A program made the position numbers and the translations under genes. From positions 87,473 to 151,472 of the forward strand of contig CANGHK010000005.1 of the NCBI GenBank assembly GCA_947453625.1: DNA of 64,000 nt, given 5' to 3'. Shown piece by piece: positions 1 through 64,000 of the stretch. The DNA comes from Burkholderiales bacterium (lineage in GTDB: Bacteria; Pseudomonadota; Gammaproteobacteria; Burkholderiales; Burkholderiaceae_C). The notes beneath the pieces were generated by a model. The model was not told where the DNA came from. It saw only the letters and a list, made by a program, of their open reading frames with translations, and did no database searches. How positions within the stretch are numbered: position 1 is the stretch's first letter; every line of letters starts with the position of its first letter.

Positions 1-2
1 GC

Positions 3-812
3 CAGGACTTGTTCCAGAAGGGTTTCATAGGCGAGGCGGCGCTGGAGGAGGTGCGCAAGGCCGTCGACCTGGCCGATGCGCAGGCGCGCGTCGCCCAGAC
101 GCAGGCCGATACCGCCGGCCCGGCCGGCAGCGACTCGGCGTTGGCGCAGGCCGCCGTCGACCAGGCGCTGGCCAGCGCCGAGGCCGCCCGGGCGCGTGCC
201 GGTTACGCCCGGATCCGGGCCCCTGCCAGCGGCACGCTGATCGGCCGCAAGGTCGAGGTCGGTGACGTGGTGCAGCCGGGCAAGCTGCTGATGACGCTGT
301 CGCCGGCCGGCCGCACCCAGTTGGTGGTGCAGGTCGACGAGAAGAACCTGCGTCTGCTGGCGCCGGGGCAGCAGGCGCTGGCCTCGGCCGATGCCTACCC
401 GCAGCAGCGCTTTGCCGCCGAACTGGCCTACATCAACCCGGGCGTCAACGCGCAGACCGGCGCGGTCGAGGTCAAGCTCGACGTCGCTTCGCCACCGGCC
501 ACGCTGCGCCAGGACATGACGGTGTCGGTGGACATCGCGGTGGCAAGGCGTCCGGCCGCGCTGGTCGCACCCGTCGCCGCGCTGCACGATATCGACGGCG
601 GCGCGCCCTGGGTACTGCGGGTCGAGTCCGGCCGCGCGCTGCGCCGGCCGGTCCGGCTTGGCCTGCGCGGCAGTGGCGTCAGCGAGGTGCTCGAGGGCCT
701 GCGCGCCGGTGACCTGCTGCTGCCACTGGCCTCGGCGCTGGCCGATGGCGCCCATCTGCGGGTGCGGGCCGCGGCGGCAGCCTCAGCCGCCGCGGCTTCG
801 GCCAGCCCGTGA
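3..812 (+). CDS. Efflux RND/MacA-like periplasmic adaptor subunit (HlyD family), 5' truncated by window edge
   Basis: Frame open to the window start; coiled-coil AQARVAQTQAD, barrel-sandwich 'RIRAPASGTLIGRKVEVGDVVQPGKLLMTL'; followed by FtsX permease and ABC ATPase. Confidence 0.85.
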   Translation, partial: QDLFQKGFIGEAALEEVRKAVDLADAQARVAQTQADTAGPAGSDSALAQAAVDQALASAEAARARAGYARIRAPASGTLIGRKVEVGDVVQPGKLLMTLSPAGRTQLVVQVDEKNLRLLAPGQQALASADAYPQQRFAAELAYINPGVNAQTGAVEVKLDVASPPATLRQDMTVSVDIAVARRPAALVAPVAALHDIDGGAPWVLRVESGRALRRPVRLGLRGSGVSEVLEGLRAGDLLLPLASALADGAHLRVRAAAAASAAAASASP

Positions 813-825
813 GCCTGAGGGCGAG

Positions 826-2824
<1,999 letters not shown>

Positions 2825-3021
2825 CGATCCGCAGCGGCGAGACCCGCATCTGCGCCATCGCACCGCGCGCCTTCTCCCGCGTCAGCGCAGCCGCCAGCAA
2901 CTGACCGGCGCCTACCCGTCCAGACCGTCCCGCGGCGTCCGCATCGTGTCGCCCAGGCGCTGCACCAGCGCGGAGTCGGTCGAGGCGGTGCTGCCGCGCT
3001 AGGCCCGGCCAGCGGTCGGGT

Positions 3022-3720
3022 TCAGGGCGACTGGATCCGGCTGACGCGGCGGCGCAGGCGCTCGGCCGAGTCGCTGTCGCCGGCCTGCTCGGCGCGCCGC
3101 AACTGCACCCCCAGCCAGGCCAGCAGCGGACGCCGCCAGCCCTGGTCAGCCGCGGTATCGACCGCCAGCGCGATGACCGCCGGGCTGGCCCGGCCGGCCT
3201 GCATCAGCGCGCCGGCGCCCACCAGGCGCGAGACCGGGTCGGCGATCTGGCGCAGCGCCGCGGCGGCGTCGTCCCCGCGGGTCGTGCCGGTCGTGATCAA
3301 CGCGGCCACCGCGCGCTGCGCCGCGGGCAGCAAGCCGGCTTGTTCCGGCGCCAACGTTCCGCTCAGGTAGCGCGCGTAGGCCTGCTCGGGCGCCGCCATG
3401 TCGGGCCGCAGCGGCGCCAGGCCCTCGCAGGGGTCGAACACCAGGCTGGCCACCCGGGCGGCGCAGCGCAGCAGTTCGGCGCGGGCCAGCAGGTCGGCGC
3501 GGCCGGTGCGGGCGATCTCGCCCCGGGCGCGGTCGAAGTCTTGCTGGGCGACGCGGCTGTCGCCACGCAGATAGGCCGCCACCGACTGCTCCAGCGCCGA
3601 CCGCGCCGTCAGCTGCCAGTCCGGCACCGGCGGCCCGCTGGCGCAGCCGGCCAGCAGCAGCGCGGCCGCGGCGGCTTGGATCCATCGGTGGCGGCGCTCG
3701 GGCGGCTGGCGTCGCGTCAT
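3022..3720 (-). CDS. Uncharacterised lipoprotein at end of MCE transporter operon
   Basis: Start MTRRQPPERRHRW at 3720; lipobox LLLAGC; overlaps MlaD-like gene by 4 nt. Confidence 0.7.
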   Translation of the reverse strand: MTRRQPPERRHRWIQAAAAALLLAGCASGPPVPDWQLTARSALEQSVAAYLRGDSRVAQQDFDRARGEIARTGRADLLARAELLRCAARVASLVFDPCEGLAPLRPDMAAPEQAYARYLSGTLAPEQAGLLPAAQRAVAALITTGTTRGDDAAAALRQIADPVSRLVGAGALMQAGRASPAVIALAVDTAADQGWRRPLLAWLGVQLRRAEQAGDSDSAERLRRRVSRIQSP

Positions 3721-4760
3721 GGCAGCCTCAGCTCGGTGTCGCGCGCGAACGGCCACTTGCGGTTGACCTCGTCGACCAATAGCTGCACTTTGCGCAGGCT
3801 GGCCTCGACCTCGGCGCGCAGCGCGCCCAGGTCGGTGGTGGCCACACGGGTGTTGGCGGCGATGACCTGGGCCTCGGCCAGCACGCCGTCGACCCGGGTC
3901 AGCGTGGCGCGGGCCTCGCCCAGCAGCGCGCCCAACTGCAGCACCGCGACGCGGGTCTCGGGCATCACCCCGCGCGGGCCGAAGACCTGGTCGTCGGCCT
4001 TGACCGCCAGCGTGTCGACATGCGCGGCCAGCGTGTCGACCCGGGCCAGCAGCGCGTTGGCGCGGTCCAGCGTCAGCAGCAACCGGGCGGCGTCGGCGTC
4101 GTTGCCCAGCAGCAGACCGAGCGCGCCGCGCGGCCCTTTCAGCCGCCCGGTGGCCCCCTGCAGGTTGGCCAGGCTGCCCGCCAGCGCGGCGTCGGGCGCG
4201 GCCAGCGCGCTCAGGTTGTGCACCAGATCGCGCGCCGCGGCCACCAGCTTGGGGATCTCGGCCGTGGCGTCGCCCGCCAGCACCCGCCGCTCGGCGCCGT
4301 CGGCCAGGGGCGGGTCGGTCAGCACGCCGCTGTAGGCGCGCAGGTTGGTGTTGCCGACCAGTCCGCGCACGAGGGTGAACACGCTGGACTTGCGCAACCA
4401 GTGGGCGTCCTGGCGTGGCACGTCGATCAGGATGCGGGCGCTGCCTTCCGGGCTCAGCTCGATGCGGCGCACGCGCCCGATGGGGAATCCCGAGAAGGTC
4501 AGGTCCATGCCGACCACGACGCCTTCCGAATCGTCGGCGATCAGCACCAGGCGCTGGGTGGCCTCGAAGGCGCCGCGGGCGTACAGCACATAGGCCATGG
4601 CCGCGCACAGCAGCAAGCCCATCAGCAACAGCAGCGCCGCCGCCTTGGCTTCGATATGGGCTACCGCAGGCGCGGTGGCGGGCGTGTTGGGCGCTGCCTT
4701 GGTCGGAGCTTCGGCAGCCTTCACGCCGCTCGCCACCGCCGGCGGGGAGGGTTCAGTCAT
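3717..4760 (-). CDS. MlaD/MCE family substrate-binding protein
   Basis: Single N-terminal TM then MCE domain 'DSEGVVVGMDLTFSGFPIGRVRRIELSPEGSARILIDV'. Confidence 0.88.
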   Translation of the reverse strand: MTEPSPPAVASGVKAAEAPTKAAPNTPATAPAVAHIEAKAAALLLLMGLLLCAAMAYVLYARGAFEATQRLVLIADDSEGVVVGMDLTFSGFPIGRVRRIELSPEGSARILIDVPRQDAHWLRKSSVFTLVRGLVGNTNLRAYSGVLTDPPLADGAERRVLAGDATAEIPKLVAAARDLVHNLSALAAPDAALAGSLANLQGATGRLKGPRGALGLLLGNDADAARLLLTLDRANALLARVDTLAAHVDTLAVKADDQVFGPRGVMPETRVAVLQLGALLGEARATLTRVDGVLAEAQVIAANTRVATTDLGALRAEVEASLRKVQLLVDEVNRKWPFARDTELRLP

Positions 4761-4788
4761 CGGGCGCTCCGGGCCATGGTCATCGCGG

Positions 4789-5598
4789 TCAATAGTAGTT
4801 GCCGACCAGCGAGGCGGCCTCGATCAGCAGGATCACGAGGAACATCCGCACCAGGCTCTGCAGCTCGACGCTGGCCCGCGACCTGGGCCGGGGCGCGGCC
4901 TGCAGCACCGAGGCCACCGGGATCAGCGACACCGCCCCGCTGAGGAGGAGCACCTTCAGTCCGAAGATCAGCGACAGCGCCGGGTTGAAGATGCGACCCA
5001 CCGTGCGGGTGTAGCCGTCGAATCCGCCCAGCGTGAAGCCGTGCACCGACAGGTAGGCCAGCAGCAGCGTCAGCGCGCAGCTCACGGTGGCGAGCAGCAG
5101 CACCGCGAACATGCCGGCCAGCACCCGGGGCAGCACGGCCTCGACCAGCGGATCGCGCCCCTGCTGGCGCAGCGCATCCAGGCCGCCGCTCGCGCGCAGC
5201 GCGGCCAACTCGGACGCTAATTCGGCAGCCATGGGCAGCGTGGCACGCAACGCGGCAAACAGTGCCGCGGCCAGTGGGATCAACTCCAGCACCAGCACCC
5301 GCACCACCATCTCGAGCGCGTATTGCGACAAGCCGTAGCCCAGCGCGGTGACGGTGACGATGCGTGTCACCACCAGGCTGATCACCGCGCTGACCACGCT
5401 GAAGCCGGCCAGCATGGGCCCGCTGGCGGCCACCAGGCGCCAGGCCAGCGGCCGGCGCCAGATCGCGGCCTGGGCGGCGGGCGACAGGGCCAGCACCAGC
5501 AGCACTGCGCCCAGGTGCACGGTCTGCCACCAGCCTGTCAGCCACGCCGTCAGCCAGCCGGTCAACCCGTCCACCCGTGCCGGTCGCTTGAATGCCAT
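4789..5598 (-). CDS. MlaE-family ABC transporter permease
   Basis: Start MAFKRPARVDG at 5598; MlaE-like 'LELIPLAAALFAALRATLPMAAELA...LPRVLAG'. Confidence 0.82.
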   Translation of the reverse strand: MAFKRPARVDGLTGWLTAWLTGWWQTVHLGAVLLVLALSPAAQAAIWRRPLAWRLVAASGPMLAGFSVVSAVISLVVTRIVTVTALGYGLSQYALEMVVRVLVLELIPLAAALFAALRATLPMAAELASELAALRASGGLDALRQQGRDPLVEAVLPRVLAGMFAVLLLATVSCALTLLLAYLSVHGFTLGGFDGYTRTVGRIFNPALSLIFGLKVLLLSGAVSLIPVASVLQAAPRPRSRASVELQSLVRMFLVILLIEAASLVGNYY

Positions 5599-5715
5599 GC
5601 CGCCATCATAGGCAAGCCACCGCGCCAGGGGGCAGCGCATCGTGTACTGTCCGGGCCCGACCTGTCTCGACGTGCCTGCGTTGGCAGCCGACCCCGCAAC
5701 CCTCCCGAGCGCACC

Positions 5716-6786
5716 ATGACCTTGCCTGACCGCCTTGCCTCGCTGCTCTGCGCCGTGCTCTTCACCGCACTGTCTGCAGCGTCGGCGCTGGCCGCCGGCA
5801 CCCCCGAGCCCCGGCAAGGCGACTGGGTGGCGCGCGACTTCCGCTTCCAAACCGGCGAGGTGTTGCCCGAAGTCAATCTGCATTACCGCACCCTCGGCGA
5901 CCCGGGCGGCGAGCCGGTGTTGATCCTGCACGGCACCGCGGGATCGGGCGCCAGCCTGTTGAACCCGGACTTCGCCGACCAGCTTTTCGGCCCCGGCCAG
6001 GCGCTCGATGCCCGCCGCTATTTCATCATCCTGCCCGACGCGCTGGGCACCGGCCAGTCCACCAAGCCGTCCGACGGCCTGCGCGCGAAGTTTCCGCGCT
6101 ACGACTACGACGACATGGTGTTGGCGCAGTACCGGCTGGTGACCGAGGGCCTGGGCATCAAGCACCTGCGGCTGGTGATGGGCAATTCGATGGGCGGCAT
6201 GCAGGCCTGGATCTGGGCTGGGCGCTATCCCGGCATGATGGACGCCGTGGTGCCCATGGCCTGCCTGCCGACCGCGATGTCGGGCCGCAACTGGATGCTG
6301 CGCCGGATGCTGACGCAGGCGATCCGCACCGATCCGGCCTGGAACCAGGGCGACTACAGCGCGCAGCCGCCGGCGATGCAGCGCCACCTGCTGGTTTTCA
6401 ACCTGGCCACGGCAGGCGGCAACCAGGGCTTGCAGGCCCAGGCGCCGACCTCCGAGAAGGGCGACCAGTTGATCGCCAAGGCGCTGGCCCAGCCTTTCCG
6501 GGGCGACGCGAACGACCTGCTCTACCAATGGGAATCGTCGTTCGACTTCGACGCCTCGGCCGGTCTCGACCGCATCCAGGCGCCGGTGCTGGCCATCAAT
6601 TCGTCGGACGACGAGCGCAACCCGCCCGAGTTCGGTGTGATGGAGCGCGAGATCGCGCGCCTGAAGAACGGCCGCTACCTGTTGATTCCCGGCGGCCCCG
6701 ACACCCGCGGCCATGGCACCACCGGCCAGGCCAGGCTCTACCAGGGCGCGCTGGCCGACTGGCTGGCCCAGGTGCCGCGGCGCTGA
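5716..6786 (+). CDS. Secreted alpha/beta hydrolase (homoserine O-acetyltransferase-like fold)
   Basis: Signal peptide; nucleophile elbow GNSMGG; 'LPDALGTGQSTKPSDG'. Confidence 0.85.
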   Translation: MTLPDRLASLLCAVLFTALSAASALAAGTPEPRQGDWVARDFRFQTGEVLPEVNLHYRTLGDPGGEPVLILHGTAGSGASLLNPDFADQLFGPGQALDARRYFIILPDALGTGQSTKPSDGLRAKFPRYDYDDMVLAQYRLVTEGLGIKHLRLVMGNSMGGMQAWIWAGRYPGMMDAVVPMACLPTAMSGRNWMLRRMLTQAIRTDPAWNQGDYSAQPPAMQRHLLVFNLATAGGNQGLQAQAPTSEKGDQLIAKALAQPFRGDANDLLYQWESSFDFDASAGLDRIQAPVLAINSSDDERNPPEFGVMEREIARLKNGRYLLIPGGPDTRGHGTTGQARLYQGALADWLAQVPRR

Positions 6787-6807
6787 GCTGCGGGCCCGCC
6801 CGGCCGC

Positions 6808-7532
<725 letters not shown>

Positions 7533-7536
<4 letters not shown>

Positions 7537-8279
7537 TGCTGCCCCAGGTAGACGCGCTTGACTTCGGTGTTGGCGCGGATCTCGGCCGGCGTGCCCTGGG
7601 CCAGCAGCTCGCCGTGGTGCAGCACCACCAGGCGCTGGCAGATGCCCATCACCAGCTTCATCTTGTGTTCGACCAGCACGACGGTGCGCTCGGCCGCCAG
7701 GGTGGTGATCAAGTCCATCATCACGCCGGTTTCCTCGGGCGACATGCCGGCGGTGGGCTCGTCCATCAGCAGCAGGCGCGGCTGCGGCGCCAGCGCCATC
7801 GCGATCTCCAGCGCGCGCTGCTGGCCATGCGCCAGGTCGCCGGCGTTCTTGTGGCGCAGGTCGGCCAGGCCCACCCGCTCCAGCAAGGCCTCGGCCTGGG
7901 CGGCCACCTCGCGCAGCGCGGCGCGCGGTTGGAACAGCTCGAAGCGGGCCTGGCGCATCTGGGCCGCGACGCGCACGTTCTCGAACGCGCTGAGCTGCTT
8001 GAACACGGTGGTGATCTGGAAGCTCTTGGCGATGCCGATGCGGGCGAACTGGTGCTGGGCCAGGCCGGTGATGTCGCGGCCCTCGAAACGCACCGTGCCG
8101 CTGCTGGGCGGGAACGCCCCGCTGATGACATTGAAGAAGGTGGACTTGCCCGCGCCGTTGGGGCCGATGATCGCGGTGAGCTGGCCGGCGGGGAAGGCCA
8201 CGCTGACATGCTTGAGCGCGACGAAGGCGCCGAAGCGTTTGCCCAGGCCGGTGACTTCGAGCATAGCGGCGCCGCTCAT
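7533..8279 (-). CDS. livG: Branched-chain amino acid-type ABC transporter ATP-binding protein (LivG-like)
   Basis: Start MSGAAMLEVTGLGKRFGAF at 8279; GPNGAGKSTFFNVISG, LAHGQQRALEIAMAL, LLMDEPTAGMSPEE. Confidence 0.92.
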
Positions 8280-9253
8280 CGCGGGCTCCCGCGTCGTGCG
8301 GCGGCGCGCGCCAGCCAGTCCAGCGTCGAGCCCCACAGCCCGCGCGGGAAGAACAGCACGAAGACCATGAAGACCACGCCTACCGAGGCCATCCAGTAAG
8401 GCGTCAGGTGCGTCACCACGTCTTCCAGCGTGAGGAAGACGATGGCGCCGACGAAGGGGCCGAAGAAGGTGCCCATGCCGCCCAGCAGGCACATCATCAC
8501 CGCCTGGCCCGATTGCAGGTAGTGAAGGGAGTCGATCGGCACGATGGACAGGTGCAGCGCGCGCAGCGTGCCAGCCAGGCCGCACAGCGCGGCCGACAGC
8601 ACGAAGGCCAGCAGCTTGGTGCGGGCGACGTCATAGCCGCAGGCCGACGCGCGCTGCTCGTTCTCGCGCACGGTCTCGATCACCGCGCCGAAAGGCGAGG
8701 CCAGCACCCGCGAGACGAACCACAACGCCGCGGCGACGAAGACCCAGATGAAGTAGTACTTGGCCACCGGGTCGAGAAGGTCGATCTTGAAGCCTGGCAA
8801 CTCGATCGCCTCGACCCGGACGCCGCGCAGGCCGTTCTCGCCGCCGGTCCAGCGCTCGGCCTTGTAGAAGGCGTAGTAGACGATCTGGCCCAGCGCCAGC
8901 GTGACCATCGAGAAGTAGATGCCCTTGGTGCGCGTGGCCAGCGCGCCGATGACCAGCCCGGCCAGGGCCGACGCCGCCACGCCAGCCGGGATCGCCGCCC
9001 ACCAGGGCCAGCCGGCATGCACGATCACCATGCCGGCCACATAGCCGCCCATGCCCAGGAAGGCCGCGTGGCCGAAGGACAGCAGGCCGGTGTAGCCGAA
9101 CAGCAGGTTGAAGCCGACCGCGTAGAGGCCAAAGATCAGCACGTTGACCGCCAGCGCCTGGTAAGGCATCAGCAGCGGAAACACCAGCAGGAAGGCCAGC
9201 ACCGCGGCCACGCGGTGGCGGGTGGTGAAGGCGAGGAGGGATTGCAGGGTCAT
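8276..9253 (-). CDS. livM: Branched-chain amino acid-type ABC transporter permease (LivM-like)
   Basis: 'GYTGLLSFGHAAFLGMGGYVAG' and LivM C-terminal 'GGMGTFFGPFVGA'. Confidence 0.92.
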   Translation of the reverse strand: MTLQSLLAFTTRHRVAAVLAFLLVFPLLMPYQALAVNVLIFGLYAVGFNLLFGYTGLLSFGHAAFLGMGGYVAGMVIVHAGWPWWAAIPAGVAASALAGLVIGALATRTKGIYFSMVTLALGQIVYYAFYKAERWTGGENGLRGVRVEAIELPGFKIDLLDPVAKYYFIWVFVAAALWFVSRVLASPFGAVIETVRENEQRASACGYDVARTKLLAFVLSAALCGLAGTLRALHLSIVPIDSLHYLQSGQAVMMCLLGGMGTFFGPFVGAIVFLTLEDVVTHLTPYWMASVGVVFMVFVLFFPRGLWGSTLDWLARAAARRGSPR

Positions 9254-9263
9254 GCCTTGTCCA

Positions 9264-10148
9264 TCAGCCCATGTGGCCGGCTTTGCCGAACAGCCCCTGC
9301 GGCCGCACCAGCAGCACCAGCGCCATCAGCACGAAGATCGACAGCTCGGCATAGGCCGGCGCGAACAGCGAGGTCATCGAGAACACCACGCCCACCAGCA
9401 GCCCGGCCACCACCGCGCCGGGCAGCGAGCCCATGCCGCCGACGACGGTCACGACAAAGGACTCGGCCAGCAGCGTGATGCCCATCTCCGGGTTGACGGC
9501 CCGGGTGGGCGCGGCCAGCGCGCCCGACAGCCCGGCGATCGCCGTGCCTATGCCGAACACCAACAGCCAGACCCGCGACACGTCTATGCCCAGCACGCGG
9601 ACGATCTCGGGGTCGCGCGCACCGGCGCGGATGATCAGGCCGTAGCGCGTCTTCTCGATGAACAGCCACAGCAAGCCGATCACCAGTGCGGCGGCGACTA
9701 TCAGGAACAGCCGGTAGGTGGGGAAGAAACCGAAGCCCAGGTCGGTGGCGCCGCGCAGCGCGGCCGGCGTGCTCGACGGCAGGCCCTCGATGCCGAAGAA
9801 GAAGCGCATCGCGTCGATCAGCACATAGCCCAGGCCGAAGGTCAGCAGCAGCGGGTAGTCGATGCCGCGGCCATAGAGCGGGCGCACCAGGACGCGCTCG
9901 ACCGCCAACCCCAGCGTGCCAACCACCAGCGGCACCAGCGCCAGGCTGAACCAGAAGTTGCCGGTGAGCTGCAGGAAGTACACCCCGAGAAAGGCCCCGA
10001 CCATGAAGAACGCGCCATGCGCGAAGTTCACGACCGTCAGCATGCCGAAGATCAGCGACAGGCCGATCGCCAGCAGCGCGTAGACGGCGCCCAGCGCGAT
10101 GCCGGTGACGAGTTGCAGCGCCAGCAGCTGGGGGGTGATGCCTTCCAT
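9264..10148 (-). CDS. livH: Branched-chain amino acid-type ABC transporter permease (LivH-like)
   Basis: Start MEGITPQLLALQ at 10148; 'VVNFAHGAFFMVGAFLGVY', 'VVGGMGSLPGAVVAGLL'. Confidence 0.92.
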   Translation of the reverse strand: MEGITPQLLALQLVTGIALGAVYALLAIGLSLIFGMLTVVNFAHGAFFMVGAFLGVYFLQLTGNFWFSLALVPLVVGTLGLAVERVLVRPLYGRGIDYPLLLTFGLGYVLIDAMRFFFGIEGLPSSTPAALRGATDLGFGFFPTYRLFLIVAAALVIGLLWLFIEKTRYGLIIRAGARDPEIVRVLGIDVSRVWLLVFGIGTAIAGLSGALAAPTRAVNPEMGITLLAESFVVTVVGGMGSLPGAVVAGLLVGVVFSMTSLFAPAYAELSIFVLMALVLLVRPQGLFGKAGHMG

Positions 10149-10383
10149 GAAAACTCCGGCGATGGCCAATGCTCGGCCGCTGAATAGGGTGCATCCACCT
10201 GAGATGATTTGCGTCGCGAGCGCGCCGAGCTTGGGTCGAGCAGCGCAGCCGTACACCCGTACGGCGAGCAGCGCAGGCTGAGCCCGGACCGAGCAAGCCC
10301 CTGCGGGCTTGCGAATGCCTGGTGAAGGCCCATGCGCCTGCCAGCGCATGGGCCCGAGATCGACGCGCGCAGCAGCAAAGCAC

Positions 10384-11628
10384 TCAGGTGGAGATCTTGT
10401 GGCCGAGCTCGTCGCAGGTTCGGAGGTTCTTCTCGTCCGCGGCCTCGATCGCCAGCACCTTGAAGACGTCGTACTTGTCCTTCATCGCGGTCGACTTGGA
10501 CTCGACGATCACCACCGACTGCACCGACTGGTGGTCGCACTTGCGGTAGCTCTGCTCGCCCTTGTACCAGTTGTACTTGAGCTGGCGCAGCGCGATGGAC
10601 ACGCGGGTGGAGTCGACCGCGTCGGCGTTCTTGACCGCCTGCAGCACGCTCTTGATGCCGGCGTAACCGAGCGCGCCGTAGTCGCTGGGCACGGCGCCCG
10701 CATAGGCCTTGCGGAAGGCGTCGTTGAAGGCCTTGGCCGCCGGGATCTTGTCCTCCATGCCCCAGTAGTAGCTGGTGCCGCCGATGATGCCGTCGAAGGC
10801 CTCGGCCCCGCCGGCCTGGCGCGAGGTGTAGAGCAGCACGGGGGTGATCACCTTGGTGCTCTGCTTCAAGCCGAAGTCGGTGACCTGCTTGGCCGAGTTG
10901 ACCAGGTCGCGGCCGAAGTTGCACAGCACCAGGATGTCGGGCTTGAGCGACTGGATGCGCGGCAGGAAAGCCGAGTAATCCGCCGCGCCCAGCGGGTGCC
11001 GGATGTCGGCCAGGGTCTGCATGCCCAGGGCCTGGCCGGCGCGCTGGAAGCCGCGCACCATCTCGTGGCCGTAGGCATAGTCGGCCGTCAGGTAGACCAC
11101 CTTCTTGCCGAACTTCGGGAAGGCGTAGCGCGCCACCGCGCCGGCGGTCAGGTGCGGGTTCAGCGCCTCGTGGAAGGTGTACAGGCTCCAGTCCTTGGCC
11201 TCGTTGATCGCGTCAGACTGGCTGATCGAGTTGAACAGCACCTTGCGGTCGCGGCAGACCGCGTTGATCGAGAGCTGGGTCGCCGCCGACAGCGAACCGA
11301 CGACGAAGTCGACCTTGTCTTTTTCGATCAGCTCGAGCGTGCGGGTCGCCGCCTCGCCCGGGTTCAACTTGTCGTCGCGCACCAGCAGCTCGCACAGCCG
11401 GCCCTTGTAGCCGCCGGCGGCGTTGAACTCCTTGACCGCGAGCTCGGCGGCGCGCACCTGGTCTTGCGCCTCGGCCGAGAACGCGCCGGTCAGCGGCGTC
11501 GGAAAGCCGATCTTGATCGGCCCGCTTTGGGCGCGGGCGGTCGAGAACAGCAGCGGGCTGGCGGCAACGGCGCTGCCGGCGCCCAGGGTCTGGAGCATCC
11601 GGCGGCGGCTGGGGAGGGCGGTGGTCAT
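10384..11628 (-). CDS. Periplasmic ABC transporter substrate-binding protein (LivK-like), Tat-type signal
   Basis: MTTALPSRRRMLQTLGAGSAVAAS... 'IKIGFPTPLTGAFSAEAQDQVRAAELAVKEFNAAGG'. Confidence 0.9.
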   Translation of the reverse strand: MTTALPSRRRMLQTLGAGSAVAASPLLFSTARAQSGPIKIGFPTPLTGAFSAEAQDQVRAAELAVKEFNAAGGYKGRLCELLVRDDKLNPGEAATRTLELIEKDKVDFVVGSLSAATQLSINAVCRDRKVLFNSISQSDAINEAKDWSLYTFHEALNPHLTAGAVARYAFPKFGKKVVYLTADYAYGHEMVRGFQRAGQALGMQTLADIRHPLGAADYSAFLPRIQSLKPDILVLCNFGRDLVNSAKQVTDFGLKQSTKVITPVLLYTSRQAGGAEAFDGIIGGTSYYWGMEDKIPAAKAFNDAFRKAYAGAVPSDYGALGYAGIKSVLQAVKNADAVDSTRVSIALRQLKYNWYKGEQSYRKCDHQSVQSVVIVESKSTAMKDKYDVFKVLAIEAADEKNLRTCDELGHKIST

Positions 11629-11711
11629 GGGGCGGTCTCCTTCAATGGCGGGTGGGGTGGACTTGGCGTCTCTGGGGAATCTTGGGGCGGGCGGGCGGCG
11701 TGCTGGTGGCG

Positions 11712-12953
11712 TCAGGCGGCGAAGGCAGCGCCGACCCGCGCCAGGTCGATCGCCGTCTCGCGCAGCACGCCGATCGCCTCGCGGCCGGGGTCGTCGGCGG
11801 GCGGGTTCAGCGTTGCCCCCGTCTGGCCGGCGCGGGCCTGCAGGTAGGCGCCAAGCCGGCGGCCCCGCTCGACCACCGCCTGGCCGGGCGCGAGCCGCAG
11901 GGTCTCGAAATAGTGCAGCGCGGCCGGCGTGGCGCCATGGTGGGCCAGCGACTCGACCAGCGCCAGGGCGTCCTCGCCCGCCTTGGTCACGCCCATGCCC
12001 ACATGCGGCCGGGCGACGAAGGCGGCGTCGCCCATCAGCGCCACCCGGCCGAAGGCCAGCCGGTCTGAGCTCAGGTCGAAGATGGGCTGCAGAAAGGGCT
12101 GAGTGGTCTTGTCCACCACCTCGGCCCATTGCGGCGCCAGCAGCCGGTGGGCGGCCTCGCGCATGCGCTCGACCTCGCGCGGGTTGACGCGGTGCGGCGG
12201 GATGCCGCCGGCATGGTGCACGCCGTCGCCATCGGTCATCAACCGCCGCAGTTCGACGGCCTCGTCGGCTGGCCGGTACCAGACGAAGTTGTAGCGCCGC
12301 TCGCCCAGCCTTGTGCTGTTGCCGGCGCCGGCCACCGGGTAGCCGATCATCTGTTCGCCGGGCGGCAGGCCAAAGCCGAAATGGCCGAACAAGGTGTCGC
12401 GGGTATGCGCCGACAGCATGGCCTCGTCGCAGACACCGCGCCAGGCCAGGTAGCCGGCATAGCGCGGCTGGACCTCGGGCGCGAGTGCGGCGCGCACGGT
12501 CGAGCGGATGCCGTCCGAGGCCACCAGCAGGTCGGCCTCGTAGCGCTCGCCGCCGGTGCAGGACACGCGCACGCCGCCCGCGTCCTGCTCGACGCTGCTG
12601 ACCTGCTGGCCGAGCCGGCAGTGCTCGGCCGGCAGCGCGGCCATCAGCAGCGCGTAGAGCCGGCTCCAGGAGGTCAGCACCTGCGGGCAGTCCAGGCTGG
12701 CCTGCAACTGGCCCGAGACGTCCAGCGCCACCCGCTGGGTCACCGACACACCCAGCTGCTCGTCGACCCGCACGCCGGCCGCGCGCAGCGCGTCCACCAG
12801 CCGGCTGTGGGTGACGATGCCCGCGCCCCGGCCGTCCAGCGAGGCTGGGGCTTTCTCCAGCAGGGTTACGGCGTGCCCGGCCCGCAGCAGCAGGTTGGCG
12901 GCCAGCAGGCCGCCCAGCGAGCCGCCGACGACGAGGATGCGCGCAGCCGCCAT
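11712..12953 (-). CDS. FAD-dependent monooxygenase resembling 2,6-dihydroxypyridine 3-monooxygenase
   Basis: N-terminal VVGGSLGG dinucleotide motif, 'YAGYLAWRGVCDE', 'MIGYPVAG', 'GRVALMGDAAFVARPHVGMGVTKAGEDALAL'. Confidence 0.8.
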   Translation of the reverse strand: MAAARILVVGGSLGGLLAANLLLRAGHAVTLLEKAPASLDGRGAGIVTHSRLVDALRAAGVRVDEQLGVSVTQRVALDVSGQLQASLDCPQVLTSWSRLYALLMAALPAEHCRLGQQVSSVEQDAGGVRVSCTGGERYEADLLVASDGIRSTVRAALAPEVQPRYAGYLAWRGVCDEAMLSAHTRDTLFGHFGFGLPPGEQMIGYPVAGAGNSTRLGERRYNFVWYRPADEAVELRRLMTDGDGVHHAGGIPPHRVNPREVERMREAAHRLLAPQWAEVVDKTTQPFLQPIFDLSSDRLAFGRVALMGDAAFVARPHVGMGVTKAGEDALALVESLAHHGATPAALHYFETLRLAPGQAVVERGRRLGAYLQARAGQTGATLNPPADDPGREAIGVLRETAIDLARVGAAFAA

Positions 12954-12956
12954 CGC

Positions 12957-13409
12957 TCAGGCGGCCGCGGCCAGCCCCGCAGCCTCGGCCGCCGGGTAGT
13001 TGAGCTCGATGACGATGCCGTTCGGGTCGGTGACGAAGACCTGGTGCAGGCCGATGCCGGGCACCGTGCGCTCGCGGTTGGCAATGCCCAGGCGGGCCAG
13101 CGTCGCGCGCATCGCGTCCAGGCCGCTGGCGAAGAAAGCGACATGGTCGACCGCGCCGCTGCCCGCCAGTTGGGTGTTGTCGCGCTCGCCCAGGTAGACG
13201 TTCAGCCCGGTCGGGTCGTCGCGGACGATGCCGATGATGTGGACCGCTGCGTTGGCCCAGACTTTGGTGTCGCCGGCGTACAGCCACAGGCCGGGGAAGG
13301 GGAAGTCCGGCCGCGGACCGACCACCAGGCCCAGCACGTCGGCGTAGAAGCGGCGGCAGGCCTCGAGGTCATGGGTGCGAATCGAGTAATGGTTCAGGCT
13401 CAGTGACAT
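12957..13409 (-). CDS. VOC family (glyoxalase/dioxygenase superfamily) protein
   Basis: Start MSLSLNHYSIRTHDLEACRRFYADVLGL; 'DHVAFFASGLDAMRATLARLGI...VFVTDPNGIVIELNY'. Confidence 0.87.
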   Translation of the reverse strand: MSLSLNHYSIRTHDLEACRRFYADVLGLVVGPRPDFPFPGLWLYAGDTKVWANAAVHIIGIVRDDPTGLNVYLGERDNTQLAGSGAVDHVAFFASGLDAMRATLARLGIANRERTVPGIGLHQVFVTDPNGIVIELNYPAAEAAGLAAAA

Positions 13410-13425
13410 GCGGGCTCTCTGGGGT

Positions 13426-14175
13426 TCAGGCGGCTTGCGCCGGAATGTTGGGGCGGACGGGTCGGGTGAGGCGGGCGCTGCGGGCCGGCCGTGGCGGCGG
13501 GGCTTCGGCCAGCAACTCGCCAACTTGGTGCAGATAGCCCCGCACCCGGTCGCGGATGAAGGCGTCGGTCAGCAGCGGGTCGCCCTGACCGCGAATCGGC
13601 TGGCCGTAGCACAGTGGCAGGATGCCCAGGTGGTAGACCAGGCCGCCGTGCAAGCCCATCAGCAGGCCCTCCTCGCGCGCCGAGGGCGGGTTGCGCAATC
13701 GGCTGCCATGGGCGCGGCGCGCCTCGCGCAGCAGGCGCGGAAACAGCCGCTCGCGCAGCAGGTCGAAGTAGCGTTGCGGGATCAGGCCGTCGTTCAGGCC
13801 CGACAGCATCAGGATGCGCAGCCATTCGGGCGTCAGGATGGCGGCCAGGTACTCGCGGTAAAAGCCGCGCAGCTTGTCCTCGGCCGGCAGCGCCCCGTCG
13901 AGCAAGGTCTCCCAGCGCGGGTCCCAGCGGCCCTCGAACACTGTGGCGTAGACCCGGTCGATCAGCGCCTGCTTGGTCGGAAAGTAGTGGTAGAGCAGCG
14001 CGTGGGTGACGCCGATCTCGGCCGCCAGCTCGCGGGTCTGGGCGCCGAAGCCGCGGCGCGAGAAGAAATCCACCGCGCCCGCCAGGATCTGCTGCTCGCG
14101 GTCGGCCGCGCTCAGCCGGCGGCGCGCGGGGGCGACGCCGGTCGTGGGGCTTGGGGTTTTTGCGGTATTGACCAT
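13426..14175 (-). CDS. TetR family transcriptional regulator
   Basis: HTH 'QQILAGAVDFFSRRGFGAQTRELAAEIGVTHALLYHYFPTKQALIDRV'; start MVNTAK at 14175 preferred over 14232. Confidence 0.88.
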   Translation of the reverse strand: MVNTAKTPSPTTGVAPARRRLSAADREQQILAGAVDFFSRRGFGAQTRELAAEIGVTHALLYHYFPTKQALIDRVYATVFEGRWDPRWETLLDGALPAEDKLRGFYREYLAAILTPEWLRILMLSGLNDGLIPQRYFDLLRERLFPRLLREARRAHGSRLRNPPSAREEGLLMGLHGGLVYHLGILPLCYGQPIRGQGDPLLTDAFIRDRVRGYLHQVGELLAEAPPPRPARSARLTRPVRPNIPAQAA

Positions 14176-14275
14176 TTGCTCAACGGTGAGAGCATTCTTG
14201 AGTGGCCGCTCAACAAGCACCAGTCCCGACAAACCCGCAGGTCGTCCTGGCCGGCATGACGCAGAAAGCGCCGCG

Positions 14276-15130
14276 ATGAAGGCCCCCCCATTCGACTATG
14301 TGCGCGCCAGCTCGCTGGCCCAGGTCTTCGAACTGCTTGAACGCCACGGCGACGACGCGCGTCTGCTGGCCGGCGGCCAGACCCTGGTGGCCACGCTCAA
14401 CATGCGGCTGTCCGAGCCGGCGCTGCTGATCGACATCACCGCGCTCGAGCCGCTGCGCGGCATCACGCTGGCCGGCGGCCTGCTGCGCATAGGCGCGCTC
14501 GTCACCCATGCCGAGATCGAGGCCTCGCCGCTGGTGGCGCGCCACGCCCCGCTGCTGACCCAGGCCGCGCCGCATATCGCCCACCGCGCGATCCGCAACC
14601 TCGGCACCTTCGGCGGCTCGCTGGCCTACGCCGACCCGTCCGCCGAGTGGCCGACCTGCGTGCGCGCGCTGGACGCCACGCTGGTGCTGGTCAGCGCCCG
14701 CGGCGAGCGTCGCGTGGCCGCAGCGGACTTTTTCCAGGGCCTCTACACCACCGCGCTCAAGCCGGGCGAACTGCTGCTGGCCTGCGAGATCCCGCTGCTG
14801 GCGGCCGACGAACACCAGCACTTCGACGAGCTGGCGCGGCGCCATGGCGACTACGCGATCACCGGCCTGGCCGCCCGCGCGCTGCGCCGCGCGGGCAGGC
14901 TGCACGCCGTGCGGCTGGCGTTTCTCGGCCTGGAAGACCGGCCGGTGCGGGCGCCGCGCACCGAGGCCTTGCTCGAGGGCCGGGTGCCTGACGAGGCCTT
15001 GCTCGCCCAGGCCAGCCAGCTCTTGCGGACCGAGCTGCAACCCATGGCCGACCTGACCCACAGCGCCGAGACCAAGCGCCACCTGGCCGCCGTGCTGTGC
15101 CAGCGCGCGCTGCGCCGGCTGGCGGCCTGA
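14276..15130 (+). CDS. Molybdenum hydroxylase (xanthine dehydrogenase family) FAD-binding subunit M
   Basis: MKAPPFDYVRASSLAQVFELLERHGDDARLLAGGQTLVATLNMRL; CoxM/XdhB-type. Confidence 0.9.
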   Translation: MKAPPFDYVRASSLAQVFELLERHGDDARLLAGGQTLVATLNMRLSEPALLIDITALEPLRGITLAGGLLRIGALVTHAEIEASPLVARHAPLLTQAAPHIAHRAIRNLGTFGGSLAYADPSAEWPTCVRALDATLVLVSARGERRVAAADFFQGLYTTALKPGELLLACEIPLLAADEHQHFDELARRHGDYAITGLAARALRRAGRLHAVRLAFLGLEDRPVRAPRTEALLEGRVPDEALLAQASQLLRTELQPMADLTHSAETKRHLAAVLCQRALRRLAA

Positions 15131-15166
15131 AGCCGTCCCGGACCCCAAGCCTTGCGAGAACCCGCC

Positions 15167-15682
15167 ATGAGCCCAACCTTGCCCCTGCAACGCATCAGCG
15201 TCACCGTCAACGGCAGCGTGATGACGCGCGATGTCGAGCCGCGCCGCCACCTGGTCGATTTCCTGCGCGAGGATTGCGAGCTGAAGGGCGCCCACCTCGG
15301 CTGCGAGCATGGCGTCTGCGGCGCCTGCACCGTGCAGCTGGACGGCCGCATCGTGCGCGGCTGCCTGGTGCTGGCGGTGCAGGCCGACGGCCGGCGCGTC
15401 GAGACCGTCGAGACGGCCACGCCGTCGCCTCGGCTGCGCGCGCTGCAGGACGCCTTCATCGCCCGCAACGCGCTGCAGTGCGGCTACTGCACGCCCGGCA
15501 TGCTGATGGCCGCGCTGGAATTGGTCGAGCAGCAGCCTGAGGCCGACCGCGAGGCGGTGCGGCGGTGGATCAGTGGCAACTGCTGCCGCTGCACCGGCTA
15601 CCACGCGATCGTCGACGCGGTCTGCGATGTGCTGGCGCTGCAGCGCGAAGGCCGGCTGCCGGCCGCCGAGGTGCTGGCATGA
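15167..15682 (+). CDS. Molybdenum hydroxylase (2Fe-2S) subunit
   Basis: CELKGAHLGCEHGVCGACTV and LQCGYCTPGM...GNCCRCTGY double [2Fe-2S] motifs. Confidence 0.95.
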   Translation: MSPTLPLQRISVTVNGSVMTRDVEPRRHLVDFLREDCELKGAHLGCEHGVCGACTVQLDGRIVRGCLVLAVQADGRRVETVETATPSPRLRALQDAFIARNALQCGYCTPGMLMAALELVEQQPEADREAVRRWISGNCCRCTGYHAIVDAVCDVLALQREGRLPAAEVLA

Positions 15683-18108
15683 ACCGCCCGCGCGACACGC
15701 CCTTCCTGACCGACGCCCCGGCGCTGCCCGCCGTCACCGACGACCCGCGCCACATCGGTGTGTCGATCCCGCGCGAGGGCGTGCGCCGCCTGGTGCAGGG
15801 CCGCGGCCGTTATGTCGACGACATCGTGTTGCCGCGCATGCTGCATGTGGTGTTCTGGCGCTCGCAGGTGGCGCATTGCCGCATCACCCGGATCGACGCC
15901 AGCGCGGTGCGTGGCATGCCCGGCGTGGCCGGGGTGTTTGACGGCCATGACCTGGCGCGGGTCTGCAAGCCCTGGGTCGCCACGCTGGCGCATCTGGCGG
16001 GCATCAAGAGCGCGCCGCAATATCCGCTGGCGCTGGACCGCGCCTGCTGGCAGGGTGAGCCGGTGGTGGCGATCGTTGCCGAGACCCGGGTCCAGGCCGA
16101 GGACGCGCTGCAGCAGTTGCAGGTCGAATGGGAAGACCTGCCCGCGGTGCTGGACACCGAGACCGCGCTGGATCCGGCCACGCCGCTGATCCACCCCGAG
16201 CTCGGCGACAACCTGTGCTTCGAGCGCCAGTTGGACACCGGCGGCGTCGACGAGGCCTTTGCCCGCGCCGACGCGGTGTTCGAGGAGACCTATGTCTTCG
16301 GCCGCCACACCGGCGTGACGCTGGAGCCGCGTTGCCAGATCGCCGACTGGACGCCGGGCCGGGACCCGCGCGACGGCCGGCTCACCGTCCACCACTCGTT
16401 CCAGGCCCCGCACATGATGCAGGACCTGTACTGCCGCCAGTTCGACCTGCGCGAAGACCAGGTGCGGGTGGTTTGCGGCGACGTCGGCGGCTCGTTCGGC
16501 ATCAAGGTCCATGCCTACCCGGACGACTTCGCCACGGTGGCGATCAGCCTGCTGCTGGGCCGGCCGGTCAAGTTCGTCGCCGACCGGCTGGAGAGCTTCG
16601 TCTCCGACATCCATGCCCGCGAGCACCGCATCACCGCGCGCATCGCCGCCAAGGCCGACGGCGAGATCCTGGCCTTCGAGATCGACGACCTGACCGGCAT
16701 AGGCCCGTACTCGGTGTTCCCGCGCACCAGCGGCATCGAGGGCAACCAGGTCGTCAACCTGACCGGCGGCCCCTATGGCCACAAGCATTACCGGGCGGCG
16801 CTGAAGGTGGTGTTCCAGAACAAGGTGCCCACCTGCCAGTACCGCGGCGTCGGCCACCCCATCGCCTGCGCCGTCACCGAGGCGCTGGTCGACGGCGTGG
16901 CGGCCCGGCTGGGCTTGGACCCGCTGGCGATCCGGCTGAAGAACGTGATCCCCGACCACGCCTACCCGGCCACCGGCGCGTCCGGCATCAAGCTCGAGGT
17001 GCTGTCGCATGAGGCCTGTCTGGACAAAGCGCGCCAGCTCTGCGACTACGACGCGCTGCGCGCCGACCAGGCCAGCCAGCGCGCAAGAGGCGTCTACCGC
17101 GGCATAGGCATCGCGGTGGTGATCGAGCTGACCAACCCGGGCGCGGCCTTCTACGGCGTGGGCGGTGCGCGCATCGCGTCGCAGGACGGCGCCACGGTCA
17201 GGCTGGAGCCCAGCGGGTCGGTGACGGTGCTGTCCAGCGTCGGCGAGCAAGGCCAGGGCACCGAGGCGATCTACGGCCAGATCGCCGCCGACGCGGTCGG
17301 GGTGTCCATCAGCCGGGTGCGGGTGATCACCGGCGACACCGATGCCACGCCTTACGGCGGCGGCACCTGGGCCTCGCGCGGCGCCGGCATAGGCGGCGAG
17401 GCGGTGTTGCAGGCCGGACTGGCGCTGCGCGCCAACATCCTGCAGACCGCGGCGGTGATCCTGCAGCGCGCCTCCATCGACGGCCTGGCGCTGCGCGACG
17501 GCCAGATCGTCGACGCCCAGACCGGCGCGGGGCTGCTGGCGCTGGCCGAGCTGGGCCGCATCGCCTATTTCCGCAGCGACACGCTGCCGCGCGACTTCAC
17601 GCCCGAGCTGATGGTCACGCGCCACTATGCCCAGCGCGATTACCCCTTCATCTTCACCAACGGCGTGCAGGTCTCGCATGTCGAGGTCGACACCGACACC
17701 GGCTTCGTCAAGTTGCTCGGCCACTGGGCGATCGAGGACTGCGGCCGGGTCATCAACCCGATGCTGGTCGACGAGCAGATGCGCGGCGCGATAGTCCAGG
17801 GCATAGGCGGCGCGCTGTTCGAGGAATGCCTCTACGACGAGAGCGGCGCGATGTGCAACGGCAGCCTGGGCGACTACCTGGTGCCGATGGCCGGCGAGAT
17901 GCCCGACATCGTGGTGGCGCATGTGCAGACGCCCACCCGCAGCTCGCAGCTCGGCGCCAAGGGCGCGGGCGAGGCCGGCACCGCCGGCGCGCCGGCCGCG
18001 GTGATGAACGCGATCAACGACGCGCTGGCGCCGCTCAAGGCCAGGCTGGCGTCGCAGCCGATCACGCCGCAGAAGATATTGCGGGCGCTCGGCAAGGTGG
18101 CGGGCTGA
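15679..18108 (+). CDS. Molybdenum hydroxylase (xanthine dehydrogenase family) molybdopterin-binding subunit
   Basis: Large subunit with 'GDVGGSFGIKVHAYPDD', 'QYRGVGHP', C-terminal GAGEAG containing the catalytic Glu. Confidence 0.93.
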   Translation: MNRPRDTPFLTDAPALPAVTDDPRHIGVSIPREGVRRLVQGRGRYVDDIVLPRMLHVVFWRSQVAHCRITRIDASAVRGMPGVAGVFDGHDLARVCKPWVATLAHLAGIKSAPQYPLALDRACWQGEPVVAIVAETRVQAEDALQQLQVEWEDLPAVLDTETALDPATPLIHPELGDNLCFERQLDTGGVDEAFARADAVFEETYVFGRHTGVTLEPRCQIADWTPGRDPRDGRLTVHHSFQAPHMMQDLYCRQFDLREDQVRVVCGDVGGSFGIKVHAYPDDFATVAISLLLGRPVKFVADRLESFVSDIHAREHRITARIAAKADGEILAFEIDDLTGIGPYSVFPRTSGIEGNQVVNLTGGPYGHKHYRAALKVVFQNKVPTCQYRGVGHPIACAVTEALVDGVAARLGLDPLAIRLKNVIPDHAYPATGASGIKLEVLSHEACLDKARQLCDYDALRADQASQRARGVYRGIGIAVVIELTNPGAAFYGVGGARIASQDGATVRLEPSGSVTVLSSVGEQGQGTEAIYGQIAADAVGVSISRVRVITGDTDATPYGGGTWASRGAGIGGEAVLQAGLALRANILQTAAVILQRASIDGLALRDGQIVDAQTGAGLLALAELGRIAYFRSDTLPRDFTPELMVTRHYAQRDYPFIFTNGVQVSHVEVDTDTGFVKLLGHWAIEDCGRVINPMLVDEQMRGAIVQGIGGALFEECLYDESGAMCNGSLGDYLVPMAGEMPDIVVAHVQTPTRSSQLGAKGAGEAGTAGAPAAVMNAINDALAPLKARLASQPITPQKILRALGKVAG

Positions 18109-18175
18109 ACCTGCCAATCAGGCTGCCGTGTAAGCTGCCGCCGACCCGGCCCCCGCCGACCCCACCCGGATACCC

Positions 18176-19288
18176 ATGAGCGCTCTGTTTTCCCCCTTCG
18201 CCCTCGGCCCGCTGGCGCTGAAGAACCGCATCGTGATCGCGCCGATGTGCCAGTACAGCGCGGTCGACGGCGCGGCCAATGACTGGCACCTGATCCACCT
18301 CGGCCAACTGGCGATCTCGGGCGCCGGCCTGCTGTTCATCGAAGCCACCGCGGTCGAGCCCGAGGGCCGGATCACGCCAGGCGATCTGGGGCTGTGGTCG
18401 GACGCCACCGAGGCCGCGCTGGCCCGGCTGCTGGCCGCGCTGCGCAGGCAATCGGCGATGCCGATCGCGATCCAGTTGTCGCATGCCGGCCGCAAGGCCT
18501 CGAGCCAGGCGCCGTGGGACGGCGGCCAGTTGATCGCGCCCGACCAGGGCGGCTGGCAGACGCAGGCGCCGTCGGCCGTGCCGCATGGCGAGCATGAGCT
18601 GCCGCCCGAGGCCCTGGACGCCGCCGGCCTGCAGCGCATCCTGCAAGCCTTTGTCGCGGCCGCGCAGCGTGCGCACCGCCTGGGGCTGGACGCGATCGAA
18701 CTGCATGCCGCGCATGGCTATCTGCTGCACCAGTTCCTGTCGCCGCTGTCCAACCAGCGCAGCGACGCGTTCGGTGGCTCGCTCGAGAACCGGATGCGCT
18801 TTCCGCTGGCGGTGTTCGACGCGGTGCGCGCCGCGCTGCCGGCGTCGATGCCGGTGGGCTTCCGGATCTCGGCCACCGACTGGGTGGCGGGTGGTTGGGA
18901 TGTCGACCAGAGCGTGGTCTTCGGTCAGGCGCTGCGCGCGCGCGGCGGCGACTTCATCGACGTCTCGAGCGGCGGCATCTCGCCGCGCCAGCAGATCCCG
19001 CTGGCGCCGGGCTACCAGGTGGCGATGGCCGACCGGGTGCGCCGCGAGACCGGCTTGCCGACGATCGCGGTGGGCCTGATCACCGAGCCCGAACAGGCCG
19101 AGGCCATCGTCGCCGGCGGCCAGGCCGACCTGGTGGCGCTGGCGCGCGGCCTGTTGTACGACCCACGCTGGCCCTGGCATGCCGCCGCTCGCCTGGGCGC
19201 GCAGGTCGAGGCGCCGCACCAGTACTGGCGCTCGCAGCCGCGCGGCATCAGCGGGTTGTTCGGCGATGCGGTGGTGGGGCAGCGCTGA
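18176..19288 (+). CDS. NADH:flavin oxidoreductase (Old Yellow Enzyme / YqjM-like)
   Basis: 'LKNRIVIAPMCQYSAVDGAANDWHLIHLGQLAISGAGLLFIEATAVEPEGRI', 'ELHAAHGYLLHQFLSP'. Confidence 0.93.
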   Translation: MSALFSPFALGPLALKNRIVIAPMCQYSAVDGAANDWHLIHLGQLAISGAGLLFIEATAVEPEGRITPGDLGLWSDATEAALARLLAALRRQSAMPIAIQLSHAGRKASSQAPWDGGQLIAPDQGGWQTQAPSAVPHGEHELPPEALDAAGLQRILQAFVAAAQRAHRLGLDAIELHAAHGYLLHQFLSPLSNQRSDAFGGSLENRMRFPLAVFDAVRAALPASMPVGFRISATDWVAGGWDVDQSVVFGQALRARGGDFIDVSSGGISPRQQIPLAPGYQVAMADRVRRETGLPTIAVGLITEPEQAEAIVAGGQADLVALARGLLYDPRWPWHAAARLGAQVEAPHQYWRSQPRGISGLFGDAVVGQR

Positions 19289-19324
19289 ATGGGGCGCGCA
19301 GCGGCGCTGCGCTTTGCATCAGCG

Positions 19325-20137
19325 TCAGCCCGCCACCACCTCGTCGCTCCAGACCTTGAAGCTCGCCAGCGTGTTCGGGCCGAAGGTGCTTGCCAGCGCG
19401 ACATCGCAGGCGTCACGGCCGCGGGCGATCAGCACCCGGCCTATGCGCGGCGTGTTGTTGCGCGCGTCGAAGGTGTACCAGCGGTCGCCCAGGTAGGCCT
19501 CGAACCAGCCCGCAAAGTCCATCGGGCCGGGAATCGGCGGGATGCGGATGTCGCCCAGGTAGCCGGTGCAGTAGCGCGCCGGGATGTTCATGCAGCGGCA
19601 GAAGGCGATCGCCAGGTGGGCGTAGTCGCGGCAGACGCCGCGCCGCTCGTTGTAGGCCTCCCAGGCGGTGCGGGTGCGCCGCGCGTGGTGGTAGCCGAAC
19701 TCGATGTGGCGGTGCACGAAGTCGCAGATCGATTGCACCCGCTGCCAGCCGGTCGGGCCGTGGCCGAAAAGCTGCCAGGCGACCTCGGACAACTGGTCGG
19801 TCTCGCAGTAGCGGCTGCCCAGCAGGTAGACCAGCGCCGATTCGGGCAGCCGTTCGACCGGCACCTGGGTGGCCCAGGGCGCGACGATGTCGGCCGCGCC
19901 GCTGTCATGCACCAGCGCATCGGCGCTGAGCGTGAACCGGCCCGTCGGCGCCACCAGCCGGCTGCACCAGTTGCCGAACAGGTCGCGGTAGGCCGTCACC
20001 GGCACCGCGGGCTGGGTGATCAGGTGGTCGGGCCGCAGCAGGTCGGGCGCGCGCGAGTAGTGGATGCTCAGCGCCAGGATCATCGGCGTGGGCTGCGGGC
20101 AGTCGTAGACCATTTCAAAACCAACGCGTAGTTGCAT
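19325..20137 (-). CDS. Transglutaminase-like domain protein
   Basis: Start MQLRVGFEMVYDC; 'RRGVCRDYAHLAIAFCRCMNIPARYCTGYL' Cys, 'WFEAYLGDRWYTFDARNNTPRIGRV' Asp. Confidence 0.88.
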   Translation of the reverse strand: MQLRVGFEMVYDCPQPTPMILALSIHYSRAPDLLRPDHLITQPAVPVTAYRDLFGNWCSRLVAPTGRFTLSADALVHDSGAADIVAPWATQVPVERLPESALVYLLGSRYCETDQLSEVAWQLFGHGPTGWQRVQSICDFVHRHIEFGYHHARRTRTAWEAYNERRGVCRDYAHLAIAFCRCMNIPARYCTGYLGDIRIPPIPGPMDFAGWFEAYLGDRWYTFDARNNTPRIGRVLIARGRDACDVALASTFGPNTLASFKVWSDEVVAG

Positions 20138-20430
20138 GGTGGATCCTGTTCGGCTGGGGTCAGGCTGTAGGCTCACGCAAGCAACGCGCCATGGCTTGGT
20201 GGCATGCCGCTTCCTGTCTCGGTGGACCGGAATCCACAGGCTGTGCCTCAACGCTTCGCCCCGGGCGGGTTCTGCCCATCCCGCCGTCACGATACGCCAG
20301 GCCGGCGCGCGGCGCTGTAGGACAAGCCGCCAGCATGCGTGGTCGGTCGCCGTCGTCAGGATTGCCCCAATGTGGGGCGCCCATGCGCGGCAAGTGCTGG
20401 TGCGCGGGCCAATCTGCGACGCCAGCGGCC

Positions 20431-21288
20431 TCACACCCTGCTCAGCAACTCCGCCTTCTTGGCCGAGAACTCGGCGTCGCTGAGGATGCCCTTGGCCCGC
20501 AGGTCGGCCAGTTTCTCGATCGTCGCGAACAGGTCCTGGCCGGATCCGACTGAAGGGGCTAAGCCCTGCGGCGGCGACTGGAAAGCCAGGTCCTGGGCCG
20601 GTGCCCGCAGCGGTTGCGGCGGCCTGCCGTTCGACGAGATCACCGGCAGGCTGGCGACGTCCATCAGGCCGTACTGGCTTGAGAAACTCAGCGTGCCGCC
20701 CACCGACTGCTGCTGCGAAAAGCCGCCGATCTGGTGGTCCAGCGTGTCGTAGACCGTGACCGTGCCGCCGACATCGATCACCAGCCGCCTGGCCTGGGCG
20801 AAATAAGCGTAGCGCACGTTGTTCTGCGCTCCGGTGCTGTTGGGAAACCGCAGATCGGCCGGCCACCAGTCGCCGCTGCTGCCGGGAACGAACAGGCTGG
20901 CGGCGCCGAAGCCGGTGTTGCCTGGCGTGTTGTCCTGGCCGCTGAGGTGGGTCTGCTGCTGGGTGGTGTTGCCCCCGCCGCCCTGGCTCTGCGACTGGAA
21001 GTTGCTGCTGCGCACCAGGTCGGGCTGGTTGGCCACCAGGTTGGCCAGTTCAGAGCACAGCCCGTCGACCCGGCCCTTCAGAGTGTTGTTGAACATGTCG
21101 GAGACCATCGTCATGCCGCCGCGCATCCATTGGCCCGAGCCCGAGAAGTCCGGGTGGCTGAACTGCGCCATGCTGCCGTTGCCGTTGATCACCGCGTCGA
21201 GCATGCCGAGCGTGCCGTCCACGCTGAAGCCATGGCGCTGCGCGATGTCGTTGACGACTTGTTGGCCGGCCGGGGAGAGTTGTCGCAT
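20431..21288 (-). CDS. SHOCT domain-containing protein
   Basis: C-terminal 'IEKLADLRAKGILSDAEFSAKKAELLSRV' is a SHOCT domain; Gln/Ser/Gly-rich linker. Confidence 0.8.
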   Translation of the reverse strand: MRQLSPAGQQVVNDIAQRHGFSVDGTLGMLDAVINGNGSMAQFSHPDFSGSGQWMRGGMTMVSDMFNNTLKGRVDGLCSELANLVANQPDLVRSSNFQSQSQGGGGNTTQQQTHLSGQDNTPGNTGFGAASLFVPGSSGDWWPADLRFPNSTGAQNNVRYAYFAQARRLVIDVGGTVTVYDTLDHQIGGFSQQQSVGGTLSFSSQYGLMDVASLPVISSNGRPPQPLRAPAQDLAFQSPPQGLAPSVGSGQDLFATIEKLADLRAKGILSDAEFSAKKAELLSRV

Positions 21289-21430
21289 GGGAGTGCCTGG
21301 AAAGAGGAGGGGGGATTCTGACGCATCAGCGGGTTAACCCGCGGCGGCATCATGGCCTGCCATTGTTGCGGCCCGCCCCAAGTGAGGCTTGAATTCAGGT
21401 CGAACAGGCGATCGGACGGTCAAGCCGCCG

Positions 21431-22219
21431 TCAGGCCGGTGCTGGAATCAGCAGCGCTATGCTGCGCTCTATCGCCGCCGGCGTCACCGCGTTTTCTCCA
21501 CTGTAGAGATTGGAGTTGATGATCAGCACCGTGAGCAGCAAGGCCTGCGCAGTGATCGCGCTGATGGACCACAGCATGAACCGGTCGACGGTGCCCAGGA
21601 ACCAGCTGACCACGGTGCCGACAAAGATGGCAATCAGGATGGACTGCCAGAGGTAGATCGGCACGCCGACGCTGTTGCTGGCCGTCAGGCGCACCTCTCG
21701 CAGATCGGCGAGCTGGTTGGTGGCAGAAAATATTTCGGAGCGGGCGATCTGTTGCGCGGCGGACTGCGGATCGAGCAGGCGACTGCCTCTGACCATCGCG
21801 TCCAGCACCGCGCTGACCGGGGCGCTGCGCCCACCGCGCTCGAGCAGGGGCCATTCGCTGCTCACCGTCAACTCGGCGTAGTCGCGCAGTTGGCGCCGCA
21901 GCTTCTGGCCATCCTGACTATCGAAGCTGTTGAAGGCGCGGTCGAGCTTGAGCAGCACCATGGCCTCGCGCTCGACCAAGTCCTCGATATTGCGGTGGTC
22001 CGATTGCAGGCGGATCATGGACGAGGCCATCAACAACATCGTCAGCATGATGATGGCCTTGTAGCCCTCTTCGGCGCCTTTGGCCAGCGCGCCCGAGCGC
22101 ATCCGTTTCGAGAACAGGTGCAGCATCAGCCAGGCGCCCAGGAAGTAAATCCCCACGCCCGAACTGAAGATCACCAGGAATATTTTCAAAGATGACAGGT
22201 TGGATATAAAGGTAAACAT
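21431..22219 (-). CDS. Multi-TM membrane protein, DUF4239/bestrophin-like
   Basis: Start MFTFISNLSSL at 22219; N-terminal and C-terminal TM pairs flanking 'LRDYAELTVSSEWPLLERG'. Confidence 0.6.
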   Translation of the reverse strand: MFTFISNLSSLKIFLVIFSSGVGIYFLGAWLMLHLFSKRMRSGALAKGAEEGYKAIIMLTMLLMASSMIRLQSDHRNIEDLVEREAMVLLKLDRAFNSFDSQDGQKLRRQLRDYAELTVSSEWPLLERGGRSAPVSAVLDAMVRGSRLLDPQSAAQQIARSEIFSATNQLADLREVRLTASNSVGVPIYLWQSILIAIFVGTVVSWFLGTVDRFMLWSISAITAQALLLTVLIINSNLYSGENAVTPAAIERSIALLIPAPA

Positions 22220-22304
22220 GACGGTTGGATGTCCAGGTAACGGAGAGGGCTCAGGCCTGCGCAAGCAGGCGTTCTTGCCGATAGGAAAGAACGGCTGGCA
22301 GGCC

Positions 22305-23243
22305 TTACAGCAGCAGCAACAGGAAATTCATCAATCCCACCTTTTCGAACTGCTGCATATAGTCCATAGTGGTTTTGCTGCGGGTATTGCGAACCGGGTT
22401 GGCGACCGATCGCGTGGGGAGTTCGTCGAAAGACTGGGACCTGGCGTCGTAGAGCTTTCCAGCGCCCGGGTCGGCGGGCAGCAGCGCGCTGAACGGCTTG
22501 CCGGGGTTGTCGCCACAAGGGCTCAAGTCGGCATTCAGGCAGGAATACCGGCCTTTACCGCTCAGCCGGCCCAGCGCAGCCGGATCGGCCAATCTGGCGC
22601 GCAACTGCTGCATGGCGGCGTTGGCGACGGCGGTCGCTGCCGTTGCCGGACTTGGTAGCGGCGCTGGCGTCGCAGCGGCTTCGGCCTGTCGTGCGAGGGC
22701 TGCGCTGGGAGACTTTGCCCGCCTGTCCTGGGCTGCTGGTTCCTGCGCAGCGCGGGCGATGGCCTGTGTCGGCTCGATGTGCGCTGCCGGTGGCGGGGGC
22801 GCCGCGCGCTGGCCGGGCCCGGATGCTGCAGCCGACGATGCGCCAGACCTCGGCAGCGGCGCGTCGGCGAGTGCTGGCGCGTCCCCGGCGCTTGCCTGCC
22901 TTGGCGCGGCCGCTCGAAGCGGCAGTGGGGGTCGCGGCGGCGGTGGCAATTGCACCATCGCGACGGCGCCAGCCTCCGCCGTGATGGCCGGAATCCGCAG
23001 GATTGTTTCCCGCACATAGTCGATGAAAAGGCCCGCGGTGGTGGCCCCTGTGATCGCCGTCACCAGCGCCGCACCCAGCACCTTGGGGACGAAGGCGACC
23101 GCGGGCTCGTTGTTCTGTGTCGCTGATTGCAGTGCGCCAAAGGCGGCACCCACCGCCAGGACGGTCAGCAGCACCGGCCCCGCCAACACCCCCGCCATGC
23201 GTATTGCCGTGAGCATCAGCTCGACCACCAGATCGAATTCCAC
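22305..23243 (-). CDS. FliQ/SctS-like export-apparatus domain fused to Ala/Pro-rich C-terminal extension
   Basis: GTG start; first ~88 aa 'LAGPVLLTVLAVGAAFGALQSATQNNEPAVAFVPKVLGAALVTAITGATTAGLFIDYVRE' parallels FliQ '[36 protein letters not shown]...LLLDYVR'. Confidence 0.72.
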   Translation of the reverse strand: MEFDLVVELMLTAIRMAGVLAGPVLLTVLAVGAAFGALQSATQNNEPAVAFVPKVLGAALVTAITGATTAGLFIDYVRETILRIPAITAEAGAVAMVQLPPPPRPPLPLRAAAPRQASAGDAPALADAPLPRSGASSAAASGPGQRAAPPPPAAHIEPTQAIARAAQEPAAQDRRAKSPSAALARQAEAAATPAPLPSPATAATAVANAAMQQLRARLADPAALGRLSGKGRYSCLNADLSPCGDNPGKPFSALLPADPGAGKLYDARSQSFDELPTRSVANPVRNTRSKTTMDYMQQFEKVGLMNFLLLLL

Positions 23244-23247
23244 GGCG

Positions 23248-23382
23248 TCAGCGGGTCAAGAAGCGCGTTGCCGGTTCGCCCGTCCCATCAGCCAGTGCCG
23301 ATGCCTTGGCCAGCAGGCGGCGTCCACTGTCGGTGGTCAACTGGGCCGGGCGGCGTGCCGCCCGATTCGATGTCATGGTCAT
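23248..23382 (-). CDS. Possible small ORF (44 aa) directly upstream of FliQ-like fusion
   Basis: MTMTSNRAARRPAQLTTDSGRRLLAKASALADGTGEPATRFLTR*; stop lies 4 nt before the GTG start of the next gene. Confidence 0.3.
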   Translation of the reverse strand: MTMTSNRAARRPAQLTTDSGRRLLAKASALADGTGEPATRFLTR

Positions 23383-23462
23383 GGGTGGCACGCATTCTAT
23401 TCGAATGAGTGTTTTACGGCCATGTGCGCTGATTCCTAACGTTTACCACAGTTCTGTCACAA

Positions 23463-23630
23463 TCACGTCGTGGCCTGCCCGTGGCGCATGGCATTTTCCT
23501 GCGCCCGCATCATCGGGTCATCGGGCGAAGGGATGGGCCGGATGGCGTCTACCGTCGGTGATTGGGCGCCCTGGTATTCTGAAAAAATTGCCTGCTGCGC
23601 TCTTCCGGCGGCGGCATTGCTCGGATCCAT
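23463..23630 (-). CDS. Possible small ORF (55 aa)
   Basis: MDPSNAAAGRAQQAIFSEYQGAQSPTVDAIRPIPSPDDPMMRAQENAMRHGQATT*; no clear RBS; overlaps an opposite-strand ORF. Confidence 0.25.
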   Translation of the reverse strand: MDPSNAAAGRAQQAIFSEYQGAQSPTVDAIRPIPSPDDPMMRAQENAMRHGQATT

Positions 23631-23863
23631 CGTTCGATGGCTATGGCTATTTGATCTGGACCGAGAATATGAAGCGCCGCGACAGTTACTGGGCGGCGCA
23701 CGGCGGTCAGCGCATCGGCTGGAATCATTCCAACAGCAGGATGCTGGTGGCTTTCTCCACAATATCGAGGACGATATGGCTGGCCTGTACACGCTCTGCG
23801 CCGAGTGGGCCGCGCTGGGCGATGCCCAGTGAGCCTGGGCCGTGCCGTCTCTCTGTTTGTGAG

Positions 23864-24148
23864 TTACTTCGAGGATTTGCAGGTGTAGTCGAACATCACC
23901 GTGGCGGTGAATCGTCCCTGACTCAATTCCTTGCCACTGCAACGTCCCTCTTGATAGGTCTTGACGCCACCTTGCGCGCCACTGCAGTGGGACTTTGCTC
24001 GCCTCTCCGCCCGGCCCCTGGCTGCATCGCAGGCCTCGGCAGACGTCTTCTTGGTCTCTATGGCTTCATCGCGGACAGCGAATGCCGCGTTGCAAGCCAG
24101 GCCACACAAGAGGGAAAACACGACAACTGATGCAGTATGGGTCTTCAT
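23864..24148 (-). CDS. Small secreted Cys-containing protein of unknown function
   Basis: MKTHTASVVVFSLLCGLACNAAFA signal peptide; four Cys in the mature part. Confidence 0.6.
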   Translation of the reverse strand: MKTHTASVVVFSLLCGLACNAAFAVRDEAIETKKTSAEACDAARGRAERRAKSHCSGAQGGVKTYQEGRCSGKELSQGRFTATVMFDYTCKSSK

Positions 24149-24348
24149 GCGCAGGCCTCATGGGGTTGAAATACAGTTCGGTAACGATCCCGGTGTCGGA
24201 TCCTGGTTTCTTGGGGAGGGCTCAAATTTGAGTCCCGAGCCCCTCTCTCCTGCTTTCAATTTTTCCGCAGCCAAGGGCGCGACAGCCTGCCTTGTTGCCG
24301 ACCAGGATCGCGCGATGCTTGCATCGGCAAGCGGACATTTTGATTCTT

Positions 24349-24660
24349 TCAGGCGGGTAGCCGAACCTCGGCCAGGCCCAGGCTCAGCCTGGCCTTGGCC
24401 ATCGTCTCGTCGGTATCCCTCAGGACATAGCCTTTTTCCAGCATGCGGGTCATGTATTGTTTGTTGTAGAGGAAGGACATGATCAATTGCCACAGGCCAA
24501 AGGTCACCACGGAAAAAAGCAGGTGCAGCGCCGCGACCCCGAGCTCGCCACGTATCAGCGGCACGAACCAACCGAAAAATAAATATGTCCAGCTGAAACC
24601 AAAATAGCCTGTCTTGGTCAGGCCAATGGCCGGATGTTGAATTGTGACTGCGGTTGCCAT
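24349..24660 (-). CDS. Small membrane protein (HrgC-like)
   Basis: 'KTGYFGFSWTYLFFGWFVPLIRGELGVAALHLLFSVVTFGLWQLIMSFLYNKQYMTRMLEKGY'. Confidence 0.6.
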   Translation of the reverse strand: MATAVTIQHPAIGLTKTGYFGFSWTYLFFGWFVPLIRGELGVAALHLLFSVVTFGLWQLIMSFLYNKQYMTRMLEKGYVLRDTDETMAKARLSLGLAEVRLPA

Positions 24661-24875
24661 TCATTCCTCCAATTTTCGTTTATTTCCGGCGTGTACCGGT
24701 TGTAGGGCGTGAAATTCTTTTGCATGCGACCGGGCGGCGCGGCCCCGGGAATGTCCTGTCGTCTTGCTTCAGAGGCTTGTGCCTGGCAGCGATCGGCGAA
24801 ATATCGACGGCTGTCGAGCAAAGACGGAACCGGGCGTGCAATTGTCCGGTGCCAGCGCACGGGATGATTTTAGAA

Positions 24876-25349
24876 TCAGTCGCCACCGCCTTTGTATCGG
24901 TATTTTACGTTCGCCGTCACGTACTGCTTGTAGGCGGCGATCCAGTCCGTCGCCATTTGCTGCTGCGCCTTGGCGATCGAAATATCCCCGTTGCAGACCA
25001 TCTTGTAGAGAACGAATTCCAGATTGTCTTTTTTCGCGGCGCTCCAGGTGGTGCTACGGGGTTGTGGCCATAGATTGCGCGGGTCAATCGGTTCGCCGCC
25101 TATCGAAAGCGCGATCAAGTGATCCTCCTCGTAGTGCTTGGGGTCGCGATCGGCATAGCCGTACTGTTCGATCTGCAACTTCTTCAGCTTGTTGGTGTAA
25201 TGTGCCGGCGGGCGAACGGTCTTGGTGTAGCCGCGCACGCAGACTGTCGACGATATGTTCTCCTGGGTGACGACGCTGCTGATGGCGCCGGGCGTCAGTC
25301 TGATATTCGGCAAGTCCGACGACAGGCAGGTTGAAGCGAAGCAAAGCAA
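24876..25349 (-). CDS. Secreted HNH endonuclease-like protein
   Basis: 'HYEEDHLIALSIGGEPIDPRNLWPQP' HNH-like core; hydrophobic N-terminus; TTG or other non-ATG start. Confidence 0.62.
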   Translation of the reverse strand: MLCFASTCLSSDLPNIRLTPGAISSVVTQENISSTVCVRGYTKTVRPPAHYTNKLKKLQIEQYGYADRDPKHYEEDHLIALSIGGEPIDPRNLWPQPRSTTWSAAKKDNLEFVLYKMVCNGDISIAKAQQQMATDWIAAYKQYVTANVKYRYKGGGD

Positions 25350-25885
25350 TGCCGTGGCAGCAAGAATTCTTTTGATGGCGGATACCCGGTTGGTGATAAA
25401 TTATTAAAAACCTTGAAACCTGTTGGCGGCGCCTCAGCGAATCCCGTACGCAGTTGCTGTCCTGCCTATCCATTCGATCGCAGCCGGCAACGGCGGTCGA
25501 TAGGCGGCATGACGCCCAGCGCCAGCCGTCTGCCAACCGGGTATTGCCGCTTGCGGCATGCTCTGGACTTGAAGGAACTCGGATTCCAGACCCGACCCCG
25601 GCGCCTGTTCACGGCGTCCCGGCCCTGGCATCCCTGTCTTCAGCCTGGCCCGCCTGGAGTCCGAATCGTCGGCATGATCAGTGTCATTGATGCTAAGCAT
25701 TTGCTCAGTTTAGGCAAATTTGCACACAATGACAAGAGTCAATTTTTTCGCCGGCTTTGGTCGGCGGTCGCGATGCCGTGGGCGGCCGCAGGGCCGTCAG
25801 GCGCAGGTTGGCGCTGGCGTGCGGCGTGTATGCCTGTGCACGCGACGCCAAGCTGAGGCGTCACCTCAACCTTGCTGTCATCCGG

Positions 25886-25990
25886 CGAACGAATATTTTT
25901 ATTGGCAACAAGTTCACGCACGACGCCTTGCGCGTGACCGGCGTGAAGACCGAGCGCGAGGCGGTTGAACTTGGCCTGCGCACCTTGTTG
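25886..25990 (+). pseudogene. VapB-type (ribbon-helix-helix) antitoxin remnant, no recognisable start or partner toxin
   Basis: 'RTNIFIGNKFTHDALRVTGVKTEREAVELGLRTLL' matches the RTNIxIDxxLxxxALRxTGxKTKREAVExGLRxLL pattern; no ATG in front; runs into the 3' end of the convergent MFS gene. Confidence 0.65.
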
Positions 25991-26038
25991 CTCCCCAGCC
26001 CGCCCGAAGCGCCTATCGCACTCGTGCAGCCCCAGCCC

Positions 26039-27301
26039 TCACCCCGCCACAACCCCCAGCCTGGCCTCGCGTATGGGCAGGTGGATCAGCGCGGCGCCGA
26101 CGGCCAGCGCGATGTCGATGCCCCAGATCAGGTCGAAATTGCCGGTCGCCTCGAACACCTTGCCCCCCAGCCAGGCGCCGAGAAAGCCGCCGACCTGGTG
26201 CGTCAGCATCACGATGCCGAACAGCGTGGCCATGTTGGCGGTGCCGAAGAACTTGGCCACCAGACCGGCGGTGGGCGGCACAGTGGACAGGAAGGTCAGG
26301 CCCATCACGGCGGCAAAGGTCAGCATCACCGGCCCGGTCTTGGGCGCGAGCACGAAGACCAGCACGCTGATGGCGCGCGCCGCATAGACCGCCGACAGCA
26401 AGGACTTCATGCGCCAGCGCCCCACCGCCCAGCCCATCGCCAGGCTGCCGACGATGTTGAACAGGCCCAATATCGCCAGCGACCAGGCGCCGTACTGCAC
26501 CGGCAGGCCGCAGGCGGCGATCACGCCCGGCAAATGGGTGCCCAGGAAGGCGACGTGGAAACCGCAGACGAAGAAGCCGGCCGCCAGCATCAGAAAGCTC
26601 GGGTTGCGCAAGGCGCCGCGGATCGCCGCCCGGGCGCCCACCTTGGCCGGCGCGGGCGCCTGCTGCAGGCTGGCCGGCGTGGCCACCGGGCCCAGCCCGC
26701 GCAGCACATAGGCCGCCGGCAGCGCCAGCAGCACCAGCAGGCCCAGCACCTGCATAGCCTGGGCCCAGCCCAGCCCGACCAGCAGCGCGCCGGCGATGGG
26801 CGCCATCAGGAACTGGCCGGCCGATCCGCCGGCGTTGACGATGCCGGTGGCCAGGCCGCGCCAGGCTGCCGGGATCAGCCTGGCGGTGGTGGCCATCAGC
26901 ACCGCCGGCCCGGCCATGCCGGCGCCGCCGGCCGACAGCACGCCTATGGCCAGGATCAGGCCGGCGGTGCTGGTCATGTAGGGGGTGATGCAGGTGCCCA
27001 GCGCGACCAGCAGCAAGCCGGCCAGCAGCACCCGGCCGGCGCCCAGCCGGTCGGCCATCGCGCCGGCGAAGGGCTGGGTCAGGCCCCAGCACAGCTGGCC
27101 GCAGGCAAAGGCCAGGCTGATGCTGGCCAGCCCCAGGTGGGTGGCGCTGTTGATCGGGCTGAGGAACAAACCCATCGACTGGCGCACGCCCATCGTTAGC
27201 GCGAAGCTGCCGGCCGCGGCCAGCAGCACGACCCAGACGGCCCAGTGGCGGCCTGCGGGCGGGGTGGTTTGGATGGTTTGGGTGGGGTGTTGCTCAGGCA
27301 T
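26039..27301 (-). CDS. MFS transporter
   Basis: 12-TM pattern; 'GVRQSMGLFLSPINSATHLGLASISLAFACGQLCWGLTQPFAGAMADRLGAGRV'. Confidence 0.93.
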   Translation of the reverse strand: MPEQHPTQTIQTTPPAGRHWAVWVVLLAAAGSFALTMGVRQSMGLFLSPINSATHLGLASISLAFACGQLCWGLTQPFAGAMADRLGAGRVLLAGLLLVALGTCITPYMTSTAGLILAIGVLSAGGAGMAGPAVLMATTARLIPAAWRGLATGIVNAGGSAGQFLMAPIAGALLVGLGWAQAMQVLGLLVLLALPAAYVLRGLGPVATPASLQQAPAPAKVGARAAIRGALRNPSFLMLAAGFFVCGFHVAFLGTHLPGVIAACGLPVQYGAWSLAILGLFNIVGSLAMGWAVGRWRMKSLLSAVYAARAISVLVFVLAPKTGPVMLTFAAVMGLTFLSTVPPTAGLVAKFFGTANMATLFGIVMLTHQVGGFLGAWLGGKVFEATGNFDLIWGIDIALAVGAALIHLPIREARLGVVAG

Positions 27302-27767
27302 GGTGTTCTCCGGCCGGCAGCGCTGCCAGCAGTTCAAGGGAATCGTCGATCAGCGCATGCAGGGCCAGCACCCGCTCAACCCCCAGTCGCTGGTTGAGGC
27401 CCTCCTGCGCAGCCCGCCAGTGCGGTTGCGCGTCGGCCCGCTTGGCACGGCCGGCGTCGGTCAGGCTGACGAGCCGGCTGCGGCCGTCTGCGCCCGGGCC
27501 CAGCGCCACCCAACCGGCCTGGACCAGCGGCTGCAGGTTGCGGGTCAGGGTCGAGGCGTCCATCGTCATCGCCAGCGCCAGGTCGCCCGGGCGTATGGGC
27601 CCGAGCTTGAGCACATGCGACAGCAGCGAGTACTGGGTCGTCTTCAGCCCCGACTTGGCCAGTTCGGCGTCGAAACGCTGGCCCACCCGGCGCAGCAACT
27701 GGCGCAGCTTGAAGTTGCTGCAGCCCTGGGGCTTGACGGGCTTGGGGTCGGACGGGTCGCTCTGCAT
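27294..27767 (-). CDS. MarR family transcriptional regulator
   Basis: 'TTQYSLLSHVLKLGPIRPGDLALAMTMDASTLTRNLQPLVQAGWVALGPGADGRSRLVSLTDAGR'. Confidence 0.92.
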   Translation of the reverse strand: MQSDPSDPKPVKPQGCSNFKLRQLLRRVGQRFDAELAKSGLKTTQYSLLSHVLKLGPIRPGDLALAMTMDASTLTRNLQPLVQAGWVALGPGADGRSRLVSLTDAGRAKRADAQPHWRAAQEGLNQRLGVERVLALHALIDDSLELLAALPAGEHHA

Positions 27768-27774
27768 TCGAAAG

Positions 27775-27802
27775 ATTGTAGCTACAATAGTTGCATATGC
27801 AA
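27775..27802. promoter_or_regulatory. Putative MarR operators: palindromes ATTGTAGCTACAAT (27775-27788) and TTGCATATGCAA (27791-27802)
   Basis: Two perfect palindromes in the marR/thioesterase divergent intergenic region. Confidence 0.65.
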
Positions 27803-28363
27803 ACAATAGACGATTCCCTCCGCCCCAATGCCAGCGCAGCGCTTTGGAATGATCAACTCGCCAGCGTGCTGGCGCGCATGCGCTCGGGCGGCGGCAAGCC
27901 TGGCCTGGCGCACCCCGACAGCGTGGCCGGCAAGACCGGGCTGGAGGTGATGCAGGCGATGCTGGCCGGCGAACTGCCGTTCCCGCATATCGCGCAGACG
28001 CTGGATTTCTCGCTGGTCGAGATCGGTGCCGGACGCGCCGTGTTCCAGGGCACGCCGCAGCTGATGCACTACAACCCGCTCGGCACCGTGCATGGCGGCT
28101 GGTACGCGACGATGCTGGATTCGGCCTTGGGCTGCGCGGTGCACACCCGGATGGCGGCAGGCTACGCCTACACCACCGCCGAGCTCAGCGTCAACATCGT
28201 GCGCGCTGCCACCACCCGCACTGGCCCGCTGCGCGCGATCGGCCAGGTGATCCACAGCGGCCGCCAACTCGCCACCGCCGAGGCCCGCATCGTCGACCCC
28301 GACGGCAAGCTCTACGCCCATGGCACGACCACCTGCCTGGTGTTCGAGGCCAGACCGGCATGA
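27797..28363 (+). CDS. PaaI family (hotdog) thioesterase
   Basis: 'NPLGTVHGGWYATMLDSALGCAVHTRMAAGYAYTTAELSVNIVRAATTRTGPLRAIGQVIHSGRQLATAEARI'. Confidence 0.92.
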   Translation: MQTIDDSLRPNASAALWNDQLASVLARMRSGGGKPGLAHPDSVAGKTGLEVMQAMLAGELPFPHIAQTLDFSLVEIGAGRAVFQGTPQLMHYNPLGTVHGGWYATMLDSALGCAVHTRMAAGYAYTTAELSVNIVRAATTRTGPLRAIGQVIHSGRQLATAEARIVDPDGKLYAHGTTTCLVFEARPA

Positions 28364-29757
28364 GCGGCGGCGCCCCCACCGGCGCGGCGTCGGCCAGCGT
28401 CAAGTCCGACAAGATCGCCGACCGCACCTGGCAGATGCTGCATGCGCCGCTGCTGCCCACGCTGCTGCGCCTGGCCACGCCCAACGTCATCGGCCTGTTC
28501 GCCACCACGGTGGTGATCGGCTACGACGGCTACATCCTGGGCCGGCTCGGCGCCGACGCGCTGGCCGGCGTCGCGCTGGTCTTCCCCTTGTCGATGCTGA
28601 TGCTGCAGATGTCGGCCGGCGGCATAGGCGGCGCCGTCACCGCGGCGGTGGCGCGCGCGCTGGGCGCGGGCCGGGGCGACGACGCCAACCGGCTGGCCCA
28701 GCATGCGCTGCTGATCGCGGCCGTGCTGGCGGCGCTGTTCAGCGCGGTGTTGCTGGGCCTGGGCCGCTCGGTCTACGGCGCGATGGGCGGGCGCGGTGCG
28801 GCGCTGGCCAGCGCGCTGGCCTATTCGAACCTGCTGTTTGGCGGCGCGATCGTGGTCTGGCTGGGCAATGTGCTGGCCGCCGTGGTGCGCGGCTCGGGCA
28901 ACATGCTGCTGCCGTCGCTGCTGATGCTGGGCCAGGCGCTGGCGCACTTGCTGCTGTGTCCGCTGCTGGTGTTCGGCTGGGGCCCGGTGGCCGGACTGGG
29001 CGTGGCGGGTGCGGCGGTCAGCACCTTGTGCACGACGGCGCTGGGCGCGGTGTGGATGGCCGCCCACCTGCTGCGCCGGGACGGCGCGGTGCAGTTGCAC
29101 GCCGCGCGCTGGCAGTTGCGCATGGACTTGCTGCGCAACATCCTGCGCGTGGGCGCGCCGGCGTCGATGAGCCCGGTGCTGAGCAACGGGGCTATCGCGG
29201 TGGCCACCGCCTTCATCGGCAGCTTCGGCACCGCCGCGCTGGCCGGCTACGGCGTGGCCGCCCGGCTCGAATACATCATGGTGCCTATCGCCTTCGGCTT
29301 CGGCACCGCGCTGACCGCGATGGTCGCCACCAACATGGGCGCGGGCCAGCCCGACCGCGCGCTGCGCGCAACCTGGACCGGCGGCGCCGTCGTCACCGCG
29401 ATCACCGGGACGATAGGCGGCGCGGCGGCCATCGCGCCCGGGCTGTGGATGAACCACTTCACCACCGACCCGGCGGTGATCGCCTTCGGCGCCGCCTACC
29501 TGCGCATCGTCGGCGGCTGCTACGGCTTGATGGGCCTGGGTCTGGCGCTGTTCTTCGCCTCGCAAGGCGCGGGGCGGATGTTCTGGCCGCTGGCCGGCAG
29601 CGTGGCCCGCCTGGTGCTGGTGACGCTGGGCGGTTGGGTCTGCGTGCACCTGCTGCACAGCGCGGCCGAAGGCTTTTTTGCCGTGGTCGCCGCCAGCCTG
29701 GCGGTCTACGCGCTGATCATCGCCGGCGCGATCCGGCTCGGCAGCTGGGCGCGCTGA
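28360..29757 (+). CDS. MATE family efflux transporter
   Basis: Multi-TM; 'LRLATPNVIGLFATTVVIGYDGYILGRLGADALAGVALVFPL'; 4-nt overlap with upstream gene. Confidence 0.9.
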   Translation: MSGGAPTGAASASVKSDKIADRTWQMLHAPLLPTLLRLATPNVIGLFATTVVIGYDGYILGRLGADALAGVALVFPLSMLMLQMSAGGIGGAVTAAVARALGAGRGDDANRLAQHALLIAAVLAALFSAVLLGLGRSVYGAMGGRGAALASALAYSNLLFGGAIVVWLGNVLAAVVRGSGNMLLPSLLMLGQALAHLLLCPLLVFGWGPVAGLGVAGAAVSTLCTTALGAVWMAAHLLRRDGAVQLHAARWQLRMDLLRNILRVGAPASMSPVLSNGAIAVATAFIGSFGTAALAGYGVAARLEYIMVPIAFGFGTALTAMVATNMGAGQPDRALRATWTGGAVVTAITGTIGGAAAIAPGLWMNHFTTDPAVIAFGAAYLRIVGGCYGLMGLGLALFFASQGAGRMFWPLAGSVARLVLVTLGGWVCVHLLHSAAEGFFAVVAASLAVYALIIAGAIRLGSWAR

Positions 29758-29972
29758 GCCGGCATGGCGGGTCGTCGTCCAATGGTTGTCCGCGGGTCAG
29801 GACGCGGTATGGGCAGCCTGGCCCGATTCCGTCGCCGCGGCGCGCGGCCAGGCCGCTCGGGTTGCCGTTTGTCGCGGTCGGGACACCGCTTGCGGCCAGC
29901 CTGATGCCACGATCCGGCGCGGGCCACCTTGGCCCATCCCGGCGCTGCCGCCGTGCCACCTGCCGAGAACCC

Positions 29973-31409
29973 ATGAACCCCTTGCCCGATGGCCTGATCG
30001 TCGTCGCCAAAGCCGAATGCCCGACCTGCACCCTGGTCGAGCCGCTGCTGCGCGAGCTGGCGCAGGGCGGATTGCCGTTGACGGTCTATGTGCAGGACGA
30101 CCCGGCCTATGGCGCCGGCCTGCCCGGGCAGGTGCTCGACGCCACGCTGGAACAGTCGTTCCGCCTCGGCATCGAGATCGTGCCGACGCTGATACGCGTC
30201 GTCGCGGGCCGCGAGGTGGCGCGCACCTATGGCTGGCACCGCGGCGACTGGCAGCAGGTCAGCGGCCTGCCCGGCCTGGGTGCGGCGCTGCCCGAGCTGC
30301 GCCCCGGCTGCGGCTCCAAGACGCTGGAGCCCGGCATCGCCGAGGACTTGATCGTGCGCTTCGGCGACACCGGCCTGAGCGCCCGCCAGGTGGCGCTGGG
30401 TGACGCCGAGGACGCGATCGAAGCCTGTTTCGACCGCGGCTGGACCGACGGCCTGCCGGTGGTTCCGCCCACGCCGGCCCGCGTGCTGCGCATGCTGCAG
30501 GGCACGACGCGCGCCCCCGGCGAGGTGCTGGGCATGGTGCCGCCCGACTTGTCGCCCTGCACGGTGGAGAAGGTGGCGATCAACGCGGTGATGGCCGGCT
30601 GCAAGCCCGAATACCTGCCGGTCGTGCTGGCGGCGGTGGAGGCCGCGCTGATCGACGAGTTCGGCATGCATGGCATCCTGTGCACGACGATGTTCGCCGG
30701 CCCGCTGGTGATCGTCAACGGCCCGCTGGCTCGCCGGGTGGGCATCAACTCGGGCGTCAACGCGCTGGGCCAGGGCCACCGCGCCAATGCCAGCATAGGC
30801 CGCGCGCTGCAGCTGGTGATACGCAACGTCGGCGGCGGCCGGCCCGGCGAGGTCGACCGCGCCACGCTGGGCACGCCCGGCAAATACACCTTCTGCTTCG
30901 CCGAGGCCGAGGATTCGGTCTGGGAGCCGCTCTCGGTCGAGCGCGGCTTCCCGCGCGAGGCTTCGACCGTCACCTTGTTTGCCGGCGAAGGCGTGCAGGG
31001 CGTGGTCGACCAGAAATCGCGCACGCCCGAGTCGCTGGCGCGCAGCTTCGCGCTCTGCCTGCGCGCGGTCGACCATCCCAAGCTGGCGATGGCCGGCGAC
31101 GCGCTGCTGGTGGTCTCGCCCGACCACTGCCGTGTCTTCATCGAGGCCGGCTGGTCCAAAGCAAGGCTGCTGGCCGAGTTGACTGAACTGCTGTTGCTGC
31201 CGGGCGACGAGATGGTGGTCGGCGCCGGCGGTATCGCCGAGGGCTTGCCGGCCTCGCTGGCCGGCAAGCCCTGCCCCAAGTTCCGCCCCGGCGGCCTGCT
31301 GATCGTTCGTGCCGGCGGCGGCGCCGGCTTGTTTTCGGCCATCATCGCCGGCTGGGCCGCGTCCGGTCCGGTCGGCTCCATCCCTGTCACGAAGGAAATC
31401 ACCGCATGA
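29973..31409 (+). CDS. Two-domain protein: N-terminal thioredoxin-like (CPTC) plus C-terminal domain associated with UGSC selenoproteins
   Basis: MNPLPDGLIVVAKAECPTCTLVEPLLREL; C-terminal 'RGWTDGLPVVPPTPARV'; 4-nt stop/start overlap with the UGSC gene. Confidence 0.75.
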   Translation: MNPLPDGLIVVAKAECPTCTLVEPLLRELAQGGLPLTVYVQDDPAYGAGLPGQVLDATLEQSFRLGIEIVPTLIRVVAGREVARTYGWHRGDWQQVSGLPGLGAALPELRPGCGSKTLEPGIAEDLIVRFGDTGLSARQVALGDAEDAIEACFDRGWTDGLPVVPPTPARVLRMLQGTTRAPGEVLGMVPPDLSPCTVEKVAINAVMAGCKPEYLPVVLAAVEAALIDEFGMHGILCTTMFAGPLVIVNGPLARRVGINSGVNALGQGHRANASIGRALQLVIRNVGGGRPGEVDRATLGTPGKYTFCFAEAEDSVWEPLSVERGFPREASTVTLFAGEGVQGVVDQKSRTPESLARSFALCLRAVDHPKLAMAGDALLVVSPDHCRVFIEAGWSKARLLAELTELLLLPGDEMVVGAGGIAEGLPASLAGKPCPKFRPGGLLIVRAGGGAGLFSAIIAGWAASGPVGSIPVTKEITA

Positions 31410-31960
31410 ATCCCTCACTGGTTCTGCTCGACCCGACCTCGGAGCGATCGCCCGTGGCCCGGGCGCTGGCCGCGCGGCCGGCTTCGCTCGACGGCCTGGC
31501 CGGCATGGCGGTCGCCGTGCTCGACATCTCGAAGGCGCGCGGCAACGTATTCCTCGACCGGCTGGCCGAGTTGCTGAGCGCCCGCGGCCTGCGCGTCAAC
31601 CGCTACCGCAAGCCCACGTTCACCCGGCCCGCGCCGACCGCGCTGCGCCAGCAGATCGCGGCCGAAAACCAGCTCGTCATCGAAGGCCTGGCTGACTGAG
31701 GGTCCTGCACGTCGTGCTGTATGCATGACATCGCGGATCTGGAGTCACGGGGTCTTCCGGGGGTGGGGGTTGCATCGACCGAGTTTGTGCAGGCTGCGGC
31801 CATGCAGGCCAAGTCGCTGGGTTTCGATCCGGCGATGGTCTTCGTCGCCCATCCGATCCAGGACCGCAGCGATGACGAACTGCGGGCGCTGGCCGATGCT
31901 GCCTTGCCCGCCATCCTGCAGCGGCTGGTGGCCGCCGCGCCGCAACCGCCTGCCGCCTGA
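31406..31960 (+). CDS. UGSC family selenoprotein (in-frame UGA = Sec at 31697-31699)
   Basis: Frames 31406-31699 and 31721-31960 are the same phase; joined product '...NQLVIEGLAD-U-GSCTSCCMHDIADLESRGLPGVGVASTEFVQAAAMQAKSLGFDPAMVFVAHPIQDRSDDELRALAD...'; adjacent selA-selB-tRNASec. Confidence 0.9.
31705..31736 (+). promoter_or_regulatory. Candidate bacterial SECIS element
   Basis: Stem CUGC/GCGG, internal loop, 7-bp stem GUCGUGC/GCAUGAC (one G-U), apical loop UGUAU with G at position 2, 18 nt between the UGA and the loop. Confidence 0.65.
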
Positions 31961-31978
31961 GCGCATCGGCGCCCGTCC

Positions 31979-33421
31979 GTGGCGCTGACGCCCGGGTCCG
32001 TGCCCGATTCAGTGCCCGAGTCGGCACCCAAACGGTCGCGCCTGCCGGCGGTCGACCGGGTGCTGGCCTGGCCTGGGCTGGCCGACAGCCTCGCCGCGCA
32101 GGGCAGGGCGCTGGTGCTGCAGGCGGTGCGGGCCGAGCTGGCCGCGCGGCGGGCCGGCGGCGAAAGCCCTGCCGACGCCGCGCTGCTGGCCGGCATCACG
32201 GCCCGGGTGGCCGCGCTGGCCCAGCCGCATCTGCGCCGGGTCTTCAACCTGACCGGCACGGTGCTGCACACCAACCTGGGCCGGGCGCCGCTGCCGGCGC
32301 AGGCGCTGGCGGCGATCGCCGAGGTGGCTTTGGGCGCGGCCAACCTCGAATACGACCTGGTCGCCGGCCAGCGCGGCGACCGTGATGACGCCGTCGAGGG
32401 CTTGCTGTGCGGCTTGACCGGCGGCGCGGCCGCCACCGTGGTCAACAACACCGCGGCCGCGCTGATGCTGGTGCTGGCCACGCTGGCCGGCCGGCGCGGT
32501 CGGCGCGAGGTGATCGTCTCGCGCGGCGAACTGATCGAGATCGGCGGCGCTTTCCGCCTGCCCGACATCATGCGGGCGGCCGGCTGCACGCTGCGCGAGG
32601 TGGGCACGACCAACCGCACCCACCTGCAAGACCATGCGCAGGCAATCGGCGCGCGCACCGCGATGCTGCTGAAGGTGCACACCAGCAACTTCCGGATCGA
32701 GGGCTTCAGCGCGGCCGCCGACGAGGCCGAGCTCGGCGCGCTGTGCCGCCAGCATGGCCTGCCCTTCGTGATCGACCTGGGCAGCGGCGCGCTGATCGAC
32801 CTGGCGCGGCTGGGCCTGCCGCACGAGCCCACGCCGGCCGAGGCGCTGGCCGCGGGCGCCGACCTGGTGCTGTTCTCGGGCGACAAGCTGCTGGGCGGGC
32901 CGCAGGCCGGCATCGTGGTCGGCCGTGCCGACCTGGTGGCCCAGCTCAAGCAAAACCCGTTCAAGCGCGCGCTGCGCTGCGACAAGCTGACACTGGCGGC
33001 GCTGGAGGCGGTGCTGCGGCTGTACGGCGACCCGGACCGGTTGGTGGCGCAACTGCCCACGCTGCGCCTGCTGGCCCGGCCCGGCGCCGAGATCGCCGCG
33101 CTGGCGCAGCGCCTGGCGCCGCTGCTGGCGGGCGCGCTGGGGGCGCTGGCGCAAGTCGACGTCTGGCCGGTGATGAGCCAGATCGGCAGCGGCGCGATGC
33201 CGGTCGGCCGCCTGCCCAGCCACGCCCTGCGCCTGACGCCGCCCGGCGCCAAGCGCGCTTCGGGCCGGGCGCTGGACGCGCTGGCGGCCAGGCTGCGCGC
33301 GCTGCCGGTGCCGGTGATAGGCCGCATCGCCGACGGCGCGCTGCTGCTCGACCTGCGCTGCCTGGAGGACGAGTCAGGCTTTGCCGCGCTGTTCGCGGGG
33401 CCCGCCGCGGCCGCGCCATGA
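31979..33421 (+). CDS. selA: L-seryl-tRNA(Sec) selenium transferase
   Basis: '[21 protein letters not shown]', '[14 protein letters not shown]', '[18 protein letters not shown]' PLP-lysine motif; GTG start. Confidence 0.96.
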
Positions 33422-35334
33422 TCATCGCCACCGCCGGCCATGTCGACCATGGCAAGACCACGCTGGTGCGGGCGCTGACGGGGGTCGACACCGATCGCCT
33501 GGACGAGGAAAAGCGCCGCGGCATGACCATAGACCTCGGCTTTGCCTACAGCGGTCCGTTGGGTTTCGTCGACGTCCCCGGCCATGAGCGTTTCGTTCGC
33601 AACATGCTGGCCGGGGTGGCCGGCATCGACCTGGCGCTGCTGGTGGTGGCCGCCGACGACGGGCCCATGCCGCAGACGCTGGAGCACCTGGCCATCCTGG
33701 CGCTGCTGGGCGTGCCGAGGCTGGTGGTGGCCCTGAGCAAGATCGACCGCGTGCCGCCCGACCGCGCGGCCGAGGCCGGGCGTGAAGTCGCCGCGCTGCT
33801 GGCCGACGGGCCTTACGCGGGTGCGCCGCTGTTCCCTGTGGCGGCCAGCGTCGGCACCGGCCTGCCGGCGCTGCGCCAGCACCTGGATGCGGCCGCGCAG
33901 GCGCTGGCGGCGCGCCCCGCCGCCGGGCAGTTCAGGATGGCCATAGACCGCAGCTTCACGCTGGCCGGGGCCGGCCGCATCGTCACCGGCGTGGTGCTGG
34001 CGGGCCGGGTGCAGGTGGGCGACGCGGTGCTGCTGTCGCCGGCCGGCGTGCCCGCCCGGGTGCGCGGCCTGCAGGCGCAGAACCAGCCGGCCGAGTCGGC
34101 CCAGGCCGGCCAGCGCTGCGCCTTGAACCTGGCCGGCCCGGAGCTCAAGCGCGCCGAGCCGCAGCGCGGCGACTGGGTGGTCGCCGCGGCCGCGCATGCG
34201 CCCAGCGACCGGCTCGATGTGCAGCTGACCGTGCTGGCCAGTGCACCCGGCCCGCTGCCCCAGCGCAGCGCGCTGCAACTCCACCTGGGCGCGGCGGCGC
34301 TGAACGCCCGGGTGGCCGGGTTGGACCTGTCAGGGGGGGCCGCGCTGGCGCCGGGCAGCGTCGGCCTGGCCCAATTGCTGCTGGACCGGCCGGTGTCCGC
34401 GGTCCATGGCGACCGGTTCATCCTGCGCGACCCCGCGGCCAACCGCACCCTGGCCGGCGGCTGGGTGGTCGACCCCTTCGGCCCGGCGCGCGGCCGGTCG
34501 CGGCCGGTCCGGCTGGCGCAGCTGGCGGCGCTGGCCCGGCCCGACCCGGCGCAGGCACTGGCCGACTTGCTGGCGCAATCGTCCGACGGCGTCGACCTGG
34601 CGCGGTTCGCGCGCGGGCGCAACCTGCGGCCCGACGAGGCCGAGCCGCTGCACCAGGCGCTGGCGCTGCGGCCGGTGGCCGGCGACAGCGGGCCGCTGGG
34701 TCTGGCCGAAGTGCATTGGCAGGACTGGCGCGCGCGCGTGCTGGCGGCGCTGGACCGCTGGCATGCCGAGCAACCCGACAGCCTGGGGCCGCATGCGCCG
34801 GCGCTGCGCCTGGCGCTGGGCTTGACCGCGGGTCAGCCGGCCAGCCAGGCGCCTGCCAGGGCGGTGCTGCAAGCCATGCTGGCCGCGCTGGTCGACGAGG
34901 GATTGCTGGCGCGCGACGGCCTGCGCCACCGTCGCGCGGCGCACCGTGCGGCCCTGGCCGAGGCCGACCGCGCGCTGCTGGACCGGGTGAACGCGCTGCT
35001 GCAACCGGCCGGCCTGCGCCCGCCCATCGTCGGTGAACTGGCCACCCAGCTCGGCCTGCCGCTGCCGCTGCTGGTCGATTTTCTCGGCCGTATGGCCGGC
35101 CGCGGCCTGCTGGTGCGGGTCGCACCCAACCGCTTCTACCTGCCCGAGGGCGTGGCCGCTCTGGTGGCCCAGGCCCTGGCGCTGGCGGCCGAGAGCGACG
35201 ACGGCAGCCTGGACGCCGCCGGCTACCGCGACCGCACCGGCATAGGCCGCAACCTGACGGTGCAGGTGCTCGAATTCCTCGACCGCGAAGGCCTTACCCG
35301 CTTCGACGGTGTGCGGCATCGCCCCGCGTGCTAA
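33418..35334 (+). CDS. selB: Selenocysteine-specific translation elongation factor
   Basis: [60 protein letters not shown]-terminal winged-helix repeats. Confidence 0.96.
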
Positions 35335-35348
35335 GGTGCCGTCGCCCT

Positions 35349-35441
35349 GGAAGGGCAGCGTTTCCCGGTGGAGCGCCCGGCCTTCAAAGCCGGTGAGACG
35401 CGCCCAGCGTGTCGGGTGGGTTCGACTCCCACGCCCTTCCG
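35349..35441 (+). tRNA. selC: tRNA-Sec (anticodon TCA at 35384-35386), CCA encoded at 35442-35444
   Basis: 8-bp acceptor GGAAGGGC/GCCCTTCC, 5-bp T stem GTGGG-TTCGACT-CCCAC, anticodon arm CCGGC-CTTCAAA-GCCGG, 6-bp long variable arm GACGCG/CGTGTC. Confidence 0.97.
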
Positions 35442-35478
35442 CCAGCCCACGATCCCAAAAACCGTCAGGAGACAAGCC

Positions 35479-36645
35479 ATGACCTCCCCCACTACTGCCG
35501 CATCCCTCCCCCGCAGCGGGCTGCAGCTGCGCACGCTGATCACCGCCAGCGGCGAACTCGAGCTGTCGCTGGCCGACGTTGCCGTGCCCATGCCCGGGCC
35601 CGACGAGGTGCTGATCGAGGTCCAGGCCACGCCGATCAACCCGTCCGACATCGGCCTGCTGTTCGGCGCCGCCGACATGGCCAGCGCCAAGCTGTCGGGC
35701 AGCGCCAGCCACCCGGTGATCACCGCGGCCGTGCCCGAGCGGGGGATGAAGGCGATGGCCGGGCGGCTCGGCCAGCCGCTGGCGGCAGGCAACGAGGGCG
35801 CGGGTCGGGTGATCGCGGCGGGCTCGTCGCCGGCCGCCCAGGCCTTGCTGGGCAAGACGGTGGCGGTGATCGGCGGTGCGATGTATGCGCAATACCGCTG
35901 CATGCCGGCCGACCAGTGCCTGCTGCTGCCCGAGGGCGCGAGCGCGGCCGACGGCGCGTCCTGTTTCGTCAACCCGCTGACCTCGCTGGGCATGGTCGAG
36001 ACGATGCGTCGCGAGGGCCACAAGGCGCTGGTGCACACCGCGGCCGCGTCCAACCTGGGCCAGATGCTGAACAAGATCTGCCAGAAGGACGGTGTCGCGC
36101 TGGTCAACATCGTGCGCAAGCCCGAGCAGGCGGCGCTGCTGCGCGGCCTGGGCGCGACTTACGTCTGCGACCAGTCGCAGCCCAGCTTCCTGGAGGACCT
36201 GACCCAGGCCCTGGTCGAGACCGGCGCCACGCTGGCCTTCGACGCCACCGGCGGCGGCACGCTGGCCGGGCAGATCCTGTCGTGCATGGAGGTGGCGCTG
36301 AACCGCACCGCCAAGGAATACAGCCGCTACGGCTCGCCCATCCACAAGCAGGTCTACCTCTACGGCAGCCTGGACATGCGGCCGACCGAGATCACGCGCA
36401 ACTTCGGCATGGCCTGGGGCGTGGGCGGCTGGCTGCTGTTCCCCTTCCTGCACAAGGTCGGCCCGGCGGCCACGGCGGCGCTCAAGCAGCGCGTCGCGGC
36501 TGAGTTGAAGACTACCTTCGCCAGCCACTACACCCGCGAGGTGTCGCTGGCCGAGGCGCTGCAGCCCGAGGTGATTGCGCTCTACGGCGCGCGCGCCACC
36601 GGCACCAAGGTGTTGATCAACCCGAGCAAGGGGCTGGCGGCGTAG
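35479..36645 (+). CDS. Zinc-binding dehydrogenase / MDR family oxidoreductase
   Basis: 'PMPGPDEVLIEVQATPINPSDIGLLFG', 'GNEGAGRVIAAGSSPAAQALLGKTVAVIGG'. Confidence 0.88.
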   Translation: MTSPTTAASLPRSGLQLRTLITASGELELSLADVAVPMPGPDEVLIEVQATPINPSDIGLLFGAADMASAKLSGSASHPVITAAVPERGMKAMAGRLGQPLAAGNEGAGRVIAAGSSPAAQALLGKTVAVIGGAMYAQYRCMPADQCLLLPEGASAADGASCFVNPLTSLGMVETMRREGHKALVHTAAASNLGQMLNKICQKDGVALVNIVRKPEQAALLRGLGATYVCDQSQPSFLEDLTQALVETGATLAFDATGGGTLAGQILSCMEVALNRTAKEYSRYGSPIHKQVYLYGSLDMRPTEITRNFGMAWGVGGWLLFPFLHKVGPAATAALKQRVAAELKTTFASHYTREVSLAEALQPEVIALYGARATGTKVLINPSKGLAA

Positions 36646-36669
36646 TCGGCCGCTCAGCCTGAATTCATG

Positions 36670-36804
36670 GGGTCAGGTCTTGCCTTTTGCCTCTTGAGAA
36701 ACCAACGCCGGGCCGTCCCAAGTGTTTCTCCTCCCCCTCGGGGGGCGGGCGCCGCAAGGCGGCGGCCTTGGGGGCGCTCCAAGGCAAAAGGCAAGACCTG
36801 ACCC
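36670..36804. mobile_element. MITE/REP-like nonautonomous element with 23-bp perfect terminal inverted repeats
   Basis: GGGTCAGGTCTTGCCTTTTGCCT (36670-36692) versus its exact reverse complement at 36782-36804; GC-rich self-complementary interior; lies between convergent genes. Confidence 0.65.
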
Positions 36805-36811
36805 TATTCCC

Positions 36812-37660
36812 CTAGTCCAGGCAGGTGGCTGCCAGGCACAGGTCGTCCCAGGCCCTGGCCTTGTCGGCGGGCTGGCGCAACAGGTAGGCCGGGTGGTAGG
36901 TGACGACCAGCGGCACGCCTCGCCAGTCGTGCAGGCGGCCGCGCAGCTTGCCTATCGGCTCGTCGCTGCCCAGCAGCGACTGCACCGCGAAACGCCCCAT
37001 CGCCAGGATCACGCGCGGCTGCACCAGCGCGAGCTGGCGTTCCAGGAACGGCTGGCAGCTGGCGCGTTCGGCCGCCGTCGGGTTGCGGTTGCGCGGCGGC
37101 CGGCATTTCAGCGCGTTGGCGATGTAGACCTGGCGCGCCGGATCGGCGGGTTCGGTGGGTTCGGTGGCGTCCCGGCTCAGGCCCAGCGCCCGCAGCATGC
37201 GGTCGAGCAACTGGCCGGATTCGCCGACGAAAGGCTCGCCCAGCCCGTCTTCCTGCTCGCCCGGCGCCTCGCCGACGATCATCCAGTGCGCCCTTGGATG
37301 GCCGACGCCGAACACGGTTTGCTGCCGGGTTTCGCACAGGCTGCAGGCCCGGCAGGTCTCGACCGCCGAGCGCAGCGCCGGCCAATCCATCGCCAGCAGT
37401 GCCGGGTCGGCGGGCGCGCGGGTGACCGGCTGCGGGGCCGACGGCGGGGTGGCCGGACTGGCCGCCAGCGTCGGGGGCCGGACGGCTGCGGGCGCCGGCG
37501 GAACGGTGGCGGCGGCCCGCTCCGCCTCGACCGGCGCCGTAGCGGCGGTGACTGCGGTCGCCGTCGCCGCCACGGGCTGCTCGGCCGCCGCCGCGGCCGG
37601 CAGCCACAGCCGCAGCCCCATCTCGCGCAGCATCGCCTGTTGCGGCTCAGACCAGCGCAT
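36812..37660 (-). CDS. Uracil-DNA glycosylase family 4
   Basis: Four Cys (CRACSLC...), 'IVGEAPGEQEDGLGEPFVGESGQLLDRML', 'VTYHPAYLLR'. Confidence 0.93.
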   Translation of the reverse strand: MRWSEPQQAMLREMGLRLWLPAAAAAEQPVAATATAVTAATAPVEAERAAATVPPAPAAVRPPTLAASPATPPSAPQPVTRAPADPALLAMDWPALRSAVETCRACSLCETRQQTVFGVGHPRAHWMIVGEAPGEQEDGLGEPFVGESGQLLDRMLRALGLSRDATEPTEPADPARQVYIANALKCRPPRNRNPTAAERASCQPFLERQLALVQPRVILAMGRFAVQSLLGSDEPIGKLRGRLHDWRGVPLVVTYHPAYLLRQPADKARAWDDLCLAATCLD

Positions 37661-38180
37661 GGCGGGCCCCGTCGTCGTCCGTGGTGGTGGGCCGCCAGCG
37701 CGGGCCGTCCAGGGCCAGGCGCAGCACCAGCGCGTCTTCGCGCCGTCCTCCTTCTGCCGGGTAATAGCCGCGTCGGCAGCCGACTTCGGCAAAGCCGAAG
37801 TCGCGGTACAGGCCGCGTGCCGGCAGGTTGCTGGGCCGCACTTCCAGCCACAGCCTCAGGTCGCCACGGCGCAGCGCGTGGTCGACCAGGCCGGCCAGCA
37901 GCGCCCGGCCCTGGCCGCTGCGTTTGCGCGCTGGTGCCACGGTGATGTTGAGCAGGTGGGTTTCCTCGAAGCCCGGCAGCGCAACGAAATAGCCCAGCAG
38001 GCTGCCGTCGCCATCGAGCCGCAACTCGGCGCTGTAACCCGCTGCCAGCGAGTCGATGAAGTTGCCGCGGCTCCAGGGGTGGGGGTAGGCCATCGCCTCG
38101 ATGGCCAGCACGGCATCCAGGTCGGCCACGGTCATCGCGCGGTGCCAGGGTTCGGGTCGTGGGCGCAACACTGCGTTCAC
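37647..38180 (-). CDS. rimI: Ribosomal protein S18-alanine N-acetyltransferase
   Basis: GNAT 'LLNITVAPARKRSGQGRALLAGLVDHA', RimI-like 'YPHPWSRGNFIDSLAAGY'. Confidence 0.93.
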   Translation of the reverse strand: MNAVLRPRPEPWHRAMTVADLDAVLAIEAMAYPHPWSRGNFIDSLAAGYSAELRLDGDGSLLGYFVALPGFEETHLLNITVAPARKRSGQGRALLAGLVDHALRRGDLRLWLEVRPSNLPARGLYRDFGFAEVGCRRGYYPAEGGRREDALVLRLALDGPRWRPTTTDDDGARHALV

Positions 38181-38914
38181 GGCGCGGCGCCGCCACTGGC
38201 CAAGGCGTCGCGCCTGGCCATGCGCTCGGCGGTGGTCAGCGCCACCTTGTCACGCAGGTAGAGCGGCAAGGCCTGGTCGGCGGCCATGCCTAGGCCCTGG
38301 TCCCAGGCGGCACTGGCCAGCCGTAGCAGCGCGCCGGCCCGGTTGCCGACCTGCGGCCACAGCGCCGCGCCGTCCCAGGGTAGGCGGTCGGCAAAGGCGG
38401 TGATGGCGCTGCCGGCCACCTGCCGCGGCGGGTCGGCGGCCCAGGCCGCGGCCAGCGCCGGCAGGGACCAGAGCTGCGGCGCCACCAGCACCTGCCAAGC
38501 ACCGGCATCGAAGCGGTAGCGCGCGGCGTAGACCTCGTCCATGCGCGCGTCCATCGCCACCCACCAGTCCTGCGGCGCCGCGCCGTCGCTGGCCTGCACC
38601 CTGGCGTCTTCGGCAGCGATCAGCAGGCTGTCGATCGCCAGCACCGGCGTGTCGTGGGCGAAGGCCAGGCCCTGTGCCACCGCGCAGGCGGTGCGCAGCC
38701 CGGTGAAAGCCCCCGGCCCCTGGCCGAAGGCGATGGCCTGGACCTGGGCCAGCGTCAGGCCGGCCTCTGACAGCAACTGCATCAGCGCCGGGATCAGACT
38801 GGCCGACGCCAGCGGCCCACCGGGCTCGACCCGGCTGAACTCGCCGTCCGGCGCGAGCAGGGCCACCGCCAACTGGTCGGTCGAGGTGTCGAGGGCAAGC
38901 AGGCAGGGGTTCAT
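38177..38914 (-). CDS. tsaB: tRNA t6A biosynthesis protein TsaB
   Basis: MNPCLLALDTSTDQLAVALL..., 'AIAFGQGPGAFTGLRTACAVAQGLAF'. Confidence 0.95.
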   Translation of the reverse strand: MNPCLLALDTSTDQLAVALLAPDGEFSRVEPGGPLASASLIPALMQLLSEAGLTLAQVQAIAFGQGPGAFTGLRTACAVAQGLAFAHDTPVLAIDSLLIAAEDARVQASDGAAPQDWWVAMDARMDEVYAARYRFDAGAWQVLVAPQLWSLPALAAAWAADPPRQVAGSAITAFADRLPWDGAALWPQVGNRAGALLRLASAAWDQGLGMAADQALPLYLRDKVALTTAERMARRDALASGGAAP

Positions 38915-38963
38915 CGGGGTGCCGGGGCGAGCCGCTGCGCCTTGCCGCTGCCGCGCCGCTCGC

Positions 38964-39974
38964 TCAGAACGGGTTGCCGCTGGCGCGCGAGACCGCTTGC
39001 GAGCCGATCCGGCTGTGCGCATTCGGCCCAAGGTGGCGGTCGCTGGCCCACAGGTGGGTGCTGGACGACGCGCCGTCGACCAGCGTGGTGGTATCGCAGG
39101 TCAGCACCGCAGTGGCAATGTCGTCCACCGAACTGCTGTCCGGGAGGTTGGCACAGGCCGCCACGTTGCTGACCGCTGGCGCGCTGAGGTAGGCCGCTGG
39201 TGTCTTGGCCATCGCCGCGACGATGTCGTCGGCCAGTACCAGGCCGTAGTTGCGACCGTCATAGGCGGTGGCGTCGATGCGGGTGCGCAGATAGGCGTTG
39301 AACTCGTAGCTCAGGTTGGCCAACTGCCCGATCGCGCCGGGGTTGGTCGCTGCGGCTTTGACGGCATAAGGGCTCAGCGACAGGTCGGGAATCGTGAAGA
39401 CCAGCGCGCGAGCGCCGGTCTTGAGGATGGCGTTGACCTGGGCCGCGGCGACGCCGCCCCGGCGTTGCGCCTCCTTGATCGCATCGCCGGTGCTCAAGCC
39501 GGCCTGCGTGCGCTCATAGAGATCGATGATGTCGTTGCTGCCTATCATCACCGTCGCCATGTCGTAGGCGTTCAGGTCGCCCTGGTTGGCGATCTGCTGG
39601 CCCAGGCCGGTGCTCGAGTCGTCGACCTTGGCCAGCCGCATAGCCTGCACAAAGGCCTTGGGCGTGGTGCCCAGGGGGTTGCAGGGGCCGAAGACCAAGC
39701 CGTAGTGCGTGGCCACCGCCTGCACGAAGGTCGGCAGGGTCAGGCACCTGCCGACGCTGCCTGTGCTGCGGTCATTGATGCTGTACTTGAAGCCGTCGCT
39801 GTTGCCATCGTCCTCGATCAGGCTGTTCTCGTCGCCGAACACGATCAGCCGCGAAGGTTTGAAGGCCTGCACCTGCGAAGTGCCGCCGCCGCAAGCCGCC
39901 AACAACACCGCGGCGATCGCCACAGGGACCAGCACACGCCTGCTTAAGCGGCGCAATTCACGAAAAAGAGTCAT
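38964..39974 (-). CDS. SGNH/GDSL hydrolase lipoprotein
   Basis: Lipobox VLLAAC; 'LIVFGDENSL' block I, 'MIGSNDIIDLY' block III, C-terminal 'LWASDRHLGPNAH'. Confidence 0.82.
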   Translation of the reverse strand: MTLFRELRRLSRRVLVPVAIAAVLLAACGGGTSQVQAFKPSRLIVFGDENSLIEDDGNSDGFKYSINDRSTGSVGRCLTLPTFVQAVATHYGLVFGPCNPLGTTPKAFVQAMRLAKVDDSSTGLGQQIANQGDLNAYDMATVMIGSNDIIDLYERTQAGLSTGDAIKEAQRRGGVAAAQVNAILKTGARALVFTIPDLSLSPYAVKAAATNPGAIGQLANLSYEFNAYLRTRIDATAYDGRNYGLVLADDIVAAMAKTPAAYLSAPAVSNVAACANLPDSSSVDDIATAVLTCDTTTLVDGASSSTHLWASDRHLGPNAHSRIGSQAVSRASGNPF

Positions 39975-40020
39975 CAGAGTTCCATCAGTCACTGTCAGAG
40001 CAGCGGGATCGGTGCGCCCG

Positions 40021-41001
40021 TCAGGGCGTGGCCGCCCGCCGCAGCCTGTCGATCACACCGTCCCAGGCCGGCTGGTCGGGCGGCTGCTCGACCCAGATCT
40101 CGGCCCGGCCTTCGGCGTCGAACTGGCGCAGCACGGCAAACAATTCATGTGCCACCGCCGCCGGGTCGTCGGGCATGGCCTGCCAGCGCAGGCCGGCCAT
40201 TCCGGCGCCGGACCGGCGCGAATATACCGCCAGGCCAGCCGGCAGGTCTCGGCTGGGCTCGAGCGCCGCGCTCAGCGCCTGGCTCGACCACAGCCGCAGC
40301 CGCGCTGCCGGCGCGTAATGCGAGGCCAGCATGCCGGGTGCGCGCGGCGACTGTGCGTCGGGTGCGCGCAGCGGCTCGCCGATCACGGCTTCGAGTTGGG
40401 CGCGGGTCAACACTCCGGGGCGCAGCAGCACCGGCGCGCCGCGGCTCAGGTCGACGATGGTCGACTCGATGCCCAGCGCGCAGTCGCCGCCATCGAGCAC
40501 CCAGAGATCGGCGCCAAATTCCTGCGCGACATGCGCCGCCCGGGTCGGGCTGATGCGGCCGAAGCGGTTGGCGCTGGGCGCGGCCACCCCCGGCACGCCC
40601 AGACCTGCTGCGGCGCGCAGCAGCGCCTGGGCCACCGGGTGGGCGGGGCAGCGCAGGGCGATGCTGTCCTGGCCGGCGGCGGCGGCGCTGGCCTGGCCAG
40701 GCGCGCGCGGCACGATCAGCGTCACCGGGCCGGGCCAGAAGGCCTGTGTCAGTTGCCGTGCGGCCTCGGGCAGCGTGGCGGCAAACGGTGCGGCCTGGGC
40801 CAGGTCGGCCACGTGGACGATCAGCGGATGGTCGGCAGGCCGGCCCTTGGCGGCAAAGATCGCGGCCACCGCCGCGTCGTCGTCGGCGCGCGCGCCCAGG
40901 CCGTAGACGGTCTCGGTCGCGAACGCCACCAGGCCGCCCTCGGCCAGCCGCCTGGCCGCCGCGGCGACTGCCGCCGGGTCGTCGCCGCGCATCAGCGGCA
41001 T
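40021..41001 (-). CDS. L-threonylcarbamoyladenylate synthase (Sua5 type)
   Basis: 'GGLVAFATETVYGLGARADDDAAVAAIFAAKGRPADHPLIVHV', 'PSANRFGRISPT', C-terminal Sua5 domain. Confidence 0.95.
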   Translation of the reverse strand: MPLMRGDDPAAVAAAARRLAEGGLVAFATETVYGLGARADDDAAVAAIFAAKGRPADHPLIVHVADLAQAAPFAATLPEAARQLTQAFWPGPVTLIVPRAPGQASAAAAGQDSIALRCPAHPVAQALLRAAAGLGVPGVAAPSANRFGRISPTRAAHVAQEFGADLWVLDGGDCALGIESTIVDLSRGAPVLLRPGVLTRAQLEAVIGEPLRAPDAQSPRAPGMLASHYAPAARLRLWSSQALSAALEPSRDLPAGLAVYSRRSGAGMAGLRWQAMPDDPAAVAHELFAVLRQFDAEGRAEIWVEQPPDQPAWDGVIDRLRRAATP

Positions 41002-41017
41002 GTCGGCGCCATCCGGC

Positions 41018-42190
41018 TCAGGCCGCCGGCCAGGCCGGCAGGCCCAGCAGCGCGGCGGCCTGCAGGGCGGTGGCGTTGGCTGTGGCCGCATCGGCCGCGG
41101 TCACGGTCAGGTGGCCCATCTTGCGGCCCGGCCTGGCGTTGGCCTTGCCGTACAGGTGCAGGTGTACGCCGGGCAGCGCCAGCAGCGCTGCCCAGTCGGG
41201 GGCCTTCTCGGGGCCGCCGTCCTGCAGCCACAGGTCGCCCAGCAGGTTGAGCATCACGGCGGCCGAATGCTGGCGAGGTGCGGTCAGCGGCAGGCCGGCC
41301 AGCGTGCGCACCTGCAGTTCGAACTGGCTGACGTCGCTGCCGTCCAGCGACCAATGCGCCGAGTTGTGCGGGCGCGGCGCCATCTCGTTGGCCACCAGGC
41401 TGCCGTCGGCCAGCACGAAGAACTCGACGCACAGCACGCCGACATAGTCCATCGCCTCGGCCAGCGCGGTGGCGGCCTGGGTGGCGGCCTGTTGCTGCGC
41501 CGGCGTGGCGTCGGGTGCCGGCACCTGGGTGACGGCGAGGATGCCGTCGCGGTGCAGGTTTTGCTGCACCGGCAGCGTCACCGAATCGCCGTCGGCTCCG
41601 CGCGCCACCACCACGCTGAGCTCCAGCGCCAGCGCCAGCCGCTTTTCCAGCACGCAGGGGGCCTGGCCCAGGCTGGCCCAGGCGGCGGCCAGTTCGCTGC
41701 GGTCGGCCACCCGCACCTGGCCCTTGCCGTCGTAGCCCAGCCTGGCGGTCTTGAGGATGCCGGGCAGCAGATCGTCGGCCACAGTGGCCAGGCGCTCGGG
41801 CGTGTCGATCAGCGCAAAGGGCGCGCAGGCCACGCCGCAACGCCGGAACTGGGCCTTCTCGGCGGCGCGGTCCTGGCAGATCGCCACCGCGTCAGCGCCG
41901 GGCGCGACCCGCCGGTAGGCGCCGAGCGTGACGAGCGCGCCGGCCGGCACGTTCTCGAATTCGGTGGTGATGGCCTCGGTGCGCTGCATCAGCTGCGCCA
42001 GGCCCTGCTCGTCGAGGTAGCCGGTGTCGATGTGGTAATGCGCCACCAGCCCGGCGGGCGAGGTGGCATCGGGGTCGAGCACGGCCGTGAAGTAGCCCAG
42101 CGACTGCGCCGCCTGGACGAACATGCGGCCCAATTGCCCGCCCCCCATCACGCCCAGCGTGGCGCCGGGCAGGATTGCTTTGCGGCTCAT
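41018..42190 (-). CDS. purK: 5-(carboxyamino)imidazole ribonucleotide synthase
   Basis: '[26 protein letters not shown]', ATP-grasp, '[12 protein letters not shown]'. Confidence 0.96.
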
Positions 42191-42723
42191 GCCGGGCTCG
42201 ATGAAAGGTCAGCGCTCATCGCGCGTGCGACGTCGGTCTGTCTGGCGCGAAAGGCCAGCAGTTGGTCGTGCAGCGCCGGGTCGCCGCTGGCCAGCATCGC
42301 CACCGCGAACAGCGCAGCGTTGGCCGCGCCGGCCGCGCCGATGGCGAAGGTGGCCACCGGAATGCCCTTGGGCATCATCACGATAGAGTGCAGCGAGTCG
42401 ACCCCGGCCAGGTGTTTGCTGGCCACCGGAACGCCGAGCACCGGCACGGTGGTCTTGGCCGCCAGCATGCCCGGCAGGTGGGCCGCGCCGCCCGCCCCGG
42501 CGATGATCGCGCGCAGGCCGCGGCCGGCAGCGGCCTCGGCGTAGGCGAACATCTCGTCGGGCATGCGGTGCGCCGAGACCACCCGGCATTCGTGCGGCAC
42601 GCCGAACTCGGCGAGAATCCCGGCTGCCTGGCGCATCGTTTCCCAGTCGCTGGACGAACCCATCAACACGCCGACCAGGGTCGGCGTGTTGCTGTCCGGG
42701 GTCGTTTCAACGCTTGCTGTCAT
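42187..42723 (-). CDS. purE: 5-(carboxyamino)imidazole ribonucleotide mutase
   Basis: '[14 protein letters not shown]', '[11 protein letters not shown]', '[13 protein letters not shown]'. Confidence 0.96.
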
Positions 42724-42844
42724 GCTGGTTTCCACGTCTGGCAAGGCGGTTGCTCCGGCAGCTCTTCAAAAGCATTGAATTGTAGGCGGGCGCCTCTATC
42801 TGCCCTGTCTTGCCCCACATCACCCTGAGCCTGCAGCCCACACC

Positions 42845-43792
42845 ATGAGCGACATCACGATACAGAACTTCGAAGCCGAGTTGATCCAGGCCTCGATGCA
42901 GCAGCCGGTGCTGCTCGACATCTGGGCGCCCTGGTGCGGCCCCTGCCGCACGCTCGGGCCGCTGCTCGAGAAAGTGGAGGTGGCCTATGCCGGTCGTTTC
43001 AGGCTGGCCAAGCTCAACAGCGACGACCAGCCCGAGATCGCCGCCCAGCTCAGCCAGGCCTTCGGCGTGCGCTCGATCCCGTTCTGCGTGATGTTCAAGG
43101 ACGGCCAGCCGGTCGACGGTTTCGTCGGTGCGCTGCCCGAAGCCCAGATCCGCGAGTTTCTCGACCGCCATGTGGCCAGCGCCGAAGCCCAGGAGGCCGA
43201 GCAGGACGTCGCCGAGGCCGAGGTGCTGGAGGACGAGGGCGATCTGGGTGCCGCGCTGGACAAGCTGGCCCAGGCGGTGGCCACCGACCCGGCCAACGAG
43301 GCCGCGCGCTGCGACTTCGTCAAGCTGTTGATCGAGACCGGCCAGATCGCCGAGGCCCGCCAGGCCTGGACGCCGGTGGCGCCCCGGGCCCTGGTCGACG
43401 GCCGGATCGCGGCCTTGGGGCTGTGGCTGGACGCCTGCGAGAAAGCCCCTTCGGCGCGGTCGCCGCAGGCACTGGCGGCGGCGATCGCCGCCAATCGGCG
43501 CGATTTCGACGCCCGCCACGAGCTGGCGCAAGGCCTGATGGCGGCCGGTCGTTTCACCGAGGCGATGGACGAGTTGTTGGAAATCGTGATGCGTGACAAG
43601 GCCTGGTGCGACCAACTGGCGCGCAAGACCTATGTCGCGATCCTCGAGTTGATGAGCAAGCCGGCACCCAAGGCGGGCGCCGCCGGTGAGCCGGCCAAGG
43701 GCACGCTCGAAGTGGTCGGCCGCGCCGCGGTCGTGCCCGGCGATCCGGTGATCGACCAGTACCGGCGCAAGCTGAGCATGGCGCTGTTCTGA
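42845..43792 (+). CDS. Thioredoxin/TPR co-chaperone (YbbN/CnoX-like)
   Basis: 'LLDIWAPWCGPCRTLGPLLEKV' plus C-terminal TPR-like region. Confidence 0.92.
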   Translation: MSDITIQNFEAELIQASMQQPVLLDIWAPWCGPCRTLGPLLEKVEVAYAGRFRLAKLNSDDQPEIAAQLSQAFGVRSIPFCVMFKDGQPVDGFVGALPEAQIREFLDRHVASAEAQEAEQDVAEAEVLEDEGDLGAALDKLAQAVATDPANEAARCDFVKLLIETGQIAEARQAWTPVAPRALVDGRIAALGLWLDACEKAPSARSPQALAAAIAANRRDFDARHELAQGLMAAGRFTEAMDELLEIVMRDKAWCDQLARKTYVAILELMSKPAPKAGAAGEPAKGTLEVVGRAAVVPGDPVIDQYRRKLSMALF

Positions 43793-43887
43793 GGCCGGTC
43801 CGGCGCTGCCCGGCAAGACCAGCCTCCCCACCTACAATACCGGGTTGGCCCGCGCCGTGAGCGGGCGCCCAGACCAGGACCACTCCC

Positions 43888-44232
43888 ATGTTCATCTCAG
43901 AAGCTTTTGCCCAGACCGCGCCGGCCGCTGCCAGCGGCGGTGGACTCGAATCGATGTTCGGCTCGCTCGGCCAGTTTCTGCCGCTGGTGCTGATGTTCGT
44001 GGTGCTGTACTTCATCATGATCCGGCCGCAGATGAAGCGCCAGAAAGAACACAAGTCGATGATCGACGCACTGGCCAAGGGCGACGAGATCGTCACCACC
44101 GGCGGCATGATCGGGCGCGTGGCCAAGATGGGCGAGAGCATGCTGCAGGTCGAAGTGGCCAACGGCGTCGAACTGCAGATCCAGCGCAGCGCGGTGGTGC
44201 AGGTGTTGCCCAAGGGCACTTTCGGCAAGTGA
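43888..44232 (+). CDS. yajC: Preprotein translocase subunit YajC
   Basis: 'LVLMFVVLYFIMIRPQMKRQKEHKSMIDALAKGDEIVTTGGMIGRV'; precedes secDF. Confidence 0.96.
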   Translation: MFISEAFAQTAPAAASGGGLESMFGSLGQFLPLVLMFVVLYFIMIRPQMKRQKEHKSMIDALAKGDEIVTTGGMIGRVAKMGESMLQVEVANGVELQIQRSAVVQVLPKGTFGK

Positions 44233-44399
44233 GCCGGCCTGCCGCTGGCCGGGCAACGGGTCAGGGACCTGGCGACAGATCCCCGGCCAGCGCGGTCGGC
44301 GCCGCAGGCACTCCCGGGCCTGCCCGCGGCTGCTGAGTCGCCTGACAATGTGACCGGCCCGCTCGGGCCAGCCCGGGTCACCGGGCCGAGGAACGCAAG

Positions 44400-46304
44400 A
44401 TGAATCGCTACCCCTGGTGGAAATACACGGTCCTGGCGTTCGCGCTGCTGATCGGTCTGCTCTACACCCTGCCCAACCTGTACGGCGAAGCGCCCGCAGT
44501 GCAGGTCTCCAGCGCCAAGGCCACGCTCAAGCTCGATGCCGGGCTGGTGGCGCGGATCGAGAAGACCCTGACGGCTGCCAGCCTGCAGGCCGATTTCGTG
44601 CAGTTCGAGGGCAACTCGGTCAAGGCGCGGTTTCGCAACACCGATGACCAGATCAAGGCCAAGGACGCGATCGCCAAGTCGCTCAACCCTGACGCCGCCG
44701 ACCCGGCCTATATCGTCGCGCTCAATCTGCTGAGCCGTTCGCCGGCCTGGCTGGCCAGGCTGCATGCGCTGCCGATGTACCTGGGGCTGGACCTGCGCGG
44801 TGGGGTGCATTTCCTGATGCAGGTCGACATGAAAGCGGCGCTGACCAAGAAGGCCGAGTCGGCGGCCGGCGACGTGCGCACGATGCTGCGCGACAAGAAC
44901 ATCCGCCACACCGGCATCAACCGCGACGGCAACCTGGTGGTGGTGCGCTTCCGTGAGCAGACGGTGCTGGTCCAGGCCCAGAAACTGCTGGCCGACCAAC
45001 TGGCCGACATGGAGTGGACCGGTACCGCTGACGGCGCCGAGTTCCGCCTCACCGGCGCGCTCAAGACGACTTCTGCGCGCGCAGTGCAGGACGCCGCGAT
45101 CAAGCAGAACATCACCACGCTGCACAACCGGGTCAACGAGCTCGGTGTGGCCGAGCCGGTGATCCAGCAGCAGGGCAGCGACCGGGTCGTGGTGCAACTG
45201 CCCGGCGTGCAGGACACCGCCAAGGCCAAGGACATCATCGGCCGCACCGCCACGCTGGAAGTGCGGCTGGTCAACACCAGCGCCGAGGCGCTGGAAGCCT
45301 TGCGCGGTGGCGGCCCGGTGCCCTTCGGCAGCGAGAAATACCTCGAGAAAGACGGCGCGCCCATCATCGTCTTCCGCCAGGTCATCCTGACCGGCGAGAA
45401 CCTGACCGACGCCCAGCCCGGCTTCGACAACCAGGAAGCTGCGGTGCACCTGACGCTGGACGCCAAGGGCGCGCGCATCTTCCGCGACGTCACGCGCGAG
45501 AACATCAACAAGCGCATGGCCATCCTGTTGTTCGAGAAGGGCAAGGGCGAGGTCGTCACCGCGCCGGTGATCCGCTCGGAAATCGGCGGCGGACGGGTGC
45601 AGATCTCCGGCCGGATGACCACCTCCGAGGCCGCCGACACCGCGCTGCTGCTGCGCGCCGGCAGCCTGGCCGCGCCGATGGAGATCATCGAGGAGCGCAC
45701 CATCGGCCCGACGCTGGGCGCCGACAACATCGCCAAGGGCTTTGCCAGCGTGGGCTACGGCTTCGCCGCGATCGCAACCTTCATGTGCCTGTACTACCTG
45801 TTGTTCGGCGTCTTCTCGACGCTGGCGCTGGCCGTCAACCTGCTGCTGCTGGTGAGCGTGCTGTCGATGCTGCAGGCCACGCTGACGCTGCCCGGCATCG
45901 CGGCGATCGCGCTCACACTCGGCATGGCGATCGACTCCAACGTGCTGATCAACGAACGGGTGCGCGAGGAGTTGCGCGGCGGCAGTTCGCCGCAAGCGGC
46001 GATCAACGCCGGCTACGAGCGCGCCTTCGCGACGATTCTGGACTCCAACATCACCACCCTGATCGCCGGGCTGGCGCTGCTGGCCTTCGGCTCGGGTTTC
46101 GTGCGCGGCTTCGCGGTGGTGCATTGCCTGGGCATCATGACCTCGATGTTCTCGTCGGTGATGTTCTCGCGCGGCCTGGTCAATCTCTGGTACGGCGGCC
46201 AGAAGCGGCTCAAGTCGGTGTCTATCGGCCAGGTCTGGCGTCCGGCGGGGTCGCCCCCGCCCGGTGTCGACCTGGCTGTCGACGAGCCTGTCGCCAAGAC
46301 CTGA
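44400..46304 (+). CDS. secD: Protein translocase subunit SecD
   Basis: 'YLGLDLRGGVHFLMQVD', P1 domain, C-terminal SecD TM domain 'AMAIDSNVLINERVREEL'-type signature. Confidence 0.96.
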   Translation: MNRYPWWKYTVLAFALLIGLLYTLPNLYGEAPAVQVSSAKATLKLDAGLVARIEKTLTAASLQADFVQFEGNSVKARFRNTDDQIKAKDAIAKSLNPDAADPAYIVALNLLSRSPAWLARLHALPMYLGLDLRGGVHFLMQVDMKAALTKKAESAAGDVRTMLRDKNIRHTGINRDGNLVVVRFREQTVLVQAQKLLADQLADMEWTGTADGAEFRLTGALKTTSARAVQDAAIKQNITTLHNRVNELGVAEPVIQQQGSDRVVVQLPGVQDTAKAKDIIGRTATLEVRLVNTSAEALEALRGGGPVPFGSEKYLEKDGAPIIVFRQVILTGENLTDAQPGFDNQEAAVHLTLDAKGARIFRDVTRENINKRMAILLFEKGKGEVVTAPVIRSEIGGGRVQISGRMTTSEAADTALLLRAGSLAAPMEIIEERTIGPTLGADNIAKGFASVGYGFAAIATFMCLYYLLFGVFSTLALAVNLLLLVSVLSMLQATLTLPGIAAIALTLGMAIDSNVLINERVREELRGGSSPQAAINAGYERAFATILDSNITTLIAGLALLAFGSGFVRGFAVVHCLGIMTSMFSSVMFSRGLVNLWYGGQKRLKSVSIGQVWRPAGSPPPGVDLAVDEPVAKT

Positions 46305-46320
46305 TCGGGGAGCAGAAAAG

Positions 46321-47355
46321 ATGGAATTCTTCAGGATCCGCCGCGACATCCCGTTCATGCGGCATGCGCTGGTGTTCAACATCATCTCCTTCGTCACCTT
46401 CGCGCTGGCAGTGTTCTTCCTGATCAGCCGTGGTCTGCACCTGTCGATCGAGTTCACCGGCGGCACCGTGGTGGAGGTGGAATACGCCCAGACCGCCAAC
46501 CTCGAGAAGACCCGCGGCGCGGTCGACGCACTGGGCTTCGGCGAGGTCCAGGTGCAGAACTTCGGCACCTCGCGCGACGTGCTGGTGCGCCTGCCGGTGC
46601 GGTCGCAGGTCAAGCAGGCCGATGTCGCGCCGCTGGTCTTCGCCACCTTGTGCAAGGCCGAGGGCGGCACGGTCGCCACCAAGGCCTACACCACGCCGCA
46701 GGGCGAGCAGGTGAGCCGGCCGTCCTGCACCACGGCGGCAGGGACCGAGCCGATCAAGCTGTCGCGCACCGAGTTCGTCGGCCCGGCGGTGGGGGATGAG
46801 TTGGCCAGCGACGGCGCCAAGGCGCTGGCCTTCGTGATCATCGGCATCATGGCCTACTTGGCGGTGCGCTTCGAGTGGAAGTTCGCCGTGGCGGCGATCA
46901 TCGCCAACATGCACGACGTGATCATCATCCTGGGCTTCTTCGCCTTCTTCCAGTGGGAGTTCTCGCTGGCGGTGCTGGCGGCGGTGCTGGCGGTGCTGGG
47001 CTACTCGGTCAACGAATCGGTGGTGATCTTCGACCGGATCCGCGAGGCCTTCCGCAGGTACCGCAAGCTGACGACGCCGCAGGTGATAGACCACGCCATC
47101 ACCAGCACGATGAGCCGCACCATCATCACCCACGGCTCGACCCAGATGATGGTGCTGTCGATGCTGCTGTTCGGTGGCCCGACGCTGCATTACTTCGCGG
47201 TCGCGCTGACCATAGGCATCCTGTTCGGCATCTACTCCTCGGTGTTCGTGGCCGCGGCGATCGCGATGTGGCTGGGTGTCAAGCGCGAAGACCTGATCAA
47301 ATCGGGCGGGAAAGAGCAGGACCCCAACGATCCGAACGCCGGCGCCGTGGTCTAG
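46321..47355 (+). CDS. secF: Protein translocase subunit SecF
   Basis: 'SIEFTGGTVVEVEY', 'GYSVNESVVIFDRIRE', 'TMSRTIITHGSTQMMVLSML'. Confidence 0.96.
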   Translation: MEFFRIRRDIPFMRHALVFNIISFVTFALAVFFLISRGLHLSIEFTGGTVVEVEYAQTANLEKTRGAVDALGFGEVQVQNFGTSRDVLVRLPVRSQVKQADVAPLVFATLCKAEGGTVATKAYTTPQGEQVSRPSCTTAAGTEPIKLSRTEFVGPAVGDELASDGAKALAFVIIGIMAYLAVRFEWKFAVAAIIANMHDVIIILGFFAFFQWEFSLAVLAAVLAVLGYSVNESVVIFDRIREAFRRYRKLTTPQVIDHAITSTMSRTIITHGSTQMMVLSMLLFGGPTLHYFAVALTIGILFGIYSSVFVAAAIAMWLGVKREDLIKSGGKEQDPNDPNAGAVV

Positions 47356-47398
47356 AACGGCTTCTCGCTTCGCGGCAACCGCTCCCGCCCCTCTCACC

Positions 47399-49837
47399 AT
47401 GGCGAAAGCCGACGACACCGCCAGAATCGCGCTGCTGGCCCGTCAGCGCTACATCGACGGGCTGTTGCGCGGCCTGCCCGGGCTGGTGGTCGCCCTGGGC
47501 AAGGGCGCGCGCGACCTGCTCGACAAGCCGGCCGAGTACCTGACCAGCCAGCGCCGGCGCGACCTGGTGCAGGGCCTGATCCGGCACGCCGGGCCCTGGC
47601 AGCGTGCGGTGGCCAGCGGGCTGCGCCATCTGCTCGAGCATGGCGTCACCGCGCGGTCGAACGCCGAACTTCCGGCGCTTTTGGGCGATACGCTGAGCCT
47701 GGTCGACAACGACACGATAGAGCGTGAAATCCTGAGCTCGCGCCTGGCCCTGGCCATCATGGACCGTGCCGGCTGGGAGTTCACCGACCTGCGCTCGCGC
47801 GTGGCGATGCTCGAGCGCTGCACCGAGATCGACACCCACGACATGCTGCGTGCCCATATCCTGGCCCGCCTGGTGCTGGACGTCTGGCGCTCGACCGGGT
47901 TGAGCGCCACCGACTGGCGCGAGGCCCAGCCCCTGCTGCATGAAGGCTTCGCGTCGCTGGCCGAGGATGCCTACCACGAGACCAACCGCTGGTTGATCGA
48001 GCAGCACGTGATGACCGAGATCGACCTGCGACCCCTCATCCGGCGCAGCAGTCCCGCCAGCGCGCCTGGCCTGGCGCCCAGCGCCCCCGCCGTCGCGGCG
48101 TACCAGCACGCCGGTCGTGTCACCGCTGCGGCGGTGTCTGCCAGGGCCGCGCCGACCGCTGCCGATGGCCAGGGCAGCGGCTTTGCCCACACCACCCTGG
48201 CCTGGCGAGGCGGCGACGCCGCGCCCTTGCCGACGGGCGAGCACCTGCCGCAACCGGGCGGCGCATCGGTGGGCGACGAGACCCGCGTGATGACCCACCC
48301 CGGGCCGATTGCGCGCGGCGGCGACCATGCCGAGGCGGTGCTGGGCCGGCTCAACCGGCTGGTGGGCCGGCACCTGCCGGGCTTTGCCGAGACCCGCCAT
48401 GCCCGCCCGCTGGCCGATGCGCTGTCGTCGGCTATCGACAAGGCCCAGCAACACCTGCGCCGGCGTCTGCTGCCCGGCGAGCCGGCTGCTGCTGCGGCCA
48501 CCGGCCAGCCCGATGGCGGCGCGGCGCGGGCCCAATTGCCGAGCGCGCCGGTCCTGCTCGACGAGTTGCAGCGCAACAAGCAGGTGCTCAAGCAGGCCGC
48601 CAGCACGCCGGCCGAACGCGCGACGATAGAGATCGTCGCGATGATGTTCCAGAGCATCCTGACCGAAGACCGCCTGCCGGCGGCGATGCGGGTCTGGTTT
48701 GCCCGGCTGCAGATGCCGGTGCTGCGGGTGGCGGTCAGTGAACCTGATTTCTTTGCCACCATCGACCACCCGGCGCGCCGTCTGATCGACCGCATGGGCG
48801 CCTGCGTGATGGGCCTGGACAGCGCCAGCCGGCACATCGGCGACGCGCTGGAAAAAGAGATCAAGCGGGTGGTGCAGGTGGTCGAGGCCTATCCCGACAC
48901 CGGGCGCCGCGTGTTCCAGACCGTGGGGGTCGAGTTCGAGCGCTTTCTCGAGCATTTCTTCAAGAACGAGAACGAGGCCAGCAGGCGCGGTGTGTCGCTG
49001 GCCCAGCAAGTCGAACAGCGCGAGACGCTGGCGATCCAGTACACCATCGAACTGCGCCGCATGCTCAACGAGGTGCCGGTGCAGGAGGGCGTGCGCCAGT
49101 TCCTTTTCCAGGTATGGGCCGATGTGCTGGCGACTTTCGCTGTGCGCTACGGTGGCCAGAGCGTCGAGACCAAGGCCATGAAGCGCGCCGCCGCCGACCT
49201 GATCTGGTCGGCCAGCGCCAAGGTCACGCGCGAAGAGCGGGCCGAGGTGATACGCCGCCTGCCGCCCCTGCTCAAGCGGCTGCGCGAGGGCATGGCCTCG
49301 GCCAACATGAACACCGAACGCCAGGACGAGCGCATCAACGCACTGAACAATGCGCTGGCGGCGGCCTTCGCCGCCAAGGGCGCGGTGATCCCCAATGACC
49401 GGCTGCAGGACTTGATGGAGCGGCTCGAGTCGCTCGAGGCCTTGCTGCCCGCTGCGCAGGACATCGAGATCGACGAGTCGCTGGTGCTCGACCTGTCGGG
49501 CCACGAAAGCTCCGAGCTCGAGGTGGTGTCGGAGGGCGGCAGCCTGGCTTCGGCGCCGATGATCGCCTGGTCGCGCGAGTTGCTGGTGGGTAGCTGGTAC
49601 ACGCTGGACTACCGCGGCCGCCACGAGGCGGTGCAACTGGCCTGGCATGGGCTGAGGCGTCAGCTGACGCTGTTCGTCACGCCCACGGGCCGTTGCGTGC
49701 TGTTCCAGCAGCAGCGGCTGGCGGCTTTCCTGCAGGCCGGTCTGCTGCTGCCGGCGCAGGACGAGGCGCTGACGGTCAAGGCCACTCGCAACGCGCTGGC
49801 CAAGCTCGACGCCGATCCGTCGCGTCTGCTGGGTTGA
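47399..49837 (+). CDS. DUF1631 family protein
   Basis: 812-aa ORF downstream of secF; C-terminal region 'GSWYTLDYRGRHEAVQLAWHGLRRQLTLFVTPTGRCVLFQQQRLAAFLQAGLLLPAQDEALTVKATRNAL'. Confidence 0.82.
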   Translation: MAKADDTARIALLARQRYIDGLLRGLPGLVVALGKGARDLLDKPAEYLTSQRRRDLVQGLIRHAGPWQRAVASGLRHLLEHGVTARSNAELPALLGDTLSLVDNDTIEREILSSRLALAIMDRAGWEFTDLRSRVAMLERCTEIDTHDMLRAHILARLVLDVWRSTGLSATDWREAQPLLHEGFASLAEDAYHETNRWLIEQHVMTEIDLRPLIRRSSPASAPGLAPSAPAVAAYQHAGRVTAAAVSARAAPTAADGQGSGFAHTTLAWRGGDAAPLPTGEHLPQPGGASVGDETRVMTHPGPIARGGDHAEAVLGRLNRLVGRHLPGFAETRHARPLADALSSAIDKAQQHLRRRLLPGEPAAAAATGQPDGGAARAQLPSAPVLLDELQRNKQVLKQAASTPAERATIEIVAMMFQSILTEDRLPAAMRVWFARLQMPVLRVAVSEPDFFATIDHPARRLIDRMGACVMGLDSASRHIGDALEKEIKRVVQVVEAYPDTGRRVFQTVGVEFERFLEHFFKNENEASRRGVSLAQQVEQRETLAIQYTIELRRMLNEVPVQEGVRQFLFQVWADVLATFAVRYGGQSVETKAMKRAAADLIWSASAKVTREERAEVIRRLPPLLKRLREGMASANMNTERQDERINALNNALAAAFAAKGAVIPNDRLQDLMERLESLEALLPAAQDIEIDESLVLDLSGHESSELEVVSEGGSLASAPMIAWSRELLVGSWYTLDYRGRHEAVQLAWHGLRRQLTLFVTPTGRCVLFQQQRLAAFLQAGLLLPAQDEALTVKATRNALAKLDADPSRLLG

Positions 49838-49876
49838 CCCCACAGGCCTGAGCGCCACGGGGGGCGGACTTCAGGT

Positions 49877-50332
49877 TCAGTGGATCAAGCGTTCCTCGGG
49901 CGCGACGAACAATTCGTCTAGGATCAGCGCGTCGGGCTCCTCGCCCAGGCTCCAGAACACCATCAGCACGATGACCTTGAGGTCTTCAAGCGCCAGCGGG
50001 CTGTCGCCGACCGCGCTGGCGCGGTCTATCACCATCTCGCGCATTGCGGGCGGCAGCACGCCCGCCGACTCCAGGAAGGCGACGAAGCCGATGGAATCTT
50101 CGCCCAGGCGGTCGATCTCGGCCGGCGAGTAGACCCGCAGGCTGTCTTCGGACTGCTCCCCGGCGTGGGTCTGCGCTGTTTCGGCCAGACCGTCGAGCCA
50201 GGTCAGGGCCTCGGCGATCTCATCGGTCTCGAAGCCCACCGCCGAGAGCTTGCGGGTGAGCTGGTCGTGGTCAGGGCAGGCGTCAGGCCGCCAATAAGTC
50301 TCGTACAGATAAACCAGAACCTCGAACATCAA
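49877..50332 (-). CDS. smg: Smg family protein (DUF494)
   Basis: 'MMFEVLVYLYETYW...', 'LKVIVLMVFWSLGEEPDALILDELF'; adjacent to dprA. Confidence 0.92.
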   Translation of the reverse strand: MMFEVLVYLYETYWRPDACPDHDQLTRKLSAVGFETDEIAEALTWLDGLAETAQTHAGEQSEDSLRVYSPAEIDRLGEDSIGFVAFLESAGVLPPAMREMVIDRASAVGDSPLALEDLKVIVLMVFWSLGEEPDALILDELFVAPEERLIH

Positions 50333-50389
50333 ACCACTATACCGCAGGCCTTCCGGCCCTAAAGCGCGGAAATCGGCTTTCCAGGGTGC

Positions 50390-51559
50390 TCAGGCCCCGC
50401 TGCGGCGCTGGTACAGGCCACCCGGCAGACGGGCGACCTGACCGGCCAGCTCCAGCGTCAGCAGGTGAGTCGACAGCGCTGGCGCCGGCCAGCCGCAACG
50501 GTCGATCAGCGCGTCCAGCGACAGCGGGTCGTGGCCGAGTGCACGCAGCACCGCATCGTCGTCAACGGCGGCGCCATCAGCGCCCGCTGCTGGCGCCGCC
50601 GCCGGCGCGCCGGCAAGTTCCAGCGCGGGCAAGCCGTTCAATTCCTCCAGCACCTGCTCGGGTGAGGTCACCAGCGCCGCGCCTTGCCGGATCAAGGCGT
50701 GGCAGCCCTGTGACTGCGGCGCCAGCAAGGAGCCCGGCAGCGCCATCACCTCGCGGCCCGCCTCAGCGGCCAGCCTGGCGGTGATCAGCGAGCCCGAACG
50801 CAGCGCCGCCTCGACCACCAGCGTGCCGCGGCTGAGTCCGGCGATCAGGCGGTTGCGTTGCGGAAAGTTCTGCGCCAGCGGCGGCGTGCCCAGCGCCAGC
50901 TCGCTGACGACCAGGCCTTGCTCGGCGATGCGCTGGGCCAGCGCCTTGTTCGACGCCGGATACAGCTGGTCGACGCCAGTGCCCACCACCGCCACGGTGC
51001 CGCCGCCGTCGGCGCCGGCGTCCAGCGCGCCGCGGTGGGCGGCGCCGTCGATGCCGGCGGCCAGGCCGGAGACGATGGCCCAGCCCTGGCCGGCCAGCAC
51101 GTGGGCGAAGTGGCGGGCGTGGTCCAGGCCCTGCGCGCTGGCCTGGCGGCTGCCGACGATGGCCAGCGACCGCGCGCTCAGCAGCGCGCTGCGGCCCTGC
51201 AGGTAGAGCAGCAGCGGCGGGTCGGCGCTGTGCAGCAGCAGCGGCGGGTAGTCGGTGTCGCCCAGCACCATCACCCGGCGCGCCGGCGCCGCCTCGCGCC
51301 AGGCCAGCGCTCCGGCCAGGCGCTGGGCATGGCCCTCCGGTGGCCGGCCCAGCGCCGTGGCGCCAGGCCAGTCCACCCACTTGGCGCGTTCGGCAGGGGT
51401 GGCGTCGAGCACGGCCTGCGGGCTGCCGAATTGGGCCAGCAGGCGCCGTGCGGCGTCGCGCCCAATGCCCGGGCTGTGCAGCAGGTGCAGCCAGGCACCG
51501 AGCTCGTCGGCGGCCAGCGGCGGCGGCGCGGCCGGCGGGGTGGGCAGGCCTGGCGTCAC
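50390..51559 (-). CDS. dprA: DNA-processing protein DprA
   Basis: 'LAIVGSRQASAQGLDHARHFAHVLAGQGWAIVSGLAAGIDGAAHRGALDAG', C-terminal winged helix. Confidence 0.96.
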   Translation of the reverse strand: MTPGLPTPPAAPPPLAADELGAWLHLLHSPGIGRDAARRLLAQFGSPQAVLDATPAERAKWVDWPGATALGRPPEGHAQRLAGALAWREAAPARRVMVLGDTDYPPLLLHSADPPLLLYLQGRSALLSARSLAIVGSRQASAQGLDHARHFAHVLAGQGWAIVSGLAAGIDGAAHRGALDAGADGGGTVAVVGTGVDQLYPASNKALAQRIAEQGLVVSELALGTPPLAQNFPQRNRLIAGLSRGTLVVEAALRSGSLITARLAAEAGREVMALPGSLLAPQSQGCHALIRQGAALVTSPEQVLEELNGLPALELAGAPAAAPAAGADGAAVDDDAVLRALGHDPLSLDALIDRCGWPAPALSTHLLTLELAGQVARLPGGLYQRRSGA

Positions 51560-51578
51560 GAACGCAGCGCCGTCGGGT

Positions 51579-52793
51579 TCAGGGCTGGGTGATCCGGTCG
51601 CCGGCGCGCACCGGGTCGACGGCGGACAGGATCAGCGCATACGCGACCCGGTCGAAGACCCGGAACACGAACAGCAGGCCGCTGCGCTCGTCGGGCAGCT
51701 GGATGGGCTGGGCTCGGCTGCCGGTGCGGTCGACGGCGGCTGCCCCGGCCCGCCACAGTGCCAGCACATGGCCACGCGCTATGCCGTCGCGCAGGCCGCG
51801 GTTCAGCGCGACGATCTGGTTCTGGCCGGCGTTCAGCGCCTCGCCGTAGACCGAGATCACCTGGCCGTTCAGGGGGGCGGCGGGCGGGTGCGGCAGGTAG
51901 GCGCTGTAGTCTTGCGGCGGCAGCGGGGCCAGCCGGTCGCCGACGCCGGCCTCCTGGCGCACGCTGCTCATCACGAAGGTGGCGGGCACCGGCAGGCCGT
52001 TGGCGGCCGAGTTGCTTTCGGGCTGGACCAGGTTGGCCGTGCCGACATAGCTGGCCTCGTAGCCCAGCACCTGGCCGCCGGCCGGGTCGCGCAGCGGCTT
52101 GGCTTCGCGGAAGACCGCGAACCGGCTGCCGCCCCCCAGGTCGCCCCGCACATAGGCGGTTTCGCCGCGCGACAGCAGCACCCGGCCTTCCTGGGTGGCG
52201 ACGATGCGCGGCGCGCCGGCCAGCGCGTCCTGGTCGAGCACCAGCGCTTCGTTCAGGAAGGGCGTGATCAGCTGCCGCGGGATAGCCGCGATGGCGCTGC
52301 TGTCCAGCAACTGGCTGCGCACCAGGGGCGAGAGCTTGACGCTGATGGCCGGGGCTGCGCCATCGGCGCCGGTCGCGGGCGTCGGCGCCTGGCCCAGCCG
52401 CAGCTGCGCCGAGTCGCCGCTCTTGACCAGCACCAGCACCTGGCCGGGGTAAATCAAATGCGGATTGGCGATCTCGGCCAGGTTCATGCCCCACAGCTCG
52501 GGCCAGCGCCAGGGGCTCTTGAGGAACAGGGTCGAGATGTCCCACAGCGTGTCGCCCGGTTGCACGGTATGCGAGGCCGGCGCATCGGCGGCCAGCGCCG
52601 ACAGCGGCACGCCGGTCTGCGCCACCTGCGCCGCGGTGTTGCGCTGGGCCGGGCTGACCGGGTCGGTCGCCTGTGCCGGCAGGGCCAGCAGCAGCCCGGT
52701 CAAGGCCCACAGCGGCCCCGTCAGGGCAGCCTGGCAAAGCCTGCGCCCGACACCATGTTGAAGGCAGTCGATGCGGGGCGGGCGTGCGGTCAT
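51579..52793 (-). CDS. LysM peptidoglycan-binding domain protein
   Basis: Signal peptide; 'HTVQPGDTLWDISTLFLKSPWRWPELWGMNLAEIANPHLIYPGQVLVL'. Confidence 0.92.
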   Translation of the reverse strand: MTARPPRIDCLQHGVGRRLCQAALTGPLWALTGLLLALPAQATDPVSPAQRNTAAQVAQTGVPLSALAADAPASHTVQPGDTLWDISTLFLKSPWRWPELWGMNLAEIANPHLIYPGQVLVLVKSGDSAQLRLGQAPTPATGADGAAPAISVKLSPLVRSQLLDSSAIAAIPRQLITPFLNEALVLDQDALAGAPRIVATQEGRVLLSRGETAYVRGDLGGGSRFAVFREAKPLRDPAGGQVLGYEASYVGTANLVQPESNSAANGLPVPATFVMSSVRQEAGVGDRLAPLPPQDYSAYLPHPPAAPLNGQVISVYGEALNAGQNQIVALNRGLRDGIARGHVLALWRAGAAAVDRTGSRAQPIQLPDERSGLLFVFRVFDRVAYALILSAVDPVRAGDRITQP

Positions 52794-53065
52794 CGTGACG
52801 GTCTCCGTATGGGCTGATGCCACAATCCAGGACTGGTAGTCTGTTTTGCAGCAGCCTCGGCAGGCTGGCCTAGCGTGCCGGAATTTCTTTTGTTGATGTT
52901 GCTCTGAAGATTCTGCCGCCAAACCCTTGATGTCGCAACGAATCAGACCGGCATATCCGGCCTGACCCGCCGGCGACGCCAGCGCCACCGTTGTTCGCCA
53001 TCCACTTTGTATCGCGCTGTGTCGGCTGCCCCGTCGACCCCCGCCCTTCTCCGCCCGATCTCCTC

Positions 53066-53587
53066 ATGGCCTTGCTGACCATTCTTCGCTACCCCGACCC
53101 CCGCCTGCACACCGTGGCCAAGCCCGTTGCGCGGGTAGACAGCCGCATCCGCCAACTGGTCGACGACATGCTCGAGACCATGTACGAGGCCGACGGCGTC
53201 GGCCTGGCCGCCACCCAGGTGGACGTGCATGAGCGCCTGCTGGTGATGGACACCTCGGAGGACCACGACCAGCCGCAGGTGCTGATCAACCCCGAGATCA
53301 TCGCGCGCAGCGTCGAGATGCGGCTCAACGAGGAGGGTTGCCTGTCGGTGCCGACGATCTACGACCAGGTCGAGCGCCATGCCCGGGTCACCGTGCGCGC
53401 GCTCGGGCGCGACGGTCAGATCGTCGAGTTCGAGTCCGAGGGCCTGGCCGCGGTCTGCGTCCAGCATGAGATGGACCACCTGCTGGGCAAGGTCTTCGTC
53501 GAGTACCTCAGCCCGCTCAAGCGTGAGCGCATCAAGACCAAGATGATCAAGAAGACGCGTGATGATCAGGGCCGGCACCGCTACTGA
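53066..53587 (+). CDS. def: Peptide deformylase
   Basis: 'GVGLAATQ', 'EEGCLSVP', 'QHEMDHLLG'. Confidence 0.96.
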
Positions 53588-53591
53588 CCCG

Positions 53592-54545
53592 ATGCGCATC
53601 GTCTTCGCAGGCACGCCCGAATTCGCTGCCAGCGCGTTGGCCGCCTTGCTGGCCGCCGGCCACGCGGTGCCGTTGGTGCTGACCCAGCCCGACCGCCCTG
53701 CCGGGCGCGGCATGAAGCTGCAGCCCTCGCCCGTCAAGGCGCTGGCGCTGCAGCATGGCCTGACGCTGGCACAGCCGCGCAGCCTGCGGCTGGACGGCAA
53801 GTACCCCGACGATGCGCGCGCGGCGCAGGCGGCGCTGCTGGAGGTGCGCGCGGACGTGATGGTGGTCGCCGCCTACGGACTGATCCTGCCCCAATGGGTG
53901 CTGGACCTGCCGCCGCGCGGCTGCCTCAACATCCACGCCTCGGTGCTGCCGCGCTGGCGCGGCGCGGCGCCCATCCACCGCGCGATCGAGGCCGGCGACG
54001 CCGCCACCGGCATCACGCTGATGCAGATGGACGCCGGGCTAGACACCGGCGACATGCTGCTCGTCGCGCATGAGGCCATCCGCCCCGACGACACGACCGC
54101 CAGTCTGCACGACCGGCTGGCCGCGCTGGGCGCCCGCCTGGTGGTCGACGGCCTGGCCGCGCCAGCGCTGCCGCGCACGCTGCAGCCGGCCGAGGGCGTG
54201 ACTTACGCGCGCAAGATCGAGAAGGCCGAGGCCACGCTGGACTGGACCGAGCCGGCCGCTGTGATCGAGCGCCGGCTGCGCGCCTTCGACCCCTTCCCGG
54301 GCGCCAGTTTCGAGCTCGACGGCCAGGCCGTGAAGCTCTGGCGCGCCCGCCTGCGCCCGCAGGCCAGTGGCCGTCCGGGCGAGGTGCTGACGGCCGGAGA
54401 CGGCCAACTGACGGTGGCTTGCGGGCAGGGCGCGCTCGACCTGTTGCAACTGCAGCGCCCGGGCGGGCGCCGAATCGATGTCGCGGCCTTTCTGCAGGCC
54501 TGTCCCGGGCTGGCCGGGCGCCAGTTGGGGCTGGCGTCGGGCTGA
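53592..54545 (+). CDS. fmt: Methionyl-tRNA formyltransferase
   Basis: [20 protein letters not shown]..., '[25 protein letters not shown]'. Confidence 0.97.
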
Positions 54546-54662
54546 AGACGGCGCGTCTGATGGGCTGGTCCGGTGGGGCCGGTTCGGGCCGGATTGAACT
54601 TGCGCGCCGCGGCCGCATCTGACCTGGTGTCCATTCCGGGCGCACACAAGGACGCATCCGCC

Positions 54663-55514
54663 ATGTTCAACCTGATGAAGACGGCCATCCTGATGGCCGC
54701 CATCACTGCCCTGTTCATGCTGATCGGCCGCTGGATGGGCGGCCAGGCCGGCATGATGCTGGCGCTGGTGGTGGCCATAGGCATGAATTTCTTCAGCTAT
54801 TGGTTTTCCGACCAGATCGTGCTGAAGATGTACAGCGCCCGCGAAGTCGACGACAGCACGGCGCCGCAGTTCGTCGGCATGGTGCGCGAGCTGGCCCAAC
54901 GCGCCGGCCTGCCCATGCCCAAGGTCTACCTGATCGACGAGGACGCGCCCAATGCCTTCGCCACTGGCCGCAACCCCGAGCATGCGGCGGTGGCCGCGAC
55001 CACCGGCATCATCCGGTCCTTGAGCGCGCGCGAGTTGCGCGGCGTGATGGCGCATGAGTTGGCCCATGTCAAGCACCGCGACATCCTGCTGTCGACGATC
55101 AGCGCGACGATGGCCGGCGCGATCGGCATGCTGGCCAATTTCGGCATGATGTTCGGCGGCGGTCGCGACAGCGAGGGCCGTCCCGCCAATCCGATAGCCG
55201 GCATCCTGGTGGCGATCCTGGCACCGCTGGCGGCAAGCCTGATCCAGATGGCGATCAGCCGGGCGCGCGAGTTCGAGGCCGACCGGGGCGGCGCCGAGAT
55301 CTCCGGCGATCCGGCCGCGTTGGCCTCGGCGCTGGAAAAGATCCACGCCCTGGCCCAGGGCATTGCGCTGCCTGCCGCCGAGCGCCACCCCGAGACGGCG
55401 CAGATGATGATCATGAACCCGCTGTCGGCCGGTGGCCTGCGCGGCCTGTTCTCGACCCACCCGGCCACCGAGGAGCGGGTGGCCGCGCTGATGGCCATGG
55501 CTCGCGGCACCTGA
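54663..55514 (+). CDS. htpX: Zinc metalloprotease HtpX
   Basis: '[15 protein letters not shown]' HExxH, '[19 protein letters not shown]'. Confidence 0.96.
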
Positions 55515-55590
55515 TCCGCAAGCCTGAAGCGCTTGGCGCCGGCCGCGGCGCCGCCTCAAGTCCGGCGCCCGCGCGGCCGATATCCGCTGC

Positions 55591-55971
55591 ATGCGCCGCC
55601 TGTTCGCCTTCCTGCCGCTGTGCGTCTTGTCGTGCGCCCTGCTGTTGCCAGGCTGCGACCAGTTGGGCATCGAGTCGACTGCCGCCGTGACCGCGCGCAA
55701 AGAGGCCGATGGCAAGGCCGTCGGTGGCGCCTGCCGCCATGCCGGCCGCGCGATCGAGGACTGCTATGCACTCAACAAGCGCGCCGACAAGGCCGCGATC
55801 TACGCCGGCTGGCGCGAGATGAGCGAGTACATGCGGGAGAACAAGCTCGAGCCGGTGGCACCGGTGTTCAAGTCAGACGGATCTGAACTGCCGGGGCCGG
55901 CCGCCGTCGTGACCGAAGCCGCCGATGGGTCAGCCCAGCCCGCGCGCCCGGCCAGGCGCAAGCTGCATTGA
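55591..55971 (+). CDS. Small lipoprotein of unknown function
   Basis: Lipobox LLPGC after a signal peptide; Cys-containing 'GACRHAGRAIEDCYALNKRADKAAIYAGWREMSEYM'. Confidence 0.7.
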   Translation: MRRLFAFLPLCVLSCALLLPGCDQLGIESTAAVTARKEADGKAVGGACRHAGRAIEDCYALNKRADKAAIYAGWREMSEYMRENKLEPVAPVFKSDGSELPGPAAVVTEAADGSAQPARPARRKLH

Positions 55972-56011
55972 GCGCTCAGCCCGCGCCGCAGAGGGCACGG
56001 GCCTTCGTAGG

Positions 56012-56041
56012 CGCAAGGCCCTGCGCAGGCAGGCCCTTGCG
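56012..56041. terminator. Candidate hairpin between convergent genes (CGCAAGG...CCTTGCG)
   Basis: 7-bp perfect stem 56012-56018/56035-56041 in a short convergent intergenic region; no U-tract. Confidence 0.3.
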
Positions 56042-56055
56042 TCCGACTCAGACTC

Positions 56056-56931
56056 TCAGCCGCCGTCGCGCCGGGGATGGAGCGAGATCACCTGCGGCGC
56101 CGCGCCCGCCGCCGGGCCGCAGGCCTCGTCGTCGTCGAAGGCCTTGTCGCCCGACGGGTCGGGCTGGCCGGTGGGCGCCAGCGTGGTGAACGGAAACAGC
56201 TTGCGGTCCGACAGGTGCGACAGCGAGATATTGCCCATCGCGCTGGCCATGTTCTCGACCCGGCCCGGGTATTGGCGCTCCCAGTCGTGGATCATCTTCT
56301 TGATCTGCACCCGCTGCAGGTTGTCCTGGCTGCCGCACAGCGTGCATGGGATGATCGGGAACTGGCGGTGTTCGGCCCAGGTCACGAGGTCGGCTTCGGC
56401 CACATAGGCCAGCGGCCGGATCACGGTGTGGCGGCCGTCGTCGCTGACCAGCTTGGGCGGCATGCCCTTGAGCCGGCTGCCGAAGAACATGTTCATCAGC
56501 AGCGTGACCACCATGTCGTCGCGGTGGTGGCCGAGCGCGATCTTGGTCGCGCCCAGTTCGCCCGCCACCCGGTAGAGGATGCCGCGCCGCAGCCGCGAGC
56601 ACAGGCTGCACATCGTCTTGCCCTCGGGCACCAGGCGGGTGACGATGCTGTAGGTGTCCTGGTTCTCGATGTGGAAGGGCACGCCGCGCGATGTCAGGTA
56701 GGCCGGCAGCACGTCGGCCGGAAAACCCGGCTGCTTCTGGTCCAGATTGACGGCGATCAGCTCGAAGCGCACCGGCGCGCGCTGCTGCAGACTGAGCAGG
56801 ATGTCGAGCAGGGCGTAGCTGTCCTTGCCGCCGGACAGGCAGACCATCACCCGGTCGCCGTCCTCGATCATGTTGAAGTCCACGCTGGCCTGCCCGACCT
56901 GGCGGTGCAGCCGCTTGCTGAGCTTGTTCAT
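56056..56931 (-). CDS. ttcA: tRNA 2-thiocytidine(32) synthetase
   Basis: '[22 protein letters not shown]' PP-loop, '[13 protein letters not shown]'; start may lie slightly upstream. Confidence 0.95.
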
Positions 56932-57002
56932 CTCGAAAGCCTGCTTGCGGGCGCGGGTTTCGGCGCCGGTCTCGGCGCCGACGACTTGGTCGATGGCGGG
57001 GT

Positions 57003-57401
57003 TCAAACCACCTCCTTCATGCCGAAGACCTCGCAGCCCACGGCGTCGCAATCGGGGTAGACATCGGGTTTCTCGGTGGCCACCCGGGCCGCCCGCACGC
57101 TCGGGTGGGCCAGCATCAGTCGCAGCACGTCGTCGGCCAGCGTCTCCTGCAGGTGGATATGGCCGCGCGACACCCGCTCGGCGATGCTGCGGCGGATGAA
57201 GTCGTAGTCCAGCACTTCGTCGAGCTGGTCGTGGGTCGGGGTCGATTGCGCCAGCGGCACGTAGAGGTCGACGTTGATCTTGACCCGCTGTTCGCCCTTC
57301 TTCTCGAATTCGTGCACGCCGATGTTGATCCAGACCTCGTAGTCGCGCAGGTAGAGGCGCCGGCAATCCATCAGGCTGGGGTTGGTGAGCAGGCTTTGCA
57401 T
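57003..57401 (-). CDS. folB: Dihydroneopterin aldolase
   Basis: '[31 protein letters not shown]', '[19 protein letters not shown]'. Confidence 0.9.
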
Positions 57402-57402
57402 G

Positions 57403-58278
57403 TCAGGAGTCCTTGGCCGGGGTGGCCATCGTTTGCTGGGCCAGGAACAGCACGTCGCGCGGCTGACCCTGCAGGTGCTGTCCGCCGTCCACGACCAGGG
57501 TGTGGCCGGTGATGGCGGGGGATTCGAGCAGGAAGCGCACCGCCTGGGCGATGTCCTGCGGCGTGGACGAGCGCTGGAGCGGCGTCAGGCGGTGGGCCGC
57601 GTCGAACTCGGCTTCGTTCATCGTGCCCGAGACCAGCGTGACGCCTGGCGAGACGCCGCAGACGCGTACGCGCGGCGCCAGCGCCTGGGCCAGCATCACG
57701 GTGGCTTCGGCCAGCGCGGCCTTGCTCAGCGTGTAAGAGAAGTAGTCGGGGTTGGGATTGACCAGTTTCTGGTCGAGCAGGTTGACGACGCAGCCCGTGG
57801 CCGGATCTTCCCCCCGCGCCAGCAGGTGGGCGTGCAGCGCGCGGGCCAGCAGCACGGCGGGCGCGGTGTTGCTGCGCCAGGCACGGTCCATGGCCTGGCT
57901 GGAAAAGCTCGCCACGCTGTCGTACTCGAAGGACGATGCGTTGTTGACCACCGCGTCGAGCCGGCCCAACGCCGCCACGGCGGCGGGCACCAGACCCTCG
58001 CAGTCGGCCTCGACGGCCAGGTCGGCGCCCAGCACCTGCGCCTGGGCCCCCAGGGCGCGGGCCTCGCAGGCGGTGGCCTCGGCATCGGCCAGCGAGGCCG
58101 CGCCGCCGCGGCAGTGCAGCACCAGATCCCAGCCATGGCGGGCCAGCTCGAGCGTGATGACACGGCCGATGCGGCGCGCCGCGCCGGTGACCAGCGCCAC
58201 AGGACGGGGCGGCGTTCGCGCCGCGGACCTGGACTGAGGCGGCGCGGCCGCGGGCGATGACGGGGGGTAGGGCAACAT
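57403..58278 (-). CDS. SDR family oxidoreductase, FolM/PTR1-like
   Basis: 'VALVTGAARRIGRVITLELARHGWDLVLH' (TGxxxRIG), 'NNASSFEYD', 'YFSYTLSKAAL'; next to folB. Confidence 0.85.
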   Translation of the reverse strand: MLPYPPSSPAAAPPQSRSAARTPPRPVALVTGAARRIGRVITLELARHGWDLVLHCRGGAASLADAEATACEARALGAQAQVLGADLAVEADCEGLVPAAVAALGRLDAVVNNASSFEYDSVASFSSQAMDRAWRSNTAPAVLLARALHAHLLARGEDPATGCVVNLLDQKLVNPNPDYFSYTLSKAALAEATVMLAQALAPRVRVCGVSPGVTLVSGTMNEAEFDAAHRLTPLQRSSTPQDIAQAVRFLLESPAITGHTLVVDGGQHLQGQPRDVLFLAQQTMATPAKDS

Positions 58279-58296
58279 GGTTTCTACAATGCCGGG

Positions 58297-59460
58297 ATGG
58301 CCCGGACCTCAGACACGACACCCGACGACGCCGGGCCAACGGGCAGTGTAGCCAGCGACCTGGACGGCGTGATCCGCCAGGCCATCGCCGAGCGCGGCGG
58401 CTGGCTGGCTTTCGACGCCTTCATGGCCTTGGCGCTGTACCAGCCTGGGCTGGGCTATTACGCGAACCACCGCCGCAAGTTCGGCAGCATGCCGTCGTCG
58501 GGCAGTGATTTCGTCACCGCGCCAGAGTTGTCGCCGCTGTTCGCGCGCGCGCTGGCGGTGCAGGTGGCGCAGGCGCTGGGGGCGGGCGGCAGCGCGCGGC
58601 TGATGGAGTTCGGCGCCGGCTCGGGCGCGCTGGCCGCCGGCCTGATCGACGCGCTGGACGCTGCGGGTGTGCCTCTCGAGCAGTACGCCATCGTCGACCT
58701 GTCGGGCACGCTGCGCCAGCGCCAGCAGGCCAGGCTGGCGCGTTTCGGCGATCGGGTGCAGTGGCTGGACGCGCTGCCCCTGGCCTTCGACGGCGTCGTG
58801 CTGGGCAACGAACTGCTCGACGCGATGCCGGTGCAACTGCTGGCCTTCGACGGCCAGGACTGGTTCGAGCGCGGCGTGGCGGTCGATGACGGCTCTACCA
58901 ACCCAGCCCCCAACGCCGCCCCGCGCTTCGTCTGGCAAGACCGGCCGACGCTGTTGCGCCCGCCGCTCGACGCTGCTTTCGTACCGGGCAGCGTCACCGA
59001 GATCCACCCCCAGGCCGAGGCTTTCATCGCCACGCTGGCCAGCATGCTGAGGCGCGGGGTGGCGATCTTCATCGACTACGGCTTCCCGGAAGCCGAGTTC
59101 TACCTGCCGCAGCGCCATGGCGGCACGCTGATGTGCCACCAGGCGCACCGCGCCGACGCCGATCCGCTGGTCGACGTCGGCGCCAAGGACATCACCGCCC
59201 ATGTCAATTTCAGCGGCATCGCGCTGGCCGGGCAGAACGCCGGGCTGGAGGTGATCGGCTACACCTCGCAGGCACGCTTCCTGATCAACTGCGGCCTGGT
59301 GGACCTGCTCGAAGCCGCCAGCCTGGCCGAGCGGGCGATGGCGCAGAAGCTCATCAACGAGCATGAGATGGGCGAGTTGTTCAAGGTCATCGCCTTCTCG
59401 TGCGGCGTGCAGTTCGACCCGCTGGGCTTTGCCCAGGGCGACCGCACGCACCGGCTGTGA
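58297..59460 (+). CDS. Class I SAM-dependent methyltransferase (MidA/NDUFAF7 family)
   Basis: 'YYANHRRKFGSMPSSGSDFVTAPELSPLFARALAVQ', 'LMEFGAGSGALAAGLID', 'ELLDAMPV'. Confidence 0.93.
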   Translation: MARTSDTTPDDAGPTGSVASDLDGVIRQAIAERGGWLAFDAFMALALYQPGLGYYANHRRKFGSMPSSGSDFVTAPELSPLFARALAVQVAQALGAGGSARLMEFGAGSGALAAGLIDALDAAGVPLEQYAIVDLSGTLRQRQQARLARFGDRVQWLDALPLAFDGVVLGNELLDAMPVQLLAFDGQDWFERGVAVDDGSTNPAPNAAPRFVWQDRPTLLRPPLDAAFVPGSVTEIHPQAEAFIATLASMLRRGVAIFIDYGFPEAEFYLPQRHGGTLMCHQAHRADADPLVDVGAKDITAHVNFSGIALAGQNAGLEVIGYTSQARFLINCGLVDLLEAASLAERAMAQKLINEHEMGELFKVIAFSCGVQFDPLGFAQGDRTHRL

Positions 59461-59473
59461 GGCTGGCCCGACG

Positions 59474-59665
59474 ATGCGCTGGATGATCCTGTTTTTCCTG
59501 CTGCTGATCCTGTTTGGCGGCCTGCGCCGCTGTCTGATGAAGGTCGGCCTGGGCCGGTTGCCGGGCGACTTCACGCTGCGTTTCCTGGGCCGAGAGTTCT
59601 ATGTGCCGCTGGCTTCCAGCCTGGTGCTGAGCTTTGTCGCGATGGCGATCGGCCATTGGTTCTGA
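59474..59665 (+). CDS. DUF2905 family small membrane protein
   Basis: 'LMKVGLGRLPGDFTLRFLGREFYVPLASSLVLSFV'. Confidence 0.85.
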   Translation: MRWMILFFLLLILFGGLRRCLMKVGLGRLPGDFTLRFLGREFYVPLASSLVLSFVAMAIGHWF

Positions 59666-59705
59666 GCGGGTCGTCAGGCCCGCGCAGGGCCTGGCGTGGG
59701 GTGCG

Positions 59706-60941
59706 TCAGCCGGCTGGGCCGGCGCCGGCCTGTATCGCCTCGATGCGGACCTCCCGGATGCGCTCGCCTATCGCCGGTCCGCGCAGGCCGGCCGCGGCGG
59801 CCGCCTCGGCCACCCCCTGCACCGGCGCTGCCAGTGCTGCCGCCAGCGCCCGGGCCAGGCGCGGCCGCTGCGGGTAGGGAGACTCTTGCAGGCCGAGCCG
59901 GCCGCGGGCGTCGCATTCGCAGGCCAGCAGCGCCGCCTCGAAGCGCTGCGGCCGGCGCAGCGCGTCGCAGCGCTCGAACAATCGCATCAGCGCGCCCGCG
60001 TTGAAGTCGGCGCTGCGGTGGATGTTGCCGTGCTCGCGGGCGGTCAGGTCGGCGAGTTCGCGGCAGTCGCTGGGCACGCGCCAGCGCTCGCTGACCCGCC
60101 GGGCCAGCCTGGCGCTGCGGGCCTCGTGGCCGATATGGCGCGGCAAGTCCTCGGCCGGCGTCGTGCCCTTGCCCAGGTCGTGGCACAGGCAGGCATAGCG
60201 CACCGCCAGCGGCGCGTCCAGCCTGGCGGCCATTTGAAGCACCATCATCAGGTGCACGCCGGTGTCGATCTCGGGGTGGTGGGACGTCGGCTGCGGCACG
60301 CCCCACAACCGGTCCACCTCGGGCAGCAGCCGCGCCAGCGCGCCGCAGCCGCGCAGCACCTCGAACAGGCGCTCGGGACATGCCTCCATCAAGCCGCGCG
60401 ACAGTTCTTGCCAGACGCGCTCGGGCACCAGCGCGTCGACCTCGCCGTCGTCGACCATGGTCGACAGCAAGGCCTGGGTTTCCGGCGCGACCGAAAAATC
60501 GGGAAAACGCGCCGCCAGCCTGGCGATTCGCAGCAGGCGCACCGGGTCCTCGACAAAGGCCGGGCCGACATGACGCAGCACCCGCGCGGCCAGGTCGCGC
60601 TGGCCGCCGAAGGGGTCGGTCAGTTCGCCGGTCGACGGGTCTTGCGCGATCGCGTTGATCGTCAGGTCGCGCCGACCGAGATCCTCTTCCAGCGTGACCT
60701 CGGGCGAGGCCATCACGACAAAACCCTGGTAGCCGCGGCCGGACTTGCGCTCGGTGCGGGCCAGCGCGTATTCCTCTTTGCTGCGGGGGTGCAGAAAGAC
60801 CGGAAAGTCGCGCCCGACCGGGGTGTAGCCGGCCTTGGCCATGGCTTCGGGCGTGCTGCCCACCACCACCCAGTCACGGTCGCCCTGCGCCCTGCCGAGC
60901 AGCCGGTCCCGCACCGCCCCGCCGACCAGGTAGCACTTCAT
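59706..60941 (-). CDS. cca: Multifunctional CCA tRNA nucleotidyltransferase
   Basis: MKCYLVGGAVRDRLLGRAQGDRDWVVVG..., 'RRDLTINAIA', HD-domain region. Confidence 0.96.
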   Translation of the reverse strand: MKCYLVGGAVRDRLLGRAQGDRDWVVVGSTPEAMAKAGYTPVGRDFPVFLHPRSKEEYALARTERKSGRGYQGFVVMASPEVTLEEDLGRRDLTINAIAQDPSTGELTDPFGGQRDLAARVLRHVGPAFVEDPVRLLRIARLAARFPDFSVAPETQALLSTMVDDGEVDALVPERVWQELSRGLMEACPERLFEVLRGCGALARLLPEVDRLWGVPQPTSHHPEIDTGVHLMMVLQMAARLDAPLAVRYACLCHDLGKGTTPAEDLPRHIGHEARSARLARRVSERWRVPSDCRELADLTAREHGNIHRSADFNAGALMRLFERCDALRRPQRFEAALLACECDARGRLGLQESPYPQRPRLARALAAALAAPVQGVAEAAAAAGLRGPAIGERIREVRIEAIQAGAGPAG

Positions 60942-61864
60942 CGGCGGCGTGGGTCGGGCGGGCTGAAATGCGCCGCCAGCTTGGCCAGCGAGACCGGTGT
61001 GATGCCCAGCGACGCCAGCCCGGGCAGCGTGCCGCTCGCCACGTTGGGCACCCGCATCGACAACACGTTGTCGCGCGACATCAGCGGCTCACCCGGCATC
61101 AGCCCCATCGCGGCGGCCTGCAGCATGCCGACGAACTCGGGCAGCGCCAGCACCGGCCGCCGGCAGCCGGCCATCTCGCCCACCCGCTGCACGGTCTGCG
61201 CCAGCGTCAGCACCTCGGGCCCGGCGCATTCGATCACCGGGCCTGGGTGTTGCGGCAGTGCCAGGCTGTTGACCACGGCCTGCGCCACGTCGCCCACCCA
61301 GACCGGCTGGAAGCGGGCGCCGGCCCCGGCCAGCGGCAGCACCGGGAACACTTTTTGCAGCGACGCGAACAAGTTGGTGAAGCGGTCTTCGGCGCCGAAG
61401 ATCACCGACGGCCGCAGCAGCGTGATATCCAAGCCCTGCTGCTGCGCCGCCTGCTGCCACACCGCCTCGCCAGCGGCCTTGCTGCGCAGGTAGTGGGACG
61501 GCGCGTCGGCCGCCACGCCCAGCGCGCTGACCTGCACCACGCGCATGACCCCGGCCGCCACGCAGCCTGCCGCCAGCGTGCGTTGCAACTGCACATGCAC
61601 GCGCTCGAAATCAGCCTTGCTGCCATGCAGGATGGCCACCAGTTGCACCAGCGCATCGGCCCCGGCCAGCAGGCCGCGCAGCGCTGCCGGGTCGTGCACA
61701 TTGCATTCGACCAGGTCCACCGTGGGCAGCAGCTGTATCGCGCGCCCGCTGGCCAGGCGCCGCGTGGGCACCACCAGCCGGGTTTCGGGGTCGTGCTCGA
61801 ACAGGCGCTCGATGACGCTGCGGCCGACGAAGCCGGTGCCGCCGGTGATGACAATTTTTTTCAT
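60938..61864 (-). CDS. NAD(P)-binding complex I NDUFA9-like family protein
   Basis: 'IVITGGTGFVGRSVIERLFEHDPETRLVVPTRR', 'LLRPSVIFGAEDRFTNLFASL'. Confidence 0.9.
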   Translation of the reverse strand: MKKIVITGGTGFVGRSVIERLFEHDPETRLVVPTRRLASGRAIQLLPTVDLVECNVHDPAALRGLLAGADALVQLVAILHGSKADFERVHVQLQRTLAAGCVAAGVMRVVQVSALGVAADAPSHYLRSKAAGEAVWQQAAQQQGLDITLLRPSVIFGAEDRFTNLFASLQKVFPVLPLAGAGARFQPVWVGDVAQAVVNSLALPQHPGPVIECAGPEVLTLAQTVQRVGEMAGCRRPVLALPEFVGMLQAAAMGLMPGEPLMSRDNVLSMRVPNVASGTLPGLASLGITPVSLAKLAAHFSPPDPRRR

Positions 61865-61873
61865 GCGGGCCCT

Positions 61874-63928
61874 TCAGGGCAATTCGGTGTTGGGGGTGGT
61901 GGCGCCGGCGTCGCGCGGGCCTATGCCTGGCCCCAGGCGCGGCCGCAGGACCGGCGGCTTCTGGCCGTCGAGCAGCGCGCTGTAGATGGCCGCATTGGAC
62001 AGCACCTTCTTGACATAGTCCCGGGTCTCGTTGAACGGGATGTTCTCGGCCCAGACCGCGGTCTCGAGCACCGGCCCCTCGCGCCAGCGGCGCGGCCGGC
62101 CCGGGCCGGCGTTGTAGGCGGCGGCGGCCATGGCCTGCGAGCCGCCCAGGTCGTCGAGCACCATCTTCAGGTAGCTGGTGCCCAGCCTGAGGTTGACCTG
62201 CGGGTCGCTGATCTGCTCGGGGTTGCGCCAGTCGAGTCCGATTTTCTTGGCCACCCATTTGGCGGTGGTCGGCATCACCTGCATCAGCCCGGCTGCGCCC
62301 ACGCCGGAGCGCAGCTGCGGCATGAAGCGGGTTTCCTGCCGGATCAGGCCGAACACCAGCGCCGGCTCCAGCCCGGCGGCGTTGGCCGCCTGGGTGATCT
62401 CGGCGGCGTAAGGCATGGGGTAGCGCAAGCCGGTGTCGACCTCGCCGCGGCTGCGTTCGGCGGTGTTGATGCACAGCTGCCAGTCGCTGCGCTCGCAGGC
62501 CAGGCGGGCGGCGGCCAGCAGCGCGCGGTCGTCCAGCCCGCGCAGCGTGAAGTTCCACTCGCGTCTGGCCTCGTCGCGCAGCCCCAGGTCGGCCAGCAGC
62601 AGCGCGCGGGCCAGGCCGGGGCTGGTCTTGGCGGCATCGCGCTCGGCCGCGCTGGCCGGCGCGGGCGCGGCGGGCCATGGCGGCACGCGGCCCAGGTCCT
62701 CGGCGGCCAGCAGAGCGTAGAAGCCCAGCCCGCCGGCGATCGTGTCGAACAGGCGCCTCGCCTCGGCGCGCCTGGACTCGCCGTCGGCGCCGTCCCTGGC
62801 CTGGGCCTGCACGGCTCTAGCCCGCCAGTAGACCCAGGCCGGATCGCGCTGTTCGGCGGTGCTCATCGCCTCGATCAACTGCTGTACCAGCGGCCAGCGC
62901 CGCGCTGGCGCGGCGTTGCGCAGCGTGGCGCGCACGCCCCAGGCCAGGGTGTCGTCGCTCCAGCCGGGGTGACGGGCCTCGTCGCCGCGCAGGCCGGCCA
63001 GCCCGCGTTGGTAGAGCGCCGCCGCGTCGGGCGAGAGCTTGAACGCGGCCTGCCGGCCGGCATAGGCCCAGCCCCACCCAGCCAGCGCCGGCAGCAGGCC
63101 CAGCCTGCCGCTGTCGAGCGCGGCGCTGGCCGCGTCGGTGTCTGTCGCGGCCAGCCGCATCACCGCCAGCAGCCGCAACTCCTGCGCATGCCGGGTGCTG
63201 CCGCTGGGGCTTTCGGTGTGCCTGCGCATGTAGCGGGCCGGGTTGTCCATGGCGTCACCGGCCTCGCGGGCCACGGCGTTGCCGAGCATACCGGCCGCTG
63301 CCTTGGCCGCGGCCGGCCGCTGGGCCTCGATCGCCAGCCGCGCCTTGTGCCAGACATCGTCGGCCGTGAAACGCTTGGCATCGACCATCGCGGTGGCCAG
63401 CAGGTTGCAGCCGTCGTCCAGTTCCTTCTGGGCGAACCAGGCGCCGCGGGCGGCGTCGCGCACGTCGCGGCCGGCCAGGTGCTCGGTGAACAGCCACCAG
63501 CAAATGACTTCTCGGTCATCGTTCATCCTGAAGCGCGGGTAGTCGCGTGCCAGCGCGGGCCAGTCGCGGCGTTTACCCAGTTCCAGCAGCCAGTCGTTGC
63601 GCAGCCTGTCCTCGACATAGCTGCCGCTCCAGCGGACGTAAAAGGCTTCGACCTCGTCGGCCTGGGCCTCGGTCAGGCGGTTGCTCAGGTCCCAGTATTC
63701 GACCCAGGGCGTCAGCGGATGCTGCCCGGCCTGCATCGCGGCGCGCGCTGCAGCCAGGCGGTTGCGGTCGTGCTTGCGCGCTGCGTCGCGGGCCTCGACC
63801 ACGGTGGTGTCGAGTTTGCTGTTCTGGGCGACCGCGCTGAGGGGCAGTGCCAAGCCGGCGGCGGCAAGCAGGCCGGCGGCCAAGCGGGCCAGCGTCAAGG
63901 TGCGGAACAAGGAGAGCAAGCCAGTCAT
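61874..63928 (-). CDS. Lytic transglycosylase (Slt70-like)
   Basis: Signal peptide; C-terminal SLT 'LIRQETRFMPQLRSGVGAAGLMQVMPTTAKWVAKKIGLDW', 'AAAYNAGPGRPRRW'. Confidence 0.95.
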   Translation of the reverse strand: MTGLLSLFRTLTLARLAAGLLAAAGLALPLSAVAQNSKLDTTVVEARDAARKHDRNRLAAARAAMQAGQHPLTPWVEYWDLSNRLTEAQADEVEAFYVRWSGSYVEDRLRNDWLLELGKRRDWPALARDYPRFRMNDDREVICWWLFTEHLAGRDVRDAARGAWFAQKELDDGCNLLATAMVDAKRFTADDVWHKARLAIEAQRPAAAKAAAGMLGNAVAREAGDAMDNPARYMRRHTESPSGSTRHAQELRLLAVMRLAATDTDAASAALDSGRLGLLPALAGWGWAYAGRQAAFKLSPDAAALYQRGLAGLRGDEARHPGWSDDTLAWGVRATLRNAAPARRWPLVQQLIEAMSTAEQRDPAWVYWRARAVQAQARDGADGESRRAEARRLFDTIAGGLGFYALLAAEDLGRVPPWPAAPAPASAAERDAAKTSPGLARALLLADLGLRDEARREWNFTLRGLDDRALLAAARLACERSDWQLCINTAERSRGEVDTGLRYPMPYAAEITQAANAAGLEPALVFGLIRQETRFMPQLRSGVGAAGLMQVMPTTAKWVAKKIGLDWRNPEQISDPQVNLRLGTSYLKMVLDDLGGSQAMAAAAYNAGPGRPRRWREGPVLETAVWAENIPFNETRDYVKKVLSNAAIYSALLDGQKPPVLRPRLGPGIGPRDAGATTPNTELP

Positions 63929-64000
63929 CGGAGCGCTGCCCGGTAGGGGTGCGCGAGGGCGGAGCACGTTTCGCGCTGTGCCGACCACTGTAACCCAGGC

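Follow-up and report, generated by a model that had tools for sequence, protein, structure and literature searches.

The window, a 64,000-nucleotide stretch of DNA from a Burkholderiales bacterium, carries a selenoprotein gene of the UGSC family. The reading of its in-frame UGA (codon 98) as selenocysteine (Sec) by SelA, SelB, and tRNA-Sec from the same operon, with a downstream hairpin, is strongly supported by the conservation of the UGA, the matches to two family models, the invariant U98-G-S-C101 motif, a hairpin that appears to be under selection, the adjacent Sec machinery, and the presence of selD. On balance, we think that UGSC, with its UGA read as Sec, is probably the subunit with the catalytic selenol in a reductase that has two parts, is fed by thioredoxin, and works in the catabolism of organic acids. 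The family was published in 2008 with no function assigned (PMC2398784). A first-pass annotation, made by a model from the sequence alone, regarded its function as unestablished; this agrees with the literature from 2008 to 2026 (including PMC2398784 and PMC13188914), in which we found no function for it. The constant partner gene, the link to thioredoxin, the likely relationship to PrdB, and the catabolic neighborhoods described here give this function-unknown family a testable enzyme hypothesis. As far as our literature search goes, such a concrete model (two-part, thioredoxin-fed, and PrdB-related) would be the first for UGSC. The first-pass annotation made no mention of the selABC operon, the gene for the partner, or the PrdB link. 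The features of the locus are listed in Table 1.

Table 1. Features of the UGSC locus (positions in the window)
Feature	Position	Strand	Evidence or remarks
Partner gene, 478 aa	29973..31409	+	N-terminal thioredoxin domain and ~350-aa domain ("DG[LM]P..PPT" family); stop overlaps UGSC start (ATGA)
UGSC-family selenoprotein gene	31406..31960	+	184 aa; residue 98 is Sec
In-frame UGA, read as selenocysteine	31697..31699	+	
Putative bacterial SECIS apical hairpin	31711..31729	+	7-bp stem 31711-31717 / 31723-31729, loop 31718-31722
selA, L-seryl-tRNA(Sec) selenium transferase	31979..33421	+	TIGR00474, E = 4e-162
selB, Sec-specific elongation factor	33418..35334	+	TIGR00475, E = 7e-107
selC, tRNA-Sec, anticodon TCA	35349..35440	+	RF01852, 69.9 bits; ARAGORN

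The UGSC gene and its in-frame UGA

Translation with TGA as U showed that the frame opened by the ATG at 31406 meets a TGA at codon 98 and then continues uninterrupted until the TGA stop codon at 31958-31960. The second ORF, which starts at 31721, lies in the same frame. The first-pass annotation had described two ORFs split in this way, together encoding 184 aa with U at position 98, and both its coordinates and its frame were confirmed. It had assigned the product to the UGSC family and proposed a search of the joined sequence against family models. The joined product scored 146.9 bits against NF041046 (UGSC family (seleno)protein; E = 4e-43, residues 33 to 174) and 138.2 bits against PF24696 (Pfam UGSC; E = 4e-40, residues 7 to 175), above the curated cutoffs of 125 and 25 bits, respectively, and each match crossed the UGA in one unbroken stretch. 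The gene is a further member of the published family, which already has NCBI and Pfam models: it shares the near full-length match, the UGSC motif, and the Sec or Cys at the site, and shows no essential difference from the family apart from standing here in one operon with the partner, selA, selB, and selC. The motif, the hairpin, the Sec machinery, and selD likewise agree with the assignment made from the letters alone. A sequence search of the PDB with UGSC returned no match, and neither did a search of phage records.

The codon at the Sec site was compared across 100 homologous loci, made up of 80 homologues from the genome collection and 20 matches from related genomes, with some overlap between loci. 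It was TGA in 99 of them, including all 80 from the genome collection, and TGC in the remaining one (L013); among the 66 distinct sequences downstream of the Sec codon, 65 had TGA. Cys-coding homologues with TGC in the same open frame were found at L013/L140 (one locus) and at L138, and they aligned at the Sec site as the first-pass annotation had suggested checking. The UGSC gene thus shows the traits that together identify a bacterial selenoprotein: an in-frame UGA, a conserved coding sequence to either side of it, and homologues that code for Cys. U98-G99-S100-C101 was invariant in an alignment of 38 UGSC members. As counterevidence, the first-pass annotation had named a site with neither Sec nor Cys conserved, or a loss of conservation downstream; what we found was TGA in 99 and TGC in 1 of the 100 loci and a conservation at least as high after the UGA as before it. 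Mean identity among the homologues was 77% for residues 99 to 171 and 67% for residues 30 to 97, in line with the high protein quality that had been noted beyond the UGA. The GC contents at the three codon positions, 0.74/0.51/0.91 before the UGA and 0.74/0.52/0.78 after it, indicate a coding pattern on both sides.

Mechanical ORF calling splits the frame at the UGA, as it would if this codon were an ordinary stop and the second half a separate gene or a pseudogene. The annotators of the Acidovorax sp. T1 plasmid p2-T1 split the gene likewise: it ends there at the UGA under the label "hypothetical protein," and the remainder is unannotated, a truncation of the kind that the first-pass annotation expected from gene callers. 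An ordinary stop is at odds with the conservation of the UGA and of the sequence flanking it on both sides in 99 of the 100 loci, with the hairpin and its frozen codons and covariation (see below), with the replacement of TGA by TGC in the same open frame of Cys homologues, and with the selABC genes adjoining UGSC. We give this reading next to no chance, and the comparisons made here already refute the second half as a separate gene or pseudogene.

A hairpin downstream of the UGA

The putative SECIS hairpin lies 12 to 30 nt downstream of the UGA and folds with -19.4 kcal/mol (z = -2.0). Its columns were paired in 97.4% of the cells, compared with 4 to 53% for slid versions, and one compensatory change, from a C-G to a G-C pair, was found in the paralogues with Trp104. 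Codon choice within the hairpin was nearly frozen, as judged from binomial probabilities that ignore the kinship of the sequences. The Ser codon was almost universally TCG (third-position G in 65 of 66 sequences, against 46% TCG among the TCN serine codons of the partner genes), the Cys codon in the loop was TGT in all 44 sequences with Cys there (25% usage), and the Thr codon ended in G in 57 of 66 (ACG usage, 34%). Third positions varied freely in the Gly and Ser codons right after the UGA and in codons beyond the hairpin. Different codons stood in this region of two Cys homologues, L138 and L140 (L140 being the same locus as L013), which had lost the frozen choices. A subfamily with the motif C-U-G-S-C had a hairpin of different sequence at about the same place after the UGA. 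An Rfam search with the hairpin gave no meaningful match. These patterns suggest that a SECIS-like hairpin shortly after the UGA is under selection, as a putative target of SelB.

Sec machinery and operon organization

The partner gene, UGSC, selA, selB, and selC follow one another directly in this order, and the ATGA overlaps between the partner stop and the UGSC start and between selA and selB suggest that they form one operon. selD was found elsewhere in the genome, without an in-frame TGA. selA, selB, selC, and selD are therefore all present, as in a selenoprotein host. Further selenoproteins were sought in this genome among SelD and formate dehydrogenase-like genes, none of which had an in-frame TGA.

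Of the 80 genome-collection loci, 56 had selA, selB, or both adjoining UGSC; these were mostly from beta- and gammaproteobacteria, and some of the remaining loci are cut by contig ends. The compact partner-UGSC-selA-selB-selC cassette is kept across both groups, with the Sec machinery directly adjoining one selenoprotein. Within the same genus, all 11 genomes with UGSC had a clear tRNA-Sec (>60 bits, with the next-best, presumably ordinary, tRNAs at about 46 to 52 bits in the same search), compared with 2 of the 10 without it. The two UGSC-less genomes with a clear tRNA-Sec, G010 and G014, one of which is a 70% complete assembly, probably either encode some other selenoprotein or lack a contig. 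At five loci (L022, L023, L030, L059, and L065), selB came directly after UGSC and no selA was found in the locus; it must be elsewhere or absent.

The partner protein

The partner gene adjoined UGSC in 99 of the 100 loci, the sole exception being a contig that begins inside UGSC. For 27 further UGSC genes in three genomes, it lay no more than 1.5 kb away in 26 cases and about 3.5 kb away in the other. Fusions of UGSC and the partner, in one frame downstream of the UGA, occurred at L118, L121, L126, and L196 (Acidovorax p2-T1). This constant association and the fusions argue that the two proteins are parts of one enzyme. The fusion on p2-T1 (L196, 8640-11135), with its in-frame UGA, is carried by a conjugative IncP plasmid and lies near IS1071.

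The N-terminal ~95 residues of the partner form a thioredoxin domain with the motif C16-P-T-C19, in which C16 and C19 are invariant. This region was similar to thioredoxin PDB chains (E = 0.0015), and thioredoxin was also recovered in the fold search. It resembles thioredoxin over this length and in its CPTC motif and differs in being fused to a large uncharacterized domain. The thioredoxin domain is missing from many paralogous partners. In an Arthrobacter operon, trxB-trxA-partner-UGSC(Cys), thioredoxin and its reductase are encoded as separate genes. Together, the thioredoxin domain of the partner and the Arthrobacter operon point to an enzyme fed by thioredoxin. The Arthrobacter UGSC, in its Cys form (L200, 8998-9813), has a C-terminal extension that resembles a NifU-like domain by eye.

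The ~350-aa domain matched no family in Pfam or NCBIfam. Among 28 partners, mostly of paralogue loci, D159-G160-P162, P165-P166-T167, C210, G250-P251, R277, N285, C308, and E311 were nearly invariant. A fusion of UGSC to an uncharacterized domain with a conserved Cys, UGSC/Unknown_1, was reported from the Global Ocean Sampling selenoproteome (PMC2398784). The fusions found here are of the same kind, and the large domain of the partner is probably the Unknown_1 domain, to which we liken it by description rather than by alignment. A class I fumarase-like Fe-S enzyme was rejected: Foldseek gave an E value of 3e-4 but a TM score of 0.22, hhalign gave a probability of 0.1%, and just C210 and C308 are near-invariant, whereas three cluster cysteines are needed. 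A PrdA-type pyruvoyl proprotein was also rejected (profile against PrdA, 0.2%). For glycine reductase, the profile compared was that of a component B subunit as annotated in prd clusters, and it gave 0.1%. Since profile comparison detected no relationship of the partner to PrdA, PrdD, or the reductase component B subunit, the pyruvoyl activation of proline and glycine reductases cannot be assumed for it.

Predicted fold and probable relationship to PrdB

In the AF2 model of UGSC (mean pLDDT, 85), helices alternate with strands, of which there are five, and the model matches structures of the flavodoxin type with TM scores of 0.4 to 0.5. A thioredoxin-like fold and a redox function were assumed in 2008 (PMC2398784); the predicted five-stranded Rossmann/flavodoxin-like fold argues against a fold of that kind.

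hhalign aligned UGSC to PrdB, which is the Sec-containing subunit of D-proline reductase, with a probability of 85% (E = 6e-6), and to PrdB plus GrdB-like members with a probability of 67% (E = 5e-5), Sec falling on Sec. With the CGxC columns masked, the probability dropped to 12% and the same alignment was recovered. Probabilities did not exceed 1% with reversed or unrelated profiles, and none of 60 column shuffles scored above 20.4, compared with 38.6 for the real alignment. The alignments are shallow (Neff of about 2 to 4). Because few sequences were obtained when GrdB was sought in the class, plasmid records served as the source of PrdB and GrdB-like proteins. The motif and its spacing are also common by eye to PrdB ("...TAGUGTCHRTAVIVQRAIESVGIPTIIIA") and UGSC ("...LADUGSCTSCCMHDIADLESRGLPGVGVA"): in both, UGxC comes after a beta strand at an equal distance from the following E..G[IL]P. 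PrdB is homologous to GrdB, which carries UxxCxxC (PMC13188914); the main UGSC clade has this same U-x-x-C-x-x-C motif, and thioredoxin is linked to the UGSC pair. In many UGSC paralogues, Cys104 is replaced by Trp.

The profile probabilities, the shuffle and reversed controls, and the shared UxxCxxC pattern make a common ancestry of UGSC and PrdB likely but do not prove it. This link rests on profile comparison because the UGSC product gave no match to the PrdB/GrdB models of NCBIfam and Pfam (TIGR04483/PF07355). We do not claim membership in the PrdB/GrdB family, from which UGSC differs in this respect as well as in its length (184 aa versus about 240 aa), its partner unrelated to PrdA, and its hosts. 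The latter are mostly not anaerobic amino acid fermenters and seem for the most part to be aerobic proteobacteria; the proline and glycine reductases, by contrast, function in anaerobic fermentation.

Paralogues, gene neighborhoods, and proposed function

Another genome of the same order, G041, contains 19 UGSC genes, each with one in-frame TGA, and a clear tRNA-Sec (75 bits). This is an unusually large expansion of a single selenoprotein family, and nearly all of the copies adjoin a partner gene. The expansion loci are L116-L132, L170, L172, L174, L176, L178, L180, and L182-L194, some of which belong to G048. TctC-type organic-acid receptors were the commonest neighbors of the paralogues (23 of 91 neighboring ORFs), and acyl-CoA dehydrogenases, CoA transferases, lyases, and TPP enzymes were also found. 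Cys-form UGSC occurs in haloarchaea and Actinobacteria, and on haloarchaeal plasmids it is adjoined by TctC or TAXI receptors, CoA transferases, and lyases. The TctC and CoA-enzyme neighbors suggest that the paralogues act in the catabolism of organic acids. The cassette in the window has neither a TctC nor a CoA-enzyme gene directly adjacent to it, and for its own clade we infer the same role.

Thiol-redox enzymes are common among Sec proteins with a UxxC motif, and a peroxide- or disulfide-reducing, peroxiredoxin-like antioxidant system would suit the thioredoxin domain of the partner and the thioredoxin-like fold and redox function assumed in 2008 (PMC2398784). We consider such a system unlikely in place of a catabolic reductase. 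The predicted fold is Rossmann/flavodoxin-like rather than thioredoxin-like, the large and highly conserved second domain of the partner is always there, and the expansion to 19 copies in a single genome, where the catabolic neighbors vary, fits substrate diversity better than peroxide defense. Even less probable, in our view, is a role in metal or metalloid handling, such as the binding or detoxification of Hg, As, or Se compounds with Sec as a ligand. The conserved U/C-x-x-C(-x-x-C) motif would be in keeping with it, and other prokaryotic selenoproteins are tied to metal detoxification (PMC13188914). No metal-resistance genes stood out in the UGSC neighborhoods inspected, where the neighbors were genes for transport and organic-acid metabolism.

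In the thioredoxin-fed reductase that we favor, the U-x-x-C pair of UGSC would sit at the N terminus of the helix after strand 3, much as the motif does in PrdB, its probable distant relative. A small organic acid, bound and activated by the large domain of the partner, would be attacked by Sec98; Cys101 would then resolve the Se intermediate, giving an Se-S bond. Sec98 would be rereduced by the thioredoxin domain of the partner (C16/C19) or, in other operons, by a separate Trx/TrxR pair. More tentatively, UGSC and its partner may represent a large uncharacterized class of thioredoxin-fed selenoenzyme reductases, remote kin of the proline and glycine reductases, that act on imported organic acids in bacteria not fermenting amino acids anaerobically, and the lineage-specific expansion to 19 copies may reflect substrate diversification. 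Six of the UGSC proteins (L177, L181, L188, L190, L192, and L194) are divergent and lack the HD after the motif; several of them have C-U-G-S-C, and the other hairpin sequence, at a similar spacing from the UGA, is common to several.
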